Positions 1-64,000 are shown, counted from the stretch's first letter. The stretch: DNA of 64,000 bases from an uncultured Pseudomonadota bacterium (GCA_903838125.1 CAILXF010000024.1:1-64000), one strand, 5' to 3'. A program made the numbers and translations. Notes: generated by a model from the sequence alone, not told the origin.

Positions 1-1
1 C

Positions 2-601
2 AATGCAGAGATCATTTCCAAAAAAGGCTTGTTCAGCAAAGTCTTCAATGAGCTATACACAGGAATTGTTGATTACCGACCTAATAACACGATAATAGAT
101 GTCAACTTAAAGGCTAAAACCGTAAAAACAGAATTTGATTCCGTTTATGCTGATGTGCTTAATATCATTCCATCGCAGCGTGCTGGTAAAGTTGCGCAGA
201 TGGCAAAACTTAATAATATTGATAAGCGTTGGTGTGAAGTGGATTTTTTAAGTTATGAGTCAAAATTAGCGCCTAATGTACATGTGATTGGTGATGCTGT
301 ATCTGCTGCCTTACCTAAGTCTGCCCATATGGCCACTAACCAAGCAAAAGTTTGTGCTAGTGCCATTGTGCAAATCATGGCGGGCTTTGCACCTGACGCG
401 ATGCCAGTTTTTGCCAATACTTGTTATAGCTATGTCACAGACAAGTCTGCCATGCATGTCGCTAATGTTTACCGTTATGATGCTGTGAAAAAAATCATGG
501 TATCTGCCGAAGGTGGTGGCGTATCTGTAAGTCCTAGCGAGCAAGAAGGAATATATGCTACCGCTTGGGCGCAAAATATCTGGGCAGATACGCTTACCTA
601 A
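2..601 (+). CDS. fccB: Flavocytochrome c sulfide dehydrogenase flavoprotein, C-terminal part (5'-truncated by window edge)
   Basis: The frame is open from base 2, so the gene begins outside the window; the TTG at 29 in the ORF track is internal. The visible part carries the FAD-binding second GD motif (APNVHVIGDAV, followed by the helix with KSAHMATNQAK) and then the small C-terminal domain typical of FCSD flavoproteins (NTCYSYVTDKSAMHVANVY, ending near WAQNIWADTLT). Family members are periplasmic FAD proteins that oxidise sulfide and pass electrons to a c-type cytochrome partner, which would lie upstream and cannot be seen here. The family assignment is firm. The substrate is inferred, because some relatives are annotated only as pyridine nucleotide-disulfide oxidoreductases. 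Confidence 0.85.
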   Translation, partial: NAEIISKKGLFSKVFNELYTGIVDYRPNNTIIDVNLKAKTVKTEFDSVYADVLNIIPSQRAGKVAQMAKLNNIDKRWCEVDFLSYESKLAPNVHVIGDAVSAALPKSAHMATNQAKVCASAIVQIMAGFAPDAMPVFANTCYSYVTDKSAMHVANVYRYDAVKKIMVSAEGGGVSVSPSEQEGIYATAWAQNIWADTLT

Positions 602-667
602 TTGTTAGATAATATGTGGTCTAAGTCAGATTGATTTTTATTGTGTTGCCATTTAAAAAGGATTCTT

Positions 668-1543
668 ATGAATAAACCCTCATTAGTCAGCGCGCTGTTC
701 ATTGCTGCAATTACCACGTTAGGCATGGCAGCACCTATTAGTGCTCAAGAGCACAGTCACATGCATATGCATAAAATTAGCGGATTAAAAATGCCTGAGT
801 CTGCAGTACAGGCGCAGGATGGGAAAATCTATGTTTCTGAGATTAACGGTTTTGGTGTTGATGGTGACGGTCAGATTACTGTAATTGAAAATGGCAAAAC
901 ACGTGTCTTTACATCAGGATTAGATGATCCTAAAGGCTTGGTAATTATAGGTAAATATTTATATGTTGCCGATAAAACGAAGATATTAAAAATAGATATG
1001 CAGGGTAAAGTACAAGTGTTTGCTGACACCAATGCATTTCCTGAACTGCCGCTATTTTTAAATGATTTAGAGGCAGATATTGCAGGCAATTTATATGTCA
1101 GCGATAGTGGAGATCTAAAGGGTGTGGGTGGTGCTATTTACAAAATAAATGCACAAGGGAAAGTGTCGTTGGTGCTTAATAACAAGCAAGAACCACGTCT
1201 GCTAGCACCCAATGGCTTGCTAATGGATGATACTGGCGATGTGTTAACGGTGGTAGATTTTGTTTCAGGTGTTTTATATAGTATTAATATGAAAACACAT
1301 GCATTCACAAATCTCGCTGAAGGCTTTGGCGGTGGTGATGGTTTAGTGCATCATTCCAGTGGAAAAATGTACGTCAGTGACTGGAAAAACGGGAAGGTAT
1401 TTAGTGTAAATCTGGCTGGCGAAGTAGCTGAAATAAAGGCAGGTTACCAATCTGCTGCAGATATTGCATTAACACGGGATGAACAATATTTAATGGTACC
1501 GGATATGAAGGCTGGTGAATTAGATTTTATCCCATTGCATTAA
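668..1543 (+). CDS. Exported SMP-30/gluconolactonase-like beta-propeller protein
   Basis: I place the start at the ATG at 668, preceded by AAAAAGGATT, rather than the TTG at 641. This gives 291 residues with a clear signal peptide (basic MNKP, hydrophobic core, APISAQ cleavage region). A short histidine-rich stretch (HSHMHMH) follows the predicted cleavage site and could bind metal. The rest is repeated propeller-like strands such as LYVADKTKILKID and APNGLLMDDTGDVL, as in SMP-30/strictosidine synthase-like proteins of the periplasm. The substrate is unknown. The stop codon overlaps the start of the next gene by one base (TAATG), so the two are probably translationally coupled. Confidence 0.7.
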   Translation: MNKPSLVSALFIAAITTLGMAAPISAQEHSHMHMHKISGLKMPESAVQAQDGKIYVSEINGFGVDGDGQITVIENGKTRVFTSGLDDPKGLVIIGKYLYVADKTKILKIDMQGKVQVFADTNAFPELPLFLNDLEADIAGNLYVSDSGDLKGVGGAIYKINAQGKVSLVLNNKQEPRLLAPNGLLMDDTGDVLTVVDFVSGVLYSINMKTHAFTNLAEGFGGGDGLVHHSSGKMYVSDWKNGKVFSVNLAGEVAEIKAGYQSAADIALTRDEQYLMVPDMKAGELDFIPLH

Positions 1544-2385
1544 TGTGTTCGCAACAACCCTTCGTTGAACTTCGCTTAGCCGCCTTAAACTGCTTAGCCG
1601 AAACTGATGCGCTACTGAAATCAAAGGCAGTCAGCGAATTAGCGCTTGCTTGGCAAGCTGGAGAGATGCAACTTGACGCTACTCGTCCAAGCGAATACAT
1701 ATTAGCTACTGAATTACGTGCTATTCCCGGACGGCCTGAAAAGCCGGAGTTGGTTCCTCCATTACTAGTGAAACGCCGTGCAATGAATACGATTGCTGGC
1801 CGCGCTGCGCTAGTTCATGCGCTCACCCATATAGAGTTTAATGCTATAAATTTAGCGTTGGACGCTATTTGGCGCTTCAGTGATATGCCTAAAAACTATT
1901 ATGCCAATTGGCTACAAGTCGCTGCAGAAGAAGCACATCATTTCAATTTACTCAATGGGCATTTGCAAAATCTCGGGTTTCATTACGGAGACTTTGCTGC
2001 GCATAATAGCCTTTGGGAAATGGTGGATAGAACCAAGCTAAATATCTTGGCACGGATGGCTTTGGTGCCACGAACTATGGAAGCTAGAGGTTTGGATGCT
2101 TTACCAATGCTTAGGGAAAAGCTGGCGCAGGCAGGAGATTTGCAAGCCGCCCAAATTTTGGATATTACCTTACGCGATGAAGTGGGGCATGTCGCTATTG
2201 GCAATATTTGGTTTAAATACTTGTGTAATCAGCAGGGATTGTCGCCATTGCCAACCTTTGAGCGCCTTTGTGTGGAATATTCAGCACCTAAGTTACGTGG
2301 CCCATTTAATTTAGAAGCCAGGCGAAAAGCCGGATTTACTGAAGCTGAGCTAGAGCAGTTGCATGTCTTGGAGCACGCTAAGTGA
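1543..2385 (+). CDS. DUF455 ferritin-like di-iron protein
   Basis: The 280-residue product matches the DUF455 (COG2833) family from memory. It shows the spaced carboxylate and histidine ligands of a ferritin-like four-helix bundle: HIEFNA (E98), EEAHHF (129-134), MEARGLD (E180) and DEVGHV (E213, H216). This pattern supports a di-iron centre; no function is established for the family that I can name. It overlaps the exported propeller gene by one base and converges with serB, overlapping its 3' end by eight bases. No signal peptide is seen, so it should be cytoplasmic although its partner is exported. Confidence 0.8.
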   Translation: MCSQQPFVELRLAALNCLAETDALLKSKAVSELALAWQAGEMQLDATRPSEYILATELRAIPGRPEKPELVPPLLVKRRAMNTIAGRAALVHALTHIEFNAINLALDAIWRFSDMPKNYYANWLQVAAEEAHHFNLLNGHLQNLGFHYGDFAAHNSLWEMVDRTKLNILARMALVPRTMEARGLDALPMLREKLAQAGDLQAAQILDITLRDEVGHVAIGNIWFKYLCNQQGLSPLPTFERLCVEYSAPKLRGPFNLEARRKAGFTEAELEQLHVLEHAK

Positions 2386-3217
2386 TGAGCAAATTCACTA
2401 CGCCGTCTAATCCCACATAATTAAGGGCGTAAGTAGCCTGTGCTTGTACGATAGGTTTAGCGTGGTAAGCAATGCCGATACCAGCAACCGCCATCATTTT
2501 GAGATCGTTCGCGCCATCACCGATGGCAATGGTTTGCGCGGCAGTTAATCCTAACTTTTCACGTAGTTTAACAAGCTCATCAGCCTTAACTTGTGCATCG
2601 ACAATGTCGCCTAATATATGACCAGTCAATTTACCATCTATAATTTCCACCGTATTAGAAACTGCATAATCCAAACCCAACATCGTTTTGACTTGCTCAG
2701 CAAAAAAGGTAAAGCCACCAGAAACTAGTAAGGTGGTAATGTTATTGCTTCTGCATGCGGCAATTAACTCAGTAGCCCCTGGATTAAGTTTTAGTCGTTC
2801 GTCCAACACACGCATCAGGTCAGATTGTTCCAAGCCCTTTAATAGCGAAACGCGTTGACGTAGGCTTTGCGCAAAGTCAAGTTCACCTCGCATAGCGCGT
2901 TCAGTAATTTCGGCCACTTGCGGTTTGATGTTGATCATATCGGCGATTTCATCAATACATTCAATGCTAATAAGTGTCGAATCCATATCCATGACACACA
3001 AACCAAAATTATTTAGAATTTGCTTATTTTGCACATAACTACAATCAATATGCTGGTCTGCACAAAACTGCTGAACTGCCGGCAAAATTTGCGTTTGGTT
3101 AGCTAAGTAGTAGGCGTGTTGTCCAGTTTGCACAAATTGCACACTGGTCGCACATAATTGATGAATATGGGCTAAATGTGAGTAATTAATGGCTTGGCTT
3201 TGAATAACTAAACGCAT
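2378..3217 (-). CDS. serB: Phosphoserine phosphatase
   Basis: HAD-superfamily phosphatase catalysing the last step of serine synthesis. The nucleophile motif DMDST is at residues 77-81, motif II is LLVSGGF, and the metal-binding motif is GDGANDLKM, all as in SerB. The first 70 residues are a shortened regulatory-type N-terminal region. I start the gene at MRLVIQ (ATG at 3217), not at the upstream codon in the ORF track, because the extra 12 residues (MYNLLFNIIKKT) are AT-rich and atypical. The product is 279 residues, slightly shorter than the E. coli enzyme. It overlaps the DUF455 gene tail to tail. Confidence 0.93.
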   Translation of the reverse strand: MRLVIQSQAINYSHLAHIHQLCATSVQFVQTGQHAYYLANQTQILPAVQQFCADQHIDCSYVQNKQILNNFGLCVMDMDSTLISIECIDEIADMINIKPQVAEITERAMRGELDFAQSLRQRVSLLKGLEQSDLMRVLDERLKLNPGATELIAACRSNNITTLLVSGGFTFFAEQVKTMLGLDYAVSNTVEIIDGKLTGHILGDIVDAQVKADELVKLREKLGLTAAQTIAIGDGANDLKMMAVAGIGIAYHAKPIVQAQATYALNYVGLDGVVNLLIT

Positions 3218-3362
3218 AGTTTTTTTGATTATATTAAAAAGAAGATTATACACTTGGCACGGGTCGGCTTGGCTGTATTGGCTGAGAATATGAAGCCAGT
3301 ACTAGCACATTTGGCTGAATTGCGAGAAAATGATAGTTACGATTAAATAGAGCATTATTGTT

Positions 3363-4526
3363 ATGAATTTGCACGAATATCAAGCCAAGACGCTATTGCA
3401 AAAATATGGTATTCCGGTGCCGCGAGGTCAAGTAGTGGCTGTAGCGAAGGAGACAGTAGCTGTCACCACTGAAATTGCTAGTAATGCATGGGTTGTGAAA
3501 GCACAGGTGCATGCTGGTGGTCGTGGTAAGGCGGGTGGCGTTAAGATTGTTAAATCAGCAAGTGAAGCGCAGGTGGTTGCCAGTGAGCTACTAGGTAAAA
3601 CTTTAATCACCTATCAAAATGCACCTGATGGGCAACCGGTGAATCAGGTGTTGATTGAAGAAACACTGCCAATTGCACGTGAATTATATTTATCCATGCT
3701 AGTAGATAGAACGTTGGAGCGCGTGGTCGTAGTAGCCTCCAGCGCTGGCGGCATGGATATTGAAGAAATTGCCCAAAACAGCCCGGGAAAAATATTGCAG
3801 GAAGTCTGTGACCCTTTAACTGGGTTAATGGATTACCAGGCGCGCAACTTGGGCTTTAAACTAGACTTGGTCGGCGATCAAATCAGCGCATTTTCCAAAA
3901 TTCTGAAAGGTCTTTATAAGCTATTTAAAGACAATGATTTGGCTTTGTTAGAAATCAACCCTTTAGTCGTCACCAGTGATGGCAAGCTCTTTGCGCTAGA
4001 TTGCAAAATGAGCGTAGACGACAATGCGCTTTACAGACAAAAGGCTTTGGCTGAGCAACGTGACTGGTCCCAAGAGGACAGCAAAGAAGCGGTTGCGCAT
4101 CACGCCGGTCTTAACTATATCGCGCTTAATGGCAATATAGGTTGCATGGTAAACGGAGCTGGTTTAGCGATGGCGACAATGGATCTGATTAAGCTGCATG
4201 GTGGGGCGCCGGCTAACTTTTTAGATGTCGGCGGAGGCGCTACAGCAGAAACTGTTACAAAAGCATTTAAAATAATTCTGGCAGATAGTAATGTAAAAGC
4301 TATCTTGGTGAATATTTTTGGCGGGATTATGCGCTGCGATATTATTGCCGAAGGTATTATTACCGCGGTGAAAGAAGTTGGTATGGAAATTCCGGTGATT
4401 GTGCGTTTGGAAGGTACCAACGTGGAATTAGGTAAAACCATGTTACAAACCAGTGGGTTAAATATTATTTCTGCCGATGGCTTAACCGATGCTGCCGTGC
4501 AAGCTGTGAAGGCAGTTCTAGTATGA
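3363..4526 (+). CDS. sucC: Succinyl-CoA synthetase beta subunit (ADP/GDP-forming)
   Basis: A 387-residue ATP-grasp protein with the family N-terminus NLHEYQAK, the nucleotide-binding segment [12 protein letters not shown], the metal-binding LEINPLV and the C-terminal CoA-ligase domain with FLDVGGGA and [10 protein letters not shown]. With SucD it interconverts succinyl-CoA and succinate in the TCA cycle, making a nucleoside triphosphate. The closely related malate-CoA ligase (MtkA) is the main alternative in methylotrophs. The C-terminal [11 protein letters not shown] looks more like SucC, so I prefer that call. The stop overlaps the sucD start by four bases (ATGA), indicating translational coupling. 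Confidence 0.85.
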
Positions 4527-5404
4527 GTATATTAGTGAATAAAAACACCAAAGTGCTTTGCCAGGGGTTTACTGGCAAACAAGGTAGCTTCCATTCGGAA
4601 CAGGCATTGGCCTACGGCACTAAAATGGTCGGTGGCGTGACTCCGGGTAAGGGCGGTTTAATACACTTAGGTTTACCTGTATTTAATACTATGCGTGATG
4701 CGGTGCGAGAAACTGGCGCGACTGCGAGCGTAATTTATGTGCCCCCTGCGTTTGCCGCTGATTCTATTTTAGAGGCATGCGATGCTGGTATTGAGCTGAT
4801 TATTTGCATTACCGAAGGCATACCCGTATTAGATATGCTGAATGTTAAGCATCTGCTCAATTCTTATAATGTGAAGTTGATTGGTCCTAACTGCCCCGGT
4901 GTTATTACCCCTGATGAATGTAAAATCGGCATTATGCCCGGTAGCATTCATTTACGCGGTAAAGTCGGCATTGTCTCCCGATCTGGCACGCTCACTTATG
5001 AAGCTGTGCATCAAACAACTGCCTTGAAATTAGGACAAAGTACCTGTGTTGGTATCGGTGGCGACCCGATTAAGGGGTTGAATTTTATCGAATGTCTAGA
5101 AATGTTTGAAGCCGATGATGAAACCGAGGCTATTATTATGGTGGGTGAAATTGGTGGTTCTGATGAGGAAGCAGCAGCCGAATTTATTAAAAGTAATGTA
5201 AGTAAACCTGTCGCCGCATACATTGCTGGACAAACGGCGCCTGCAGGTAAACGCATGGGTCATGCCGGTGCTATTATTTCAGGCGGCAGTGGTAAGGCCG
5301 AAGACAAAATGCGTGCTTTAGAGCGCGCTGGTGCAGTAGTGGCAAGTTCGCCAGCAGGACTTGGTGAAGCCGTGTTGGCTGCAATTAATCTTAAAATAAA
5401 ATAG
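4523..5404 (+). CDS. sucD: Succinyl-CoA synthetase alpha subunit
   Basis: A 293-residue CoA-binding subunit. It has the CoA-binding N-terminus ([15 protein letters not shown]), the PNCPGVI segment, GIGGDPI, and the phosphorylated histidine in [11 protein letters not shown] (about H247). It pairs with SucC for substrate-level phosphorylation. It starts four bases inside sucC, as in most sucCD operons. Malate-CoA ligase alpha is a possible alternative only if the beta subunit is MtkA. No 2-oxoglutarate dehydrogenase genes are nearby. Confidence 0.88.
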
Positions 5405-5414
5405 CCTAATTCTT

Positions 5415-6368
5415 ATGCATATCCTATACAAAAATATTTTTGCATTTTGCCTGTTGGCATCGATGGCAGTCTCTTCTGCCCTAGCAACCGAAGAAATTAG
5501 CTACATGCTGACAGCCGCAGGTAAAGGCGACTTGGCTGAGGTCAATGCAATATTAAATAGCGGGGCTAGCGCTAATGTTAAGGATGCGGACGGGATTACC
5601 GCATTGATGTACGCAGCGCGCAAGAATCATGCTGAGGTTGCCTCTGCGCTCCTAAATAAAGGCGCTGATGTGAATGCAAAGGATAACGGTGGCTGGACAG
5701 CACTCATGTTTGCTGCCAAGAAAAACTATATTGATACCTTAGAAGTATTGCTTAGTCATGGCGCTGATCCAAAAGTGCGTGATGCTGCTGGTTGGAGTGC
5801 CTTTGGTATGGCCGCAGTAGCAGGCTTTGCCCCGGCAGTAGATATTTTATTGAAGCATGGCGTGGATGTGAATTCCAAAAGCGATGATGGCAAGACTGTG
5901 CTTATGCATGCGGCAAAGGGCGGGGACTTAGCAACAGTAAAAACTCTGCTTGAGCATCAAGCCGATATGCAGGCGCGCGATAGATTACAAACCACAGCGT
6001 TAATGATCGCCGCGCGAGAAGGGCATGCACCAGTAGTTGAATTGCTAGTGCAAAACGGTGCAGTGTTAGAACAAAAGGATGCTTCAGAGTGGACTGCCTT
6101 AACTTGGGCAGTTAAAAAATCAAAACTGGATTCAGCTCGCGTACTTATTAAAGCGGGTGCTAATGTGAATAATGTGGACTATCAAGGTTCTTCATTACTT
6201 CATGTTGCGGTTAGTAACAAGAATGCGGGCATCGTTAAATTGCTCATCGACAATAAAGCTGATGTAAAAGCTAAAGACCAATATGGACTGACACCTTTGG
6301 TGTACGCACTTAAAGGCCGTGATACAGAAATCGTCCACCTTCTAAAAGAGGCTGGTGGTTCTTATTAA
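5415..6368 (+). CDS. Exported ankyrin-repeat protein
   Basis: A 317-residue protein beginning with a signal peptide (MHILYKNIFAF, then a hydrophobic core, cleavage near SSALA-TEE). About eight ankyrin repeats fill the rest, recognisable by recurring units such as GITALMYAARKNH, LLNKGADVNAKD and TTALMIAAREGH. Ankyrin repeats are protein-binding scaffolds; the export signal puts this one in the periplasm. It starts ten bases after the sucD stop, so it may be read through from sucCD. No enzymatic domain is visible and its partner is unknown. It may resemble the periplasmic AnkB of Pseudomonas, associated with catalase, but no catalase gene is in view. Confidence 0.85.
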   Translation: MHILYKNIFAFCLLASMAVSSALATEEISYMLTAAGKGDLAEVNAILNSGASANVKDADGITALMYAARKNHAEVASALLNKGADVNAKDNGGWTALMFAAKKNYIDTLEVLLSHGADPKVRDAAGWSAFGMAAVAGFAPAVDILLKHGVDVNSKSDDGKTVLMHAAKGGDLATVKTLLEHQADMQARDRLQTTALMIAAREGHAPVVELLVQNGAVLEQKDASEWTALTWAVKKSKLDSARVLIKAGANVNNVDYQGSSLLHVAVSNKNAGIVKLLIDNKADVKAKDQYGLTPLVYALKGRDTEIVHLLKEAGGSY

Positions 6369-6435
6369 TCTTCCAACTTTGGCTGTTTGCAGTTTAGTCA
6401 CTAGGTTAAAGCTTATTTGCAATGAAAGCATTTAA

Positions 6436-8049
6436 ATGAAAATTGCAATCGCGCAAATTAATTGCATGGTGGGGGATGTCGCCGGCAATATGGCTAAAAT
6501 AATTGCTAGTGCGAGCGAGGCCAAGGCGCAGGGCGCAACACTACTGATTACGCCAGAACTATCTCTATGCGGATACCCTCCAGAAGATTTGTTATTACGC
6601 GAAGATTTTTTACGCTTGTGCGAGCAGGCTTTGCAACAGTTATGCAAGGATTTGCAAGGGATTACGGTCATCATTGGTCACCCACAGCAAACGCCAGAAG
6701 GATGTTTTAACGCCTTATCCGTGTTGGAGGATGGCGAAATCACAGCGACCTATCATAAGCATGTGCTTCCTAATCACAGTGTATTTGATGAAAAGCGATA
6801 CTTTACGCCTGGCCATCAAGCGTTAGTGTTCAAGCATCATGGTTTTAAAATTGGCACGTTGATTTGTGCTGATGTTTGGGAAGCAGAGCCTGCTTTATTG
6901 GCGAAAGAGACTGGTGCTGAGATATTGATTGCCATTAACGCCTCACCATACCATATGGAAAAACAGTCCACACGTTTGGAAATATTACGTCAGCGTGTTG
7001 AGGAAACTGGATTGCCAATCATTTACGCCAATATGGTAGGCGGACAAGATGAGTTGGTGTTTGATGGTGCCTCTTTTGTGCTGAGTGCGCAGGGACAGTT
7101 AACGCAACAATTGCCAGCATTCAAATCAGCTTTAGCACTCATAGAATTTCAGCACAATCAACCCGTACATGCGGCAATCGCAGAACCTATGAATTTAGTT
7201 GCTTCTGTGTATGCGGCACTTAAATTAGGGCTTGCCGACTATATTAATAAAAATGGTTTTCCCGGGGTGGTGCTTGGTCTCTCAGGTGGCATTGATTCTG
7301 CGCTTACACTTGCCATTGCAGTTGATGCACTAGGTGCAGATAAAGTCCATGCAGTGATGATGCCTTCAGAATTTACTGCGGATATCAGTGTCAATGATGC
7401 CCGTGAAATGATCAAAATTTTAGCTGTGAAGTATGATGAGATTGCAATTAAAGGACTATATAAACAATACATAGCTACGCTGGCGCCTATGTTTGATCAG
7501 CTGCCTATGGATGCTACAGAAGAAAATCTACAAGCACGTATACGCGGCATGTTGCTAATGGCCATCAGCAATAAATTTGGCAGTATTGTTGTAACTACTG
7601 GTAATAAGAGTGAAATGGCAGTCGGATACTGTACGCTGTATGGGGATATGGCGGGTGGGTTCGCTTTATTAAAAGACGTGCCAAAAACTATGGTTTATCA
7701 GCTAGCCAATTATCGTAATAGCCTGTCTCCAGTAATCCCGTCTCGCATCATTACGCGCCCACCCTCGGCCGAGCTTCGGGCTAACCAGTTGGACCAGGAT
7801 AGCTTACCCCCTTATGAGGTGTTAGACGTTATTATTCAAGCATATGTAGAAGATGACCTTAGTCAGGCTAATATTGTGGCAATGGGATATGGTTCTGCAG
7901 TTGTGGAACGTGTAATTATGCTGATAGATCGTAATGAATATAAACGGCGACAGTCACCGGTCGGGGTGCGTATTACGCATAGAGGCTTTGGTAAAGATAG
8001 GCGGCATCCAATTACTGCCAAACTGAATTTTGATATACACTTAAAATAA
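6436..8049 (+). CDS. nadE: Glutamine-dependent NAD+ synthetase
   Basis: A 537-residue two-domain enzyme. The N-terminal nitrilase-type glutaminase carries the expected triad: E41 in TPELSLCGYPPEDLL, K108 in YHKHVLPN and C144 in GTLICADVWE. The C-terminal ATP pyrophosphatase has the P-loop GLSGGIDSALT near residue 280, followed by TGNKSEMAVGY. It amidates nicotinic acid adenine dinucleotide to NAD+ using glutamine-derived ammonia channelled between the domains. It precedes glnB by 48 bases; nadE-glnB adjacency occurs in many proteobacteria and links nitrogen sensing with glutamine use. Confidence 0.95.
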   Translation: MKIAIAQINCMVGDVAGNMAKIIASASEAKAQGATLLITPELSLCGYPPEDLLLREDFLRLCEQALQQLCKDLQGITVIIGHPQQTPEGCFNALSVLEDGEITATYHKHVLPNHSVFDEKRYFTPGHQALVFKHHGFKIGTLICADVWEAEPALLAKETGAEILIAINASPYHMEKQSTRLEILRQRVEETGLPIIYANMVGGQDELVFDGASFVLSAQGQLTQQLPAFKSALALIEFQHNQPVHAAIAEPMNLVASVYAALKLGLADYINKNGFPGVVLGLSGGIDSALTLAIAVDALGADKVHAVMMPSEFTADISVNDAREMIKILAVKYDEIAIKGLYKQYIATLAPMFDQLPMDATEENLQARIRGMLLMAISNKFGSIVVTTGNKSEMAVGYCTLYGDMAGGFALLKDVPKTMVYQLANYRNSLSPVIPSRIITRPPSAELRANQLDQDSLPPYEVLDVIIQAYVEDDLSQANIVAMGYGSAVVERVIMLIDRNEYKRRQSPVGVRITHRGFGKDRRHPITAKLNFDIHLK

Positions 8050-8055
8050 CTTTGA

Positions 8056-8436
<381 letters not shown>

Positions 8437-8460
8437 TTATTTAGGACTATGTTATTTAAA

Positions 8461-8483
8461 GGCGCTTGTTGCTCGCAAGCGCC
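8461..8483. terminator. Hairpin between convergent glnB and feoB
   Basis: A perfect 8-bp stem GGCGCTTG/CAAGCGCC with a 7-base loop lies 25 bases past the glnB stop. It is followed by TAAACTATTTC, not a strong T-run, so termination efficiency is uncertain. The symmetric stem could serve both convergent genes. Confidence 0.6.
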
Positions 8484-8581
8484 TAAACTATTTCAATAGC
8501 TTTTATATATGCTTTGCAGTAAGCAAAATATAACTTCTTTAACCGCGCTGCATATCTGCCATATTTCCCCCACTCACTCTT

Positions 8582-10372
8582 TTAAAAACCTAGTGCGCGA
8601 GCTCCTTGATAAAACACAAAGCTCACCACCCAAGCCAAGCTAAGCGACCACGCTATAGATAGCCACATAAAACCACTGCTTTTAGATTCATTTTTCAAGG
8701 TAGCGATGGTGGACAGGCAAGGCGTATAAATGAGGGTAAATAACATAAAGCTCATGGCTTGCACCCAGTCAATCTGGGTGGCCATTTGCGCCATTAGCGC
8801 ATCGCCTTGCAAACCATATATCACCGCCAACGCCCCAATCACAATTTCTTTAGCGACAAAGCCGAATATCAACGCTATGGCAAGTTGTGTATTAATGCCT
8901 ATCGGGTCTAAAATAGGCGCAAACAGCAACCCAATCTGACCCGCAACGGTTCCAACGCTAGCTGGGGGTACATCGCTAGGAAAGTTAGTTAATGCCCACA
9001 CTAAGACGACACCAATAATAATAAATTTGCTGGCGCGGATTAAGAAGTGCTTCACTTCTTGCCAGCCCCTCAGCACTATCTGGAGTGGTGTAGGAAAGCG
9101 ATAAGGGGGTAACTCTAATAAAAAGGGTTCACTGTTTTTATATTGACCTTGAAACAGCAGGGCGGTTAAAAACATGGTGAAAAAACTCGTTACATATAAG
9201 GCGAATAAAATGATCGGTGCCTGTTGTGCCGTAAATAACGCGGCAATGATGAAAATAAACACCTGTAGGCGCGCCGAGCATAAAGATAATGGAATTACGA
9301 GCATGGTGAGCAAACGCATTGGGCGTGAGCGCATAATACGTGTGCCCATGAGCGCGGGAACATTGCAACCAAAACCCATCAACATCATTACAAAGCCACG
9401 TCCGTCTAACCCCATTTTTGCCATAAGCGCATCCATTAGAAAAGCTGCGCGGGATAAATAGCCACTGTCTTCGACCATGGACATCACCAAAAAGAACAGC
9501 ACAATAATCGGCACAAATGCAGCAACCGTCGCGAAGCCATTGTATACACCATCTAACATTAAGCCACTAACCCATGCGGGACTAGAGGCGAATAGTGAAT
9601 TTAAAACATCACTACGTAGTATGCGGAATGCCCAAGCTAAAGAATCTTGTAATGGCTTACCAACACTAAAAATAAATTGAAAAAATAAAAACATAGCGAC
9701 AAAAAATAGTGGCAAGCCGAACCATTTATGTAGCAAGATACGGTCAATTTTGTCGGTGGTGTTATCCGTCAATGTTGTGGGTATTTGCACATATCGCTGG
9801 ATTAAGCTGTCCATTTCCTGCTCAATTTGATGATCAGCTTGTAGCTTTTTGCTAATGAGTTTTGGGTCCGTCGGGGTTTGGTTTTGATTGATAATTTGCG
9901 CAGCTGCCTGCAAAGCTTTAGGAAGACCATCGCCATATTTAGCGCTAATTTGTAGTACGGGCATCGCTAAGGCTGTGGCTAGATTATCTGTATCAATGGT
10001 AATGCCGGTCTGCTTGGCCTCGTCCGCCATATTTAAAGCCAATACTGCCTTTATATTGAGCTTTTTAATCTGTAGCACTAAGGATAGTTGGCGGTCTATT
10101 TGCGAACTGTTGAGTAATATGATGACTAAATCGACGGCATTATTAGCTAGAAAATGCCTCACCACTTGCTCATCTTCAGAGAACCCATGCAAGTCATAGA
10201 TGCCAGGCAAATCAATGAGGTCTGCGATATGGCCACCGATTAATATCTTTGCACTCATTAAATCCACTGTAATACCAGGCCAGTTGCCTACACGTGCTGA
10301 GGCGCCGCTAATGCGGTTAAATAAAGTTGATTTACCCGTATTGGGCATGCCTAATAATGCAATGCGTTTCAT
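8582..10372 (-). CDS. feoB: Ferrous iron transporter FeoB (short form)
   Basis: Inner-membrane Fe(II) transporter with an N-terminal G domain: G1 GMPNTGKST at residues 8-16, the switch I region NWPGITV, G3 DLPGIYDL and G4 NMAD. The membrane part has several hydrophobic helices and two Gate-like regions (SGYLSRAAFLMD, GFGCNVPALMGTR; later GFVAKEIVIGAL). At 596 residues it is much shorter than the roughly 770 of E. coli FeoB; the linker after the G domain and the C-terminus are trimmed. It follows feoA by six bases on the same strand. No feoC is seen. Confidence 0.93.
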   Translation of the reverse strand: MKRIALLGMPNTGKSTLFNRISGASARVGNWPGITVDLMSAKILIGGHIADLIDLPGIYDLHGFSEDEQVVRHFLANNAVDLVIILLNSSQIDRQLSLVLQIKKLNIKAVLALNMADEAKQTGITIDTDNLATALAMPVLQISAKYGDGLPKALQAAAQIINQNQTPTDPKLISKKLQADHQIEQEMDSLIQRYVQIPTTLTDNTTDKIDRILLHKWFGLPLFFVAMFLFFQFIFSVGKPLQDSLAWAFRILRSDVLNSLFASSPAWVSGLMLDGVYNGFATVAAFVPIIVLFFLVMSMVEDSGYLSRAAFLMDALMAKMGLDGRGFVMMLMGFGCNVPALMGTRIMRSRPMRLLTMLVIPLSLCSARLQVFIFIIAALFTAQQAPIILFALYVTSFFTMFLTALLFQGQYKNSEPFLLELPPYRFPTPLQIVLRGWQEVKHFLIRASKFIIIGVVLVWALTNFPSDVPPASVGTVAGQIGLLFAPILDPIGINTQLAIALIFGFVAKEIVIGALAVIYGLQGDALMAQMATQIDWVQAMSFMLFTLIYTPCLSTIATLKNESKSSGFMWLSIAWSLSLAWVVSFVFYQGARALGF

Positions 10373-10378
10373 AGGGCT

Positions 10379-10612
10379 TTAATGCTCATTTAGATTAACC
10401 TGAATGCGTGTGGCATCGGTGTGACGTAAGATGACATCCGTTGTGCCCAAACGCACTTGTAACGGCCCGTTGAAGTTTGCACGCCGAATAATACGGATGG
10501 TTTTTCCAACACGAAAGCCCAGTGCGGACAAGCGATTAAACAGAGATTCATCGGCCTCTATTGCTGAAATGATCGCGGGTTGAGCAATGTTCAGTTGAGA
10601 TAAGGGTCGCAT
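10379..10612 (-). CDS. feoA: Ferrous iron transport accessory protein FeoA
   Basis: A small SH3-like protein. I start it at the ATG at 10612 (MRPLSQLNIAQP), giving 77 residues, the usual FeoA size. The ORF track starts it at a TTG that would add 26 atypical residues. Conserved family features are the EADESLFNRLSALGFRVG segment and the basic turn IIRRANFNGPLQVRLG. FeoA binds FeoB and is needed for Fe(II) uptake. The gene is six bases upstream of feoB, so they form an operon. No strong Shine-Dalgarno is seen before the chosen start. Confidence 0.88.
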   Translation of the reverse strand: MRPLSQLNIAQPAIISAIEADESLFNRLSALGFRVGKTIRIIRRANFNGPLQVRLGTTDVILRHTDATRIQVNLNEH

Positions 10613-11002
10613 GGGTATTGGTAAATATAAATTAATGACACCAGAGTGTACTTTGCTGCTAAATGATAACTGTTCTGAAGTATCGCACAAATCACCTGCT
10701 AATTAGGTGCCAGTACTCATGTATTTATAACTTGGCATACAATGCTGTAGTCTTTCTGATGCGTTTGCCAGCTAATTCTATTTATGCGGATATTTGTTAT
10801 GACCAGCATTTAAGAAAGAGACGAAATGCAATTTCCCCAAAGCAGTTACTGGTTCAATCACTTTACACCTTTATCTGAAACGCTTACTTACGTGTAAAAT
10901 AGCATCAATTAATACTGATGCATCAAATAATTTTTAAGATATAAATCTAAAAAATGCCCAATCAAAATTGCCCTAAGTAAGACTACCTACGGAGTATAAA
11001 GT
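10613..11002. other. 390-base intergenic region between divergent feoA and glycosyltransferase gene
   Basis: It must hold the promoters for feoAB (leftward) and the glycosyltransferase (rightward). Two inverted repeats are visible: TTTACAC (10862-10868) with GTGTAAA (10892-10898), and GCATCA (10902-10907) with TGATGC (10916-10921). Neither matches a regulator I can name. AAATGATAACTG near 10660 only weakly resembles a Fur box. The 71-residue ORF listed here has no recognisable features. Confidence 0.4.
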
Positions 11003-12457
11003 TTGAATTTCTTTTACAGGTTCTGGAATAAAGCTGAATTAGCGCTCGGAAAATCAACACTTTATGTACTTACTGGGCTCATATTGTTAAGGGTTATCTC
11101 TTTAGCAATTTACCCATTGATGGATACGACAGAAGGTCGCTATGGTGAAATGGCTAGAAAAATGGCCGAAATGAATGACTGGATAACTCCATGGTTTGAT
11201 GTTGGAGTTCCATTTTGGGGTAAGCCGCCCCTGTCATTTTGGATGTCAGCCCTTGGTATAAAGGTATTTGGCATCAATGAATTTGCTGTACGTTTCCCGC
11301 AATTTCTTGCAGCAGTAACCATCGTATTTATTTGTTACGACTGGGCAAAGCGTAGTCTAGTTAATCCATTTTATGTTGTAGCTATATTAAGCACATCTTT
11401 TCTATATATCTTGTTATCTGGGGCGGTCACTACAGATATCGCACTTTGTATAGGCAGCACATTATCCCTTAGATCTTTCTGGCTTAGCTTGCGAGGTGCA
11501 GAGGCCAATAGGAAGCGTGAGCAGTGGCTATTTTTCATCGGCTTAAGCATCATGTTATATGCCAAAGGTCCGGTAGGATGGGTATTGGTTTTTATCCCAA
11601 TTGGTTTATGGGCACTGCTAACAGGATCAATTAAAGAAACTTGGAAAGGACTCCCTTGGATTCTAGGTTGTATTTTAGCAATAGTAATCAGCTTACCTTG
11701 GTATTTAGCAGCGGAAAAGCATACACCTGGGTTTTTACACTATTTTTTTGTGGGAGAACATTGGCAGCGCTTTACTATTTCCGGCTGGAAAGGTGATTTA
11801 TATGGCACCGCGCACGCAAGACCACGTGGCTCCATTTGGCTGTATCTTATTGTGGCTAGCCTGCCTTGGTCTTTGATTCTCCCAATTACCATATGGATGA
11901 CTAAATATAATAAAAATAGCGCAAAGAATGAAACGGAAAACAAGAAGTTTAAAGCTTACTTGTTACTGTCAGGCTTAGCGCCTTGTATATTTTTTACAAT
12001 GTCTGGCAATACTTTGTGGACATACGTATTGCCAGGCTTACCGTCCCTCGCATTATTGCTTGCTCTTTATTTAAGGGAAGTGAAAGTGTCATTTGCGAAA
12101 AGTGCACTATTATGCGGGGTTAGTTTAAGTGCTATTGCTACTGTGTTGGCGCTCATGGCTTTAACTTTAGACCATAAAGCAGACTCAAGATCAGCAAAAG
12201 GGGTAGTTGCTTTGTATAAAGCTCAGCACAACGCTAAACCCATAGTTTTTTTAAGTGACAAACCATTTTCATCAATGTTTTATACAGATGGTAAAGCAAT
12301 AGAAGTTAATACCGTCGAAGAAGTAAATGACCTATCAAAAACAAGTCAGATTTATCTTGCCATCAAGCTGTCACAGTTAAGCCGAATCGATAATGAACTT
12401 AATAGGCTAACAGTGATTGGTGATGCTGGGAGTTATCGGTTGTATCTAAGCTATTAA
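11003..12457 (+). CDS. ArnT/PMT-family membrane glycosyltransferase
   Basis: A 484-residue polytopic membrane protein with the acidic motif of the dolichyl-phosphate mannosyltransferase/ArnT superfamily in the first periplasmic loop (MDTTEGRYGEMARKM, about residues 40-54). It is followed by WGKPPLSFW, typical of this superfamily. Many hydrophobic helices follow, with a small C-terminal soluble part. Such enzymes transfer a sugar from a polyprenyl-phosphate donor to lipid A or another acceptor on the periplasmic side. The start is TTG at 11003, supported by GGAG eight bases upstream. It converges with the lptF-like gene 26 bases away, which hints at a lipopolysaccharide role. Confidence 0.75.
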   Translation: MNFFYRFWNKAELALGKSTLYVLTGLILLRVISLAIYPLMDTTEGRYGEMARKMAEMNDWITPWFDVGVPFWGKPPLSFWMSALGIKVFGINEFAVRFPQFLAAVTIVFICYDWAKRSLVNPFYVVAILSTSFLYILLSGAVTTDIALCIGSTLSLRSFWLSLRGAEANRKREQWLFFIGLSIMLYAKGPVGWVLVFIPIGLWALLTGSIKETWKGLPWILGCILAIVISLPWYLAAEKHTPGFLHYFFVGEHWQRFTISGWKGDLYGTAHARPRGSIWLYLIVASLPWSLILPITIWMTKYNKNSAKNETENKKFKAYLLLSGLAPCIFFTMSGNTLWTYVLPGLPSLALLLALYLREVKVSFAKSALLCGVSLSAIATVLALMALTLDHKADSRSAKGVVALYKAQHNAKPIVFLSDKPFSSMFYTDGKAIEVNTVEEVNDLSKTSQIYLAIKLSQLSRIDNELNRLTVIGDAGSYRLYLSY

Positions 12458-12483
12458 ATACAAATCTCATTTAGACTGCTTTA

Positions 12484-13596
12484 TCACGCCTTTGTAGAAA
12501 TATTAAACCAGTTTGTTGTCAGTATTTTGGGGACCATTGGTAGTTGGTGCGCACGTCTATAAAATAGGTAAAATGCCATCATTGAAAAGAGTAAATGCAC
12601 AGGCCAAAGGCCAATGGTTGCATTTAATTTTCCTTGCGCAACCCAAGCCTGCATAATGCTCAGCATATTGTTATAAATAATATAAATAACAAGTGCTAAC
12701 ACGAAATTGATTGAGCGTCCGGAGCGCGGATCTGAAGCACTTAACGGGATTGCAAGGAATGCCAGTATTAGGGCTGAGATAGGAATGGCAAATCGCCACT
12801 GTAATTCTGCATTATTCGCATTGTTTCTATTCTCGAGTAGCTCCTTACTTGATTTAGAGATGGTTTGTATTGGCTTTTGCTTTACTTCAGCTGCCTCAAC
12901 TCGAAGAGCATATTTATCAAACGATGTGGTGGAAAATTCAGATGTATCACGAGTACCTTGATAGCGAGTCCCACTTTTCATCAGTAAGAATTTATCTCCA
13001 TTTTCCTCAACATAACGACTGCCCTTTGCAGCAACAATAATGCCTAACTTCTGTTGATGAATCGATTGGACAAAAATATTTTTAACGCTATCACCAAGCT
13101 CATCAAAACTTTCGATAAAATATACACGCTCTGCATTAGATGACTCTTTAAATGTACCAGGGCTAATAGCTGAAAGTTCATCTCGACTCTCAAGCTGTGC
13201 TTTGTAGTCCTCACCTTTACTGGTTGCCCAAGGCATTACAAATAAACTAAGAATTGATATAAATATAATGATAGGAATGGCAAAGGATAGTATTGGCCTT
13301 ATCCAGCTAGTGATACTTAGCCCTGAACTAAACCAAACGACCATTTCCGAATCTCGATACCATCGTGAAAGTGTCATCAGTATTGATAGAAACAAGGCGA
13401 GAGAAAGCAGCATTGGCATAAACTTAACCATATTGAAACCCAGCATGGTTGTAATTGCATCGTTAGGTAGAATGCCATTTGCAGCCAGTTGCAAAAGATA
13501 ACCCGCACGCTGTGCAATCACAATGCCTAACAGAATAAGGAGCGCGCCAGCTGCAGTGGTTATGAGTTCGTGTAAAAGTGAACGCCTAAAAAGCAT
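12484..13596 (-). CDS. lptF: LptF/LptG-family lipopolysaccharide export permease (LptF-like)
   Basis: A 370-residue permease with three N-terminal membrane helices, a central beta-jellyroll region (FKESSNAERVYFIE; KSGTRYQGTRD) and three C-terminal helices introduced by AELQWRFAIPISAL and PLSASDPRSGR. These elements match LptF more than LptG. LptF and LptG form the inner-membrane part of the LptB2FG transporter that extracts LPS. The gene stands alone: no lptG follows it and pepA does not precede it, unlike the usual arrangement. It may be the main LptF relocated or an extra copy. No strong ribosome site precedes the ATG. Confidence 0.8.
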   Translation of the reverse strand: MLFRRSLLHELITTAAGALLILLGIVIAQRAGYLLQLAANGILPNDAITTMLGFNMVKFMPMLLSLALFLSILMTLSRWYRDSEMVVWFSSGLSITSWIRPILSFAIPIIIFISILSLFVMPWATSKGEDYKAQLESRDELSAISPGTFKESSNAERVYFIESFDELGDSVKNIFVQSIHQQKLGIIVAAKGSRYVEENGDKFLLMKSGTRYQGTRDTSEFSTTSFDKYALRVEAAEVKQKPIQTISKSSKELLENRNNANNAELQWRFAIPISALILAFLAIPLSASDPRSGRSINFVLALVIYIIYNNMLSIMQAWVAQGKLNATIGLWPVHLLFSMMAFYLFYRRAHQLPMVPKILTTNWFNISTKA

Positions 13597-13995
13597 GGGA
13601 TGTTTAACCGTTAATTGATGTTAATGAATTTCATCTAGCAATGAGCCGCCCAAATTAATAGTAGCTAAATCTATTGCATGGTTGATCGTTGTATTGTGAA
13701 TATCTAACTTGTTAGAATTTATCATAGAAAATGCTCATTCGGTAAATCTATGTCTTGGTAGTTAGAATTATTATCACGAACTTGCGCTATTGGCCCAAGG
13801 CATCCAGTCAACTTTGTGAAATCAACGCCCAAAAACCTTTTAAGAGCTCTGGGGGGATATTAAACTTCCCTAAACTTAATAGATTATTTCATCGGACCTT
13901 CATTGATGCAGGTCAAGCCTCTAATCTATTAGAAGCACACAATATACAAAAGTTGTTAATAACTTATATTAGTTTGTAAAAATGGAGAGCATGAG
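13597..13995. other. 399-base intergenic region between divergent lptF and a small gene
   Basis: Apart from the FNR-type box listed separately, I see no RNA gene or repeat. The 74-residue ORF in the track (13755-13979) starts at a weak codon, has no homology I recognise and contains the FNR-type box, so I treat this stretch as non-coding promoter DNA. Confidence 0.5.
13903..13916. promoter_or_regulatory. FNR/ANR-type box upstream of small WRxKMA protein
   Basis: TTGATGCAGGTCAA matches TTGAT-N4-ATCAA at nine of ten defined positions. It lies 79 bases upstream of the small gene at 13996. A weak -10-like CAATAT begins 23 bases downstream of the box. It has the same GGTCAA right half as the boxes at 41965, 54443 and 61021. 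Confidence 0.55.
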
Positions 13996-14190
13996 ATGGT
14001 CACCCCTTTACGATACAATCCAACAACAAAATTAAATGATTTGTTTATTAATTCACTTTGGCAGCCAGTTGGTCATCCAGATACACGCGCTTATTTGAAT
14101 CCAGAAGACGCTGATGAGAAGTTGCGTATGGATGAAGAGAGGCTTCAAGATTGGCGAAGAAAGATGGCCCAAATTAGAGGTAAGCATTAA
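13996..14190 (+). CDS. Small hypothetical protein with C-terminal W-R-x-K-M-A motif (copy A)
   Basis: A 64-residue product with a good start context (GGAGAGCATGAG before ATG). I do not recognise a named family. The C-terminal third, PEDADEKLRMDEERLQDWRR then KMAQIRGKH, aligns with the C-terminus of the small protein at 16183 (VEDALALQLELEEENLNEWR then EKMAKI). The shared core is EExLxxWRxKMAxI, so the two are paralogous at least there. It is charged and likely helical at the C-terminus, with no signal peptide or membrane segment. An FNR-type box lies upstream and a hairpin terminator downstream, so it is a single-gene transcription unit. Confidence 0.7.
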   Translation: MVTPLRYNPTTKLNDLFINSLWQPVGHPDTRAYLNPEDADEKLRMDEERLQDWRRKMAQIRGKH

Positions 14191-14294
14191 CAACATCTGT
14201 TGTACTCCAAGTAATTTTATTTTGTCTTATTATTGCCACATTAAGCTAGTATATTTTTGATTAGTATAGTGATTAATTGTTTCATCTCCTTTTA

Positions 14295-14322
14295 AGGGTG
14301 CCTCATAAGCGCCCTATTTTTT
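14295..14322 (+). terminator. Intrinsic terminator after small gene A
   Basis: Stem AGGGTGC/GCGCCCT (7 pairs, one G-T) with loop CTCATAA, followed by ATTTTTT. It lies 105 bases past the small-gene stop and upstream of the phosphoesterase gene. Confidence 0.7.
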
Positions 14323-14441
14323 CATCATTTATTGCTGACTAGTGAAAGATGGAAAGAAATATAGAAATAGGGTGGTTTTAAGTTGGTTAATCATTAGATA
14401 ATCATTACTCATATTCAATCAATAAAGACTTCGTAATAAAA

Positions 14442-15995
14442 ATGCAAAAACATACTCTCTACAATCTTGTCAGAACAAGCATTTTGTCAGTTAGTGTCCT
14501 ATTTCTTTCAATGTGCAGTAGCCTAGTCGTTGCTGAAAATGTAAGCGATTCCCGCCTCAATCAAATTGAAACAATCGTTATTATTTATGCGGAAAATAGA
14601 AGTTTTGACAATCTGTATGGATTATTTCCTGGTGCAAATGGCATCTTTAAAAATGCAGATGGCTCCGACACTAACTTAGCTAACTATCACCAAGTGGACC
14701 GAGATGGATTTAGCAGATTAATCACATTTCCAGCCGTATGGAATGCTCAAGGCACGAAAGCAATCGATAAACTATCTTTTGTAGCAGATCTGCCAAACAT
14801 ACCCTTTAAAATTGACGGAGCCCCTGGCGCACTGCCAGATACGCTTGGTATGAATTATCCTACACCAGATTTAGTGCATCGATTTTTTAATAATCAAATG
14901 CAAATTAATGGCGGTAAAAATAACATGTTTGCCGCTTGGTCTGATGCAGGTGGTTTGGCGATGGGCTATTACAATGGTGCGCCCATGAAAATGTGGCAAT
15001 TGGCACAGCAATATACACTTGCTGACAACTTCTTCATGGGTGCTTTTGGGGGTTCGTTTTTAAATCATTTTTGGCTTGTTTGTGCCTGCACACCTAAATA
15101 CCCCAATGCGCCAGAAGCACTATTAAGTAAAGTGGATAAGAATGAAATAACGTTGATAGTAGATAAAAGCTCTCCTCATAGCGCTTTGTTAGGCAAGCCA
15201 ATTTACATGGCTGACAAGCCTTTAACCCCAGACTATTATGCGGTCAATACACTACAGCCACCGTATCAACCTAGTGGGATAGCACCTCACAAAAACGCCG
15301 ATAAAACGTTGGCTGACCCTGATCAAAATCCATTGCCACCACAAAATTCAATGGTAACGAAGACCATAGGTGACACCTTAAGTGCCAAAGGTGTTAATTG
15401 GGCTTGGTACGCAGGTGGCTGGCATGAAGCTACCGAAAACCGAGATGTCATTTACAACATTAAGAAAACCAACTTTCAAGCGCACCATCAGCCATTTAAT
15501 TATTTTAGTCGATTTAGCCCTACGACAGAGGAAGGCAGAAAGGAGCGGCAACTTCATCTGAAGGATTACGCCGACTTACAAAAAGATATTCAAGCAGGCA
15601 CATTACCTCCCGTCGTGTTCTATAAACCACAAGGTAATTTAAATCAGCATCCAGGATACACAGACGTCATGTCGGGAGATGCGCATATTGCTGAACTTGT
15701 TTCTAGCTTAAAAAACAGTCGTCAATGGCAGAAAATGGCAATCATTGTGACTTATGATGAAAACGGTGGGTATTGGGACCATGTCGCTCCCCCTAAAGGA
15801 GATCGCTGGGGTCCTGGTTCGAGAATTCCGACAATTATTATATCGCCATTTTCTAAAACTAACTATGTGGACCATACATACTACGATACAACTTCTATAC
15901 TAAAACTTATCACGCAGCGATTCTCTCTTGAGCCCATGCAGGGGGTGAGAGCTAAGGCTGGGGACCTTAGCAATGCTTTTGTAGAAGCAAAATAA
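14442..15995 (+). CDS. Exported AcpA-type acid phosphatase / phosphoesterase-family protein
   Basis: A 517-residue protein with a signal peptide (basic start, then the hydrophobic ILSVSVLFLSMCSSLVVA). The phosphoesterase family (PF04185) hallmark IVIIYAENRSFDNLYG lies near residue 46. Later metal-site segments include NFFMGAFGGSFLNHFWL, GDAHIAELV and IVTYDENGGYWDHVAPP, followed by GPGSRIPTIIISPFSK. The family includes phospholipases C and AcpA acid phosphatases; the shorter length and the missing C-terminal DUF756 domains favour AcpA. Export implies scavenging of phosphate from phosphoesters, but no Pho box was found upstream. The ribosome site is weak. Confidence 0.82.
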   Translation: MQKHTLYNLVRTSILSVSVLFLSMCSSLVVAENVSDSRLNQIETIVIIYAENRSFDNLYGLFPGANGIFKNADGSDTNLANYHQVDRDGFSRLITFPAVWNAQGTKAIDKLSFVADLPNIPFKIDGAPGALPDTLGMNYPTPDLVHRFFNNQMQINGGKNNMFAAWSDAGGLAMGYYNGAPMKMWQLAQQYTLADNFFMGAFGGSFLNHFWLVCACTPKYPNAPEALLSKVDKNEITLIVDKSSPHSALLGKPIYMADKPLTPDYYAVNTLQPPYQPSGIAPHKNADKTLADPDQNPLPPQNSMVTKTIGDTLSAKGVNWAWYAGGWHEATENRDVIYNIKKTNFQAHHQPFNYFSRFSPTTEEGRKERQLHLKDYADLQKDIQAGTLPPVVFYKPQGNLNQHPGYTDVMSGDAHIAELVSSLKNSRQWQKMAIIVTYDENGGYWDHVAPPKGDRWGPGSRIPTIIISPFSKTNYVDHTYYDTTSILKLITQRFSLEPMQGVRAKAGDLSNAFVEAK

Positions 15996-16182
15996 CATTG
16001 ATTTTATTCGCTTTTAAAATGGTCTACAGATTGACGAAAAAGACGCTCACAGTGAATGTTTTGATAATTCTTCTTCGCGTGAGGTCTGCCTAATGTCACA
16101 AAAAATTCACACATACTTCATGAACTACTTCTTAGAATGACGCTTTATATTATTTCCATAATAAAGCTGAGTCGTAACCATT

Positions 16183-16410
16183 ATGTCTAATAAAGTAGCA
16201 AGCGAAGAGTATAAAGATAAAGCAAAATTATTAAGCCCAGAAGAAGCTGAGCGGCTACTATCAAGAATGAGCGGTAAGCTACCCAAGCGCTTAGATAAAG
16301 ATAAGCTTAGCGTAGAGGATGCGTTAGCGCTTCAGTTAGAGCTTGAGGAAGAAAATCTCAACGAATGGCGTGAGAAGATGGCTAAAATAAAAAGTGAGTC
16401 AAAGAAATAG
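16183..16410 (+). CDS. Small hypothetical protein with C-terminal W-R-x-K-M-A motif (copy B)
   Basis: A 75-residue, highly charged product with no signal or membrane segment. Its C-terminal segment EENLNEWREKMAKIKSESKK aligns with that of the 64-residue protein at 13996 (EERLQDWRRKMAQIRGKH). Preceding segments share an acidic ED-A-rich helix. The N-terminal halves differ. I know no function for this motif. It is followed 61 bases later by the ParB-like gene on the same strand, so the two may be co-transcribed. No FNR-type box precedes this copy, unlike copy A. Confidence 0.65.
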   Translation: MSNKVASEEYKDKAKLLSPEEAERLLSRMSGKLPKRLDKDKLSVEDALALQLELEEENLNEWREKMAKIKSESKK

Positions 16411-16471
16411 CTTTGTAGTTATCGGATAGTCTCACCATCACTAGATCACAATTTTATGCGGAGAGTTAGTC

Positions 16472-16849
16472 ATGGCTAAGCAAAATACACAAGAAATTAA
16501 GTGGCTAGATCTGCCCGAAGATCATGATTATCCTGCTGCAGCGTCTTATTTAAGCCTAATTTATGAAAGCAAGGTAGTGGAAGCTTTAATAGATAAATTA
16601 CAATCTATCGCCACATCGAATTTTAAAGCCAAAGACTTGTTCCGAGCGTCTAATTTATCACTACTAGGGATCAGTAATTCCCATGTACGGAAAGATGCTA
16701 GAAAAATAAAAACAGGCTACGCTATTTCACCACTACTCTTGGTCAGAGATCAAGCCAACGGCAACGTAATCATTGCTGACGGCTATCATCGTTTATGTGC
16801 TGTATATCGCTTTGATGAAGATGCATTAATTCCATGTAAGATTGTTTAG
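16472..16849 (+). CDS. ParB-like-domain protein (function unknown)
   Basis: A 125-residue product with a strong start (GCGGAGAG seven bases before ATG). The C-terminal half holds SPLLLVRDQANGNVIIADGYHRLCAVY; the DGYHR box resembles the ParB/Srx-fold motif in which a conserved arginine contacts nucleotide. The N-terminal half (KWLDLPEDHDYPAAASYLSL) is conserved, as I recall, in similar unannotated proteobacterial proteins. It lacks the helix-turn-helix and dimerisation domains of chromosomal ParB, so a role in segregation is unlikely. It follows small gene B. Confidence 0.6.
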   Translation: MAKQNTQEIKWLDLPEDHDYPAAASYLSLIYESKVVEALIDKLQSIATSNFKAKDLFRASNLSLLGISNSHVRKDARKIKTGYAISPLLLVRDQANGNVIIADGYHRLCAVYRFDEDALIPCKIV

Positions 16850-16878
16850 CAAAAAATACGCTCATCATAGGCTTGGCG

Positions 16879-18228
16879 CTAGAATTCAACATGAAAGCGA
16901 AGCGCGCCAAAATTAACTGGTCCTCGATCACTGTTATAGCCAGGGTTTAACATCCGTTGATAATCTGCCGTAACATATAAATCCTTCCAAACATTCGCAC
17001 TGTAATAGGCTTCAAATACTTGCTCTGGCCGATAGTTAAGGTGTCCATCACCTAGGAAGAAAGAAATGCCTCCTGCCTCTAGGTAACGTCTTCGTTCATC
17101 CGAAAGGGTATTACGGATATAGCCTAACCCCAACGTGTCTTTTGGCCGCTGCCAAGATTCCCCTTTGATTGATAAGCCCGTGCCAAGTGAAGCGTCCGTT
17201 TCTGTAAACGCAAGCGTTTCCGTGTGGCCATCGGCTTTCATAGCTCTTAGAAAAAACCCTACATCACTACTAATGGCTTGTTCAACATTAACGCCAACGC
17301 CATATTTAATCTTATCGCTACTACGCACTGCAAAGATAGCTTGAGCATCACTGCTTGGATTAGCGATGTGGAAGTCCAACGCATCTTGGAAGCTCGCAAG
17401 CCTAGCGCGGTTTCGCCAACCTAACAGCCTCACTTTGCCAGGCTGCCCGAATAGCGTGTGTGCATGCTCAACTTCTGCTTGGTCGCCGTAGTATTTAAAA
17501 ATTCTAAAATCCGTGGGTAACATATTGGGGTCTTTAGGACCTGTCATGCGTCCAATGCGATATACCCAGTCACCTTGATACCACTCACTCGTAAAACCAA
17601 AACCAAAGCCGCGCGCATCCGCTGCATAGTCATAGGCAAGTGGTGCCATAAATCCGGCATTCATGAATTGGACACGGGGGTCTTTAGCGTAAGCATTTCC
17701 ATCAAACACATCTAAGCTTGAGAAGTTGCCAACGGTCAGTACCCAACGATCTTTATCTACGGCACCACCCATCTGATTGAGACCAGCCTCCACCTTTTCC
17801 ACACCACCACCAAGATTCACTGTCTGACGCAGAAATAGCCTTTGTCGGTAAAGCTTAGGCTCGGTACCAGCCGTGCGTGTCAGCTCTCCATTAGTAAAAG
17901 CCCCTGTCCCATTTAGTCCTGAGAAAGGAACGCCTTGTGTTATCTCTGGGTTTAGATATAACTCTCCGCCTTGCCAAGGACGAAACCCCAAAAATCCAGT
18001 GATGGTGGCGGTATAGCTTTTTTCTTGATTGGCACTAAGGCTGTTCTGCCCGCTATACTTTTCTTGAAAAGAGGGATGGTTTTGCCAAATATAAGTGCTT
18101 TGGAATCTGACAGTTGTATCTTCATATTCAGGCTCATCTGCGAATGCGCTATAAGTAGGCGTCAATCCTATGAGCAGGAGGATACAATGCATTAGATTGA
18201 AAGTATGACGTGGCGGATTTGATTTCAT
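16879..18228 (-). CDS. OprB-type carbohydrate-selective porin
   Basis: A 449-residue outer-membrane protein with a signal peptide (LMHCILLLIGLTPTYSAFA) and amphipathic beta strands ending in a terminal phenylalanine (LRFHVEF). Family features include RFQSTYIWQ near the mature N-terminus, LYLNPEITQG and WVLTVGNFSSLDVFDGN, as in OprB. Such porins admit sugars across the outer membrane. It is transcribed towards the ParB-like gene and convergent with it, 29 bases apart. The specific substrate cannot be read from the sequence, and no sugar ABC transporter is adjacent. Confidence 0.82.
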   Translation of the reverse strand: MKSNPPRHTFNLMHCILLLIGLTPTYSAFADEPEYEDTTVRFQSTYIWQNHPSFQEKYSGQNSLSANQEKSYTATITGFLGFRPWQGGELYLNPEITQGVPFSGLNGTGAFTNGELTRTAGTEPKLYRQRLFLRQTVNLGGGVEKVEAGLNQMGGAVDKDRWVLTVGNFSSLDVFDGNAYAKDPRVQFMNAGFMAPLAYDYAADARGFGFGFTSEWYQGDWVYRIGRMTGPKDPNMLPTDFRIFKYYGDQAEVEHAHTLFGQPGKVRLLGWRNRARLASFQDALDFHIANPSSDAQAIFAVRSSDKIKYGVGVNVEQAISSDVGFFLRAMKADGHTETLAFTETDASLGTGLSIKGESWQRPKDTLGLGYIRNTLSDERRRYLEAGGISFFLGDGHLNYRPEQVFEAYYSANVWKDLYVTADYQRMLNPGYNSDRGPVNFGALRFHVEF

Positions 18229-18482
18229 AAGACTAATTCGATTTCTTTACTGAGAGTTGGGTATTTAGAAGCATGTTAAATATAACTCATAGTATGAAAT
18301 TTAAGTGACAAAGAGATGACTTGCATGATGTTTCTCATATGGCCACTATTAGCCATGAATTTAAATCCAAAAGCGACCATCCGCATATTGCTCAAGCTGT
18401 TTAAAGTTGCCCTTAGGTAAATATTAACGCAATGTTTATTATCACTGTGTGCATCATTGGGATAATCATGACATAAAAACGC
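18229..18482. other. Intergenic region upstream of the porin gene
   Basis: This AT-rich stretch should contain the porin promoter. No FNR-type box, riboswitch or RNA gene was recognised. The 78-residue ORF here runs through the ppiC terminator region and looks like chance. Confidence 0.4.
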
Positions 18483-18507
18483 AAAAGGCCCGCAAAGCGG
18501 GCCTTTT
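18483..18507 (-). terminator. Intrinsic terminator of the PpiC-type gene
   Basis: Stem AAAAGGCCCGC/GCGGGCCTTTT with a three-base loop, 20 bases past the stop of the peptidyl-prolyl isomerase gene on the minus strand. The stem ends in T4 on that strand, followed by GCGTTTTTATG. It is symmetric enough to act in both directions. Confidence 0.85.
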
Positions 18508-18527
18508 ATCATCGATATTTAAATAAC

Positions 18528-19316
18528 TTATTTAGTAATTTCAACTTTCGCTTTACTGCGTAGTTCAGCCATCATTTTTTCTAAGTTATGTTGCTGTAAG
18601 TTCTTTTGTAAGCCGTCTTTTACTTTATCGTAATCCATTGGTTGTGCAGCACGTGTATCAACTAATTTAATGACATGCCAGCCAAATTGCGTTTGTACTG
18701 GCGTGCTTGATACAGCGCCTTTTTTCATCTCAGACACTGCATCGCTAAATGGTTTCACCATAGACGCTGGAGAGAACCAGCCTAGATCACCACCCTTGTC
18801 TTTATTGCTAGTATCAATGGATTTTTCTTTGGCAATTTTTGTAAAACTACCACCTTTCCCAAGTTGTGCAATCACATCCTTGGCTTCAGTTTCTGTTTTT
18901 ACAAGGATATGTTGAGCGCTATATTCTTTGTCACCATACGCTTTTTTATACTGCTCATATGCGGCCTTAGTATCAGCATCAGATATTGGATTTTTCTTCA
19001 CATAATCTTGTAAATATGAAGAGGTGAGTAGTTCACGGCGAGCTAGCTCTTCACGTGCAATATAATCAGGTTGCTTATCTATGCCCACTTTTTGTGCTTC
19101 TTGATAAACTAATTCAGAATCAACCAATTTGTTGATGATGACTTCTTTGACTTGTGCATCAATTTTCTGACCACGTGCAGTGGCATCTTTAGCGATGAAG
19201 TCATATAAAGACTGTTTGATCACTTTACCGTTAACCGTAGCTAAAGTATCACTGGCAAATGCAGATGGGCTTAACGCCACAATAGCGACGGCGATTAATG
19301 TGTGACTAAATTTCAT
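18528..19316 (-). CDS. Periplasmic parvulin-type peptidyl-prolyl cis-trans isomerase
   Basis: A 262-residue protein with a signal peptide (MKFSHTLIAVAIVALSPSAFA), an N-terminal SurA-like chaperone helix region (VNGKVIKQSLYDFIAK) and one parvulin domain at about 130-225. Its hallmarks are YSAQHILVKTE, GGDLGWFSPASMV and TQFGWHVIKLV. It assists folding of exported proteins, like SurA or PrsA. It lies 70 bases downstream of bolA in the yciB-yciI-bolA cluster and carries its own terminator. Confidence 0.9.
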   Translation of the reverse strand: MKFSHTLIAVAIVALSPSAFASDTLATVNGKVIKQSLYDFIAKDATARGQKIDAQVKEVIINKLVDSELVYQEAQKVGIDKQPDYIAREELARRELLTSSYLQDYVKKNPISDADTKAAYEQYKKAYGDKEYSAQHILVKTETEAKDVIAQLGKGGSFTKIAKEKSIDTSNKDKGGDLGWFSPASMVKPFSDAVSEMKKGAVSSTPVQTQFGWHVIKLVDTRAAQPMDYDKVKDGLQKNLQQHNLEKMMAELRSKAKVEITK

Positions 19317-19386
19317 GCAAAAATCCTCAAGGTTGATTGTAAGTATTAATAAGTGTGATTGGATTCAAAATTCATGATCAGGCCAT

Positions 19387-19650
19387 TTAGTGAGAGTCGT
19401 CTGTGGCACGAGCCTCTATACTAAGTGCGTGTATCTGCTTTGGAATAAGGTCAGCCAATACTTCATAAATAAGTCTATGTCGTATTATCTGCGATTTATT
19501 GCAAAAATGCGAGCTAGTCAATTTTAGCTTAAAGTGAGCCCCACCTCCATTACCTGCATGTCCAGCATGCATTGCACTTTCATCTATGATTTCTAATGTA
19601 GTTGGCGCTAAGCTTTGTAAGCGTCGTGTTATTTCATCAGCTAGGCTCAT
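19387..19650 (-). CDS. bolA: BolA-family protein
   Basis: An 87-residue product when started at [16 protein letters not shown] (ATG at 19650). The longer ORF in the track reads back through yciI. Features are the class II KH-like fold with [14 protein letters not shown] and the helix [22 protein letters not shown]. BolA proteins bind monothiol glutaredoxins through a bridging 2Fe-2S cluster and influence morphology and iron homeostasis. It overlaps the yciI stop by four bases (ATGA), so translation is coupled. Confidence 0.9.
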
Positions 19651-19952
19651 AGGGGTAGTGTTTTTCTGAATGGTTTTACTGTTACGTTTTGGTAAACGCC
19701 GGCACTGACAAACGGGTCGGCATTTGCCCACGTTATTGCGGCTTCAAAGTTCGAAAATTCGGCCACAATTAAGCTACCGCTAAAGCCCGCAGGGCCTGGG
19801 TCTATGCTATCTATGGCGGGAAATGGACCAGCCAATAACAAGCGACCCTCGTCCTGTAAGGCCTGCAAGCGGTTTAAATGGGCGGGTCTTGAGACCAAAC
19901 GAAGTGGCAAACTGTCAGGTACATCTTGCGCCATAATTGCGTACCACATCAT
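19647..19952 (-). CDS. YciI-like protein
   Basis: A 101-residue YCII-domain protein of the ferredoxin-like fold. It has the typical N-terminus MWYAIMAQD, the conserved [22 protein letters not shown] and the C-terminal [12 protein letters not shown]. The conserved histidine and aspartate suggest an enzymatic role, but the family's reaction is not established. The start could be either of two adjacent ATG codons (19952 or 19949). It overlaps yciB upstream and bolA downstream by four bases each, so the three genes form one tightly coupled operon. Confidence 0.88.
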
Positions 19953-20509
19953 TTTAAGTCCCCATGTTTATCGTCTAAATCATCTTTGGGTAAATATTTA
20001 TTTAATAGGAGGGTTTGTAGAATAATAAAGACAAATAAAATGCTGGTAATTCCAAATAGTTTGAAGTTTACCCAAGTGTCGAGTGAGTAATTAAAGGCTA
20101 CGTAAAGATTCAAAAAGCCTAAAGCTATAAACAGTATTGCCCAAGCCAAGTTTACCGCACCCCACACAGCTTCAGGTAAGCTGATCTGCTTTTCCATCAA
20201 GCTACGCATGGGATTTTTTTTTAAAATAAATTGCGCTCCCAGTAAACTAGTCGCAAATAGCCAATAAAGAACCGTAGGTTTCCATTCAATAAAAGTAGGA
20301 TCTTTAAGGAGCAGGGTAGAACCACCAAATATCGTGATAATGCCGCCACTAATTAGTAGCATTTTATCTACAACACCGTGGCGAATCTTTACGTAAATAA
20401 TTTGTGCTAAGGTTGCAATCATGGCGACTGCAGTGGCGGTATAGATGCCAAAAAATTTAAACGCTATAAAAAATAGAATTACTGGAAATAAATCGAAGAA
20501 AAACTTCAT
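19949..20509 (-). CDS. yciB: Inner-membrane septation protein YciB/IspZ
   Basis: A 186-residue protein with about five membrane helices. It has the family start [18 protein letters not shown], the central [17 protein letters not shown] and WVNFKLFGI near the C-terminus. YciB takes part in cell envelope synthesis and septation, interacting with the elongasome and divisome. It is the first gene of the yciB-yciI-bolA run and is divergent from the PHP-domain gene, with a 207-base shared promoter region. Confidence 0.92.
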
Positions 20510-20716
20510 ATATAGGTCTCAATAGATGTTGCATACAAGTAAGTTGACTGTTGCACACAGTCGCTAATTCAAATGCGACAAATACAATGGATAACAATGC
20601 TTTAGACTAGGCCGCTATTTTGCTATGATTGACGCAGTGTCGCAAGGCGTAATTTTAACGCGCTGTTTTATCCATATTAATTTTTCATATTTTCGTTCTA
20701 GGGTGCGTTTGAATTC

Positions 20717-21559
20717 ATGTCTTTAACCTTTGATTTACATGCGCACTCTAATGTATCAGACGGCCTATTAACGCCAGTTGAGTTGGTGGAGCATGCCGCC
20801 GCGCACAAAGTTGATGTATTGGCCTTAACTGACCATGACGATACAGCTGGCTTGAATATTGCAAGAGAAGCCGCGCAACGCCTAGGTGTGCAGTTGATTA
20901 ATGGCGTAGAGATTTCGGTGACCTGGAAAAAACGCACTTTACATATCATCGGTCTAAAAATCGATCCTGAATATGCGCCATTAAAAACTGGCTTGGCTGA
21001 GATACGTGCTGGTCGCCATCATCGAGCCGTTGGCATGGCCGCCAGTTTAGATAAAGCGGGCATTCCAGGGAGTCTAGAAGGCGCCTACGAATATGCACAA
21101 GAAGGGATTATTAGCCGTACGCATTTTGCTCGATTCTTGGTCAATAGCGGCGTGGCTAAAGACAATAAAGCGGTATTTAAGAATTATCTAGTCAAGGGTA
21201 AGCCCGGCTTTTTCCCGCATGAGTGGGCGAGCATGGAAGATGCCTTAAGCTGGATCATAGGCAGTGGCGGCGTGGCGGTCATTGCGCACCCTGGGCGCTA
21301 CGATTTGGGCCGCACCAATATGTTATTACTTTTAGAAGAGTTCAGGGCCTTAGGAGGCGCTGCAATTGAGGTGGTCACTGGCAGTCATACCGTAGATCAA
21401 TACACCGAGTTCGCCAAGTACGCGCATCAGTTTGATCTTAAGTCTTCTTTAGGCTCAGACTATCACGGCAAAGGAATTAGCTTTATGGAGATGGGTCGCC
21501 TACCGGCGTTACCTAGTAACTGCGTGCCAGTTTGGCACGACTGGCCAGAAGCAGTCTGA
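20717..21559 (+). CDS. rnm: PHP-domain 3',5'-nucleoside bisphosphate phosphatase / 5'-3' exoribonuclease (RNase AM)
   Basis: A 280-residue PHP-family metallohydrolase with all four metal-binding motifs: DLHAHSNVSDG at residues 6-16, LTDHDDT, the central HPGRYDLGR and the C-terminal GSDYHG. The E. coli homologue (YciV/Rnm) dephosphorylates pAp and matures rRNA 5' ends. The next gene is yciO, the same neighbour as in E. coli, which supports orthology. A 34-base gap separates them, so they are likely co-transcribed. Confidence 0.88.
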   Translation: MSLTFDLHAHSNVSDGLLTPVELVEHAAAHKVDVLALTDHDDTAGLNIAREAAQRLGVQLINGVEISVTWKKRTLHIIGLKIDPEYAPLKTGLAEIRAGRHHRAVGMAASLDKAGIPGSLEGAYEYAQEGIISRTHFARFLVNSGVAKDNKAVFKNYLVKGKPGFFPHEWASMEDALSWIIGSGGVAVIAHPGRYDLGRTNMLLLLEEFRALGGAAIEVVTGSHTVDQYTEFAKYAHQFDLKSSLGSDYHGKGISFMEMGRLPALPSNCVPVWHDWPEAV

Positions 21560-21593
21560 TAAACAGTCTTAACAATTTAGAATAAGCATCAAC

Positions 21594-22223
21594 ATGTCAC
21601 AATATTTCAATATTCATCTAGATAACCCACAAGCGCGTCTAATTGCGCAAACTGCAGATATTTTGCGAGCTGGCGGCGTGATAGCCTACCCTACTGATTC
21701 TGGCTATGCCTTAGGTTGCATGGTTGGTAGTAGTGGTGATGCGCAGGCGCGCATCCGCCAGATTCGAGGCTTAGATGATAAGCACTTATTTACGTTGGTG
21801 TGCCGCAATTTAAGCGAGTTGGGTAACTATGCCATTGTTAGTAATAGCCAGTTTCGCTTGCTTAAAGCTAATACACCTGGGGCTTACACCTTTATTTTGC
21901 AAGCCACCAGAGAGGTGCCGCGCAAGTTACAAAACCCCAAACGAAATACCATTGGTATTCGCGTACCTCAACATGCGGTGGTGCAGGCCATATTGGATGC
22001 CATTGATGCGCCCATGTTAAGCATGACCCTGCATTTAGTGGATGATGATGACGCCCTGAGCGAGGGCTGGCAGATACGCGATAAACTTGAGCATGTCGTC
22101 GATTTGGTGATTGATGTCGGCCACTGCGTGTCGGGCGCAACTTCAGTTATTGACTTAACTGGTGAAATGCCTAGCCTCATTCGTGCTGGGCAGGGCGATT
22201 TAGCCCCATTTGACTTAGACTAA
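21594..22223 (+). CDS. yciO: YciO-type Sua5/YrdC-family protein
   Basis: A 209-residue protein closely resembling E. coli YciO along its length: MSQYFNIHLDNPQARLI, the YPTDSGYALGC nucleotide-binding segment, LSELGNYAIV and the C-terminal VIDLTGEMPSLIR. The family shares the fold of TsaC, which makes threonylcarbamoyl-AMP for tRNA t6A. YciO itself has a changed basic-residue pattern and its main role is uncertain. It sits between rnm and a site-2 protease gene on the same strand. Confidence 0.88.
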   Translation: MSQYFNIHLDNPQARLIAQTADILRAGGVIAYPTDSGYALGCMVGSSGDAQARIRQIRGLDDKHLFTLVCRNLSELGNYAIVSNSQFRLLKANTPGAYTFILQATREVPRKLQNPKRNTIGIRVPQHAVVQAILDAIDAPMLSMTLHLVDDDDALSEGWQIRDKLEHVVDLVIDVGHCVSGATSVIDLTGEMPSLIRAGQGDLAPFDLD

Positions 22224-22259
22224 CTCACATAAAAATTTAAAATTAAGTAGAGAAAAAAA

Positions 22260-22898
22260 ATGGAATTAAGCATCATACAAAAAATTGTCATTTACGCCTT
22301 GCCTGTAATTTTTGCCATTACCATACATGAAGCCGCGCATGGTTATGTAGCGAAGTATTTTGGAGACATGACTGCTTTTAACGCAGGACGTATTAGCCTT
22401 AACCCTATGCGCCACATTGATCCATTCGGGACTATTTTGTTACCAGCATTGACTATTATGTTGGGTGGCATCCTGTTTGGTTGGGCTAAGCCAGTACCAG
22501 TAGATTTTAGTCGGCTACGTAATCCAAAAAAAGATATGTTATGGGTAGCTGCCGCAGGCCCAGCGTCAAATTTTGTCATGGCCATCTTTTGGGCCTTAGT
22601 GATGAAGTACGCTGTGATTGCGCCCGATGCGATTGCCTACCCATTGGCATTAATGGCTAAAGCTGGCGTTAGCATCAATATTGTGTTGATGGTGCTTAAT
22701 CTGTTGCCATTACCACCATTGGACGGCGGGCGTATTGCTGTTAGCTTATTGCCAATCCATTTGGCGCGCCAATTTGCACAAATAGAGCGTTATGGTTTCT
22801 TTATCTTAATTGCACTGTTATTTACTGGCATACTCAATATCATTCTAGATCCATTTATTAATGCGGTTTACCAATTAATATTTAGCTTAATTGCTTAA
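22260..22898 (+). CDS. Site-2 protease-family (M50) membrane metalloprotease
   Basis: A 212-residue membrane protein with the zinc motif HEAAH in helix 1 (ITIHEAAHGYVAKYFGD, about residues 20-36) and the second ligand motif LPLPPLDGGRI near 150. The GWAKPVPVDFSRLRNPKKDM loop is typical of the short YwhC-like branch. Such enzymes cleave membrane segments. The short form lacks PDZ domains, so it is not RseP, and its substrate is unknown. It lies between yciO and trpS. Confidence 0.9.
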   Translation: MELSIIQKIVIYALPVIFAITIHEAAHGYVAKYFGDMTAFNAGRISLNPMRHIDPFGTILLPALTIMLGGILFGWAKPVPVDFSRLRNPKKDMLWVAAAGPASNFVMAIFWALVMKYAVIAPDAIAYPLALMAKAGVSINIVLMVLNLLPLPPLDGGRIAVSLLPIHLARQFAQIERYGFFILIALLFTGILNIILDPFINAVYQLIFSLIA

Positions 22899-22953
22899 GC
22901 TTGTTTGTATAATGATGGCATATTTAATTTAAGATTTTAAGACTAGGGAATAC

Positions 22954-24156
22954 ATGGCAATCGAGCGCGTTTTATCAGGTATGCGTCCAACTGGGAATTT
23001 ACATTTAGGTCATTACAATGGCGTACTTAAGAACTGGATTAAGCTACAGCACGAGCATGAATGCTTATTCTTTGTCGCTGATTGGCATGCGCTAACCACG
23101 CATTACGACACACCAGAAATCATAGAAGAAAGTGTATGGGAAATGGTGATTGATTGGCTGGCGGCTGGTGTTGATCCAGCAAATGCAACCATCTTTATCC
23201 AGTCACGTGTCCCAGAGCATGCTGAACTTCATACTTTGCTTAGTATGATTACCCCATTAAGCTGGTTAGAGCGTGTGCCAACCTACAAAGATCAGCAAGA
23301 AAAATTAGCCAGTAAAGATCTTTCAACCTACGGCTTTTTAGGCTATCCGTTATTGCAAAGCGCGGATATTTTGATCTACAAAGCGACACAAGTGCCTGTA
23401 GGTGAAGACCAAATTCCACATATAGAATTTACTCGTGAAATCGCACGACGCTTTAACCATATTTACGGTAAAGAAAAAGGCTTTGAAGAAAAAGCTGAAG
23501 CTGCAATTAAAAAACTTGGCAATAAGCGCGGCTCTTTATATGAAGAAATGCGTGTCGCCTATCAGCAAAGTGGCGATGAAGAGGCGCTTGAATCAGCGCG
23601 CGCCATGATAGAAGAGCAACAAGGCATGAGCATCGGTGATAAAGAGCGCCTACTTGGCTATCTAGAGGGGGGTGGCAAAATGATATTATTGGAGCCAGAC
23701 TATAAATTAACCCCTGCCTCTAAAATGCCAGGGCTAGATGGTCAAAAAATGTCGAAGTCTTATAACAACACAATTTCGTTGCGTGAAGATGTGGATTCAG
23801 TTGCCAAGAAAATCAAGACCATGCCTACTGATCCTGCACGCGTGCGTCGCACCGATCCGGGTGATCCTGCTAAATGTCCAGTTTGGCAATTGCACCAAAT
23901 TTACTCTAGTCCTGCCACGCAGGAGTGGGTGCAAACCAGTTGTAAATCTGCAGCTATTGGCTGTATTGAATGTAAAGGCCCCGTCATTGAAGGCGTACTG
24001 GCTGAACTGAAACCCATTCAAGAACGCGCCGCTCAATATGCAGAAGACCCCACTTTAGTCAAAAATATTGTGGCTGAAGGCTGTGAAAAAGCGCGGAAAT
24101 TAGCGCGTGAAACCATGCGCGATGTGCGTGAGGTCATGGGTTTGAACTACAATTAA
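22954..24156 (+). CDS. trpS: Tryptophanyl-tRNA synthetase (400-residue form)
   Basis: Class I synthetase with the HIGH-type motif TGNLHLGHYNG (12-22) and KMSKS (about 265-269). At 400 residues it is longer than the usual 330-340. The extra length is a charged helical insertion before KMSKS (KAEAAIKKLGNKRGSLYEE and GGGKMILLEPDYKLTP). I recall this form from betaproteobacteria, which fits the proposed lineage. It is followed 21 bases later by scpA, so the two are likely co-transcribed. Confidence 0.95.
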   Translation: MAIERVLSGMRPTGNLHLGHYNGVLKNWIKLQHEHECLFFVADWHALTTHYDTPEIIEESVWEMVIDWLAAGVDPANATIFIQSRVPEHAELHTLLSMITPLSWLERVPTYKDQQEKLASKDLSTYGFLGYPLLQSADILIYKATQVPVGEDQIPHIEFTREIARRFNHIYGKEKGFEEKAEAAIKKLGNKRGSLYEEMRVAYQQSGDEEALESARAMIEEQQGMSIGDKERLLGYLEGGGKMILLEPDYKLTPASKMPGLDGQKMSKSYNNTISLREDVDSVAKKIKTMPTDPARVRRTDPGDPAKCPVWQLHQIYSSPATQEWVQTSCKSAAIGCIECKGPVIEGVLAELKPIQERAAQYAEDPTLVKNIVAEGCEKARKLARETMRDVREVMGLNYN

Positions 24157-24177
24157 TGCAACTTATGGCCAGTCATT

Positions 24178-24954
24178 GTGATTGAGACCCCACTCAACGC
24201 TAAAATCAAGGGTGAAGCGTTTACCGAGCTCCCTTTAGATTTGTATATTCCACCTGATGCACTTGAAGTGTATTTGGAATCATTTGAAGGCCCATTGGAT
24301 TTGCTGTTGTATTTAATCCGCAAACATAACCTCGATATTCTTGATATTCCGATGGCAGAGCTTACGCGCCAGTACATGCAGTATGTTGAAAAAATGCAAG
24401 CGATTAAGCTTGAGCTGGCCGGGGATTACCTATTAATGTCGGCGATGATGATTGAAATTAAATCACGCATGCTTTTACCTAAACCTGCTGAAATTGAATC
24501 TGAGCAGGATCCTAGAGCTGCCTTGGTTCGTCGATTAATGGAGTATGAAGCCATTAAATTGGCGGCACAGGAATTAGATGAAATGCCGAAAGTGGGCGAG
24601 GATATCAGTGTTGCTAGTGCTTATTATGAGCAGATTAGTCTGGTCAAGCCGCCTGAGGTAAGTTTAGAAGATTTGGCTGCGGCTTGGCGTAATGTGTTGA
24701 AGCGCGCTAGCCACTATGAACATCATAAAGTTGGTAAGGCTGAGCTGTCTGTGCGTGAACATATGAGCATTATATTGCGTCGACTAAAGACAGATAAAAT
24801 GATTGAGTTTTCTGAGCTCTTTGATGTGGTGAACGAGGGTATACCTAAACTAGTGGTGTGCTTTTTAGCCATATTAGAGTTGGCGCGTGAAGGCTTATTA
24901 CGCATTTCCCAGCAAGCTGCTTTTTCGCCCATTTATGTGCAAAGTAATAGCTAA
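24178..24954 (+). CDS. scpA: Segregation and condensation protein A
   Basis: A 258-residue kleisin that bridges the SMC (or MukB-like) ATPase with ScpB during chromosome compaction. The N-terminal SMC-neck-binding motif FEGPLDLLLYLIRKHNLDILDIP is intact, followed by YLLMSAMMIEIKSRMLLP, and the C-terminal winged-helix part ends with VVCFLAILELAREGLL. The start is GTG; no in-frame ATG lies upstream. The stop overlaps the scpB start by one base (TAATG). No smc gene is in view. Confidence 0.92.
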   Translation: MIETPLNAKIKGEAFTELPLDLYIPPDALEVYLESFEGPLDLLLYLIRKHNLDILDIPMAELTRQYMQYVEKMQAIKLELAGDYLLMSAMMIEIKSRMLLPKPAEIESEQDPRAALVRRLMEYEAIKLAAQELDEMPKVGEDISVASAYYEQISLVKPPEVSLEDLAAAWRNVLKRASHYEHHKVGKAELSVREHMSIILRRLKTDKMIEFSELFDVVNEGIPKLVVCFLAILELAREGLLRISQQAAFSPIYVQSNS

Positions 24955-25520
24955 TGTCTGAAGCCAATAATCTACAAGAGTTAAAAAATATCATAGAGGC
25001 AGCTTTGCTAACCTCGCATCAGCCATTGTCGCTGGAAGACTTAACACGCTTATTTTCTGAGCGGATAGAGCGCCCCAGTTTGAGAATGTTGCTGGATGAG
25101 TTGAAGCTAGACTGGGCCGAGCGCACGCTAGAGTTGGTGCAAGTGGCATCTGGTTATCGCTTTCAAGCGCGTCAACAATTTACGCCATTTCTGGCACGTT
25201 TAAATCCAGAAAAACAGAGTAAGTATTCACGCGCCTTGCTCGAAACGCTAGCAATTATTGCCTACAAACAGCCAGTGACACGTGGTGATATTGAAGAAAT
25301 TCGTGGAGTGGCAATTAACCCTAATCTGATCCGCCAACTACAAGAGCGGGACTGGATTGATATTGTTGGCCAGCGCGACGTTCCTGGTCGGCCATCGCTT
25401 TACGCCACAACCCAGCATTTTCTAGATGACCTTAATCTACTTTCATTGACTGAGCTACCAGAGATGCAAGATTTTAGTGCGTTAGATAATTCCTCATTAG
25501 ATTTTAATCTTCAGGGTTAG
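24954..25520 (+). CDS. scpB: Segregation and condensation protein B
   Basis: A 188-residue tandem winged-helix protein. It has the N-terminal IIEAALLTSHQPLSLEDL and the conserved central SRALLETLAIIAYKQPVTRGDIEEIRGV, then RDWIDIVGQRDVPGRPSLYATT. It dimerises and binds the ScpA C-terminus in the condensin complex. It is one base coupled with scpA. RluB follows 95 bases later, a common neighbour of scpB. Confidence 0.93.
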   Translation: MSEANNLQELKNIIEAALLTSHQPLSLEDLTRLFSERIERPSLRMLLDELKLDWAERTLELVQVASGYRFQARQQFTPFLARLNPEKQSKYSRALLETLAIIAYKQPVTRGDIEEIRGVAINPNLIRQLQERDWIDIVGQRDVPGRPSLYATTQHFLDDLNLLSLTELPEMQDFSALDNSSLDFNLQG

Positions 25521-25615
25521 GTTTACTTTACTCAGCGTGCAAAAAAGCCACATAGTGTGCGGTGATTAGCACTAACTGCGGTAAAATGCGCTATTGCAAT
25601 CAATAAGTTATCAAT

Positions 25616-26725
25616 ATGGCACGTCCCTTTAAAACCCAACGCGATCCACAGGCCACACCACGCCGCCCAAAAACTGATTTTACCAAGTTGCCGGCTGATC
25701 CTGATGCGCCAGCAGAACCAACGCAAAGGCTACATAAGTTACTTGCGTTGGCTGGGTTAGGTTCGCGTCGGGATATGGAAGCGCTCATTGAAACTGGACG
25801 TGTTACGGTAAACGGGGCGCCAGCCACAGTCGGTCAGGGCGTGACTCAGTTTGATTTAGTGCGCTTAGATAGTCGCCCACTTAAATTGCCATTCATTGCT
25901 GAGTTGCCACAAGTGCTGATTTATCACAAACCTGAAGGCGAGATCGTTAGTCAAGATGATCCTGAAGGCCGTGCTAGTGTATTTGATAAATTACCTAAAA
26001 TTAAAAATGCTAAATGGATCGCCATCGGTCGTTTAGACATGAATACCAGTGGTTTGTTGATATTTACCACTTCTGGTGAGCTCGCGAATCGTTTTATGCA
26101 TCCACGCTATGAAGTTGAGCGTGAGTATGCAGTGCGTATTTTTGGTGAACTGACCGATGGTCAGATGACGCAGTTAACTGAAGGTATTGAACTAGAAGAC
26201 GGCCCTGCCAATTTTGATAGCATTAAACCGCAGGGTGGTGAGGGTGCAAACCATTGGTATCAAGTGATACTGCGTGAAGGTCGTAACCGTGAAGTACGTC
26301 GTTTATTTGAGGCGTTTCAGTTACCCGTCAGCCGTTTAATGCGTGTGCGTTTTGGCCCAGTTAATTTACCTCCGCGTGTAAAGCGTGGACAAATGCTTAA
26401 ACTTGAACAAAAAGAAGTGGTAGGCTTGTTGGAATGGGCTGATTTGCCAGTACCAAGCGCACCTTTAAGGCAGCTTACCCAACGTGAAAAGCTAAAGGCA
26501 ACGACCGTATTTATGCCTAAAGTACGTAAGCAACGCATTAGTGCGTTAGATAGACCACCACGTGATGCTGCTGATGGTTCAGCGCCTAGGCCTTATCGTA
26601 AAACGTCACCTGCAACTAAAAAGCCAGCACCTAAAAAGAATGAGAACCGACGTGTGCGTCAAACTAGCGATTTGGATGCGCCAGCCATGCAAAAGAAAAG
26701 TGACCGTAATCGCGGTCGCGGTTAA
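25616..26725 (+). CDS. rluB: 23S rRNA pseudouridine(2605) synthase
   Basis: A 369-residue RluB/RsuA-family pseudouridine synthase. An S4 RNA-binding domain (RLHKLLALAGLGSRRDMEAL, from about residue 38) is followed by the catalytic domain with GRLDMNTSGLLIFT (catalytic D141) and LREGRNREVRRLFEA. The long C-terminal tail is rich in lysine, arginine and proline, likely disordered and RNA-binding. RluB modifies U2605 of 23S rRNA; RluE or RluF are less likely given the tail and the scpAB context. Confidence 0.9.
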   Translation: MARPFKTQRDPQATPRRPKTDFTKLPADPDAPAEPTQRLHKLLALAGLGSRRDMEALIETGRVTVNGAPATVGQGVTQFDLVRLDSRPLKLPFIAELPQVLIYHKPEGEIVSQDDPEGRASVFDKLPKIKNAKWIAIGRLDMNTSGLLIFTTSGELANRFMHPRYEVEREYAVRIFGELTDGQMTQLTEGIELEDGPANFDSIKPQGGEGANHWYQVILREGRNREVRRLFEAFQLPVSRLMRVRFGPVNLPPRVKRGQMLKLEQKEVVGLLEWADLPVPSAPLRQLTQREKLKATTVFMPKVRKQRISALDRPPRDAADGSAPRPYRKTSPATKKPAPKKNENRRVRQTSDLDAPAMQKKSDRNRGRG

Positions 26726-26749
26726 TTCAATACAGCTTTAGTGTTTAAT

Positions 26750-26788
26750 AAAAAACCCTCACTACCATTAAGGTCGTGAGGGTTTTTT
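26750..26788. terminator. Bidirectional terminator between rluB and a methyltransferase gene
   Basis: A6-CCCTCAC stem pairs with GTGAGGG-T6, with inner ACC/GGT pairs. It lies 25 bases past the rluB stop and 18 bases beyond the convergent methyltransferase stop. The A and T runs give a U-tail in both directions. Confidence 0.88.
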
Positions 26789-26805
26789 ATTATTAAAACC
26801 TCTAA

Positions 26806-27948
26806 TTAAGCTTTAGCTAAGCGCCATAGTGAGGTAATTTCTGCTTTGCGTGCTGCATGCAGAGGGTCTGAAGCGTCTAGTGTTTTGCTGTGGCGGGCTT
26901 TGGTGTCGGCTTTATCAATGACCTTAAGGCCGGCGGCTTCTATCCATCCTAACAGCTCTTCACGCGTTCTAAGGCCTAGGTGCTCTGCAAAGTCAGATAA
27001 GATTAACCAGCCTTCGCCTTCTTTAGTTAAATGCGCACTTAGGCCATTTAAAAAGCCTTTTAACATTTGGCTTTTTTCGTCATAGATGGCGGATTCTAAT
27101 GCTGAGCTTGGATGCGCAGGTAACCACGGTGGGTTGCATACAATCAAATCCGCTTTGCCATGTTCTGCTTTAGGATAAAGGTTGGCTTCTTCTAAAGCGA
27201 CTGCAGTTTTTAAGCCTAAATTGGTTATATTTTTCAAAGCGCAGTCGAGTGCACGATGAGAGTTATCGGTACCAATGACTTTGCTGATACCGCGATTAGA
27301 TAAAATCGCCGCCAATACTCCAGTACCCGTGCCGATATCAAAGGCTAGGTTACAAGGAATAGGCAATGGAGCAGTATCGACCAAGTCTAGGTACTCGCCG
27401 CGAATTGGTGAGAACACGCCATAGCTAGGGAATATTTTGTTGTTGATGACGGAAATATCAACTCCACTTTTGCTCCACTCATAAGCGCCAACTAAGCCTA
27501 AAATTTCGCGTAATGACACCACGATACCTTGGGTGCTTTTGCCGTAAGCATGCTCACACGCTGCTTTGACATCGGGGGCGCGACGAAGACTAATGTTGTA
27601 GCCTACATTCAATTCAATTACCAGCATGCCTAAAATACGGGCTTTTTGCGATTGGCCTTGGCGATGCAAATGGAATGCTTGCAACATAGTATCGCCAGTT
27701 TTCTTAGGTTTTTTACGTGGGCGATCTATGCGGCGTGATAAAGCCTGCATTAATAATTTAGCATTTTGAAAGTCGCCGCGCCAAAGTAAGGCTGTGCCTT
27801 CACAACATAGTTTGTAGGCATCATCGGCCTTAATGGTATCGTCAGTAATCAATACTTTTTTTGGCACTGGCGCGTCATTTTCTGAGTGCCATATGCTGGT
27901 TTTGGTTTTACCAGCTTCTTGCCAGCTGATGGTGTTAGGTGTATTCAA
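26806..27948 (-). CDS. Class I SAM-dependent methyltransferase (target unknown)
   Basis: A 380-residue protein. The C-terminal two thirds is a small-methyltransferase fold with the SAM-binding AFDIGTGTGVLAAIL and the catalytic NPPW (LIVCNPPWLPAH), the signature of N-methyltransferases acting on rRNA bases or glutamine. The N-terminal 100 residues are basic and helical (SRRIDRPRKKPKK) and may bind nucleic acid. It follows prmB by 11 bases on the same strand. The start is TTG with no clear ribosome site, so translation may depend on coupling. RlmG/RsmC-like activity is possible but unproven. Confidence 0.75.
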   Translation of the reverse strand: MNTPNTISWQEAGKTKTSIWHSENDAPVPKKVLITDDTIKADDAYKLCCEGTALLWRGDFQNAKLLMQALSRRIDRPRKKPKKTGDTMLQAFHLHRQGQSQKARILGMLVIELNVGYNISLRRAPDVKAACEHAYGKSTQGIVVSLREILGLVGAYEWSKSGVDISVINNKIFPSYGVFSPIRGEYLDLVDTAPLPIPCNLAFDIGTGTGVLAAILSNRGISKVIGTDNSHRALDCALKNITNLGLKTAVALEEANLYPKAEHGKADLIVCNPPWLPAHPSSALESAIYDEKSQMLKGFLNGLSAHLTKEGEGWLILSDFAEHLGLRTREELLGWIEAAGLKVIDKADTKARHSKTLDASDPLHAARKAEITSLWRLAKA

Positions 27949-27959
27949 AATATTATGGC

Positions 27960-28871
27960 CTAGAGTAACTGTGCTTTGGTGAGTAAAAATACAAATTCAT
28001 TGCCTGATGAAACTTCTAACCAGTTAAATGCAATGTTTGGGTATGCGGCTTGTAAGGCATCGCGATTGTGACCAATTTCAACAATCAAGATACCGCTTTC
28101 GTTTAAGTAATGTCCAGCTTCCCGAAGCAGGGTGTGGGTGTGGTCTAGCCCGTCATTGCCACTACCAAGCGCAATTTTTGGTTCATTGCGATATTCGGCT
28201 GGCAATTCTGCCATGGATGTGGCATCAACGTAGGGTGGGTTGCTGATAATCACATCGTATTTTTTACCCTTAAGTGCCGTGAACATATCAGATTGAATAG
28301 CGGTAATTTGATCTTCTAAGCCGTAGTTGGCAATATTGATATTGGCTACGTCTAGTGCATCAGTTGAAATGTCGACCACATCAACCGCCGCATTTGGGAA
28401 GGCGCTGGCTAGCATAATGCCTAAACAGCCACTACCAGTGCAAATGTCGGCAGCGCTTTCTACTAGCTCCGGATATTCTATCCAAGGACTTAAGTCATCG
28501 TTTAGAAGCTCCGCAATAAAGGAGCGTGGAACTAGAACGCGTTCATCAACAAAGAACTTTAGACCCTGCAGCCAAGCTTCTTTTACCAAATATGCGGTGG
28601 GGGTATGTGAACTGATACGTTGCTCAAGTAGCTGTGAAAGTTTGCTACGTTCTGCATTGGTAATACGTGCGTCAAAAAAGTTATTGAGGGTATCCATCGG
28701 TAAATGGAGTGCGCTCATCACAAGCCATACTGCTTCATCGTAGGCATTGTCGGTGCCATGACCATAGAAGATGTCAGAGGCTTCAAATTGGCTTACCGCA
28801 TAGCGCAGCCAATCACGAATGGTCAACAGTTCGGTGCTTGCAGCGGTATGGATGTTGTTAGGTGTAGTCAT
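27960..28871 (-). CDS. prmB: Ribosomal protein L3 N5-glutamine methyltransferase
   Basis: A 303-residue HemK-family enzyme. It has the family linker LVPRSFIAELL, the SAM site DICTGSGCLGIMLA and the glutamine-binding SNPPYVDATSMAELPAEYRN followed by ALGSGNDGLD. The MAELPAEYRNEP wording fits PrmB rather than PrmC, and no prfA is adjacent. It methylates a glutamine of ribosomal protein L3. It lies 12 bases after dapE, a frequent neighbour in betaproteobacteria. Confidence 0.88.
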   Translation of the reverse strand: MTTPNNIHTAASTELLTIRDWLRYAVSQFEASDIFYGHGTDNAYDEAVWLVMSALHLPMDTLNNFFDARITNAERSKLSQLLEQRISSHTPTAYLVKEAWLQGLKFFVDERVLVPRSFIAELLNDDLSPWIEYPELVESAADICTGSGCLGIMLASAFPNAAVDVVDISTDALDVANINIANYGLEDQITAIQSDMFTALKGKKYDVIISNPPYVDATSMAELPAEYRNEPKIALGSGNDGLDHTHTLLREAGHYLNESGILIVEIGHNRDALQAAYPNIAFNWLEVSSGNEFVFLLTKAQLL

Positions 28872-28883
28872 GATTATGTAAGG

Positions 28884-30352
<1,469 letters not shown>

Positions 30353-30457
30353 GACGCTAGGTGTTTGACGTAAAACACCATTTTAACAGTTTTAGCCTAA
30401 AGTGCTGACATTCTATTTAATCAAGAGATTAAAGTGCATTCAGCTTAAATTGGGTAA

Positions 30458-30491
30458 GCAAAAAAACAAACACCCGCAAACGGCGGGTGTT
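30458..30491 (-). terminator. Intrinsic terminator after dapD
   Basis: Perfect 9-bp stem AACACCCGC/GCGGGTGTT with a five-base loop, 23 bases past the dapD stop. On the minus strand the stem is followed by TGTTTTTTTGC, a proper U-tract. It separates dapD from the ArsC-like/dapE/prmB unit. Confidence 0.88.
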
Positions 30492-30514
30492 GAGTTGAAT
30501 ACTTTACGAGCTAA

Positions 30515-31342
30515 TTAAATACCGCGTAATAACTCGTTAATGCCCACTTTACCAAGTGTTTTTTCATCTACTTTTTTCACGATTACAGCGCAATAAAGAC
30601 TATAAGTGCCGTCTTTAGAAGGTAAGTTGCCTGCAACGACTACTGAACCTGCTGGTACACGACCATAAGTTACGCTGCCAGTTTCACGGTCGTAAATTTT
30701 GGTTGATTGGCCAATATAAACGCCCATAGAAATCACGCAGTTGTCTTCTACAATAACGCCTTCAACCACTTCAGAACGTGCACCGATAAAACAGTTGTCG
30801 CCAATAATGGTTGGGCCAGCTTGCACAGGCTCTAATACGCCACCAATACCTACGCCACCAGACAAATGGACATTTTTACCAATTTGCGCACATGAACCTA
30901 CAGTTGCCCAGGCATCTACCATAGTGCCTTCACCTACATAAGCACCAATGTTCACGAATGAAGGTAATAGCACCGCATTTTTGCCGATAAATGAACCGCG
31001 GCGCACCATTGCTCCAGGCACTACGCGAAAGCCGCCAGTTTTAAAATCTTCAGCAGTGTAATCAGCAAATTTTGCTGGCACTTTATCAAAATACTGCGTG
31101 CAACCACCATCTAACAGTACATTGTCATCTAAACGGAATGACAGCAATACTGCCTTCTTTAGCCATTGGTGCGTTTCCCAATCTTGAGAAGCGCCAACGC
31201 GGCTAGCTACACGCAGCTTTCCAGAATCAAGGTCAGCCATTACGCTGGCCACAGCTTCTTTTACTTCACGGCTAGCGTTAGATGGATTGATGTTCGCGCG
31301 GTCTTCAAATGCGCCTTCAATGATGTTTTGTAATTGACTCAT
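30515..31342 (-). CDS. dapD: 2,3,4,5-tetrahydropyridine-2,6-dicarboxylate N-succinyltransferase
   Basis: A 275-residue left-handed beta-helix acyltransferase. The hexapeptide repeats include [38 protein letters not shown] and [16 protein letters not shown]. It succinylates tetrahydrodipicolinate in the succinylase branch of diaminopimelate synthesis, the reaction two steps before DapE. The N-terminal helical domain ([19 protein letters not shown] region) is complete. Its own terminator follows. Confidence 0.95.
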
Positions 31343-31479
31343 GATGGGGTAGGTAGTATTCCAAATAAAAATGTATAAATAAGGCTAATAAGCAAATGCG
31401 GTATTTTACCCTAAAGTATTAGAAATTTAGCACTCTGGGTAAGTCGGCCAGTAGCATGCTAATCTAGCGGTGCTATGGC

Positions 31480-32310
31480 TTATCTGCCCGCACCCATTTT
31501 AGTAGCATCGTATAGCGGACGTACTTTTGGCATCAGCGCACGCAATTCATTAATGCGGTTGGCATTGGCTGGGTGGGTGCTTAAGAATTCAGGGGATTTA
31601 GCCTCACCTTGAGCATTCATTTTTTGCCAGAGCGTAATAGCTGCTTCAGGGTTATAGCCAGCGCGAGCTGATAATTCTAAGCCGATTTTATCAGCTTCTG
31701 TTTCTTGTTCACGACTGTTTGGTAAGGCAAAAAATAACTTCGAACCTAAGTTAGCGGCTTGCGTTGTTGCATTGCCAGCCAAGGCGCTAGTGCCCTTAGA
31801 GAAAAATAGCGCCATCGCTTGTAGTCCAAACTGTTGAACGTAAGCTTGTGACATACGTTCGCGACCATGCTCACGCAAGGCATGCGCGATTTCATGGCCA
31901 ATGACCGCACCTAATTCATCGTCGGTGACATGTAACTTATCAATGAGTCCACTCAACACCATAATTTTTCCGCCGGGCATGCAGTAGGCATTCACTTGGT
32001 CACTTTTTTCAACATTGACCTCCCACTTCCATTGTGCGGCATCAGGTCTGAATGCCGAGACTTGTCCAATTAGATTGTTTGAAATACTGCGAACGCGCTC
32101 CAATTGTGATTGGTCAATATTGAGTGTGTGAGCTTTCTCAGCAGTATTTAATGTTTGCAGATAGGTTTTGCTCGACATACTGGTAATTTGTGAGGCTGGC
32201 ATTAACAGTAACTGTGAGCGCTTGACGCCAGAGATGCTGTCTTTAGTGGTTGTGGCACAGCCACTGATAAAACTCACCGTGAAAAGTGCTAACAATGCTG
32301 ATTTAATCAT
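31480..32310 (-). CDS. M48-family metalloprotease lipoprotein (LoiP/YcaL-like)
   Basis: A 276-residue lipoprotein with lipobox FISGC (C18) after a short hydrophobic signal. The zinc site GHEIAHALREHGRE and the third ligand in REQETEADKIGLELSARAGYNPEA are intact; the C-terminal FLSTHPANANRI is also typical. Such proteases (BepA, LoiP, YcaL) act on outer-membrane proteins in the periplasm. It lacks the TPR domain of BepA, so it is closer to LoiP or YcaL. It starts 33 bases after kup on the same strand. Confidence 0.9.
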   Translation of the reverse strand: MIKSALLALFTVSFISGCATTTKDSISGVKRSQLLLMPASQITSMSSKTYLQTLNTAEKAHTLNIDQSQLERVRSISNNLIGQVSAFRPDAAQWKWEVNVEKSDQVNAYCMPGGKIMVLSGLIDKLHVTDDELGAVIGHEIAHALREHGRERMSQAYVQQFGLQAMALFFSKGTSALAGNATTQAANLGSKLFFALPNSREQETEADKIGLELSARAGYNPEAAITLWQKMNAQGEAKSPEFLSTHPANANRINELRALMPKVRPLYDATKMGAGR

Positions 32311-32343
32311 AGGTACAGTTGTAGTTTTAATAACAATTTCCGG

Positions 32344-34227
32344 TCAGAATGAAACTTGTGAGCCAAGCTCCACCACGCGATTTGGTGGCAACTTAAATTG
32401 ATTGGTAACAGTTTCAGCTGATCTAAATAAGCCGATAAATATTTTCTTACGCCAAAAAGCCATTTCTGTTTTTTCATTGGCAATTAAAATTTCTTTACCG
32501 ACGAAGAATGACGTATCCATCGCATCTAATATCAAGCCTTGATCCGAACATAGCAGCAAGTCACGTGGTAAATCTGGTTCATCTTTGAAGCCGTAGCGCA
32601 CAATCACTTTATAAAAGTCATGTGGCAGAATTTCCACTTCTACGCGTTCATGTGGTCGCGCATGCGGAAACTCTAGAAACTTCACGGTTAAGATGACCAC
32701 GCGTTCATGTAGTACTTTGTTATGTTTTAAATTGTGCAACATGGCATGCGGCACGCCATCTGGATTGGGTGTTAAAAATAATGCCGTACCTGGCACACGT
32801 GCTGGCGGATGAGCACCTAAAGCTTCAATAAATGGCTCTAGCGCCATGGCCTCATTCTTGAGGTGCAGGTATAGCATACTGCGACCAGTTTTCCAGGTAT
32901 TCATCAGGGTGAAAATGAAGATCCCAATCACTAAGGGCACCCATCCGCCATCGGGAATTTTTAACACATTCGCACTGAAGAACGCAACATCTACCGTCAG
33001 AAATAGACCCACTAAAGCGCCGGTGCGAGATTTACTCCAGCCCCACATATGATGAAACACCATGCCTGCTAATAATGAGGTGATGACCATGTCGCCAGTG
33101 ACCGCAATACCATAGGCCGCTGCCAGATTTCCGGAAGACTTGAAGCCAAGGACCAAGGCCATTACGGCCAACATTAAACCCCAGTTGATACGTGGCATAT
33201 ATATTTGCCCTTCATGACTTTCTGAAGTGTGCTCTACGTGCATACGTGGCAAGTAACCTAACTGTAGGGCTTGGCGCGATACTGAAAATGCGCCAGTAAT
33301 GACAGCTTGCGAGGCAATGACTGCCGCTAACGTGGCCAATATAATTAGCGGAAACAACATCCACTCTGGCGCTAGTAGGTAAAAAGGGTTTTTAACACTC
33401 TCGGGGTTCAGCAATATTAAAGCACCTTGGCCAAAATAATTCAGTACCAGCGATGGCAGCACTAAACCAAACCATGCCAAGCGTATCGGGAATCGACCGA
33501 AATGGCCCATGTCTGCGTATAAAGCTTCTGCGCCGGTGACCGATAGCACCACTGCACCAAGTGCCACAAAGGCGATCCATGGACTGACTATAAAAAATTG
33601 CAGGGCGTAAATTGGGTTAAGCGCATGCAAAATGGAGGGGTTTTGCAAAATACTGCCAATCCCAAGTACGGCTAAGGTGCCAAACCATAACAACATAATT
33701 GGGCCAAAAAAAGCACCGACTAAAGCCGTGCCCTTACTTTGCGCCCAAAACAGTATGAAAAGCACGACTAAAGTTACGGGTAATATCAGAGGGTGCAACA
33801 TAGGTGCCGCTAACTCTAAACCTTCTACGGCTGACAAGACTGAAATCGCTGGGGTGATCATACCGTCGGCATAAAACATACAGGCGCCTAGAATACCTAG
33901 CAGCATAATCGTGCGTTGTTTCTTTAGGTTACTACCTGCATTGTGACTGGCCAATGCCAGTAAGGCCATAATGCCGCCTTCACCGCGGTTATCTGCACGC
34001 ATAATAAATAACACGTACTTAACTGATACCACCATGATCAATGCCCAAAAGATCAGCGATAAGATGCCGTACATATTGGTCGCAGTCAATGGCACTGGGT
34101 GCATGCCAGCAGAAAAAACTTCTTTCATGGTGTACAAAGGACTAGTACCGATGTCACCAAAAACCACGCCGAGGGCGGCTAGGGTTAAAGCGGAAATTTT
34201 TGTTTTATTGCCAGGGGTTGATGACAT
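32344..34227 (-). CDS. kup: Low-affinity potassium uptake protein Kup
   Basis: A 627-residue KUP/HAK/KT-family transporter with about twelve membrane helices and a C-terminal cytoplasmic domain. Typical features are ALGVVFGDIGTSPLYTMKEVF at the N-terminus, the GEGGIMALLALA loop and DADMGHFG-like YADMGHFGRFPI. It imports K+ with protons. The start at MSSTPGNKTK is standard for the family. It probably reads into the M48 lipoprotein gene. Confidence 0.95.
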   Translation of the reverse strand: MSSTPGNKTKISALTLAALGVVFGDIGTSPLYTMKEVFSAGMHPVPLTATNMYGILSLIFWALIMVVSVKYVLFIMRADNRGEGGIMALLALASHNAGSNLKKQRTIMLLGILGACMFYADGMITPAISVLSAVEGLELAAPMLHPLILPVTLVVLFILFWAQSKGTALVGAFFGPIMLLWFGTLAVLGIGSILQNPSILHALNPIYALQFFIVSPWIAFVALGAVVLSVTGAEALYADMGHFGRFPIRLAWFGLVLPSLVLNYFGQGALILLNPESVKNPFYLLAPEWMLFPLIILATLAAVIASQAVITGAFSVSRQALQLGYLPRMHVEHTSESHEGQIYMPRINWGLMLAVMALVLGFKSSGNLAAAYGIAVTGDMVITSLLAGMVFHHMWGWSKSRTGALVGLFLTVDVAFFSANVLKIPDGGWVPLVIGIFIFTLMNTWKTGRSMLYLHLKNEAMALEPFIEALGAHPPARVPGTALFLTPNPDGVPHAMLHNLKHNKVLHERVVILTVKFLEFPHARPHERVEVEILPHDFYKVIVRYGFKDEPDLPRDLLLCSDQGLILDAMDTSFFVGKEILIANEKTEMAFWRKKIFIGLFRSAETVTNQFKLPPNRVVELGSQVSF

Positions 34228-34377
34228 TAAAATGGTATGTTGAGTTTGATAAGACCGCTATTATCAATCAACTTAAATACTAAACCAATAGATTTTTACT
34301 GATTAATGAAGAATGTATTGAAACGAAATGCCAAGTGGCGCTGTGAGTCTAGCTACGCCTCGTTTTTAGAATATGAA

Positions 34378-35607
34378 TTAAGGCTTGGTCTTATTGATTG
34401 TGGCATCTGCTGACCCTACGCCAAAGCTTAGGGAGACTTCATCGCCTGCTGTAAGTTGTTCGCTAGTGTTGATAATATTGCCAAGTTTATCTTGCACAAA
34501 GGCATAACCGCGACTAAGCACTGCTTGCGGATTGAGGTGACTCAAATTTTGACTAAGGCGAAGTAGGTTTTGTTGTTTATTACGTAATTGCTGATTAATG
34601 GCGGCGTTCAGGCGGTAGGCGCTTTGTTCCAGTTGAATTTTTTGTTGGGTGATTTGTTGTAGAGGTGAGATTAATCTACGTGCTAGGTAATCTAAGGTTT
34701 GTGCACGTTGAGCTAGCAAATATTGCATATTTTTGCCTAATTGCTGATGCATCTGTTGCAGACGGTTGAGTAGACCTTCACGTGACGGTGTTGCTAGTTC
34801 TGCTGCTGCTGTTGGCGTGGCGGCACGTATATCTGCTACAAAGTCACAAATGGTAAAGTCTGTTTCGTGGCCAACACCGCTAATGGTTGGGATGCTGCAG
34901 TCAGCGATGGCGCGCGCAACGATTTCTTCATTAAATTGCCATAGGTCTTCAATACTACCGCCACCACGACAAATGATTAGCACGTCACATTCAGCCCGAC
35001 TGCTGGCTTGATGTATGGCATTGGCAATTAAATTTGCGGCACCTTTGCCTTGTACTGGGGTAGGGTAAATGATGACCGGTATGCTCGGCATGCGTCGTTT
35101 AAGCGTAGTTAATACATCACGTAAAGCTGCCGCATCAGGGGAAGTGACGATGCCAATTTTCTGGGGGTAAGTTGGTAGCGTCTGCTTAAATATGGCATCA
35201 AATAAGCCTTCTTGCTGTAACTTGGCTTTAAGTTTTTCAAAAGCTTCAAACAGAGCACCTAAGCCCGCACGCTGTAAAAATTCTACCGTGAGTTGAAAGT
35301 CTCCGCGGGCTTCATACAAGGTAACAGTACAGCGAGCTTCTACTTTGTCGCCTTCTTTCGGCACCCAGTCTAAATAACTATTACGGCCTTTAAACATGAC
35401 GCAGCGCGCTTGTGCGCCTGCGTCCTTGAGCGAGAAATACCAATGACCGCTGGCTGCGCGAGTAAGATTAGAGACTTCGCCACCCACCCAAAAGAGAGGA
35501 AAGCTTTGCTCTAGAAGATTGCGCGCTAAGCGATTGAGCTCACTTACGCTAAGAACATGTTTTTCCGTCAGGAGCGACTTTGTTAAATTTGATGTGAGTT
35601 CTGCCAA
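34378..35607 (-). CDS. xseA: Exodeoxyribonuclease VII large subunit
   Basis: A 409-residue XseA. It has the N-terminal OB-fold (LSVSELNRLARNLLEQSF, WVGGEVSNL, ASGHWYFSLKD), the catalytic region with IGIVTSPDAAALRDVL, CRGGGSIEDLWQFNEE and SGVGHETDFTI, and a long coiled-coil C-terminus rich in Gln and Leu. With XseB it degrades single-stranded DNA. The start is TTG (LAELTS read as Met) with a short AGG upstream. XseB is not in the window. Confidence 0.94.
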   Translation of the reverse strand: MAELTSNLTKSLLTEKHVLSVSELNRLARNLLEQSFPLFWVGGEVSNLTRAASGHWYFSLKDAGAQARCVMFKGRNSYLDWVPKEGDKVEARCTVTLYEARGDFQLTVEFLQRAGLGALFEAFEKLKAKLQQEGLFDAIFKQTLPTYPQKIGIVTSPDAAALRDVLTTLKRRMPSIPVIIYPTPVQGKGAANLIANAIHQASSRAECDVLIICRGGGSIEDLWQFNEEIVARAIADCSIPTISGVGHETDFTICDFVADIRAATPTAAAELATPSREGLLNRLQQMHQQLGKNMQYLLAQRAQTLDYLARRLISPLQQITQQKIQLEQSAYRLNAAINQQLRNKQQNLLRLSQNLSHLNPQAVLSRGYAFVQDKLGNIINTSEQLTAGDEVSLSFGVGSADATINKTKP

Positions 35608-35671
35608 AAGGTGCCTAATCCGTTAAAATGAATCATTCGTAATATTAAATGATTATATCGTGGAGGCAGTA

Positions 35672-36172
35672 ATGCTAAACAAACTTCTTTCGGCTCGCGC
35701 TGGCTATTTGTTGGGTTTTGTTGCAAGTTTTGCTTCTGTCGGCTTGGCGTTGTGGATACAAATGCGTTATCAACTTAATCCTTGTCCTTTATGTATTTCG
35801 CAACGCATGGTGTTAATGGGTTTAGGCTTGTTATTTTTAACTGCAGCCATTCACAATCCTGCGAAATTAGGCCGTAAAATTTATGCGGCTCTGCACGTGA
35901 TGGTGGCTATAGGCGGTGCTGGTGTTGCGATACGCCATTGGTGGTTGCAAGCCCACCGCGACAGTATGGTGGCCGATTGTGGTGTAGGCTTTGATTATAT
36001 GTTTGAGAATTTTCCGCTACGAAAAGCGCTGACTTTGGTGTTTCGCGGCACCGGTGACTGCGCTGCTATCGATTGGACTTATTTAGGCCTCAGTATTCCA
36101 CAAATGGCCTTGATTACCTTTATCGGCTTTGCTGGCTACGCCCTATATTTGGCAAACTTAAAGCAAAAATAA
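35672..36172 (+). CDS. dsbB: Disulfide bond formation protein B
   Basis: A 166-residue inner-membrane quinone reductase with four helices. The first redox pair is NPCPLC (C38, C41) and the second pair is in the later periplasmic loop (VADCGVGF and GTGDCAAI). It reoxidises DsbA using quinone. I start it at ATG 35672, because a good GGAGG lies eight bases upstream inside the longer GTG-started ORF of the track. It precedes cysM by 12 bases. Confidence 0.93.
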   Translation: MLNKLLSARAGYLLGFVASFASVGLALWIQMRYQLNPCPLCISQRMVLMGLGLLFLTAAIHNPAKLGRKIYAALHVMVAIGGAGVAIRHWWLQAHRDSMVADCGVGFDYMFENFPLRKALTLVFRGTGDCAAIDWTYLGLSIPQMALITFIGFAGYALYLANLKQK

Positions 36173-36184
36173 CTAGAGAAGCTT

Positions 36185-37072
36185 ATGTATAAAGTATTAG
36201 ACGATTTTGTAGGCAATACTCCACTGGTGAAATTGCAACGTATGGCGGGCGAGACCAGCAATACTATTTTGCTTAAGTTAGAAGGAAATAATCCTGCAGG
36301 ATCGGTCAAAGATAGGCCCGCTTACAGTATGATTACCCGCGCAGAAGCTCGCGGTGATATTAAGCCTGGTGACACCTTGATTGAAGCTACTAGTGGAAAT
36401 ACAGGCATTGCCTTGGCTATGGTGGCGGCGATGCGCGGTTATAAAATGGTATTAGTCATGCCCGATAACCAAAGCATAGAACGTCGACAAAGTATGAAGG
36501 CCTATGGTGCAGAGCTTGTACTAACGCCGAAAGAGGGCGCTATGGAACTAGCGCGCGATGTGGCGATGAAGCTACAAGCAGAGGGTGAAGGGATCGTCCT
36601 TGATCAGTTTGGCAATAGCGACAACCCGCTGGCGCACTACGAAACCACAGGACCTGAGATTTGGCGTGACACTGGCGGAAAAATTACACATTTTGTAGCG
36701 AGCATGGGGACCACTGGCACAATTATGGGTGTTTCGCGCTATCTAAAAGAACAGAATCCAAATATACAGATTATTGGCGTGCAGCCGGAAGATGGTGCAC
36801 AAATTCCTGGAATACGTAAATGGTCACAGGAATATTTACCTAAGATTTATGATCCCAAGTGCGTCGATAGTTTGATCTATGTAGGTCAGGCCCAAGCCGA
36901 AAAAACCATGCGCCGTTTAGCGACCGAGGAAGGTGTTTTTGCGGGCGTTTCATCTGGCGGTGGGTTGCATGCGGCCTTGCAACTTTCTAAAACGCTAGAG
37001 AACGCGGTGATTGTCTCAATTGTATGCGATCGAGGTGATCGCTATTTGTCCACTGGTGTTTATCCAGCCTAA
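36185..37072 (+). CDS. cysM: Cysteine synthase B
   Basis: A 295-residue PLP enzyme. The cofactor lysine is in NNPAGSVKDRPA (K42), the substrate loop is EATSGNTGIALA and the phosphate-binding motif is MGTTGTIMGV. The RRLATEEGVFAGVSSGG segment and the length fit CysM rather than CysK. CysM can use thiosulfate as well as sulfide, giving S-sulfocysteine. It lies between dsbB and the ydbH-like gene on the same strand. Confidence 0.9.
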   Translation: MYKVLDDFVGNTPLVKLQRMAGETSNTILLKLEGNNPAGSVKDRPAYSMITRAEARGDIKPGDTLIEATSGNTGIALAMVAAMRGYKMVLVMPDNQSIERRQSMKAYGAELVLTPKEGAMELARDVAMKLQAEGEGIVLDQFGNSDNPLAHYETTGPEIWRDTGGKITHFVASMGTTGTIMGVSRYLKEQNPNIQIIGVQPEDGAQIPGIRKWSQEYLPKIYDPKCVDSLIYVGQAQAEKTMRRLATEEGVFAGVSSGGGLHAALQLSKTLENAVIVSIVCDRGDRYLSTGVYPA

Positions 37073-37090
37073 ATTAAGCTACGGTTGAAC

Positions 37091-38926
37091 ATGACCATTT
37101 CATACTCAATCAAACTTATCCTAACTGACATTAAGCGTTTTTTGGTGGTTAGTGCACTGTTTTTTTGTGCGCTTTTGCAGAGCTCTGCAGCAAATGCGAT
37201 CAGCGAGATTTCAATAAGCGCGGAGCGTATAGAGCACGCGCAAGGTGCGACAAAAAATACAACCTTAAACTTAGATCTGCGTGATGCGCTCCCTAAACTT
37301 AGCTTACGCTCTGGATTTAAAGCTAAATCGTCACCCGACTGGTTTCAACTTAAATTCAATTGTTCGCTGGCATCCAACCTAGGCAGCGGTCGATGTTCTG
37401 AGGGCCTCATCAAAAGTACACATCTTGAGGTGCCCTTTAGTTTTGAACTTGATCGGTTAAGTCTTAACGGGAAACCTGATATCAGCGCAACCTTAACTTT
37501 AAACAATGCCAACTATAGCGATGAAGCAGGCTTGCATGCCACAGAAAAATTCAACGGAAAATTTAAACTTGCGTTGCAGTCAATGGCGAGGGGTTGGGCT
37601 TGGCAAAGCCAAGTAGATTGGTTGTCAGGGGAAGTGTTTTGGCAGCCATTTTATGTGGCCGAAGGCGGGCACCAACTTCAGGCCAGTGGAACGCTAAATG
37701 ATATTTTGCTTAATATTGATGTGGCTAGGCTACAAGTTAAGAATGTGGGCGGCTTAGATGTTAGTGGCCAACTTAGGTTGAGTGACTACCAATTATTAAG
37801 CTTAAATGGCAGTGCCCCTAGCCTAGATTTGGCCGCGGCTTATCCTTTATTATTAAAACCAATGTTAGAAAAGTCGGCACTGTCTAATATAGAAGTAGGT
37901 GGCAAGGCAGCGCTTCAATTTTCTATAAAAAATGCTGAACTAAAGTCTTTTGAGTTGGACTTGCATCACATCGATGTTGCTGACATCAACCAGAAGTTTG
38001 CCTTTTATAATATCAATGCCAGCCTACCTTGGAGTTATGACGAACCTAAAGAGATTATGTTTAGTTTTGATAGTGGTGAGCTACTGAATTTACCCTTAGC
38101 TAAAACCAATATAGTGGCGACGGTTAATCGGTTTTCCCTTACCTCAAATAATATCCGCTTACCCATATTGGATGGCGCCCTGAGTTTGTCAGATGTTTCA
38201 GCCGCGCGCATTGCCAATCAGTGGTATTGGCATCTACGTGCAAAGCTTGAGCCCATTTCTATGGCAGACTTCAGTTCCAGACTTAGTTTGCCTCGTATGG
38301 ACGGTACAGCGTCAGCCGAGATTCCTTTAGTTACCTATGCTGGAGGCAGGCTTACTACCGATGGCAGCCTGCAGCTTAAGGTGTTTAATGGTGCTGCTAC
38401 CGTAAGTCAATTAGTGATGCAAAATCCACTAGGAACTACCCCCAAACTTAATGCTGATATTGCTTTACGTAATTTGGATTTAGGGGCATTAACACGGACA
38501 TTCTCATTCGGTGCTATTGAAGGCAAGTTGGATGGAGACATTAAGCAGTTGGAGTTGCAAAACTGGAAACCAGTCAAGTTTGATGCTGTCATACAAAGTA
38601 GTGCCGGACGCTACCCGAGAAAAATCTCACAACGCGCAGTGGAAAATATATCTTCACTTGGTGGTGCTGGTGCTGCCGTTGCCATACAGCGCAGTTTTTT
38701 ACACTTTTTTGAGCAGTTTAATTATCAGGCTATTGGCTTGAGTTGCAAGTTGCGTAATGATGTTTGTACGATGGGTGGCATTGCGTCAACGCCGGGCGGC
38801 TATGTGATTGTCAAAGGTAGTGGCATTCCTGCCATAACAGTGATGGGGTACAATCAAACTGTAGCTTGGACTGATCTGTTGGCACGCATTAAGCGTGTCA
38901 CCACTGGTAATACGATTATTAAGTAA
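37091..38926 (+). CDS. ydbH: YdbH-family intermembrane bridge protein (AsmA/TamB-like)
   Basis: A 611-residue protein from the ATG at 37091, with one N-terminal membrane anchor or signal (FLVVSALFFCALLQSSAANA). It is followed by long beta-rich regions typical of AsmA-like proteins and the family-specific C-terminus (GYNQTVAWTDLLARIKR). The identity rests mainly on context: it is followed at once by a YnbE-like lipoprotein and a YdbL (DUF1318) protein, the E. coli ydbH-ynbE-ydbL order. In E. coli, YdbH and YnbE form an intermembrane bridge for lipids to the outer membrane. It is clearly shorter than E. coli YdbH (about 880). Confidence 0.82.
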   Translation: MTISYSIKLILTDIKRFLVVSALFFCALLQSSAANAISEISISAERIEHAQGATKNTTLNLDLRDALPKLSLRSGFKAKSSPDWFQLKFNCSLASNLGSGRCSEGLIKSTHLEVPFSFELDRLSLNGKPDISATLTLNNANYSDEAGLHATEKFNGKFKLALQSMARGWAWQSQVDWLSGEVFWQPFYVAEGGHQLQASGTLNDILLNIDVARLQVKNVGGLDVSGQLRLSDYQLLSLNGSAPSLDLAAAYPLLLKPMLEKSALSNIEVGGKAALQFSIKNAELKSFELDLHHIDVADINQKFAFYNINASLPWSYDEPKEIMFSFDSGELLNLPLAKTNIVATVNRFSLTSNNIRLPILDGALSLSDVSAARIANQWYWHLRAKLEPISMADFSSRLSLPRMDGTASAEIPLVTYAGGRLTTDGSLQLKVFNGAATVSQLVMQNPLGTTPKLNADIALRNLDLGALTRTFSFGAIEGKLDGDIKQLELQNWKPVKFDAVIQSSAGRYPRKISQRAVENISSLGGAGAAVAIQRSFLHFFEQFNYQAIGLSCKLRNDVCTMGGIASTPGGYVIVKGSGIPAITVMGYNQTVAWTDLLARIKRVTTGNTIIK

Positions 38927-38946
38927 CCGCGAAATAAGGAGGTAAC

Positions 38947-39156
38947 ATGAAGTTTAGTTTGAAGTCTAGCGTGAAAAATGGCCTCGCAGTCATGGCATTA
39001 GCATTGGTGCTTCCAGCATGTGTGACCATTAATATTTACTTTCCTGCCGCCGCTGCAGAAAAGGCCGCAGATAAGCTTATCGATGACATTTGGCAACTAA
39101 AAAATAGTGAAAAGGCGAACCCAGCCGAGCCTGTGCCTGTCAGTCCAGCAAAATAA
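38947..39156 (+). CDS. ynbE: YnbE-like outer-membrane lipoprotein
   Basis: A 69-residue lipoprotein with signal and lipobox LVLPAC (C25), followed directly by the family motif VTINIYFPAAAAEKAADKLIDDIW. The strand after the cysteine is proposed in E. coli YnbE to stack onto YdbH to complete the intermembrane bridge. A strong AAGGAGGT precedes the ATG. It lies 20 bases after ydbH and 10 bases before ydbL. The proline-rich tail (ANPAEPVPVSP) is extra. Confidence 0.88.
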   Translation: MKFSLKSSVKNGLAVMALALVLPACVTINIYFPAAAAEKAADKLIDDIWQLKNSEKANPAEPVPVSPAK

Positions 39157-39166
39157 GGAGCACCAC

Positions 39167-39583
39167 ATGAAAAAGATTTTATTTGGATTATTAGTGATTG
39201 CTGGTTTATTGAGCAATCAATTAGCGCTAGCCGCTGCTGATTTAGAACTCAATACCCCCGCCATCTCTGCGCTTAAAGGCAGTATGCAGCAACGCCATGG
39301 TCAGTTAGCAGGCTTTTACGCTAGTGGAGCTGTTGGTTTGACTCGCGATGGTTTAATTGCTGTCAAAGAAGCTAGTGCTGTAGCATTAAAAGACAGGCAA
39401 AGTCTGAACTCACTTGTCGCGTCAGAAAACAATGATAGAAATGCTTTGTATAAAGAAATTGCTATTGCCAATGGCCACGCTGAATGGGAAGCGGAAATTC
39501 GTAGTACCTTTGCACAGCGCTGGGTGCAAAAAGCGCAAAGTGGTTGGTGGTATCAAGATGCTAATGGTTGGGCTAAACGCTAA
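39167..39583 (+). CDS. ydbL: YdbL (DUF1318) periplasmic protein
   Basis: A 138-residue exported protein. The signal peptide MKKILFGLLVIAGLLSNQLALA is followed by DUF1318 features: the AISALKGSMQQRHGQLAGFYASGAVGLTRDG block, a central helix with ENNDRNALYKEIA and the C-terminal WVQKAQSGWWYQDANGWA. In E. coli YdbL acts as a chaperone-like factor limiting YnbE multimerisation. I start at ATG 39167 (AAGGAG upstream); the ORF track begins earlier within ynbE. Confidence 0.9.
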   Translation: MKKILFGLLVIAGLLSNQLALAAADLELNTPAISALKGSMQQRHGQLAGFYASGAVGLTRDGLIAVKEASAVALKDRQSLNSLVASENNDRNALYKEIAIANGHAEWEAEIRSTFAQRWVQKAQSGWWYQDANGWAKR

Positions 39584-39645
39584 ACTCACATTAACCCCCG
39601 ATACAGTATTTACCTTGCCAAGTTTAGATTCTTAAAGCCCACGAT

Positions 39646-40434
39646 ATGATCCCGACTTTAGTATTTGATATAGAGACCATCCCTGATACTGATGGTCTGC
39701 GGATTTTGTATGATTTGCCCGCAGCTATCTCAGATGATGATGTGGCTAATATTGCGCTACATAAACGCCGTCAGCAAAATGGCAGTGAGTTTTTGCCCTT
39801 GCATCAGCACAGTATTTGCGCCATCTCTTGTGCACTTCGTGAAGGTAACAGCTTTAAAGTATGGACGCTAGGCGATGCGAAATCAACTGAAGCGGAGATT
39901 ATTCAGCGCTTTTTTGATGTGATTGATAAGTATACTCCGCAGATTATCTCTTGGAATGGCAGCGGTTTTGATTTACCAGTGTTGCATTATCGTGGACTGA
40001 CACACGGCATTAATGCTGGCCGTTACTGGGACTTGGGTGAGGATGATAAAGAGTTTAAGTGGAATAATTATATAAGCCGTTACCACACCCGCCATTTGGA
40101 TCTAATGGACATTTTGGCGATGTTTAATTCCCGCGCCAATGCGCCTTTAGATGATTTAGCCAAGCTTTGCGGATTCCCTGGAAAATTAGGCATGGACGGT
40201 AGCAAAGTGTGGGATGCGTATAAGGCAGGGAAGTTAGAAGAAATACGCAATTACTGTGAAACGGATGTCGCGAATACGCATTTGATTTTTTTACGCTTTA
40301 AGTTAATGCGTGGACAGTTAAGTCAAAATGCCTATGATGCTGAAGTGGCGCTAGTGCGAGAAACCTTGACTGGGTATACCAAAACTAATCCTGAACTTCC
40401 GCACTGGCCAGACTTTTTGGCAGCTTGGAAGTAA
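39646..40434 (+). CDS. Predicted 3'-5' exonuclease, PolB-exonuclease-like
   Basis: A 262-residue DEDD-superfamily nuclease of the DNA_pol_B_exo2 type. ExoI is FDIETIPD (D8, E10), ExoII is SWNGSGFDLPVLHYR and ExoIII is NYCETDVANTHLIFLR. The fold is that of the proofreading domain of family B polymerases but with no polymerase attached. The role is unknown, perhaps RNA or DNA end trimming. It lies between ydbL and rlmD on the same strand. Confidence 0.85.
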   Translation: MIPTLVFDIETIPDTDGLRILYDLPAAISDDDVANIALHKRRQQNGSEFLPLHQHSICAISCALREGNSFKVWTLGDAKSTEAEIIQRFFDVIDKYTPQIISWNGSGFDLPVLHYRGLTHGINAGRYWDLGEDDKEFKWNNYISRYHTRHLDLMDILAMFNSRANAPLDDLAKLCGFPGKLGMDGSKVWDAYKAGKLEEIRNYCETDVANTHLIFLRFKLMRGQLSQNAYDAEVALVRETLTGYTKTNPELPHWPDFLAAWK

Positions 40435-40536
40435 CCATAGGATAAGTCGATTGAGGGCTTGTTAACGTTGGTTTAGCAATACCTGGCACTCAAAATGCGT
40501 TAAAATCCCACCCTTACTGCAAACAGGTTTTAGCTC

Positions 40537-41901
40537 ATGGCACGCCGCTCTAGAAATCGTAATTTACCTCCACCAATACCCGAAACAAAACATGCGTTTA
40601 TTGAGTCGCTAGACCAAGAAGGCCGTGGCGTTGCGCATCTTGATGGTAAAACCATATTTATTGATGGCGCCTTGCCTAATGAGCAGGTGACGTTTCAATC
40701 GCACCGCATCAAGCCCAGCTACGAAGTGGCTAATGTGGTTGAAGTATTAAAACAATCCAACCTAAGAGTCACCCCAAAGTGCCCGCACTATGGGTTATGC
40801 GGCGGTTGCAAGTTACAGCATTTGGAGTTTACTGGACAAGTAGCAGCCAAGCAGCGCTTGCTAGAAAATGATTTATGGCACATTGGCAAAGTAAAGCCAG
40901 ACAATATGTTGCCGCCCTTATATGGGCCAGCATGGGGTTATCGACACAAAGCGCGTTTAAGTGTGCGCTTTGTTGAAAAGAAAGAGCGCGTACTTGTCGG
41001 TTTTAATGAAAAAGCCACCCGCTATGTTGCTGTGATGGATAGTTGTGAGGTATTGACAACTGAAGTTTCAGCCTTGATCGCCCCTTTGCAAATATTGATT
41101 TTAGGTTTAAGTTTGCGTGAACAAATTCCGCAAATTGAACTTGCGGTAGGCGAGCCTGTAGACAATAAGCCGGTGATTGTGCTGATTTTCCGCATTATGG
41201 CTGCACTGACTACTGAAGATGAAGTGCAGCTGAAAGCCTTTGCTGATGCACATGCGGTGCAAGTGTGGACGCAGACCAAAGGCCCCGATACGATTAAGCC
41301 ATTTTATCCGCTCGATGCGCCACAGTTGAGTTATAGCTTGCCTGAATTTAATCTGCGCTACCCGTTTAAACCCAACGAATTTACACAGGTTAATCCTCAA
41401 ATTAACCAAGTAATGATACGCCGCGCCATGCAATTATTAGCGCCACAAGCGGGTGAAAAAATTGCTGATTTCTTTTGCGGTATTGGTAACTTCACCTTAC
41501 CCATCGCGCGAAGTGGTGCAGAGGTATTGGGCTTAGAAGGATTAGCTAATTTGGTTGAGCGTGCCAACGAAAGCGCTGCGCTTAATGGCATCACTAATAC
41601 CCAGTTTGGGGTGTCCGATTTATTTAAAATGACACCGCAAGCACTCACCGAATTAGGCCGTTTTGATAAATGGCTCATTGACCCGCCACGTGACGGCGCG
41701 TTTGAATTAATTAAAGCATTGGATGAAACCAATAGCCCGCAACGGATTGTCTACGTCTCCTGTAGCCCAGCAACCTTAGCACGAGACGCTGGTGTGTTAG
41801 TGAATGAAAAAGGCTACCGCTTAAAAGCGGCTGGTGTGATTAATATGTTTTCACATACCGCGCATGTGGAATCCATCGCCCTATTTGAGCGAGAGGCCTA
41901 A
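40537..41901 (+). CDS. rlmD: 23S rRNA (uracil(1939)-C5)-methyltransferase
   Basis: A 454-residue TrmA-family enzyme. An N-terminal TRAM domain ([23 protein letters not shown]) is followed by the 4Fe-4S cysteines in [15 protein letters not shown] (C82, C88, C91, plus a later cysteine in MDSCEVL). SAM-binding motifs are [10 protein letters not shown] and [15 protein letters not shown], and the catalytic cysteine is in [12 protein letters not shown]. It makes m5U1939 in 23S rRNA. RlmD is preferred to RlmC because of length and the TRAM domain. Confidence 0.92.
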
Positions 41902-41964
41902 GTAGACACTTCAATTATATATATGTTGTTATTAAGCAACATAGTGTTTGTTTTAAACAATAGT

Positions 41965-41978
41965 TTGATACAGGTCAA
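41965..41978 (+). promoter_or_regulatory. FNR/ANR-type box of ompW promoter
   Basis: TTGATACAGGTCAA matches TTGAT-N4-ATCAA at nine of ten positions. A -10 hexamer TAAAAT (42001-42006) begins exactly 22 bases after the box, the class II geometry that places the box centre at about -41.5. Confidence 0.78.
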
Positions 41979-42050
41979 ATCAACATTTTTCAGTAAGCCA
42001 TAAAATCACTCCATCGAATTTGTTTATTTCCTTATGTGGAGAGTTTGAAA

Positions 42051-42749
42051 ATGAAAAAGTCATTATTAGTATTAGCCGTAGTAGCAGCTTTTGCCCCAGT
42101 ATTAGCGCAAGCTGAAGCTGGTGATTTTGTAGTACGTTTGCGCGCTACTCATGTTGCACCTGATGAGAGTAGTTCTTTAGGGGCTACGACAAATGCAAAT
42201 ATACCTGGTAATCTAGCAAATACAATTTATGGCAGTCCAACTGCAGAACTCCGAGTTGATAGCAATACAATTCCAGAAATTGACTTCTCTTACTACTTTA
42301 CTAAGAACATTGCTGCTGAATTGATTTTGGCTGTTGGAACTCGTCATGACGTTACGGTAACACCCGGTGCTGCTGCAGCTAAAAATCTTGGTAGTGTAAA
42401 TCTCTTGCCACCAACACTTACGGCTCAATGGCACTTTAATCCAGATCAAACTTTTGATCCTTATGTTGGTGCAGGTGTTTCCTATGTACGCGCTATGGAT
42501 AATGGACTTAAGGCAGAAGCAGGGGTTCCTATCCGGATTAGCAGAAATTCTTTTGGCCCAGCCATTCAAGCTGGTTTTGATTACAACTTGCCTGGTCGCT
42601 GGTTAATTAATATGGATATTAAGAAAATCTGGTTTGATACAAAAGTTGAAGCAGAAGGAACGCTTCTTGGTGCCTCTGGATGGCACAAAATTGACCAACT
42701 TGGAATAGACCCATGGGTTTTATCAGTGGGCTTCGGTAAAAAGTTCTAA
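42051..42749 (+). CDS. ompW: OmpW-family outer-membrane protein
   Basis: A 232-residue eight-stranded barrel from the ATG at 42051, with GGAGAG 7 bases upstream. The GTG in the track adds five residues before a normal signal peptide (MKKSLLVLAVVAAFAPVLAQA). Family features are GDFVVRLRATHVAPDES, PEIDFSYYFTKNIAAEL, YVGAGVSYV and the terminal FGKKF. OmpW/OprG proteins admit small hydrophobic molecules, and Pseudomonas OprG is induced under low oxygen by ANR. That fits the well-placed FNR-type box here. It has its own terminator. Confidence 0.93.
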   Translation: MKKSLLVLAVVAAFAPVLAQAEAGDFVVRLRATHVAPDESSSLGATTNANIPGNLANTIYGSPTAELRVDSNTIPEIDFSYYFTKNIAAELILAVGTRHDVTVTPGAAAAKNLGSVNLLPPTLTAQWHFNPDQTFDPYVGAGVSYVRAMDNGLKAEAGVPIRISRNSFGPAIQAGFDYNLPGRWLINMDIKKIWFDTKVEAEGTLLGASGWHKIDQLGIDPWVLSVGFGKKF

Positions 42750-42785
42750 GTCAGTTTTAATTAAAGAAATCTCCAGTTCCACCTT

Positions 42786-42817
42786 AGCCCTTACCTTGAT
42801 GGTAGGGGCTTTTTTTA
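42786..42817 (+). terminator. Intrinsic terminator of ompW
   Basis: Stem AGCCCTTACC/GGTAGGGGCT (10 pairs, one G-T) with loop TTGAT, followed by TTTTTT. It lies 36 bases after the ompW stop. Confidence 0.92.
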
Positions 42818-42928
42818 TGCGGTTTAAGGATGTATTTGTATTGCTGTGCGAGGTTTTAATTCAAAATTCAATGAAGCCAAATCACGTGACTATCACGCTA
42901 TCTAATGGCATTACATATGGATTTGTAC

Positions 42929-42956
42929 AAAAAATTTGGAGCCCATGGCCCCAAAT
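42929..42956 (-). terminator. Intrinsic terminator of hemN
   Basis: On the minus strand ATTTGGGGCC pairs with GGCTCCAAAT (10 pairs, one G-T) around an ATG loop, followed by TTTTT. It begins four bases past the hemN stop. Confidence 0.9.
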
Positions 42957-42959
42957 GAT

Positions 42960-44387
42960 CTAGATGATTTTTGAGAACCTTGCGCGATTGCGGTCGGTTT
43001 GTAGGTAACGGTCAAACAACATGGCCACGGCACGGACAAAGAACCAGCCCATCTCTGTGACCTGCAGACCAGTGTCTTCTAATACGACCATGCCATTGTT
43101 TTGAAGCGCCTGAAGTGCCAACAATTCAGTAGCAAAGTAGCTTTTAAAATCTATCATGTAGGCGAGTTCTATTGATTCGTATTGCAACTGGCCTTGGCAC
43201 ATGATCGCCATAATAACTGCACGGCGTACCAAGTCGTCTCTAGACAATGCTAGGCCTCGCACAACGGGGAAGCGACCTCGATCAATATAGTCGTAATACT
43301 CTTCTAATGTTTTTGCATTTTGGCTATAAGTCGCACCAACGCGACCAATGGCTGAGACGCCTAGACTGATTAAATCACAGTCTGGTTGGGTACTATACCC
43401 TTGAAAGTTGCGATGCAATCTACCTTGACGTTTGGCGACCGCCAGTGCGTCATCTGGCAAGGCGAAGTGATCCATACCCACGTAAACATAACCTGCACCT
43501 ATAAGGGCTGCCAGTGCATCAGATAGCATGGCAATTTTGGCAGACGCAGCAGGTAATTCATATTCACTGATACGGCGCTGCGGTTTAAAGCGTTCAGGCA
43601 AATGCGCATAGGCATAAAGTGCGATGCGATCTGGACGTAGGTCAACAATCTGTGCCAGCGTACGTGCGAAAGACTCAGGAGTTTGCTTAGGCAGGCCGTA
43701 GATTAAATCTACATTAACTGATTCAAACTGTAATCGGCGTGCAGTTTCAACCAATGAAAATACTTGTTCCGCAGGTTGGATACGATGCACTGCTTTTTGC
43801 ACTTCTTCATCAAAATCTTGGACGCCAAAGCTTAAGCGATTAAAGCCTAAGGCTCTAAGATGGGCGAGACGCTCATCATTCACAGTACGTGGATCAACCT
43901 CAATTGAATACTCACCACCTTCGGCTAATACAAAGTTGCGGCGGATCATGGACATCAGTTCAGATAATTCTGCATCACTAAAAAAGGTGGGTGAACCACC
44001 ACCTAAATGCAACTGAGAGATGATTTGTCCAGCACCTAGATGTTGAATATGCATATCAATTTCACGACTAAGGTAGCGCAAGTATTCAACGCTACGTTCG
44101 TGATGTTTGGTGACAATTTTATTGCAGGCGCAAAAGAAACATAGCGACTCGCAAAATGGAATATGCACATAGATTGACAGTGGTAAGGCTAAGCCGCCAA
44201 CACGGCGATTTTCTAAGGCGACTTTATAAGCCTCTTCGGTAAATGCTTCTACAAACCTGTCCGCTGTTGGGTAGGAGGTATAACGCGGCCCTGAAACATC
44301 ATACTTCTGTAACATTTCTGCGCTGACGCCAGGCATAATGAAATTTTGGCTTGCTAAAGGTGTTGGTGAAGAGTTATTTGCGTCCAT
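42960..44387 (-). CDS. hemN: Oxygen-independent coproporphyrinogen III oxidase
   Basis: A 475-residue radical SAM enzyme with the HemN motif YVHIPFCESLCFFCACNK (C79, C83, C86 for the 4Fe-4S cluster, plus C88). The N-terminal VSGPRYTSYPTADRF and LHLGGGSPTF, GFNRLSFGVQDF and DLIYGLPKQTPESF follow the family. It decarboxylates coproporphyrinogen III for heme synthesis without oxygen. Length and the CxxxCxxCxC motif indicate true HemN rather than HemW. It is divergent from the FNR gene; a perfect FNR-type box lies between them. Confidence 0.94.
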   Translation of the reverse strand: MDANNSSPTPLASQNFIMPGVSAEMLQKYDVSGPRYTSYPTADRFVEAFTEEAYKVALENRRVGGLALPLSIYVHIPFCESLCFFCACNKIVTKHHERSVEYLRYLSREIDMHIQHLGAGQIISQLHLGGGSPTFFSDAELSELMSMIRRNFVLAEGGEYSIEVDPRTVNDERLAHLRALGFNRLSFGVQDFDEEVQKAVHRIQPAEQVFSLVETARRLQFESVNVDLIYGLPKQTPESFARTLAQIVDLRPDRIALYAYAHLPERFKPQRRISEYELPAASAKIAMLSDALAALIGAGYVYVGMDHFALPDDALAVAKRQGRLHRNFQGYSTQPDCDLISLGVSAIGRVGATYSQNAKTLEEYYDYIDRGRFPVVRGLALSRDDLVRRAVIMAIMCQGQLQYESIELAYMIDFKSYFATELLALQALQNNGMVVLEDTGLQVTEMGWFFVRAVAMLFDRYLQTDRNRARFSKII

Positions 44388-44422
44388 AATGTTACCCCTG
44401 ATCTAGGGTATGACTTTGCCAT

Positions 44423-44454
44423 GATTTGAATCATCAAGCTTTGATTCAAATCAA
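44423..44454. promoter_or_regulatory. FNR/ANR-type box within an 11-bp inverted repeat, hemN-fnr divergent region
   Basis: The perfect box TTGATTCAAATCAA is at 44441-44454. It overlaps the right arm of a perfect 11-bp inverted repeat, GATTTGAATCA (44423-44433) and TGATTCAAATC (44442-44452), with an eight-base spacer. The box lies 54 bases upstream of hemN and 131 bases upstream of fnr. A -10-like GATACA starts 23 bases away on the fnr side; no good -10 sits at class II distance on the hemN side. Confidence 0.75.
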
Positions 44455-44585
44455 CATAAGTGAGAGTTAGACCTAGGGATACAAAAAATGGACGCCATAA
44501 TAAAAACTAAAAGTGTCATCTGTTTAGGCTAGCTACTATCGCCTTAAAGCTGTATGCTTTAGCCTTAATAAACTCATAGCTCACC

Positions 44586-45317
44586 ATGAATCAACCTACC
44601 ATTCAAGAAGCGATTAAAGTCGCTTGCTCAAACTGCAACTTACGCGAATTATGCATGCCAGTTGGCTTTGATAGCGAAGATATGCAGAAGCTAGATGAGG
44701 TTGTCGCAACCCGTCGCCGGGTGAAGCAAGGTGATCTTTTATTTGCCAATGGCGAGGAATTTACTTCTTTATTCGCAATTCGCACGGGTTTCTTTAAAAC
44801 CTGTATTTCTAGCGCAGATGGCCGCGAGCAAGTCACGGGCTTTCAGATGGCGGGTGAAATTATTGGGCTAGATGGTATTGTAAGTGACTTCCATAGTTGC
44901 AATGCGATTGCACTTGAAGATGCAGAAGTATGCGTGATGCCGTTTGCCAATATTGAAGACCTGTCACGCGAGTTTCCATTGCTACAGCGTCATATGCATA
45001 AGGTGATGAGCCGTGAAATTGTGCGTGAGAATGGTGTGATGATGCTATTAGGTAATATGCGCGCTGAAGAGCGCTTAGCGGCTTTTCTTTTAAACCTAGT
45101 ACAGCGCCTGCATGCCCGTGGTCTGTCACAAACAGAAATCGTGCTGAGAATGACGCGTGAGGAAATTGGTAGCTACCTGGGTCTCAAGCTTGAAACAGTG
45201 AGTCGTGCTTTTTCAAAATTCAGCGAAGAGGGTATTATCGAAGTGAAGCAACGTTATGTCCGTATTATTGACCCTGAAGCCCTAAAGAAAATCTTTAATC
45301 CACAAACTTACTGTTAA
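44586..45317 (+). CDS. fnr: FNR-family oxygen-sensing transcription regulator
   Basis: A 243-residue CRP/FNR regulator with all four cluster cysteines: C14, C17 and C23 in ACSNCNLRELC, and C116 in EVCVMPF (the equivalent of E. coli C122). The cyclic-nucleotide-like barrel holds NGEEFTSLFAIRTGFFK. The recognition helix EEIGSYLGLKLETVSRAFSKF has the E-xx-SR pattern that reads TTGAT half sites. It should bind DNA as a 4Fe-4S dimer without oxygen and activate microaerobic genes. It is divergent from hemN across a perfect FNR-type box, so autoregulation is plausible. Confidence 0.93.
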   Translation: MNQPTIQEAIKVACSNCNLRELCMPVGFDSEDMQKLDEVVATRRRVKQGDLLFANGEEFTSLFAIRTGFFKTCISSADGREQVTGFQMAGEIIGLDGIVSDFHSCNAIALEDAEVCVMPFANIEDLSREFPLLQRHMHKVMSREIVRENGVMMLLGNMRAEERLAAFLLNLVQRLHARGLSQTEIVLRMTREEIGSYLGLKLETVSRAFSKFSEEGIIEVKQRYVRIIDPEALKKIFNPQTYC

Positions 45318-45369
45318 GCCAATTCCAATGCTGATAGGTCTCAGTGTTAACGCCATTTAAACTTCTAGT

Positions 45370-46233
45370 ATGACTAAACCAATTTTTCTCAATGAGGCGG
45401 ATCATAATCGTGATGTTAGCGGTTTGCGCTACATTTACCCTGTGGTATCACGCCGAGCTGAGGGCGTATCCTTAGGCATTAACCTGAATGTTAATAATGC
45501 CTGTAATTGGCGTTGTGTTTATTGTCAGGTGCCGAACCTGACGCGCGGAACGCCTCCCCCGATTGACCTTAATCTATTAGAGCAAGAGCTACGCATGTTT
45601 TTAGGCGAAGTGTTGCATGGTGATTTTATGCAGCGCTATGTGGCAGAGGGTGATCGTCACCTGCAAGATATTGCCTTTTCAGGCAATGGTGAACCTACTA
45701 GTGCTAAAGAATTTCCGCAGGTGCTTCAGATTGTAGAAAAAATATTGCGTGAATTTGGACTGCTAGATGTGGGGCGTGATAAGCCCATTAAAGTGCGTCT
45801 AATCAGCAATGGTAGTTTAATAGATAAGCCAGCAGTCATTGAGAGCATCCGCCATTTAGCAACGTGTAATGGTGAAGTTTGGTTTAAGTTGGATGCGGGT
45901 ACGAAATCAGGAATAGCGCGCATTAATGATGTGAATCTAAATCCAGAGACGCATATAGCGCGGCTCAGGATGTGTGCGCAGGCATGCCCTACATTTATAC
46001 AAACATGCATGTTTGCCATGGATGATTTACCACCAACCGAAGCTGATGTTTCAGCCTATTTAGCACTGGTTGAACAAGTGAAAGACGTGGTGCAAGGTGT
46101 GCATCTTTATGGACTAGCGCGTCCTTCTTACCAAGCAGAAGCCCCTAGGCTCAGTCGCTTAGCCCCAGAGTGGCTGGAAACGGTGGCCCAGCGTCTACGT
46201 CAACGTGGCTTTGTTGTGCATGTGAGTCCTTAG
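45370..46233 (+). CDS. Radical SAM protein of unknown function
   Basis: A 287-residue radical SAM enzyme with CNWRCVYC (C45, C49, C52) binding the cluster after LGINLNVNNA. The segments DIAFSGNGEPTSAKEFPQVL and VRLISNGSLIDKP are the GGE-like and SAM-contact motifs. It looks like the COG0731-type group related to wyosine-base enzymes. No second cluster or SPASM domain is visible. It is 52 bases downstream of fnr on the same strand, which suggests expression with it. The substrate is unknown. Confidence 0.8.
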   Translation: MTKPIFLNEADHNRDVSGLRYIYPVVSRRAEGVSLGINLNVNNACNWRCVYCQVPNLTRGTPPPIDLNLLEQELRMFLGEVLHGDFMQRYVAEGDRHLQDIAFSGNGEPTSAKEFPQVLQIVEKILREFGLLDVGRDKPIKVRLISNGSLIDKPAVIESIRHLATCNGEVWFKLDAGTKSGIARINDVNLNPETHIARLRMCAQACPTFIQTCMFAMDDLPPTEADVSAYLALVEQVKDVVQGVHLYGLARPSYQAEAPRLSRLAPEWLETVAQRLRQRGFVVHVSP

Positions 46234-46260
46234 TTCACTCAGTTCCCACTTAGGCAGAAG

Positions 46261-46470
46261 TTAGTCTTCTATTCTAAAGCCGACCTTAATGGTCACTTGA
46301 TAGTGTTGTATCTGGCCATTGACGATGTGACCTCGGCTTTCTATTACTTCATACCAGTCCATGTGTTTTACAGTTTGTGCCGCTTTAGCAATAGCATTAC
46401 GAATCGCTTCATCTGTGCCATTGGGTGATGATCCAACCAGTTCAATGATTTTGTAAGTATGGGCAGTCAT
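46261..46470 (-). CDS. Dodecin
   Basis: A 69-residue flavin-binding dodecamer protein. It matches the family closely: HTYKIIELVGSSPNGTDEAI, then AIAKAAQTVKHMDWYEVIESRG with the tryptophan that stacks on flavin, and HYQVTIKVGFRI. Dodecins store or buffer riboflavin, FMN or CoA. A strong AGGAG precedes the ATG. It lies 87 bases downstream of ubiM on the same strand and may be read with it. Confidence 0.92.
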   Translation of the reverse strand: MTAHTYKIIELVGSSPNGTDEAIRNAIAKAAQTVKHMDWYEVIESRGHIVNGQIQHYQVTIKVGFRIED

Positions 46471-46557
46471 GGTTCGCTCCTATCAAAGTGTGTTTCAATC
46501 ATACGCTTTTTCTAGCGAACACTAAATGCCTAGTCTGCAGTTAAGTACGCTCTGCTT

Positions 46558-47727
46558 TTAAGCCAAGAATCCAGCAACAGCTCGCTTAAATGGCGCTATT
46601 CTTCTCCCTAAGCGCAAAGTGTTTGCACGTAAAAATCTTGCTGGCAGACTGTCATTTGCATAAAATTTGGCGATTGCATGCGTCGCTAAAAATAATGGCC
46701 GCGTATGGCGTCTATGCGTTTGCTCATATGCGAGTAGTAATTTGCTTGAACCTATGTCTGAACCTGAAGCTAGTGCAGTTTTGATAGCCTCGGATAAGGT
46801 GGCAACACTTTTTAAGCCAAAATTAAAGCCGTGTGCAGTGACTGGATGCATGCCTACAGCGGCATCACCAATCAAGGCAAACCTAGGACCAACCAAGCGT
46901 TTAGCGTAGACCGTCACTAATGGGTAAGCGTGGCGCGTGGAGACTAAATGCATGTTGCCGAGACGGTGCTTAAAGCGTGAGGAAACTTCACGGTTAAAGT
47001 CTTCTTCAGGCATCGTCATTAAGTGATTCATTTCATCAGGTGGCAGTGTGATGACCACCGATGACTGCATGCCATTCATCGGTAATAGCGCTAAGGTTTG
47101 GCCGTAATCAAACCATTCCCATGCGGCTTGTTGGTGCGAAATAGGATGCTCCATAACGCATACCATCATGCTTTTGCCAAAGTCATGCAGGTCGGCCGCG
47201 ATGCCGACAGCGCGACGTGTTTCTGAGTAACGACTATCCGCACCAACCAATAATCTGGTGGTGAGCACATTGCCATCAGCTAGGGTAAGTTGTATGCAAT
47301 CTGGCATCGTTTTAATACCGGATACCTGCGTTTCTGTCATCAGGCTAACGGTAGAAGATGATTTTACCGCCTCGTAAGCAGCTTTACGAATCAAATGATT
47401 AGGCACTAGATGACCCAGTTCACTTTGCTTAGCATCGCTGTGGGTGATATTTAAAGAGAGTAGGGAGCTGCCATTAAAGATACGTGCATCCATTAAAGGT
47501 GAAATATCTGAAGGGTCTATACGCTCCCACAGACCCAGTGTACGCATTAATTTTTCTGATGCATGCGTTAACGCGATTTCTCGACCATCAAAAGCAGGAT
47601 CTGATAAGGAGAGTTCATTTTGGCGTTCTAACAACGTAATACGTAGGCCAGTATCTGCCAGAGCTTTTGCCAAACAAAGCCCAGCAGGGCCAGCACCAAT
47701 AATTGCAATATCGACGTTTGTTGTCAT
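46558..47727 (-). CDS. ubiM: UbiH/UbiF-family flavin monooxygenase, probably UbiM
   Basis: A 389-residue FAD monooxygenase. The dinucleotide motif is IAIIGAGPAGLCLAKAL, the second FAD motif is LLVGADSRYSETRR and the third is RFALIGDAAVGMHPVTAHGFNFGL. The wording PAFDGREIALTH and LGHLVPNHLIRKAA resembles UbiM, a ubiquinone hydroxylase that can replace UbiF or UbiH in some proteobacteria. UbiI/UbiH remain possible. It follows the ccoH-like gene by 14 bases, so quinone hydroxylation may be co-expressed with cbb3 oxidase assembly factors. Confidence 0.75.
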   Translation of the reverse strand: MTTNVDIAIIGAGPAGLCLAKALADTGLRITLLERQNELSLSDPAFDGREIALTHASEKLMRTLGLWERIDPSDISPLMDARIFNGSSLLSLNITHSDAKQSELGHLVPNHLIRKAAYEAVKSSSTVSLMTETQVSGIKTMPDCIQLTLADGNVLTTRLLVGADSRYSETRRAVGIAADLHDFGKSMMVCVMEHPISHQQAAWEWFDYGQTLALLPMNGMQSSVVITLPPDEMNHLMTMPEEDFNREVSSRFKHRLGNMHLVSTRHAYPLVTVYAKRLVGPRFALIGDAAVGMHPVTAHGFNFGLKSVATLSEAIKTALASGSDIGSSKLLLAYEQTHRRHTRPLFLATHAIAKFYANDSLPARFLRANTLRLGRRIAPFKRAVAGFLA

Positions 47728-47741
47728 GGTTTAATTGAAAC

Positions 47742-47999
47742 TTAATGTTGTGCGGGTTTAATTCCGGTGGCGGCTTGGTTTCTACCTTGTATCGCTGGAG
47801 CCAAGCTATCGCGTTGTTCATTGAGTGTTTTGTTAATCTCTATGCCATGACGATAATAATCATCATCGGTGACTGGATCTGGACGACTAATGGCTATATA
47901 TAGCGTAATAAATGAGGCAATAACGACTAGAAGTGGTCCGGCAATGATTAGCCATACATAGCCAAAACTCCACCAGGGTTTATTGTCTTTTGTTTCCAT
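47742..47999 (-). CDS. ccoH: FixH/CcoH-like cbb3 oxidase assembly protein
   Basis: An 85-residue product from the ATG at 47999 with GGAG six bases upstream; the TTG start in the track adds four residues. One membrane helix (YVWLIIAGPLLVVIASFITLYIAI) is followed by the family motif DDDYYRHGIEINKTL. FixH proteins normally have about 150 residues with a periplasmic domain, so this is a short form. It acts in cbb3 oxidase maturation and lies between ccoG and ubiM. Confidence 0.8.
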   Translation of the reverse strand: METKDNKPWWSFGYVWLIIAGPLLVVIASFITLYIAISRPDPVTDDDYYRHGIEINKTLNEQRDSLAPAIQGRNQAATGIKPAQH

Positions 48000-48040
48000 T
48001 GCGTGCTCCAATATGCTTGTTGGGCGCTATTTACTAACGC

Positions 48041-49516
48041 TTAATCCCTTGGGACTAAAAATACAGATTTTTCTTCGACTTTCTCTCCGCTTTCAAGATC
48101 TGTAATCTCAAACTCAATTTTATGCGAACCGTGTTCCACTATACCCTCTGGTATTTTTAGATCAACAATCACTGAGCGAGATTCTGTAGAGTTTACTAAC
48201 AGGCTTCTGTTATGCAATGAATGCTCCGCTTTCTCATCTTGGTTAATGTCTTCTGATTCTATTTCCAGATCTTTAATACCGCTCACATGTAGCGAGTAGT
48301 GCTGTGCATTTTCCGTTCCGTTCATGATTTGCAGGCGATAAACATTTTCTATTTTTCCATCATCTGTAAAGCGCGCCATCACACCGCGGTCGCGCATGAT
48401 GTTGACTCGGAATGGTGTTCTAAACCATAAACTTGCGGCTAACGCGCTCACAAGTAAAGTGATTACAGCGGCGTAAATCAACACACGCGGACGAAGTACA
48501 TGTTGAAGAATTTGTTGACGCGTCCAATTTTTGGTAATTGCATTTTGAGTCGAGAATTTAATCAAACCTCGCTCATAACCCATCTTGTCCATTACATTAT
48601 CGCAAACATCGGCACAAGCGCCGCAGTTGATACATTCATACTGTAAGCCATCACGGATATCAATACCTGTTGGACAAACTTGTACGCACAGGCTGCAGTC
48701 TATGCATGAACCAAGCGCTAAGCTTTTGCTGTCAACCTTACTTGATCTGCCGCCACGAGGTTCTCCGCGAGCTTCGTTATAGGTGACCATGAGTGTGTCA
48801 TCATCAAACATGGCACTTTGAAAGCGTGCATACGGGCACATGTATTTACATACTTGCTCACGAAGAAATCCCGCATTACCGTAAGTGGCGAATCCGTAAA
48901 AGCCGACCCAGAATATTTCCCATGGGCTTACATCAAGATGAACAAACTCGCTGAACAGTTCGCGAATTGGAGTGAAATAACCGACAAAGGTAAAGCCAGT
49001 CCACAAGGCAAAGGTTAGCCATAGGAAGTGTTTAGTCGATTTTTTAAATAGCTTCTTGGAAGATAATCCGGCATCGTCTAGTCGCATGCGAGTTGCACGG
49101 TCGCCTTCAATTTTGGATTCTATCCATAGAAATATTTCGGTGTAAACGGTTTGCGGGCAAGTGAAGCCACACCATAAACGTCCTGCAATCGCTGTAAAAA
49201 GAAATAGCGATAGGGCGGAGATGATGAGTATTGCGGTGAGGTATATTAAGTCTTGCGGGTATAAGACTAATTTAAAAATATAGAATCGTTTGGCGTTAAG
49301 ATCAAACAAGAGGGCTTGGCGGTGACCCCATTCAAGCCACGGAACGCCGTAGAAAAATATCTGTGTAATCCAAACCATGACCCAGCGCCATTTGGTGAAG
49401 TAACCAAATATGCTACGTGGGTAAACTTTTTGCTGGGCTTCGTATAGCGACGCTACAACAGTATCTAAGGGAATCTTCGTGACAGATACTTTTTTTGTTG
49501 CTGGCTTATCGCTCAT
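48041..49516 (-). CDS. ccoG: Cytochrome c oxidase accessory protein CcoG
   Basis: A 491-residue membrane protein of the FixG/RdxA family. It has several N-terminal helices, the membrane-proximal RLWCGFTCPQTVYTEIF, two ferredoxin-type 4Fe-4S motifs (CIDCSLCVQVCPTGIDIRDG and CINCGACADVCD) and a C-terminal immunoglobulin-like domain. CcoG reduces Cu(II) to Cu(I) for insertion into the cbb3 binuclear centre. It lies 155 bases after ccoP; a terminator-like hairpin lies between them, so part of its expression may be independent. Confidence 0.94.
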   Translation of the reverse strand: MSDKPATKKVSVTKIPLDTVVASLYEAQQKVYPRSIFGYFTKWRWVMVWITQIFFYGVPWLEWGHRQALLFDLNAKRFYIFKLVLYPQDLIYLTAILIISALSLFLFTAIAGRLWCGFTCPQTVYTEIFLWIESKIEGDRATRMRLDDAGLSSKKLFKKSTKHFLWLTFALWTGFTFVGYFTPIRELFSEFVHLDVSPWEIFWVGFYGFATYGNAGFLREQVCKYMCPYARFQSAMFDDDTLMVTYNEARGEPRGGRSSKVDSKSLALGSCIDCSLCVQVCPTGIDIRDGLQYECINCGACADVCDNVMDKMGYERGLIKFSTQNAITKNWTRQQILQHVLRPRVLIYAAVITLLVSALAASLWFRTPFRVNIMRDRGVMARFTDDGKIENVYRLQIMNGTENAQHYSLHVSGIKDLEIESEDINQDEKAEHSLHNRSLLVNSTESRSVIVDLKIPEGIVEHGSHKIEFEITDLESGEKVEEKSVFLVPRD

Positions 49517-49588
49517 TAACTAACCTTCAATAATTGACTACTAACTATTTAGACTGAAACTTTTGCATTTGACCTTTAAAAGAAAAGT

Positions 49589-49620
49589 CCCGTCATTTTG
49601 ACTTTCGTGGAGATGACGGG
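49589..49620 (-). terminator. Hairpin between ccoP and ccoG
   Basis: Perfect 8-bp stem CCCGTCAT/ATGACGGG with a 16-base loop, 51 bases past the ccoP stop. On the minus strand it is followed by ACTTTTCTTTT, a loose U-rich tract. It may terminate or attenuate the ccoNOQP transcript before ccoG. Confidence 0.6.
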
Positions 49621-49671
49621 TGAATTTACTTTTCGAGATACATTCCTATTGGATAGTAGGAACTACTAAAT

Positions 49672-50574
49672 CTATTTATTAGACATGCCCCACACATACG
49701 CTGCTACTACATGTATTTGTGCTGGTGTTAAGCGGCCTGCTTGCGCTGGCATTTGATTGATTTTACCTTCATTGATACGCTTGATAATGTTAGCTTCACC
49801 AGCGCCATGTAACCAAATATTATCAGTCAAGTTAGGGGCGCCAATGGTTTGATTACCCTTGCCGTCTGGACCATGGCAAGCCGCACAGGCTACAAACTTC
49901 TCTTTGCCTAGCCCAGCACGACCTGAGTCATACATGCTGCCAGAAAGGCTCAGCACGTAGTTGGCTACGTTCTTAACATCTTCAGCATTACCTACTGCAG
50001 CTGCCATAGGCGGCATCATGCCAATTCGACCACCAGTAATGGTTTCTTGAATTTTCTCAGGACTGCCACCATGAAGCCAATCATGATCTGTTAGGTTAGG
50101 AAAGCCACGACTACCTTTCGCATCTGAACCATGACATTGTGAACAGTTGTTCATAAACAGGCGTTCACCAATGGCACGAGCCTCAGTATTTAACGCTAGC
50201 TCTTCAATAGGCATCGCCTCAAATTTTGAATAAAGAGGGTCTAAGGCTTTGTTTGCTGCTGCCACTTCTTTTTCATATTGGTTCACTTCTGTCCAGCCTA
50301 ACTTTCCAGCATAAGTTCCTAACCCTGGATAGGCGACTAAGTAAAATAAGGCAAAGATAATGGTAAGAATAAACATCCATACCCACCAGCGTGGCAACGG
50401 GTTGTTCATTTCACGCAAATCTTCATCCCAAACATGGCCGCTTGTGTTGTCATCGTTGGCGCTGACTATTTTAATTTTACTGGTCAGCCACAACAGTAAG
50501 GCACAACCGAAAATGCCAAGCAGAGAGATGGTCGTGATGAAAATCGGCCAAAAATTATTTGTAAAGTCACTCAT
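49672..50574 (-). CDS. ccoP: cbb3-type cytochrome c oxidase subunit III (diheme)
   Basis: A 300-residue membrane-anchored diheme cytochrome c. There is an N-terminal helix (FWPIFITTISLLGIFGCALLLWL), then the CcoP-specific HVWDEDLREMNNPLPRWWVWMF and a second helix, then two heme sites: CSQCH in NNCSQCHGSDAKGSRG and CAACH in VACAACHGPDGKGNQT. Axial methionines appear in GRIGMMPPMAAAVG and GKINQMPAQAG. It delivers electrons to CcoN. A good AAGGAAAA precedes the start. Confidence 0.95.
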   Translation of the reverse strand: MSDFTNNFWPIFITTISLLGIFGCALLLWLTSKIKIVSANDDNTSGHVWDEDLREMNNPLPRWWVWMFILTIIFALFYLVAYPGLGTYAGKLGWTEVNQYEKEVAAANKALDPLYSKFEAMPIEELALNTEARAIGERLFMNNCSQCHGSDAKGSRGFPNLTDHDWLHGGSPEKIQETITGGRIGMMPPMAAAVGNAEDVKNVANYVLSLSGSMYDSGRAGLGKEKFVACAACHGPDGKGNQTIGAPNLTDNIWLHGAGEANIIKRINEGKINQMPAQAGRLTPAQIHVVAAYVWGMSNK

Positions 50575-50627
50575 TTTATTTTCCTTTGGTTTTCTTAACT
50601 CTAGTCGTTCAGTGATCGCTAGAATTA

Positions 50628-50771
50628 TTAACTTTGATCGTCTTCAAAGGGCAGGTTAGCTGCCTCCTTGAAGTCAGATGTGTTTCGATTGCGCCAAACC
50701 CATACCAAGATGCCAATAAAAACGATAAAACTAACAACGGTTGTCAAGATCCGGAGTGTATTGATATCCAT
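50628..50771 (-). CDS. ccoQ: cbb3 oxidase small subunit CcoQ
   Basis: Not in the ORF track because it encodes only 47 residues. The translation MDINTLRILTTVVSFIVFIG continues into ILVWVWRNRNTSDFKEAANL and ends PFEDDQS. It has one membrane helix and the typical W-x-R near its end, then an acidic tail, as in CcoQ. It lies between ccoO and ccoP in the standard order. CcoQ stabilises CcoP binding to the core complex. Confidence 0.9.
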   Translation of the reverse strand: MDINTLRILTTVVSFIVFIGILVWVWRNRNTSDFKEAANLPFEDDQS

Positions 50772-50798
50772 TTTATATGTTCCTATTAGTTAATGAAT

Positions 50799-51425
50799 TT
50801 ACTTGAGGTTGGTACCTAAAATTTGTAGGTATGCAATCACAGCATCCATCTCAGTTTTACCTTTTACGGCTTCGCTAGCGCCGGCAATATCAGCATCTGT
50901 ATAAGGCACACCCACTGTACGCAGTCCGCGCATATGAGCTGGCATAACCTCAGCGTCCACAAGTGTTTTTTCTAACCATGGGTAAGCTGGCATAATTGAT
51001 TCAGGCACTAAATCACGTGGATTGCTTAAGTGGATACGTTGCCATTCATCGCTGTACTTGCCACCAACACGATGTAAGTCTGGGCCGATACGTTTACTTC
51101 CCCACAGAAATGGATGGTCGTAAACAAATTCACCCGCAACAGAGTAATGACCGTAACGCAAAGTTTCTGCACGGAATGGACGAATCATTTGTGAGTGGCA
51201 GTTAAAACATCCTTCACGTTGATAGATGTCTCGTCCAGCTAACTGCAATGAAGTGTAAGGCATTAAGCCTTTGATTGGCTCAGTCGTTGATTTTTGAAAG
51301 AATAGTGGCACAATTTCCACTAATCCACCAAAGGCCACCACAAATAAAATCAGCACAATCATGAGAAAGTTACTGGTCTCAATTTTCTCGTGGCTGAAGC
51401 CAGTTTTTTTATCATCATTTGACAT
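50799..51425 (-). CDS. ccoO: cbb3-type cytochrome c oxidase subunit II (monoheme)
   Basis: A 208-residue membrane-anchored cytochrome c with one N-terminal helix ([23 protein letters not shown]) and the heme site [14 protein letters not shown]. It is followed by [26 protein letters not shown] and the axial-ligand region [11 protein letters not shown], all strongly conserved in CcoO. It lies 11 bases after ccoN. AAGGA precedes the ATG. Confidence 0.95.
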
Positions 51426-51436
51426 AATGGTTTTCC

Positions 51437-52873
51437 TTAAGCGTGAGCTGCAACGGGTGGAATAGAAGCGATAGCAGGTTTACCACTAGTAGCTGTTTTA
51501 ATTACATTCCACAACATGATAACCATACCGCTCAGATAAAGCAGACCACCAAGCAGACGAATGATGTAGTAGGGATGTTTAGCTTTTACGCTTTCTACGA
51601 AAGTGTAAGTGAGTGTGCCGTCAGTATTGATAGCGCGCCACATTAAGCCTTCCATCACACCAGAAATCCAAAGTGATGCGATGTAAAGCACGATACCTAC
51701 AGTAGCTAACCAGAAGTGCAATTCAATAGCCTTCATGCTATGCATTTGTTTTTGACCAAACAAGCGAGGCACCATGTAATACAGGGCACCCATAGACACC
51801 AACCCTACCCAACCTAAAGCGCCAGAGTGCACGTGCCCTACAGTCCAGTCGGTGTAATGAGAAAGTGAGTTAACAGTTTTGATTGCCATCATCGGGCCTT
51901 CAAAGGTACTCATACCATAGAAAGATAATGAAACAATCATAAAGCGAAGAATAGGGTCAGAGCGTAATTTGTGCCATGCGCCTGACATGGTCATCATGCC
52001 GTTAATCATGCCGCCCCAGCTTGGAGCCAATAGAATCAATGAGAAAGCCATGCCTAGAGATTGAGTCCAGTCAGGTAGGGCAGTGTAATGCAGGTGATGC
52101 GGACCTGCCCACATGTAAGTAAAAATCAATGCCCAAAAATGGACAATTGATAAACTATAAGAGTAAACCGGACGATTGGCTTGCTTAGGTACGAAGTAAT
52201 ACATGATGCCAAGGAAGCCAGCAGTTAAGAAAAATCCTACCGCATTATGACCATACCACCACTGCACCATCGCATCTTGGACACCAGCATAGGCTGAATA
52301 AGACTTCATATAACCGACTGGGATTGCAGCACTATTTACAATGTGCAGTAAGGCTACAGTCAGGATAAAAGCACCAAAGAACCAGTTGGCAACATAGATG
52401 TGCTTCACTTTACGTTTCGCTATAGTACCGAAGAAGACTACAGCATAAGATACCCAAACGACTGCAATTAAGATATCAATTGGCCACTCTAGTTCTGCAT
52501 ACTCTTTGCTTTGTGAAAACCCTAGTGGCAGAGAAATTGCAGCCGCTAAAATGACAGCCTGCCAACCCCAGAATGTAAATGAGGCCAACTTACCGCAAAA
52601 CAGGCTCGTTTGGCAGGTCCGTTGCACTACATAATAAGATGTAGCAAACAATGTACATCCGCCAAAAGCAAAAATGACCGCATTGGTATGAAGTGGACGT
52701 AAACGACCAAAACTTGTCCAAGGTAAACCTAGGTTAAGTTCAGGCCAAACCAGTTGGGCGGCAATAACGCAGCCTACCAACATGCCAACCACTCCCCAAA
52801 CCACCGCCATAATAGAAAATTGCCGTATCACACCATCGTTATACGTGGCCGATTGTGTATTTGTTAATTGCAT
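51437..52873 (-). CDS. ccoN: cbb3-type cytochrome c oxidase catalytic subunit
   Basis: A 478-residue heme-copper oxidase core with about twelve helices. Ligand histidines are seen in [42 protein letters not shown] (CuB pair) and [13 protein letters not shown] (heme pair). cbb3 oxidases reduce oxygen with high affinity, for respiration at low oxygen. It is the first gene of ccoNOQP; a perfect FNR-type box with a -10-like hexamer at the right distance lies upstream. Confidence 0.96.
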
Positions 52874-52939
52874 TTCGTTACCCCATTTTTATTGTGAGTT
52901 TCACACGTGACATTCTGACGCAGCAAAACTAAATACTGT

Positions 52940-52953
52940 TTGATCCAAATCAA
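52940..52953 (-). promoter_or_regulatory. FNR/ANR-type box of ccoNOQP promoter
   Basis: TTGATCCAAATCAA is a perfect match to TTGAT-N4-ATCAA. On the minus strand a -10-like CAGAAT (52912-52917, four of six) begins 22 bases after the box. The box centre is about 73 bases from the ccoN start codon. Confidence 0.8.
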
Positions 52954-53204
52954 TAGTCAAGCAAAAAGGGTTTGGTTTTAACTACCATCCCTAAGCTATA
53001 CAAGTCGTTGACTTTCAGAGAGCCCGCTTAAATTTAACGCCTAAAATATTAGGTGCTTAAAGAAAGCGGCTGAAATAAATGATCTTGCTGTGTTGTTGAC
53101 CAAACATTGAACCAATTAGTTTTGCATTTTGCAGATTATAAATACAAAATGTTAATAGATTGTTAAAAAAACAACGGTAGCCATTTTTTTAGCTTTGCAG
53201 ATAA

Positions 53205-53218
53205 TTGATTTACATCAA
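53205..53218 (+). promoter_or_regulatory. FNR/ANR-type box upstream of DUF2934 gene
   Basis: TTGATTTACATCAA is a perfect match. A -10-like TATTCT (53240-53245, four of six) begins 21 bases downstream, and the gene starts 59 bases after the box. Confidence 0.78.
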
Positions 53219-53277
53219 TTTAACATCAGTAGTCACGAGTATTCTTAAATTTAAGGAAATGTTAAGGAGTATTGGTG

Positions 53278-53478
53278 ATGAAAAGGACTGAAGAAAAAGC
53301 ACAGGCTGGCGGAAGTAAGCAAAATCAAGTAAAGGCGAAAGTGCCAGTTGCTTATGAGGTTGAACTTCACAGATTGGTGGAACAGCAGGCTTATTTTCGA
53401 GCTGTGTGTGATGGGTTTAGGCTACCCCCTGAAGAATACTGGTATGCGGCCGAGAAGGATGTGCATAAATACTTTTAA
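53278..53478 (+). CDS. DUF2934 small protein (copy 1)
   Basis: A 66-residue product from the ATG at 53278, eight bases after AAGGAG; TTG and GTG codons just upstream are in frame but too close to the ribosome site. A basic N-terminus (KRTEEKAQAGGSKQNQVKAK) leads to a DUF2934-type segment, EQQAYFRAVCDGFRLPPEEYWYAAEKDV. The function of DUF2934 is unknown. The second copy at 60612 shares the AYFRA...W..AE pattern. Both copies lie next to FNR-type boxes, so they are probably induced at low oxygen. Confidence 0.75.
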   Translation: MKRTEEKAQAGGSKQNQVKAKVPVAYEVELHRLVEQQAYFRAVCDGFRLPPEEYWYAAEKDVHKYF

Positions 53479-53508
53479 TGCATGGTAAGCATTAACCGTG
53501 CAATTGTT

Positions 53509-54258
53509 CTACTTGCTTGGGTGTTGGCCGATGCGCTTGCGTAAACCTTCCACGTCTAGAATGCGTATATTTTTTTGATGTACGCTGAGTAGTTTTTGGT
53601 CTTGGAATTTTGTAAATATTCGACTTACGGTTTCAACTTTCATTCCTAGATAACTACCAATTTCTTCACGTTTCATACGAAGAACGATGTTGAAAGGGGA
53701 GTATCCGCGCGCATAAAATCTTTGTGACAAATTAAGCATAAAGGCTGCTATACGCTCTTCACCCTGCATGCTTCCTAAAAGCATCATAATCGTGTGGTCG
53801 CGCACAATTTCGCGGCTCATTAGTTTGAAAAAATGATTTTGAACTTGGCTAAATTCACGACTGAAATTTTTGACTCTGTCTAGTGGAATGATGCAAATTT
53901 CCGAGTCTTCAAGTGCAACAGAGGTGCTCATATGCTCCTCAGTTGCAATACCATCAAAACCAAAAATCTCGCCCGCCATATAAAAGCCTGTAATCTGAAC
54001 TCTACCATCATCATGCAAGCTTTCAGTCTTAATAAATCCAGTTTTAACGGCATATAATGCTTGAAAGCGATCGCCGCTATGATACAGACTGTTACCAGCT
54101 TTTAACCGCCTTCTTACATAGACCAATTCATCTAATTTCTTGATGAAATCAGATGCAGCTTCTGCCGGCATACATAATGCATGCACATTACAGTTAGAGC
54201 AGGCGATTTTAGTTTCATGTATTTCAACCTCGCTTTTGAATACATTGATTTTATTAAT
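53509..54258 (-). CDS. Second FNR-family regulator, apparently with an ATT start codon
   Basis: The conserved part is a CRP/FNR regulator with recognition helix REEIGSYLGMKVETVSRIFTKF. The track starts it at a GTG (54186) that falls after two of the cluster cysteines. The frame stays open upstream to a TAA at 54277-54279 and encodes KIACSNCNVHALCMP, a complete FNR cysteine motif. No ATG, GTG or TTG occurs in that stretch. An ATT at 54258 lies six bases after AAGGAG and gives 249 residues, with cysteines at 20, 23, 29 and 122, the E. coli FNR numbers. A one-base deletion in the TTTT at 54207-54210 is the main alternative. It is paralogous to the regulator at 44586. Confidence 0.75.
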   Translation of the reverse strand: MNKINVFKSEVEIHETKIACSNCNVHALCMPAEAASDFIKKLDELVYVRRRLKAGNSLYHSGDRFQALYAVKTGFIKTESLHDDGRVQITGFYMAGEIFGFDGIATEEHMSTSVALEDSEICIIPLDRVKNFSREFSQVQNHFFKLMSREIVRDHTIMMLLGSMQGEERIAAFMLNLSQRFYARGYSPFNIVLRMKREEIGSYLGMKVETVSRIFTKFQDQKLLSVHQKNIRILDVEGLRKRIGQHPSK

Positions 54259-54591
54259 TTTAATCTCCTTAATCGCTTACTCAACTCTCTACTCCACTTT
54301 ACGAGAGGAGTCGGTTGCATGCAATTACTTATATTGGGAGGTTAAATGGTTAGTAAATGGCTAGTTAAATTAGCCATAGCGATTGAAGTTTTTTTCAAAT
54401 CAGATCATTAAAATTCAGTGGATTGGGTAATTTTGACTTAATTTGATACAGGTCAAAAATTAATTTCTCTCAGAGTAAATGATATTCATAATCTTTATCA
54501 ACCATTAATTTTCCGAGTAGTTTGCTTAAAAATCCTGAGTTTATCTAACGCTTAACTCACCTAAGTTGTTAATGAATTGGTTATCCTTAAA
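54259..54591. other. 333-base divergent region between second FNR gene and ackA
   Basis: Contains the AAGGAG ribosome site for the second FNR gene (near 54265-54270) and one FNR-type box, listed separately. Otherwise AT-rich, with no other element recognised. Confidence 0.55.
54443..54456. promoter_or_regulatory. FNR/ANR-type box between second FNR gene and ackA
   Basis: TTGATACAGGTCAA, identical over all 14 bases to the ompW box, nine of ten to consensus. It is 136 bases upstream of ackA. No convincing -10 at the class II distance was found on either strand; GATATT (54481-54486) at 24 bases on the ackA side is the best. Confidence 0.7.
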
Positions 54592-55818
54592 ATGCTAAAT
54601 TTTTCTGTACTTGTGTTTAATGCAGGCAGTTCGTCATTAAAGTTCGCGCTTTATGAGACGAAGGTTGTAGGGGATATGCGCTTGGTTATCAGGGGTGTGG
54701 TAAGTCATATTGGTGCCATGGCCTCTTTGTATTGGAACGATGGTACTACTGGCGCGCATATTATTGTTGAAGCTAAAAATCATCAACAAGCGGCTGAGTG
54801 GGTACTAGATTGGTTGCAACATTTATGGCCTTTCGGTTCCTTGCTTGAAGGTCTTGTATTGGTGGCGCACCGTGTTGTTCATGGAGGTACGTTTTTTTAT
54901 AACCCTGTTGTCATTACAGAGCAAGTGATGGCGAAATTAGACAGTCTTACGCCCCTAGCGCCTTTACATAATCCGCAGGCAATTTCTGTGATTCGGGCAA
55001 CTCAGGAAAAGTTGCATGAAAAATTATTGATGTTAGCCGTTTTTGATACGGCATTTTTTCAAGATTTACCTCAACATTCCGGTTATGCTTTACCTGAAAG
55101 TTTTAGCCACGCGCATGGTATTAAACGTTTCGGTTTTCATGGATTGGCGCATCAATTTATGATGCAACGTTTCCATCAACTTCACCCACGCCAGCATAGT
55201 CATCATGGCATTATTTCTTTTCAGCTCGGTCATGGCTGCTCAGTGACTGCAATTAGCGATGGTAAGCCTCTTGATACTAGTATGGGATTTACGCCACTAG
55301 AAGGTTTGGTGATGGCAACTCGCGCAGGCGATATCGATCCTGGGATACTGATCTATCTTTTGAAAAACGGACATCAGTTAGATGAGCTAGAACAAAAACT
55401 TAATCATCATTCTGGTTTACTTGGCTTGTCAAAATCTAGTGACGACATGCGAGAGTTACTAGCGCGAGAAGTTTACGATGTTGATGCAAAGCTAGCTGTC
55501 GACATGTTTTGTTATCGAGCGCGCAAGTACTTAGGCGCCTACATGGCTGTTTTAGGGGGTGCTGATGCTGTTTTGTTTGGCGGAGGCATCGGAGAGAACT
55601 CACCAGAAATACGAAAGCGCATCTGTGCTGATATGCATTGGTGCGGCCTACAACTAGATGATGCGCGTAATCAACAGGCCACTTCTGTTACAAATGCAAC
55701 GTTAATCTCGTCTGACTCATCAAGTATCAGCGTTTATGTCATTGCAGTGAGTGAAGAGGCAGTCATTGCGGAGGAGGCAAGGGCCGTCTTGATGAGTTAT
55801 CCAGAAAATTTAATATAA
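54592..55818 (+). CDS. ackA: Acetate kinase
   Basis: A 408-residue ASKHA-fold kinase from the ATG at 54592. The N-terminal FNAGSSSLKFALYE, the central AHRVVHGG, KRFGFHGLAHQF and the ATP-binding FGGGIGENSPEIRKR are characteristic. It interconverts acetyl phosphate and acetate, making ATP. No pta gene is adjacent, but a phosphoketolase-like gene nearby could supply acetyl phosphate directly. The ribosome site is weak. It converges with glgP 31 bases away. An FNR-type box upstream suggests low-oxygen induction. Confidence 0.93.
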   Translation: MLNFSVLVFNAGSSSLKFALYETKVVGDMRLVIRGVVSHIGAMASLYWNDGTTGAHIIVEAKNHQQAAEWVLDWLQHLWPFGSLLEGLVLVAHRVVHGGTFFYNPVVITEQVMAKLDSLTPLAPLHNPQAISVIRATQEKLHEKLLMLAVFDTAFFQDLPQHSGYALPESFSHAHGIKRFGFHGLAHQFMMQRFHQLHPRQHSHHGIISFQLGHGCSVTAISDGKPLDTSMGFTPLEGLVMATRAGDIDPGILIYLLKNGHQLDELEQKLNHHSGLLGLSKSSDDMRELLAREVYDVDAKLAVDMFCYRARKYLGAYMAVLGGADAVLFGGGIGENSPEIRKRICADMHWCGLQLDDARNQQATSVTNATLISSDSSSISVYVIAVSEEAVIAEEARAVLMSYPENLI

Positions 55819-55849
55819 AAGTTATATTTGCAATCAATCTGTTACTCGG

Positions 55850-57544
55850 TTAACGCGTATAAGCTTCGATTAAATAACGCCGCATCATCCGATGGCTGTT
55901 GAAATAAGATGCATTTTTGCTAATAGCGCTTTTCATTACCTTAATCCAGCCACTTTTGTTCTCTTGGTAATATAGAGGCAGCACCACTTGTTCAAACTTA
56001 TCGTAGAGAGCAATCGAAGTGCCGCCATTCTGGGTATCCTTGTCTCCGATTGCCCAGCCCGTTACCCCTTCAATACATCCTTCTATCCACCAACCATCTA
56101 GTACCGATAGACTAGGCACGCCATTAAGAGCAGCTTTCATCCCACTGGTACCAGAAGCTTCATAAGGACGTAATGGCGTGTTGAGCCAAATATCGCTACC
56201 TGAAATTAAGTCCAATGCAATAGTGAGGTCGTAATTGGCGAGGTAGGCGCTTGGAATTATGCCGACTAAGCTTTGTAGATGCTGATGCAACTCACCAATA
56301 AGTGCTTTACCTTCCTTATCGCTTGGGTGGGCCTTGCCTGCCATCACGATTTGAAAAGGCTGATGGTTTGCTATGTTTTTTAATCGCTCTATATCAGCAA
56401 ATAATATATCAGGGCGTTTATAGGCTGTCATGCGCCGTGCAAAGCCGATAATTGGAATGTTTGGATTGAGACTAACACCAGTTAAGGCGAATACTCTTTC
56501 TATTAGCCGCATTTTGGCCTGTTGATGTGCATTCCAAATGTCTTCGTCTGAGACACAACATTCCGCGCGAGTTAGAAGCTCAGGCTCATGACACCAACCA
56601 GGAATATGTGTGTCATAAAGCGTGCTGAAACTCTGTGCAGCCCAAGTATAGGGATGCACCCCGTTGGTAATGGCATGCATTTTGTAACCAGGGAACATTT
56701 TACTTGAGACGTCTGCATGGCTTTTAGCTACGCCATTAATATACTCACTTAGATTTAAAGCCAAGCGTGTCATATTGAGCCCATCTTCGCCGGCAAACTG
56801 TTTAATTAAAACTAAATCTATGGTGCCGTCCAAAATGGCAGTGACTAAGGTGTAATCAAAACTATCATGTCCGGCATAGACTGGTGTATGCGTAGTAAAA
56901 CTACACATCTTTCTAATTCTTGGAATGTCGTAATGCGAGTCACCCTCTCGAATATTTTCGGCAGGGTAAGTGTATCTGCGTAATAGTTCGACGCCTAAAA
57001 GTGCTGAGTGTCCTTCATTCATATGGTAGTGAAATATATCAAAGCCTAATGCCTGCAATAAACGGACACCACCGATGCCAAGAACGATTTCCTGCTTGAG
57101 TCTATAGGCTGGGTCCCCGCCATACAGGCAGTTGGTCAGTTCGCGGTCTTTAGGCTCATTTTCATTCAGATCCGTATCTAGCAACAAAACTGGTTGCCTG
57201 CCACCACTGTGACCCTCAACCACATACAGCCATGCGCTTACCCAAACCGGCTTACCTTCAATGGTGACTGCCACCTTAGCATCAAGGGATTGCGCCCAAA
57301 GTTGGGGTTCCCAAGATTCGGCAAGTTCAACTTGCAGTCCTTGAGTATCAATTTCCTGACGAAAATATCCCGATCGACTCACTAAGCTAACCGCCACCAT
57401 GGGTAACATCAAATCTGCTGCTGAACGCACCATATCGCCAGCCAATACACCAAGACCCCCTGCGTAGGTAGGAATTTCATTGCGAAGTGCAACTTCCATT
57501 GAGAAGTAAGCGACGCGTGGAACATGGATAAATTCCTCAAGCAT
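55850..57544 (-). CDS. glgP: Short-form alpha-glucan (glycogen) phosphorylase
   Basis: A 564-residue GT35-family enzyme of the short type, lacking the N-terminal regulatory region of the roughly 800-residue form. Features are AYFSMEVALRNEIPTYAGGLGVLAGD, HYHMNEGHSALLGVELL, TTHTPVYAGHD, ITNGVHPYTWA, ARRMTAYKRPDI and the PLP lysine region EASGTSGMKAALNGVPSLSVLDGWW. It releases glucose-1-phosphate from stored glycogen. It is divergent from the phosphoketolase-like gene across a perfect FNR-type box, with a -10-like TACACT 21 bases from the box on this strand. Confidence 0.93.
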   Translation of the reverse strand: MLEEFIHVPRVAYFSMEVALRNEIPTYAGGLGVLAGDMVRSAADLMLPMVAVSLVSRSGYFRQEIDTQGLQVELAESWEPQLWAQSLDAKVAVTIEGKPVWVSAWLYVVEGHSGGRQPVLLLDTDLNENEPKDRELTNCLYGGDPAYRLKQEIVLGIGGVRLLQALGFDIFHYHMNEGHSALLGVELLRRYTYPAENIREGDSHYDIPRIRKMCSFTTHTPVYAGHDSFDYTLVTAILDGTIDLVLIKQFAGEDGLNMTRLALNLSEYINGVAKSHADVSSKMFPGYKMHAITNGVHPYTWAAQSFSTLYDTHIPGWCHEPELLTRAECCVSDEDIWNAHQQAKMRLIERVFALTGVSLNPNIPIIGFARRMTAYKRPDILFADIERLKNIANHQPFQIVMAGKAHPSDKEGKALIGELHQHLQSLVGIIPSAYLANYDLTIALDLISGSDIWLNTPLRPYEASGTSGMKAALNGVPSLSVLDGWWIEGCIEGVTGWAIGDKDTQNGGTSIALYDKFEQVVLPLYYQENKSGWIKVMKSAISKNASYFNSHRMMRRYLIEAYTR

Positions 57545-57637
57545 ATTGACCCTAAAATATTAACTTAACAACGGATTGGTGTTCGCAAGTGAACGAAACA
57601 GATAAAAAAGAGTGTAGTGAACGCAGATCTAAAATTT

Positions 57638-57651
57638 TTGATGTATATCAA
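57638..57651. promoter_or_regulatory. FNR/ANR-type box shared by glgP and phosphoketolase-like gene
   Basis: TTGATGTATATCAA is a perfect match. -10-like hexamers lie 21 bases from the box on both sides: TACACT on the minus strand (57611-57616) and TAACAT on the plus strand (57673-57678). One box could therefore drive both genes. Confidence 0.78.
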
Positions 57652-57701
57652 AATTAGTATTGGAATCTCTTTTAACATCTATTCACTTATAGAGAAAAAT
57701 C

Positions 57702-60140
57702 ATGTTGATAATAAGAGGTGAATCTCATGTGGCTTCGTTTATGTTGATACAGGATAAATTAGATCATTGGGCCAATGGATATGGCGTTATTCAACACAGC
57801 CTAAGCACTGCGCAGGCTGTAAGGGAAGTGGTTTACTCCCAGCAGTCACGCGGGGTGAATGTAGATAGCCTACTTTCGCTGTTATGCGCGGCAGATAAGT
57901 TAGCAAATGCTGCAATGTGGCTAGTGGTGCATATGACTTACGCCAATAAAGTGAAGTTGGATGGCGAGGCTTTAATGCCTAAAGATTTTAAAGTAAATCC
58001 GCAAGGCCATACTGGGGGTGCGCTCAATATGGTGCCGGCCTATGTAGGCTATATGCTGGCCAATGCATTAAGTGGTGTTACACGAAGCTGGTTGATGGGT
58101 CAAGGTCATGCAGTTGCTGCCATTGATGCTGTTAACTTACTGCTCAACAATATGCGTACTGAGCATGCTGAGAGGTATGCCTTAACTGAAGTTGGCCTAT
58201 CTAGATTTGTACAGGATTTTTACTCGTACAAATTGGATGATAATGGCAATCAAGATTCACCATTGGGTAGTCACGTTAATATCAATACAGCCGGCGGGAT
58301 TCTAGAAGGTGGTTACCTTGGATTTGCTGATTTGCAATATGTACATATGCCACTCCTTGGAGAGCGCTTAGTCGCTTTTCTGTCTGATGGTGCTTTCGAA
58401 GAGCAACGAGGTGCCGATTGGGTGCCACGATGGTGGCGTGCAGAGGATAGCGGTTTAGTGGTGCCAATTATGATTTTTAATGGACGACGGATAGATCAGC
58501 GTGCCACTTTGTCTCAAGGAAAGGGTTTAGAGTGGTTTAAGAAGCATTTGGAAACTTACTCATTTGAACCTGTAGAATTTGATGGTACTGATCCTGCAGC
58601 GTTTGCGTGCATGATTCTACGTGGGGAGCAGATGCTCCGTTCCCGGGCAGAACCAACACAAAAAATGCGGAACTATCCCTTACTGATGCCTTATGGGATT
58701 GCTGTTGCAAAGAAAGGCGCAGGTTTTTATGCGGCAGGGACTAATGACGCGCACAGTTTACCATTAGGCAATAATCCTCATGAGAATGAAGAGGCTATGC
58801 ATCACTTCAACGCCTACGCAGGTAAGCTCTTTGTGCCTTTTGCTAGCTTGCAGGAAGCTAGCATTATCATGCAAAATCACCTACAGAATGGTCGTGTCTT
58901 GGAGCGTGATAACCCGATTGCAAATCGTGATGTTTATGTACAAAGCTTCCCTAAGCTCACTTACAAGGAAGTCGTCAGAGATGGTTTTGATCTAAATCAC
59001 TATGGAAAAAGCTGTGTGATGGAGGCGGTAGACCAGACTTTCCTAGCCTATGTGCAAGCCAACCCGAGCTTGCGGCCTCGTGTGGGTAATCCTGATGAAA
59101 TCCGCTCTAATCATCTGAACCAAACCCTCGACCACCTTAAGCACAGGGTGACCGAAACTGAATTGGGGATTGCTGAATCTGTTCAAGGTGCGGTCATTAC
59201 AGCGCTCAATGAAGAGGCTGTGATTTGTGCTTGCTTAGGTAATAAAGGGGGCATTAATCTAGCGGTAACATACGAGGCATTTGGTCCCAAAATGCTGGGT
59301 GCTTTGCGCCAAGAAATTATTTGGTCTGATCATTTGGCCTCACGTGGACGTCAGGCTGGCTGGTTGTCTGTGCCAGTTGTATTGACTTCTAACACCTATG
59401 AAAATGGAAAAAATGAGCGTTCGCATCAGGATCCATCTCTATGTGAAGCCCTACTGAGCGAGCCTGCAGATATTTCACGCGTCGTATTTCCTGCTGATTT
59501 TAATAGTACAGTCGCAACGCTTGATGCATGTTATCAAACGAGAGGCAATATTTATACCTGCGTCATTCCTAAGACATTTGGGATTGCTGATATTTTTAGC
59601 GAGAGTAAAGCTGAGTTGCTCGTTTCCCAGGGTGGTATCACTTTGGATCAAGCTAAACTTGATCAAGCTGAATTGATTTTAACGGCCATCGGCGCTTTTC
59701 AATTGATGGAAACTATTAAAGCTGCGCAAAGGCTGGAACAGCGAGGTGTTAAGGTCGCAGTTAATTATTTAATTGAACCTGGTCGCTTCAGGCAAGCAAG
59801 GGGGCGGCGTGAATTGGCATACTGTGCGCACATTGAATTGCGTCACGCACTCTTTCCTGAACATATTTTAACTCGAGTGTTTGTTTGCCATACCCATCCT
59901 GAAATTATGTCTGGCATATTGCGACCATTAGATACTGCTGATAACACAGTATTTCTTGGATATACCAATCATGGTGGCACTCTAGATACAGCGGGCATGT
60001 TGTTCGTCAATCGACAATCGTGGGGGCATATTGTGCGTGTTGCTGCACATAGTTTGCATCTTAATCCTAACGAAGTGCTAGATCAGGAGGAGATCGATGC
60101 TTTGGAAGGTCGTGTTAATCCACAAACTGTATTTATTTGA
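57702..60140 (+). CDS. Divergent phosphoketolase-like thiamine-diphosphate enzyme
   Basis: An 812-residue protein of phosphoketolase size. Landmarks of the family are QGHTGGALN near 102, GQGHAVAAID near 134, LGSHVNINTAGGILEGGYLG, SDGAFEE at 228-234 and VPIMIFNGRRID. The thiamine-diphosphate motif is altered: GDGExExG of typical enzymes reads SDGAFEEQRG, and GPGHGGPA reads GQGHAVAA. From memory, this branch has been labelled xylulose-5-phosphate 3-epimerase in some genomes. Its neighbours ackA and glgP support conversion of sugar phosphate to acetyl phosphate, but activity is not proven. Its 3' end overlaps the convergent usp gene by eight bases. Confidence 0.75.
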   Translation: MLIIRGESHVASFMLIQDKLDHWANGYGVIQHSLSTAQAVREVVYSQQSRGVNVDSLLSLLCAADKLANAAMWLVVHMTYANKVKLDGEALMPKDFKVNPQGHTGGALNMVPAYVGYMLANALSGVTRSWLMGQGHAVAAIDAVNLLLNNMRTEHAERYALTEVGLSRFVQDFYSYKLDDNGNQDSPLGSHVNINTAGGILEGGYLGFADLQYVHMPLLGERLVAFLSDGAFEEQRGADWVPRWWRAEDSGLVVPIMIFNGRRIDQRATLSQGKGLEWFKKHLETYSFEPVEFDGTDPAAFACMILRGEQMLRSRAEPTQKMRNYPLLMPYGIAVAKKGAGFYAAGTNDAHSLPLGNNPHENEEAMHHFNAYAGKLFVPFASLQEASIIMQNHLQNGRVLERDNPIANRDVYVQSFPKLTYKEVVRDGFDLNHYGKSCVMEAVDQTFLAYVQANPSLRPRVGNPDEIRSNHLNQTLDHLKHRVTETELGIAESVQGAVITALNEEAVICACLGNKGGINLAVTYEAFGPKMLGALRQEIIWSDHLASRGRQAGWLSVPVVLTSNTYENGKNERSHQDPSLCEALLSEPADISRVVFPADFNSTVATLDACYQTRGNIYTCVIPKTFGIADIFSESKAELLVSQGGITLDQAKLDQAELILTAIGAFQLMETIKAAQRLEQRGVKVAVNYLIEPGRFRQARGRRELAYCAHIELRHALFPEHILTRVFVCHTHPEIMSGILRPLDTADNTVFLGYTNHGGTLDTAGMLFVNRQSWGHIVRVAAHSLHLNPNEVLDQEEIDALEGRVNPQTVFI

Positions 60141-60558
60141 CCAACGTTACAGGTATGTCCGTTAGATGTACAACCTGATTGGCAATAGAACCCAATACTA
60201 AATTTCCCAAAGCACCCATGCCGCGACTACCCATCACAATGCTATCGCATGCGTGCGTCTTAGCATAGTCGACAATGGTGGTAGCGATAGGGCCAATTTC
60301 AACGTGTTGGATATATTTTAAGTTAGCCTTATCCAGCAGGGCGCAAGCTGATTTGAGTAGTTTTTTGGCCTGCGCTTGTTGCGCTTTTTCAATCAGGTCA
60401 GCGTCAATCAGAGGTAGCTCTCCAAGTGGCAGTACGATCGGTTGTACATTAAGGACATGAATTTCTGCTTGCAGGCCTTCTGCGATTGATTTAATCACAT
60501 ACTTTAGAGCATGGCGTGCTTGCTCAGAACCATCAATTGGCATCAGAATTGAATGCAT
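60133..60558 (-). CDS. Universal stress protein (UspA family)
   Basis: A 141-residue single-domain Usp with the N-terminal ILMPIDGSEQARHAL and the ATP-binding motif GSRGMGALGNLVLGSIANQVV (G-2x-G-9x-G-S), so it is probably of the ATP-binding type. Such proteins accumulate under starvation and low oxygen. It converges with the phosphoketolase-like gene, overlapping it by eight bases, and follows the DUF2934 gene by 53 bases on the same strand, so those two may form an operon. Confidence 0.92.
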   Translation of the reverse strand: MHSILMPIDGSEQARHALKYVIKSIAEGLQAEIHVLNVQPIVLPLGELPLIDADLIEKAQQAQAKKLLKSACALLDKANLKYIQHVEIGPIATTIVDYAKTHACDSIVMGSRGMGALGNLVLGSIANQVVHLTDIPVTLVK

Positions 60559-60611
60559 TTTCTTTTCTCTTTGACTTAATTTAAGTACGCATTGATGACT
60601 TTAATCCAAGG

Positions 60612-60896
60612 CTAAATCAAATTTTTAGTCACTTCAGCCTCAGCTTCTAGCCAGTCCTCTTCAATGCCATCTGGACTAAAGTTTCTACGTTGCGCTCTGA
60701 AATAGGCGTTATCGGCAATCATCTTCTTGCGCTCCTCTTCACTCACTTTAGAAGCTGCTGTTACCTTTTTTGATGCACGCGGCTTGGCGGCAACTGGTTT
60801 TTTTTCTTTAATTACACCAATTGCTAGCACCTTCTTTTCCGTCACCAGTTTTTGCGCTGCCGGTTTCTTTTCTGCTGTTTTCTTTAAGGTCGTCAT
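60612..60896 (-). CDS. DUF2934 protein with Lys/Ala-rich histone H1-like tail (copy 2)
   Basis: A 94-residue product. The first 55 residues are rich in Lys, Ala and Pro (TLKKTAEKKPAAQK; EKKPVAAKPRASKKV), resembling histone H1-like tails that bind DNA. The C-terminal IADNAYFRAQRRNFSPDGIE then EDWLEAEAEV is a clear DUF2934 domain. The pair of DUF2934 proteins in this window suggests a shared low-oxygen role, but none is known. It precedes usp and is divergent from the P-type ATPase across an FNR-type box. Confidence 0.8.
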   Translation of the reverse strand: MTTLKKTAEKKPAAQKLVTEKKVLAIGVIKEKKPVAAKPRASKKVTAASKVSEEERKKMIADNAYFRAQRRNFSPDGIEEDWLEAEAEVTKNLI

Positions 60897-61020
60897 TTTT
60901 TGGATCTTTCAGTGGTTAGTGAGATTGACTATAGCGACTTCATTAAATGCATTTAATAGGGGGTAATAATAAAACTTTATAACACAAGTCTAATGTTAAA
61001 TTTAGACCGTCATCATTTTT

Positions 61021-61034
61021 TTGATGTAGGTCAA
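61021..61034. promoter_or_regulatory. FNR/ANR-type box between DUF2934 gene and P-type ATPase gene
   Basis: TTGATGTAGGTCAA matches nine of ten positions. -10-like TAAATT (61056-61061) is 21 bases downstream on the plus strand and TAACAT (60993-60998) 22 bases away on the minus strand, so it could serve both divergent genes. The rest of this 281-base intergenic region shows nothing else. Confidence 0.72.
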
Positions 61035-61177
61035 ATGCACTGCAAATTGAACAGCTAAATTGATTTTATTAATTTAAGCTTCTTTAGCATCACTATATTG
61101 TATTTATCACTCATTTTACTTAGCCATTTAATAGGAAGCGGGTTTGAGTTTTTTAGCCTAATATAAAGAAGGTACCT

Positions 61178-63730
61178 TTGAATCGCCAATGGTGGATAGA
61201 CCCCATATCTATAATCATGCAAGAGTTGGAAAGCTCCTCCTCAGGACTAACCAGCGCTAAGGCAAAGTTACGCCTAATTAAACTTGGCCCCAATATTATA
61301 AGTTACATAAGAAAAACAAATCTACTCTTGCAGTTTTTGTCACGTTTTCGCAATCCCTTGGTTATCCTGCTTTTGTTTGCCAGTGTATTGTCTGCCTTTA
61401 CTGCAGATATAACCAGTTTTGTTATCATTGTTACTATGGTTGTACTAAGCGTAAGCTTAGATTTTGTGCAGGAGTACCGTGCAGAAAAGGCAGTTGATGC
61501 TCTGCGACACCTGGTCGCAGTGAAGTCCACTGTTCTTAGAGATCAAAAGATTGTCGAAATTCCTGTTGAGCGACTGGTCACTGGTGACATAGTGTTGCTT
61601 AGTGCCGGCGACCTAGTCCCCGCCGATGGACGTTTGATTGAAGCTGATGATTTTTTTGTTAATCAGGCATTGCTGACTGGTGAGGCATATCCAGTAGAGA
61701 AGTTTTTAGAAAGCCTAGTGCAGAGTTCCCCAGAAAGTATACGAACAAACTCAGCAGATATTGATCTAACCAGTGCATCTAATACAGTTTTTGCCGGCAC
61801 CCATGTTGTGAGTGGCTCGGCGCGGGTTCTGATTTGTAGAACTGGTGCACAGACCATGCTGGGTAGCATTGCTGGGGCTTTAAATGTTAGTACGCCAGCT
61901 ACTGCATTTGAAACGAGTAGTTATCGTTTTGGTATGCTGATTCTGCGCATCACATTTTTTCTTGTTATGTTTGTGTTGCTAGTCAACTTGCTACAACATC
62001 GCCCATGGTTAGAATCTTTTATGTTTGCGCTGGCATTAGCCGTTGGTCTGACCCCGGAATTGTTGCCAATGATTATTACGGTAACACTGTCACGTGGGGC
62101 AATACGCATGAGTCGCCAGCATGTGATTGTGAAACGGCTATCAGCGATCCATAACCTAGGTAGTATGGATGTGCTTTGCACTGATAAGACTGGCACGCTC
62201 ACTGAAGCTAAAATACGGTTGGAGCGGCATTTAGATTGTACGGGGCACGATAGCGAGCACGTGTTGCGATGGGCTTATCTGAATAGTTTTTTTGAAACTG
62301 GCCTGAAGAGTCCGTTAGACGAAGCTATATTGAACCATAAGCATCTTGATGTAAGTGCTTGGTCCAAGGTGGACGAGGTGCCGTTTGACTTTGAGCGACG
62401 GCGTGTTTCGGTATTGCTCAAGCACCAAGGCGCCGATTATTTGGTTGTAAAAGGCGCCTGCGAAGATGTACTGAAATTGTGTAGTAGCTATGAGCATCAA
62501 CAAGGTCTGATGCAAGCACTTACTGAAGTTAAGCTTCACGCTCTAAATGAGCAGGCAGCCCAATTGGCTCAACAGGGTTTTCGGGTATTGGGGATAGCTT
62601 GGCGGCAAGTGGAAGAGACGCGACAGCATGCCGATATCAGCGACGAGTCTAATTTGGTTTTTGCGGGATTCGCTGCATTTCTTGATCCGCCGAAAACCAG
62701 TGCCAGTTCAGCGCTAGCGCAGCTACAAAAAAGCGGTATCGCAATTAAGGTGCTGACTGGCGACAATGAGCTGGTCACTCAGCATGTATGTAACGAACTC
62801 GGCCTTACTGTGACTGGTATGTTGACCGGCAGTCAAATTTCACAATTAGATGATGCTGCATTGCAAGCGCGGGTTGAAACTGTGAATATTTATTGTCGTG
62901 TAACCCCTGCTTTAAAAAGTCGCGTCTTACTGGCATTAAAGCAGCGTGGCCATATTGTAGGTTTTTTGGGTGATGGTATTAATGATGCACCAGCGTTGCA
63001 TTTGGCCGACGTCAGCATTTCGGTAGACAGTGCTGTTGATGTCGCTAAGGACGCAGCTAGCCTGATTTTATTGCGACAGGACTTGAATGTATTGCATCAA
63101 GGGGTGATGGAGGGCAGGCGCACCTTTGGCAATATTATGAAATACGTGATGATGGGCACCAGTTCGAACTTTGGCAATATGTTCAGTATGGCAGGGGCTT
63201 CTTTATTTTTGCCGTTTTTGCCCATGTTGCCCATACAAATACTCCTTAATAATCTACTTTACGATTTATCAGAAGTGACTATTCCATTTGATAATGTAGA
63301 CCAAGAATACTTGAAGCAGCCACGACGGTGGTCTATGCCGATGATTCGTAACTTTATGCTGATTGTGGGTCCTATCAGTTCTTTATTCGACTTCCTCACT
63401 TTTTATGTGATGCTGGTGCTGCTAAATGCGCATCAGGACTTGTTTCGAACAGGTTGGTTTGTTGAATCAATTGTGACTCAAGTATTGGTCATTTTTGTTA
63501 TCCGCACACAGCGTAACCCCTTTAAGAGCCTGCCTAATCATTGGCTCACCATTACTTCCTTAATGGTGGTTGCAATAGCTATTGTCTTGCCTTATACCTC
63601 TGCGGGTAGATACTTTGGATTTATTCCATTACCATTAATTTTCTTCAGTATTTTGCTGGCGATGGGCATGACTTATTTGGTAATGGTGGAGTTGGTAAAG
63701 CGCTGGTTTTATAAAAAAGTTGGATTGTAG
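61178..63730 (+). CDS. MgtA/MgtB-type P-type cation ATPase
   Basis: An 850-residue P-type ATPase. It has the actuator motif LTGEAYPVEK, the membrane PELLPMIIT (helix 4), the phosphorylation site CTDKTGTLTEAK (D336), the nucleotide-binding KGACEDVLKLC, the hinge LTGDN and GDGINDAPALHLADVSISV. The C-terminal NNLLYDLSEVTIPFDNVDQEYLKQPRRW is specific to the Mg2+-importing MgtA/MgtB group. It is shorter than the roughly 900 residues of MgtA, mainly at the N-terminus. The start is TTG with GAAGG upstream. No MgtA leader was recognised. The FNR-type box suggests low-oxygen rather than magnesium control. Confidence 0.88.
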   Translation: MNRQWWIDPISIIMQELESSSSGLTSAKAKLRLIKLGPNIISYIRKTNLLLQFLSRFRNPLVILLLFASVLSAFTADITSFVIIVTMVVLSVSLDFVQEYRAEKAVDALRHLVAVKSTVLRDQKIVEIPVERLVTGDIVLLSAGDLVPADGRLIEADDFFVNQALLTGEAYPVEKFLESLVQSSPESIRTNSADIDLTSASNTVFAGTHVVSGSARVLICRTGAQTMLGSIAGALNVSTPATAFETSSYRFGMLILRITFFLVMFVLLVNLLQHRPWLESFMFALALAVGLTPELLPMIITVTLSRGAIRMSRQHVIVKRLSAIHNLGSMDVLCTDKTGTLTEAKIRLERHLDCTGHDSEHVLRWAYLNSFFETGLKSPLDEAILNHKHLDVSAWSKVDEVPFDFERRRVSVLLKHQGADYLVVKGACEDVLKLCSSYEHQQGLMQALTEVKLHALNEQAAQLAQQGFRVLGIAWRQVEETRQHADISDESNLVFAGFAAFLDPPKTSASSALAQLQKSGIAIKVLTGDNELVTQHVCNELGLTVTGMLTGSQISQLDDAALQARVETVNIYCRVTPALKSRVLLALKQRGHIVGFLGDGINDAPALHLADVSISVDSAVDVAKDAASLILLRQDLNVLHQGVMEGRRTFGNIMKYVMMGTSSNFGNMFSMAGASLFLPFLPMLPIQILLNNLLYDLSEVTIPFDNVDQEYLKQPRRWSMPMIRNFMLIVGPISSLFDFLTFYVMLVLLNAHQDLFRTGWFVESIVTQVLVIFVIRTQRNPFKSLPNHWLTITSLMVVAIAIVLPYTSAGRYFGFIPLPLIFFSILLAMGMTYLVMVELVKRWFYKKVGL

Positions 63731-63870
63731 ATTTTTTTATAATTAAAATCTTAAAAGGATTGGTATTTTATTTAAATCCGATTCAATTTAATCGTTATCA
63801 GTGCTTACTAGCGCTGTAATTAAATGAAGATAGCGCTTCTGTAATCGTATTATCTAGTAAACTTGAAAGC

Positions 63871-64000
63871 ATGAAGCTTTTATATGTTTTAGCCTTATTG
63901 TGCAGCTTGCAAGCTTGCCAGCAGAAGCCGCATCCATCAATGCCATCTATCGTCTTTGCTATTGCGCAGGCACCCCTCAATTTAGATCCTCGTTATGCCA
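63871..64000 (+). CDS. Lipoprotein, N-terminus only; resembles peptide/nickel ABC transporter substrate-binding protein
   Basis: The frame opens at ATG 63871 and runs off the window. Forty-three residues are visible: a short signal with lipobox LQAC (C16), then IVFAIAQAPLNLDPRYA. The APxNLDPRYA start is typical of family 5 extracellular solute-binding proteins (DppA/OppA type). It is too short for the ORF track. The start has no strong ribosome site in the preceding bases. Confidence 0.65.
   Translation, partial: MKLLYVLALLCSLQACQQKPHPSMPSIVFAIAQAPLNLDPRYA

Follow-up and report, generated by a model that had tools for sequence, protein, structure and literature searches.

A small-protein family linked to a ParA ATPase and to polyphosphate genes: a candidate adaptor for granule positioning

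Genes and features of the locus

We analysed a window of 64,000 nucleotides from an uncultured Pseudomonadota bacterium (GCA_903838125.1, CAILXF010000024.1:1-64000). The host is a draft genome with 86% completeness and probably belongs to the family Methylophilaceae. The original prediction described two small proteins (here A and B) flanking an exported phosphoesterase and followed by a ParB-like protein, and it was right on the coordinates and products of all four genes. With the adjacent porin gene and the PhoB-box-like sites, the features are:

13886-13903, + strand: weak PhoB-box-like site ATTTCATCGGACCTTCAT, tentative, 110 nt 5' of A (11.5 bits)
13996-14190, + strand: A (64 aa), C-terminal WR helix in common with B, N-terminal head different
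14442-15995, + strand: AcpA-type phosphoesterase, an exported acid phosphatase (517 aa; PF04185, TIGR03397)
16093-16110, + strand: PhoB-box-like direct repeat ATGTCACAAAAAATTCAC, 90 nt 5' of B (9.1 bits)
16183-16410, + strand: B (75 aa), member of a ParA-linked, putatively Pho-regulated small-protein family, with basic loop LSRMSGKLPKRLDKDKLS and invariant W62-R63
16472-16849, + strand: ParB-like orphan (125 aa), a mobile gene
16879-18228, - strand: OprB-family porin (PF04966), with its own PhoB-box-like site
18311-18294, - strand: PhoB-box-like site TTGTCACTTAAATTTCAT of the OprB porin (14.9 bits)

The window genes are real and purifying selection acts on them, strongly on B (dN/dS 0.04-0.12) and moderately on A (about 0.25-0.28, from few changes). 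In Pfam/NCBIfam, the phosphoesterase matched PF04185 and TIGR03397 acid_phos_Burk (E 7e-191). It is compatible with a role in phosphate acquisition, yet it is not a conserved partner of A or B, and no PhoB-box-like site was found 5' of its gene (3.6 bits).

A, the phosphoesterase, B and the ParB-like protein had been proposed to form one system, but the grouping is not conserved, and we found no conserved linkage among the four. The order A-AcpA-B occurs only in three near-identical genomes (the window genome, G007, and G028), and B lies beside the ParB-like gene only in these and in G045. We thus rejected A-AcpA-B-ParB-like as a conserved operon, since it is limited to 3-4 close genomes. In G028, a small DUF2934 gene lies between A and AcpA (L034:1148-1399, - strand), and a similar-looking small ORF is found near B in locus L018.

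The 125 aa ParB-like protein, a mobile orphan, is strongly conserved across Gammaproteobacteria, Betaproteobacteria, and Rhodococcus. Its homologues (48-63% identity) are on plasmids of Klebsiella, Caballeronia, Xanthomonas, Pseudomonas, and Rhodococcus (plasmid matches L150-L152), with unrelated neighbour genes in the three regions examined. The label "ParB-like" was not confirmed: we found neither ParBc nor any other Pfam or NCBIfam domain, and no significant PDB relative, and the AF2 model (pLDDT 42) was too poor for a fold search. The resemblance to the ParB/sulfiredoxin-type ADGYHR motif was seen by eye only. We also rejected this protein as the partner of the ParA that accompanies B (see below), because a single genome (G045) has it next to parA-B and it is otherwise mobile on plasmids.

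The B family and its ParA partner

The proposal of an undescribed small-protein system stood in part: B belongs to an unnamed family, but its conserved partner is a ParA ATPase and not the phosphoesterase or the ParB-like protein. The family is found in 94 of 187 host-family genomes, covering 19 of 24 genera. It has no Pfam or NCBIfam entry, and a search on plasmids gave no match. None of 22 B proteins matches the CHAD domain. A SHOCT-like_DUF2089-C match (Pfam E 3e-4, below cut-off) appeared in only one of the 22 and was taken as chance.

The AF2 model of B (pLDDT 90) is all-helical, with helices at residues 8-15, 19-27, 33-38, and 44-73, and no PDB fold matched it (best E 5.7). L17, R28, K32, A49, Q51, E53, L59, W62, and R63 are invariant in 22 B proteins. 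A wider set of 65 has a basic residue ahead of helix 1 in 62 members –the N-terminus is typically MKIK– and the tryptophan in at least 59. Lys/Ala/Pro tails (median 60% K+A+P, net charge +11) are present in 27 long B proteins; the window B is short and, as many others, tail-less.

A and B do share a C-terminal motif, DEERLQDWRRKMAQI in A and EEENLNEWREKMAKI in B, with different N-terminal heads. Direct BLASTP aligned no more than 10 residues (E 0.002). With A left out, a profile built from 22 B proteins matched residues 43-63 of A with 19.3 bits (E 4.5e-5 for 1000 sequences). Conversely, a profile of five A proteins run over 52 genomes hit 35 places: the five A, 29 B-family C-termini, and one unrelated. 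Because the profiles match both ways, the likeness of the WR helix in A and B, judged by sequence comparison, exceeds chance despite its short length. The idea of one helix carrying different heads is borne out in A, in B, and in two 63 aa variants (L226:3986-4177 and L228:3992-4183). Of B, these variants retain the C-terminal half alone, and they bridge A and B. Relatives of A were found in G000:C29 (44%) and G030:C90 (41%). A would be a divergent relative of B that retained the WR helix alone.

In the window, B is not beside a ParA gene. The same genome carries a second B copy (65% identity), which immediately follows the gene of a 210 aa ParA ATPase. An all-against-all tally over 69 representative B loci identified ParA as the commonest neighbour (27 loci, median distance 72 bp), followed by EAL/GGDEF (10), PPX (7), PPK1 (6), GlgP (6), CHAD (4), and porin-O/P (4). 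An Rrf2-like regulator and a glycosyltransferase, both named by eye, occur in seven B loci each, mainly in one clade. In L081, L100, L108, L116-L118, and L129, the ORFs of B and parA touch or overlap. In these neighbourhood counts, phylogeny was removed only partly, through clustering at 80% identity. For about half of the B clusters, ParA and phosphate genes are both absent up to a distance of 4 kb, and outside Methylophilaceae (Gallionella, Sideroxydans) B lacks a ParA neighbour.

The ParA linked to B is present in 103 of the 187 host-family genomes (21 genera), and in 76 of the 119 of high quality. Both proteins occur in 88 of the 187 genomes, B only in 6, ParA only in 15, and neither in 78 (Fisher 1.6e-29). 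The association was also seen inside the genus (27 both, 3 B only, 4 ParA only, 18 neither; p 2e-7). Several of the six genomes with B and no B-linked ParA are incomplete. The ParA is chromosomal and single-copy in most genomes. It matches PF13614 and PF01656 above cut-off and NF041546 with 134.8 bits, below the equivalog cut-off of 180. Its deviant Walker A, KGGSGKTTLATNLA in L002 and most homologues, fits KGGxxKT, and its closest solved relatives are the partition ATPases ParF (4dzz) and ParA (5u1g). B is a putative partner protein that travels with one ParA, and this linkage is well supported in silico.

Polyphosphate genes and putative phosphate regulation

Of the 60 distinct ParA proteins, 27 are encoded beside B and 14 beside CHAD, with no case of both. 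Away from B, parA often belongs to a sixA-parA-CHAD operon or neighbours ppk1. CHAD domains are polyP-binding modules (PMC6537752). B, CHAD, PPK1, PPX, or SixA lies within 2.5 kb of 47 of the 60; the 13 without such a neighbour include some missed B ORF calls and several distant ParA from other families. A random-region control gave 0 polyphosphate genes in 448 positions, so that the background rate is only bounded. Pfam/NCBIfam confirmed PPK1, PPX, CHAD, PhoU, and porin O/P, the SixA match being below the equivalog cut-off.

Several gene orders recur: sixA-parA-CHAD in many genera, ppk1-sixA-parA-B-ppx in Methylophilus, and B-parA-ppk1 in L100 and L129, where the B and parA ORFs abut. B adjoins a CHAD gene in L061, L098, L125, and L235, and ppk1-parA(-CHAD) is found in another family (L339, L342, L343). 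The host genome carries ppk1 and a CHAD gene. At one further locus (L317, G451:C1:2116100-2124700), pstC-pstA-pstB, named from sequence, lie directly 5' of parA-CHAD, an arrangement that appears to be a direct link of ParA to phosphate uptake genes.

For phosphate regulation, we scored upstream regions with a PhoB-box matrix written by hand from the E. coli consensus (two CTGTCAT-like 7-mers 11 bp apart). A PhoB-box-like site of at least 8 bits precedes 59% of 66 B genes; the figure is 4.7% for 235 control intergenic regions (p 5e-16) and 3.3% for dinucleotide shuffles (p 4e-21). As positive controls, four porin-O/P genes scored 14.5-18.1 bits, and the top-scoring one among 707 unrestricted control regions lies ahead of a response-regulator gene, which we read by eye as phoB. 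In L067, L082, L084, and L114, B lies after a gene for a phosphate-selective porin O/P; in L084 and L114, both genes have PhoB-box-like sites.

The site of the window B is moderate, with 3% of control intergenic regions scoring as high. A third 11-bp-spaced repeat, CTTCAT, follows it, and the site is conserved ahead of B genes across five species and three gene contexts, including those with CHAD or ParA upstream. The site of A is matched by 1.7% of control intergenic regions, and it is tentative because it is conserved only in near-identical relatives. The OprB porin site is strong (0.9% as high) and suggests that this corner of the window is phosphate-regulated. Putative PhoB control of the B genes is well supported in silico.

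A candidate granule-positioning system and its alternatives

Our best explanation, to which we give slightly better than even confidence, is that a ParA system would position polyphosphate granules, with B as its McdB-like, Pho-regulated adaptor. The wider reading is plausible but falls just short of an even chance: ParA together with Pho-regulated B and/or CHAD would perform ATP-driven granule partition, and the WR helix would be a cargo module reused on A. From the in silico evidence –the family, its co-occurrence with ParA, the ppk1/ppx/CHAD neighbourhood, the PhoB-box-like sites, the tails, and the fold prediction– we infer ParA binding, granule binding, positioning, and a role for A as follows. 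Under phosphate starvation, PhoB would cause B to be made. ATP-bound ParA would coat the nucleoid, by analogy with McdA/McdB, and CHAD proteins and/or B would mark the granule surface. B may grip the granule through its basic face, through the Lys/Ala/Pro tail where present, or through the WR helix, while its short basic N-terminus would stimulate ATP hydrolysis by ParA and its release. Granules would then track the ParA gradient, being kept apart and shared between daughter cells. The window B is a paralogue separated from parA, its second genomic copy keeping the ParA neighbour. It lies within a small gene cluster whose features relate to phosphate, the acid phosphatase and the PhoB-box-like sites. 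A may have retained the WR helix and not the ParA-facing head.

Alternatively, B and ParA could control polyphosphate or phosphate metabolism and position nothing, B acting as a Pho-regulon regulator or a modulator of PPK1/PPX and ParA as a nucleotide-dependent switch. The linkage to ppk1, ppx, phoU, and CHAD and the PhoB-box-like sites fit such control equally well. However, the nearest relatives of this ParA subfamily are partition ATPases, and the tail of B resembles nucleoid-binding granule tethers; we consider metabolic control unlikely. It is less probable again that B positions a glycogen or PHB inclusion, or several storage polymers, with polyphosphate genes nearby because storage genes cluster. 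At 5-6 B loci, GlgP (glycogen) is encoded no more than 4 kb away, and two B members matched PhaP_Bmeg, a model of a PHA inclusion protein, below threshold (E 0.016), but CHAD, PPK1, PPX, and the PhoB-box-like sites indicate storage of phosphate rather than carbon. If B were an AlgP/PhaF-like tether, nucleoid-associated or histone-like, and its ParA link incidental, this would agree with the Lys/Ala/Pro tails and with the many B loci lacking an adjacent ParA. Nevertheless, genome-wide co-occurrence with ParA is strong even when the genes are not adjacent, and many B proteins, among them that of the window, have no tail, which leaves this option slightly more improbable still. Finally, the originally predicted complex, in which A and B would be heads joined to the phosphoesterase and the ParB-like protein, is very improbable: three genomes (window, G007, G028) have the genes adjacent, but the arrangement is absent from other genomes, the ParB-like protein is encoded by a mobile orphan gene, and the phosphoesterase is exported whereas no evident export signal is seen in A or B.

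Few bacterial inclusions are as common as polyphosphate granules. The only spacing factor for them that a 2025 review names is AlgP, and the review states the use of energy for their localisation as open (PMC13052382). In the open-licence literature searched, we found no description of an ATP-driven system positioning polyphosphate granules. The parA-B / parA-CHAD module, with PhoB control probable, would offer named genes for granule positioning in culturable methylotrophs, and the orphan chromosomal ParA of the host family gains a cargo hypothesis.

A close analogy to the proposed granule positioning by ParA and B is McdA/McdB (PMC10241942, PMC12204374, PMC11321042), where a ParA-family ATPase is also encoded with a small divergent partner. 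In McdB, basic N-terminal residues contact McdA and an invariant C-terminal tryptophan contacts the cargo (PMC12204374, PMC11321042); B likewise has a basic N-terminus and an invariant tryptophan near the C-terminus. The cargo genes differ: here they are ppk1/ppx/CHAD and not carboxysome genes, and no carboxysome or microcompartment family was among the recurrent neighbours of the 69 B loci. The proteins also differ, since McdB ends in R(V/I)WPD whereas W62 of B lies in LxEWR inside helix 44-73, and B has a confident four-helix fold and an unrelated sequence.

AlgP spaces polyphosphate granules in Pseudomonas aeruginosa and has a KPAA tail (PMC9239181), thus resembling the long B proteins in polyphosphate context and Lys/Ala/Pro tail. 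However, it is described as a lone tether (PMC9239181), whereas B co-occurs with a ParA ATPase, and its N-terminal domain looks different from B, by appearance only. The long C-terminal Lys/Ala/Pro tail of AlgP/PhaF/PhaM-type tethers is found in the 27 long B relatives and is absent from short B proteins such as the window B. Plasmid partition by ParF/ParG is similar in that ParF is among the closest solved relatives of the ATPase and a partner of about 75 aa is encoded next door. By contrast, ParG is a ribbon-helix-helix DNA binder, a fold with which the all-helical, strand-free prediction for B does not agree; and ParF/ParG is of a plasmid-borne type, whereas the ParA described here is chromosomal and single-copy in most genomes.

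A folD-ppk-parA-CHAD cluster of Acidithiobacillus was reported as conserved in 2024 (PMC10892726), the same association of ppk1, parA, and CHAD as here. In the part of that source considered here, ParA is given only as a plasmid partition protein, with no B and no positioning hypothesis (PMC10892726).

Finally, we observed Lys/Pro/Ala-rich proteins of 117-196 aa near ppk1-ppx-parA (L068:2639-3229, L080:1744-2235, and L119:1342-1776, all on the - strand) and, in one case, near phoU and CHAD (L098:858-1211, + strand). The L068 protein had no Pfam or NCBIfam match. These proteins are possibly a further granule or nucleoid tether.
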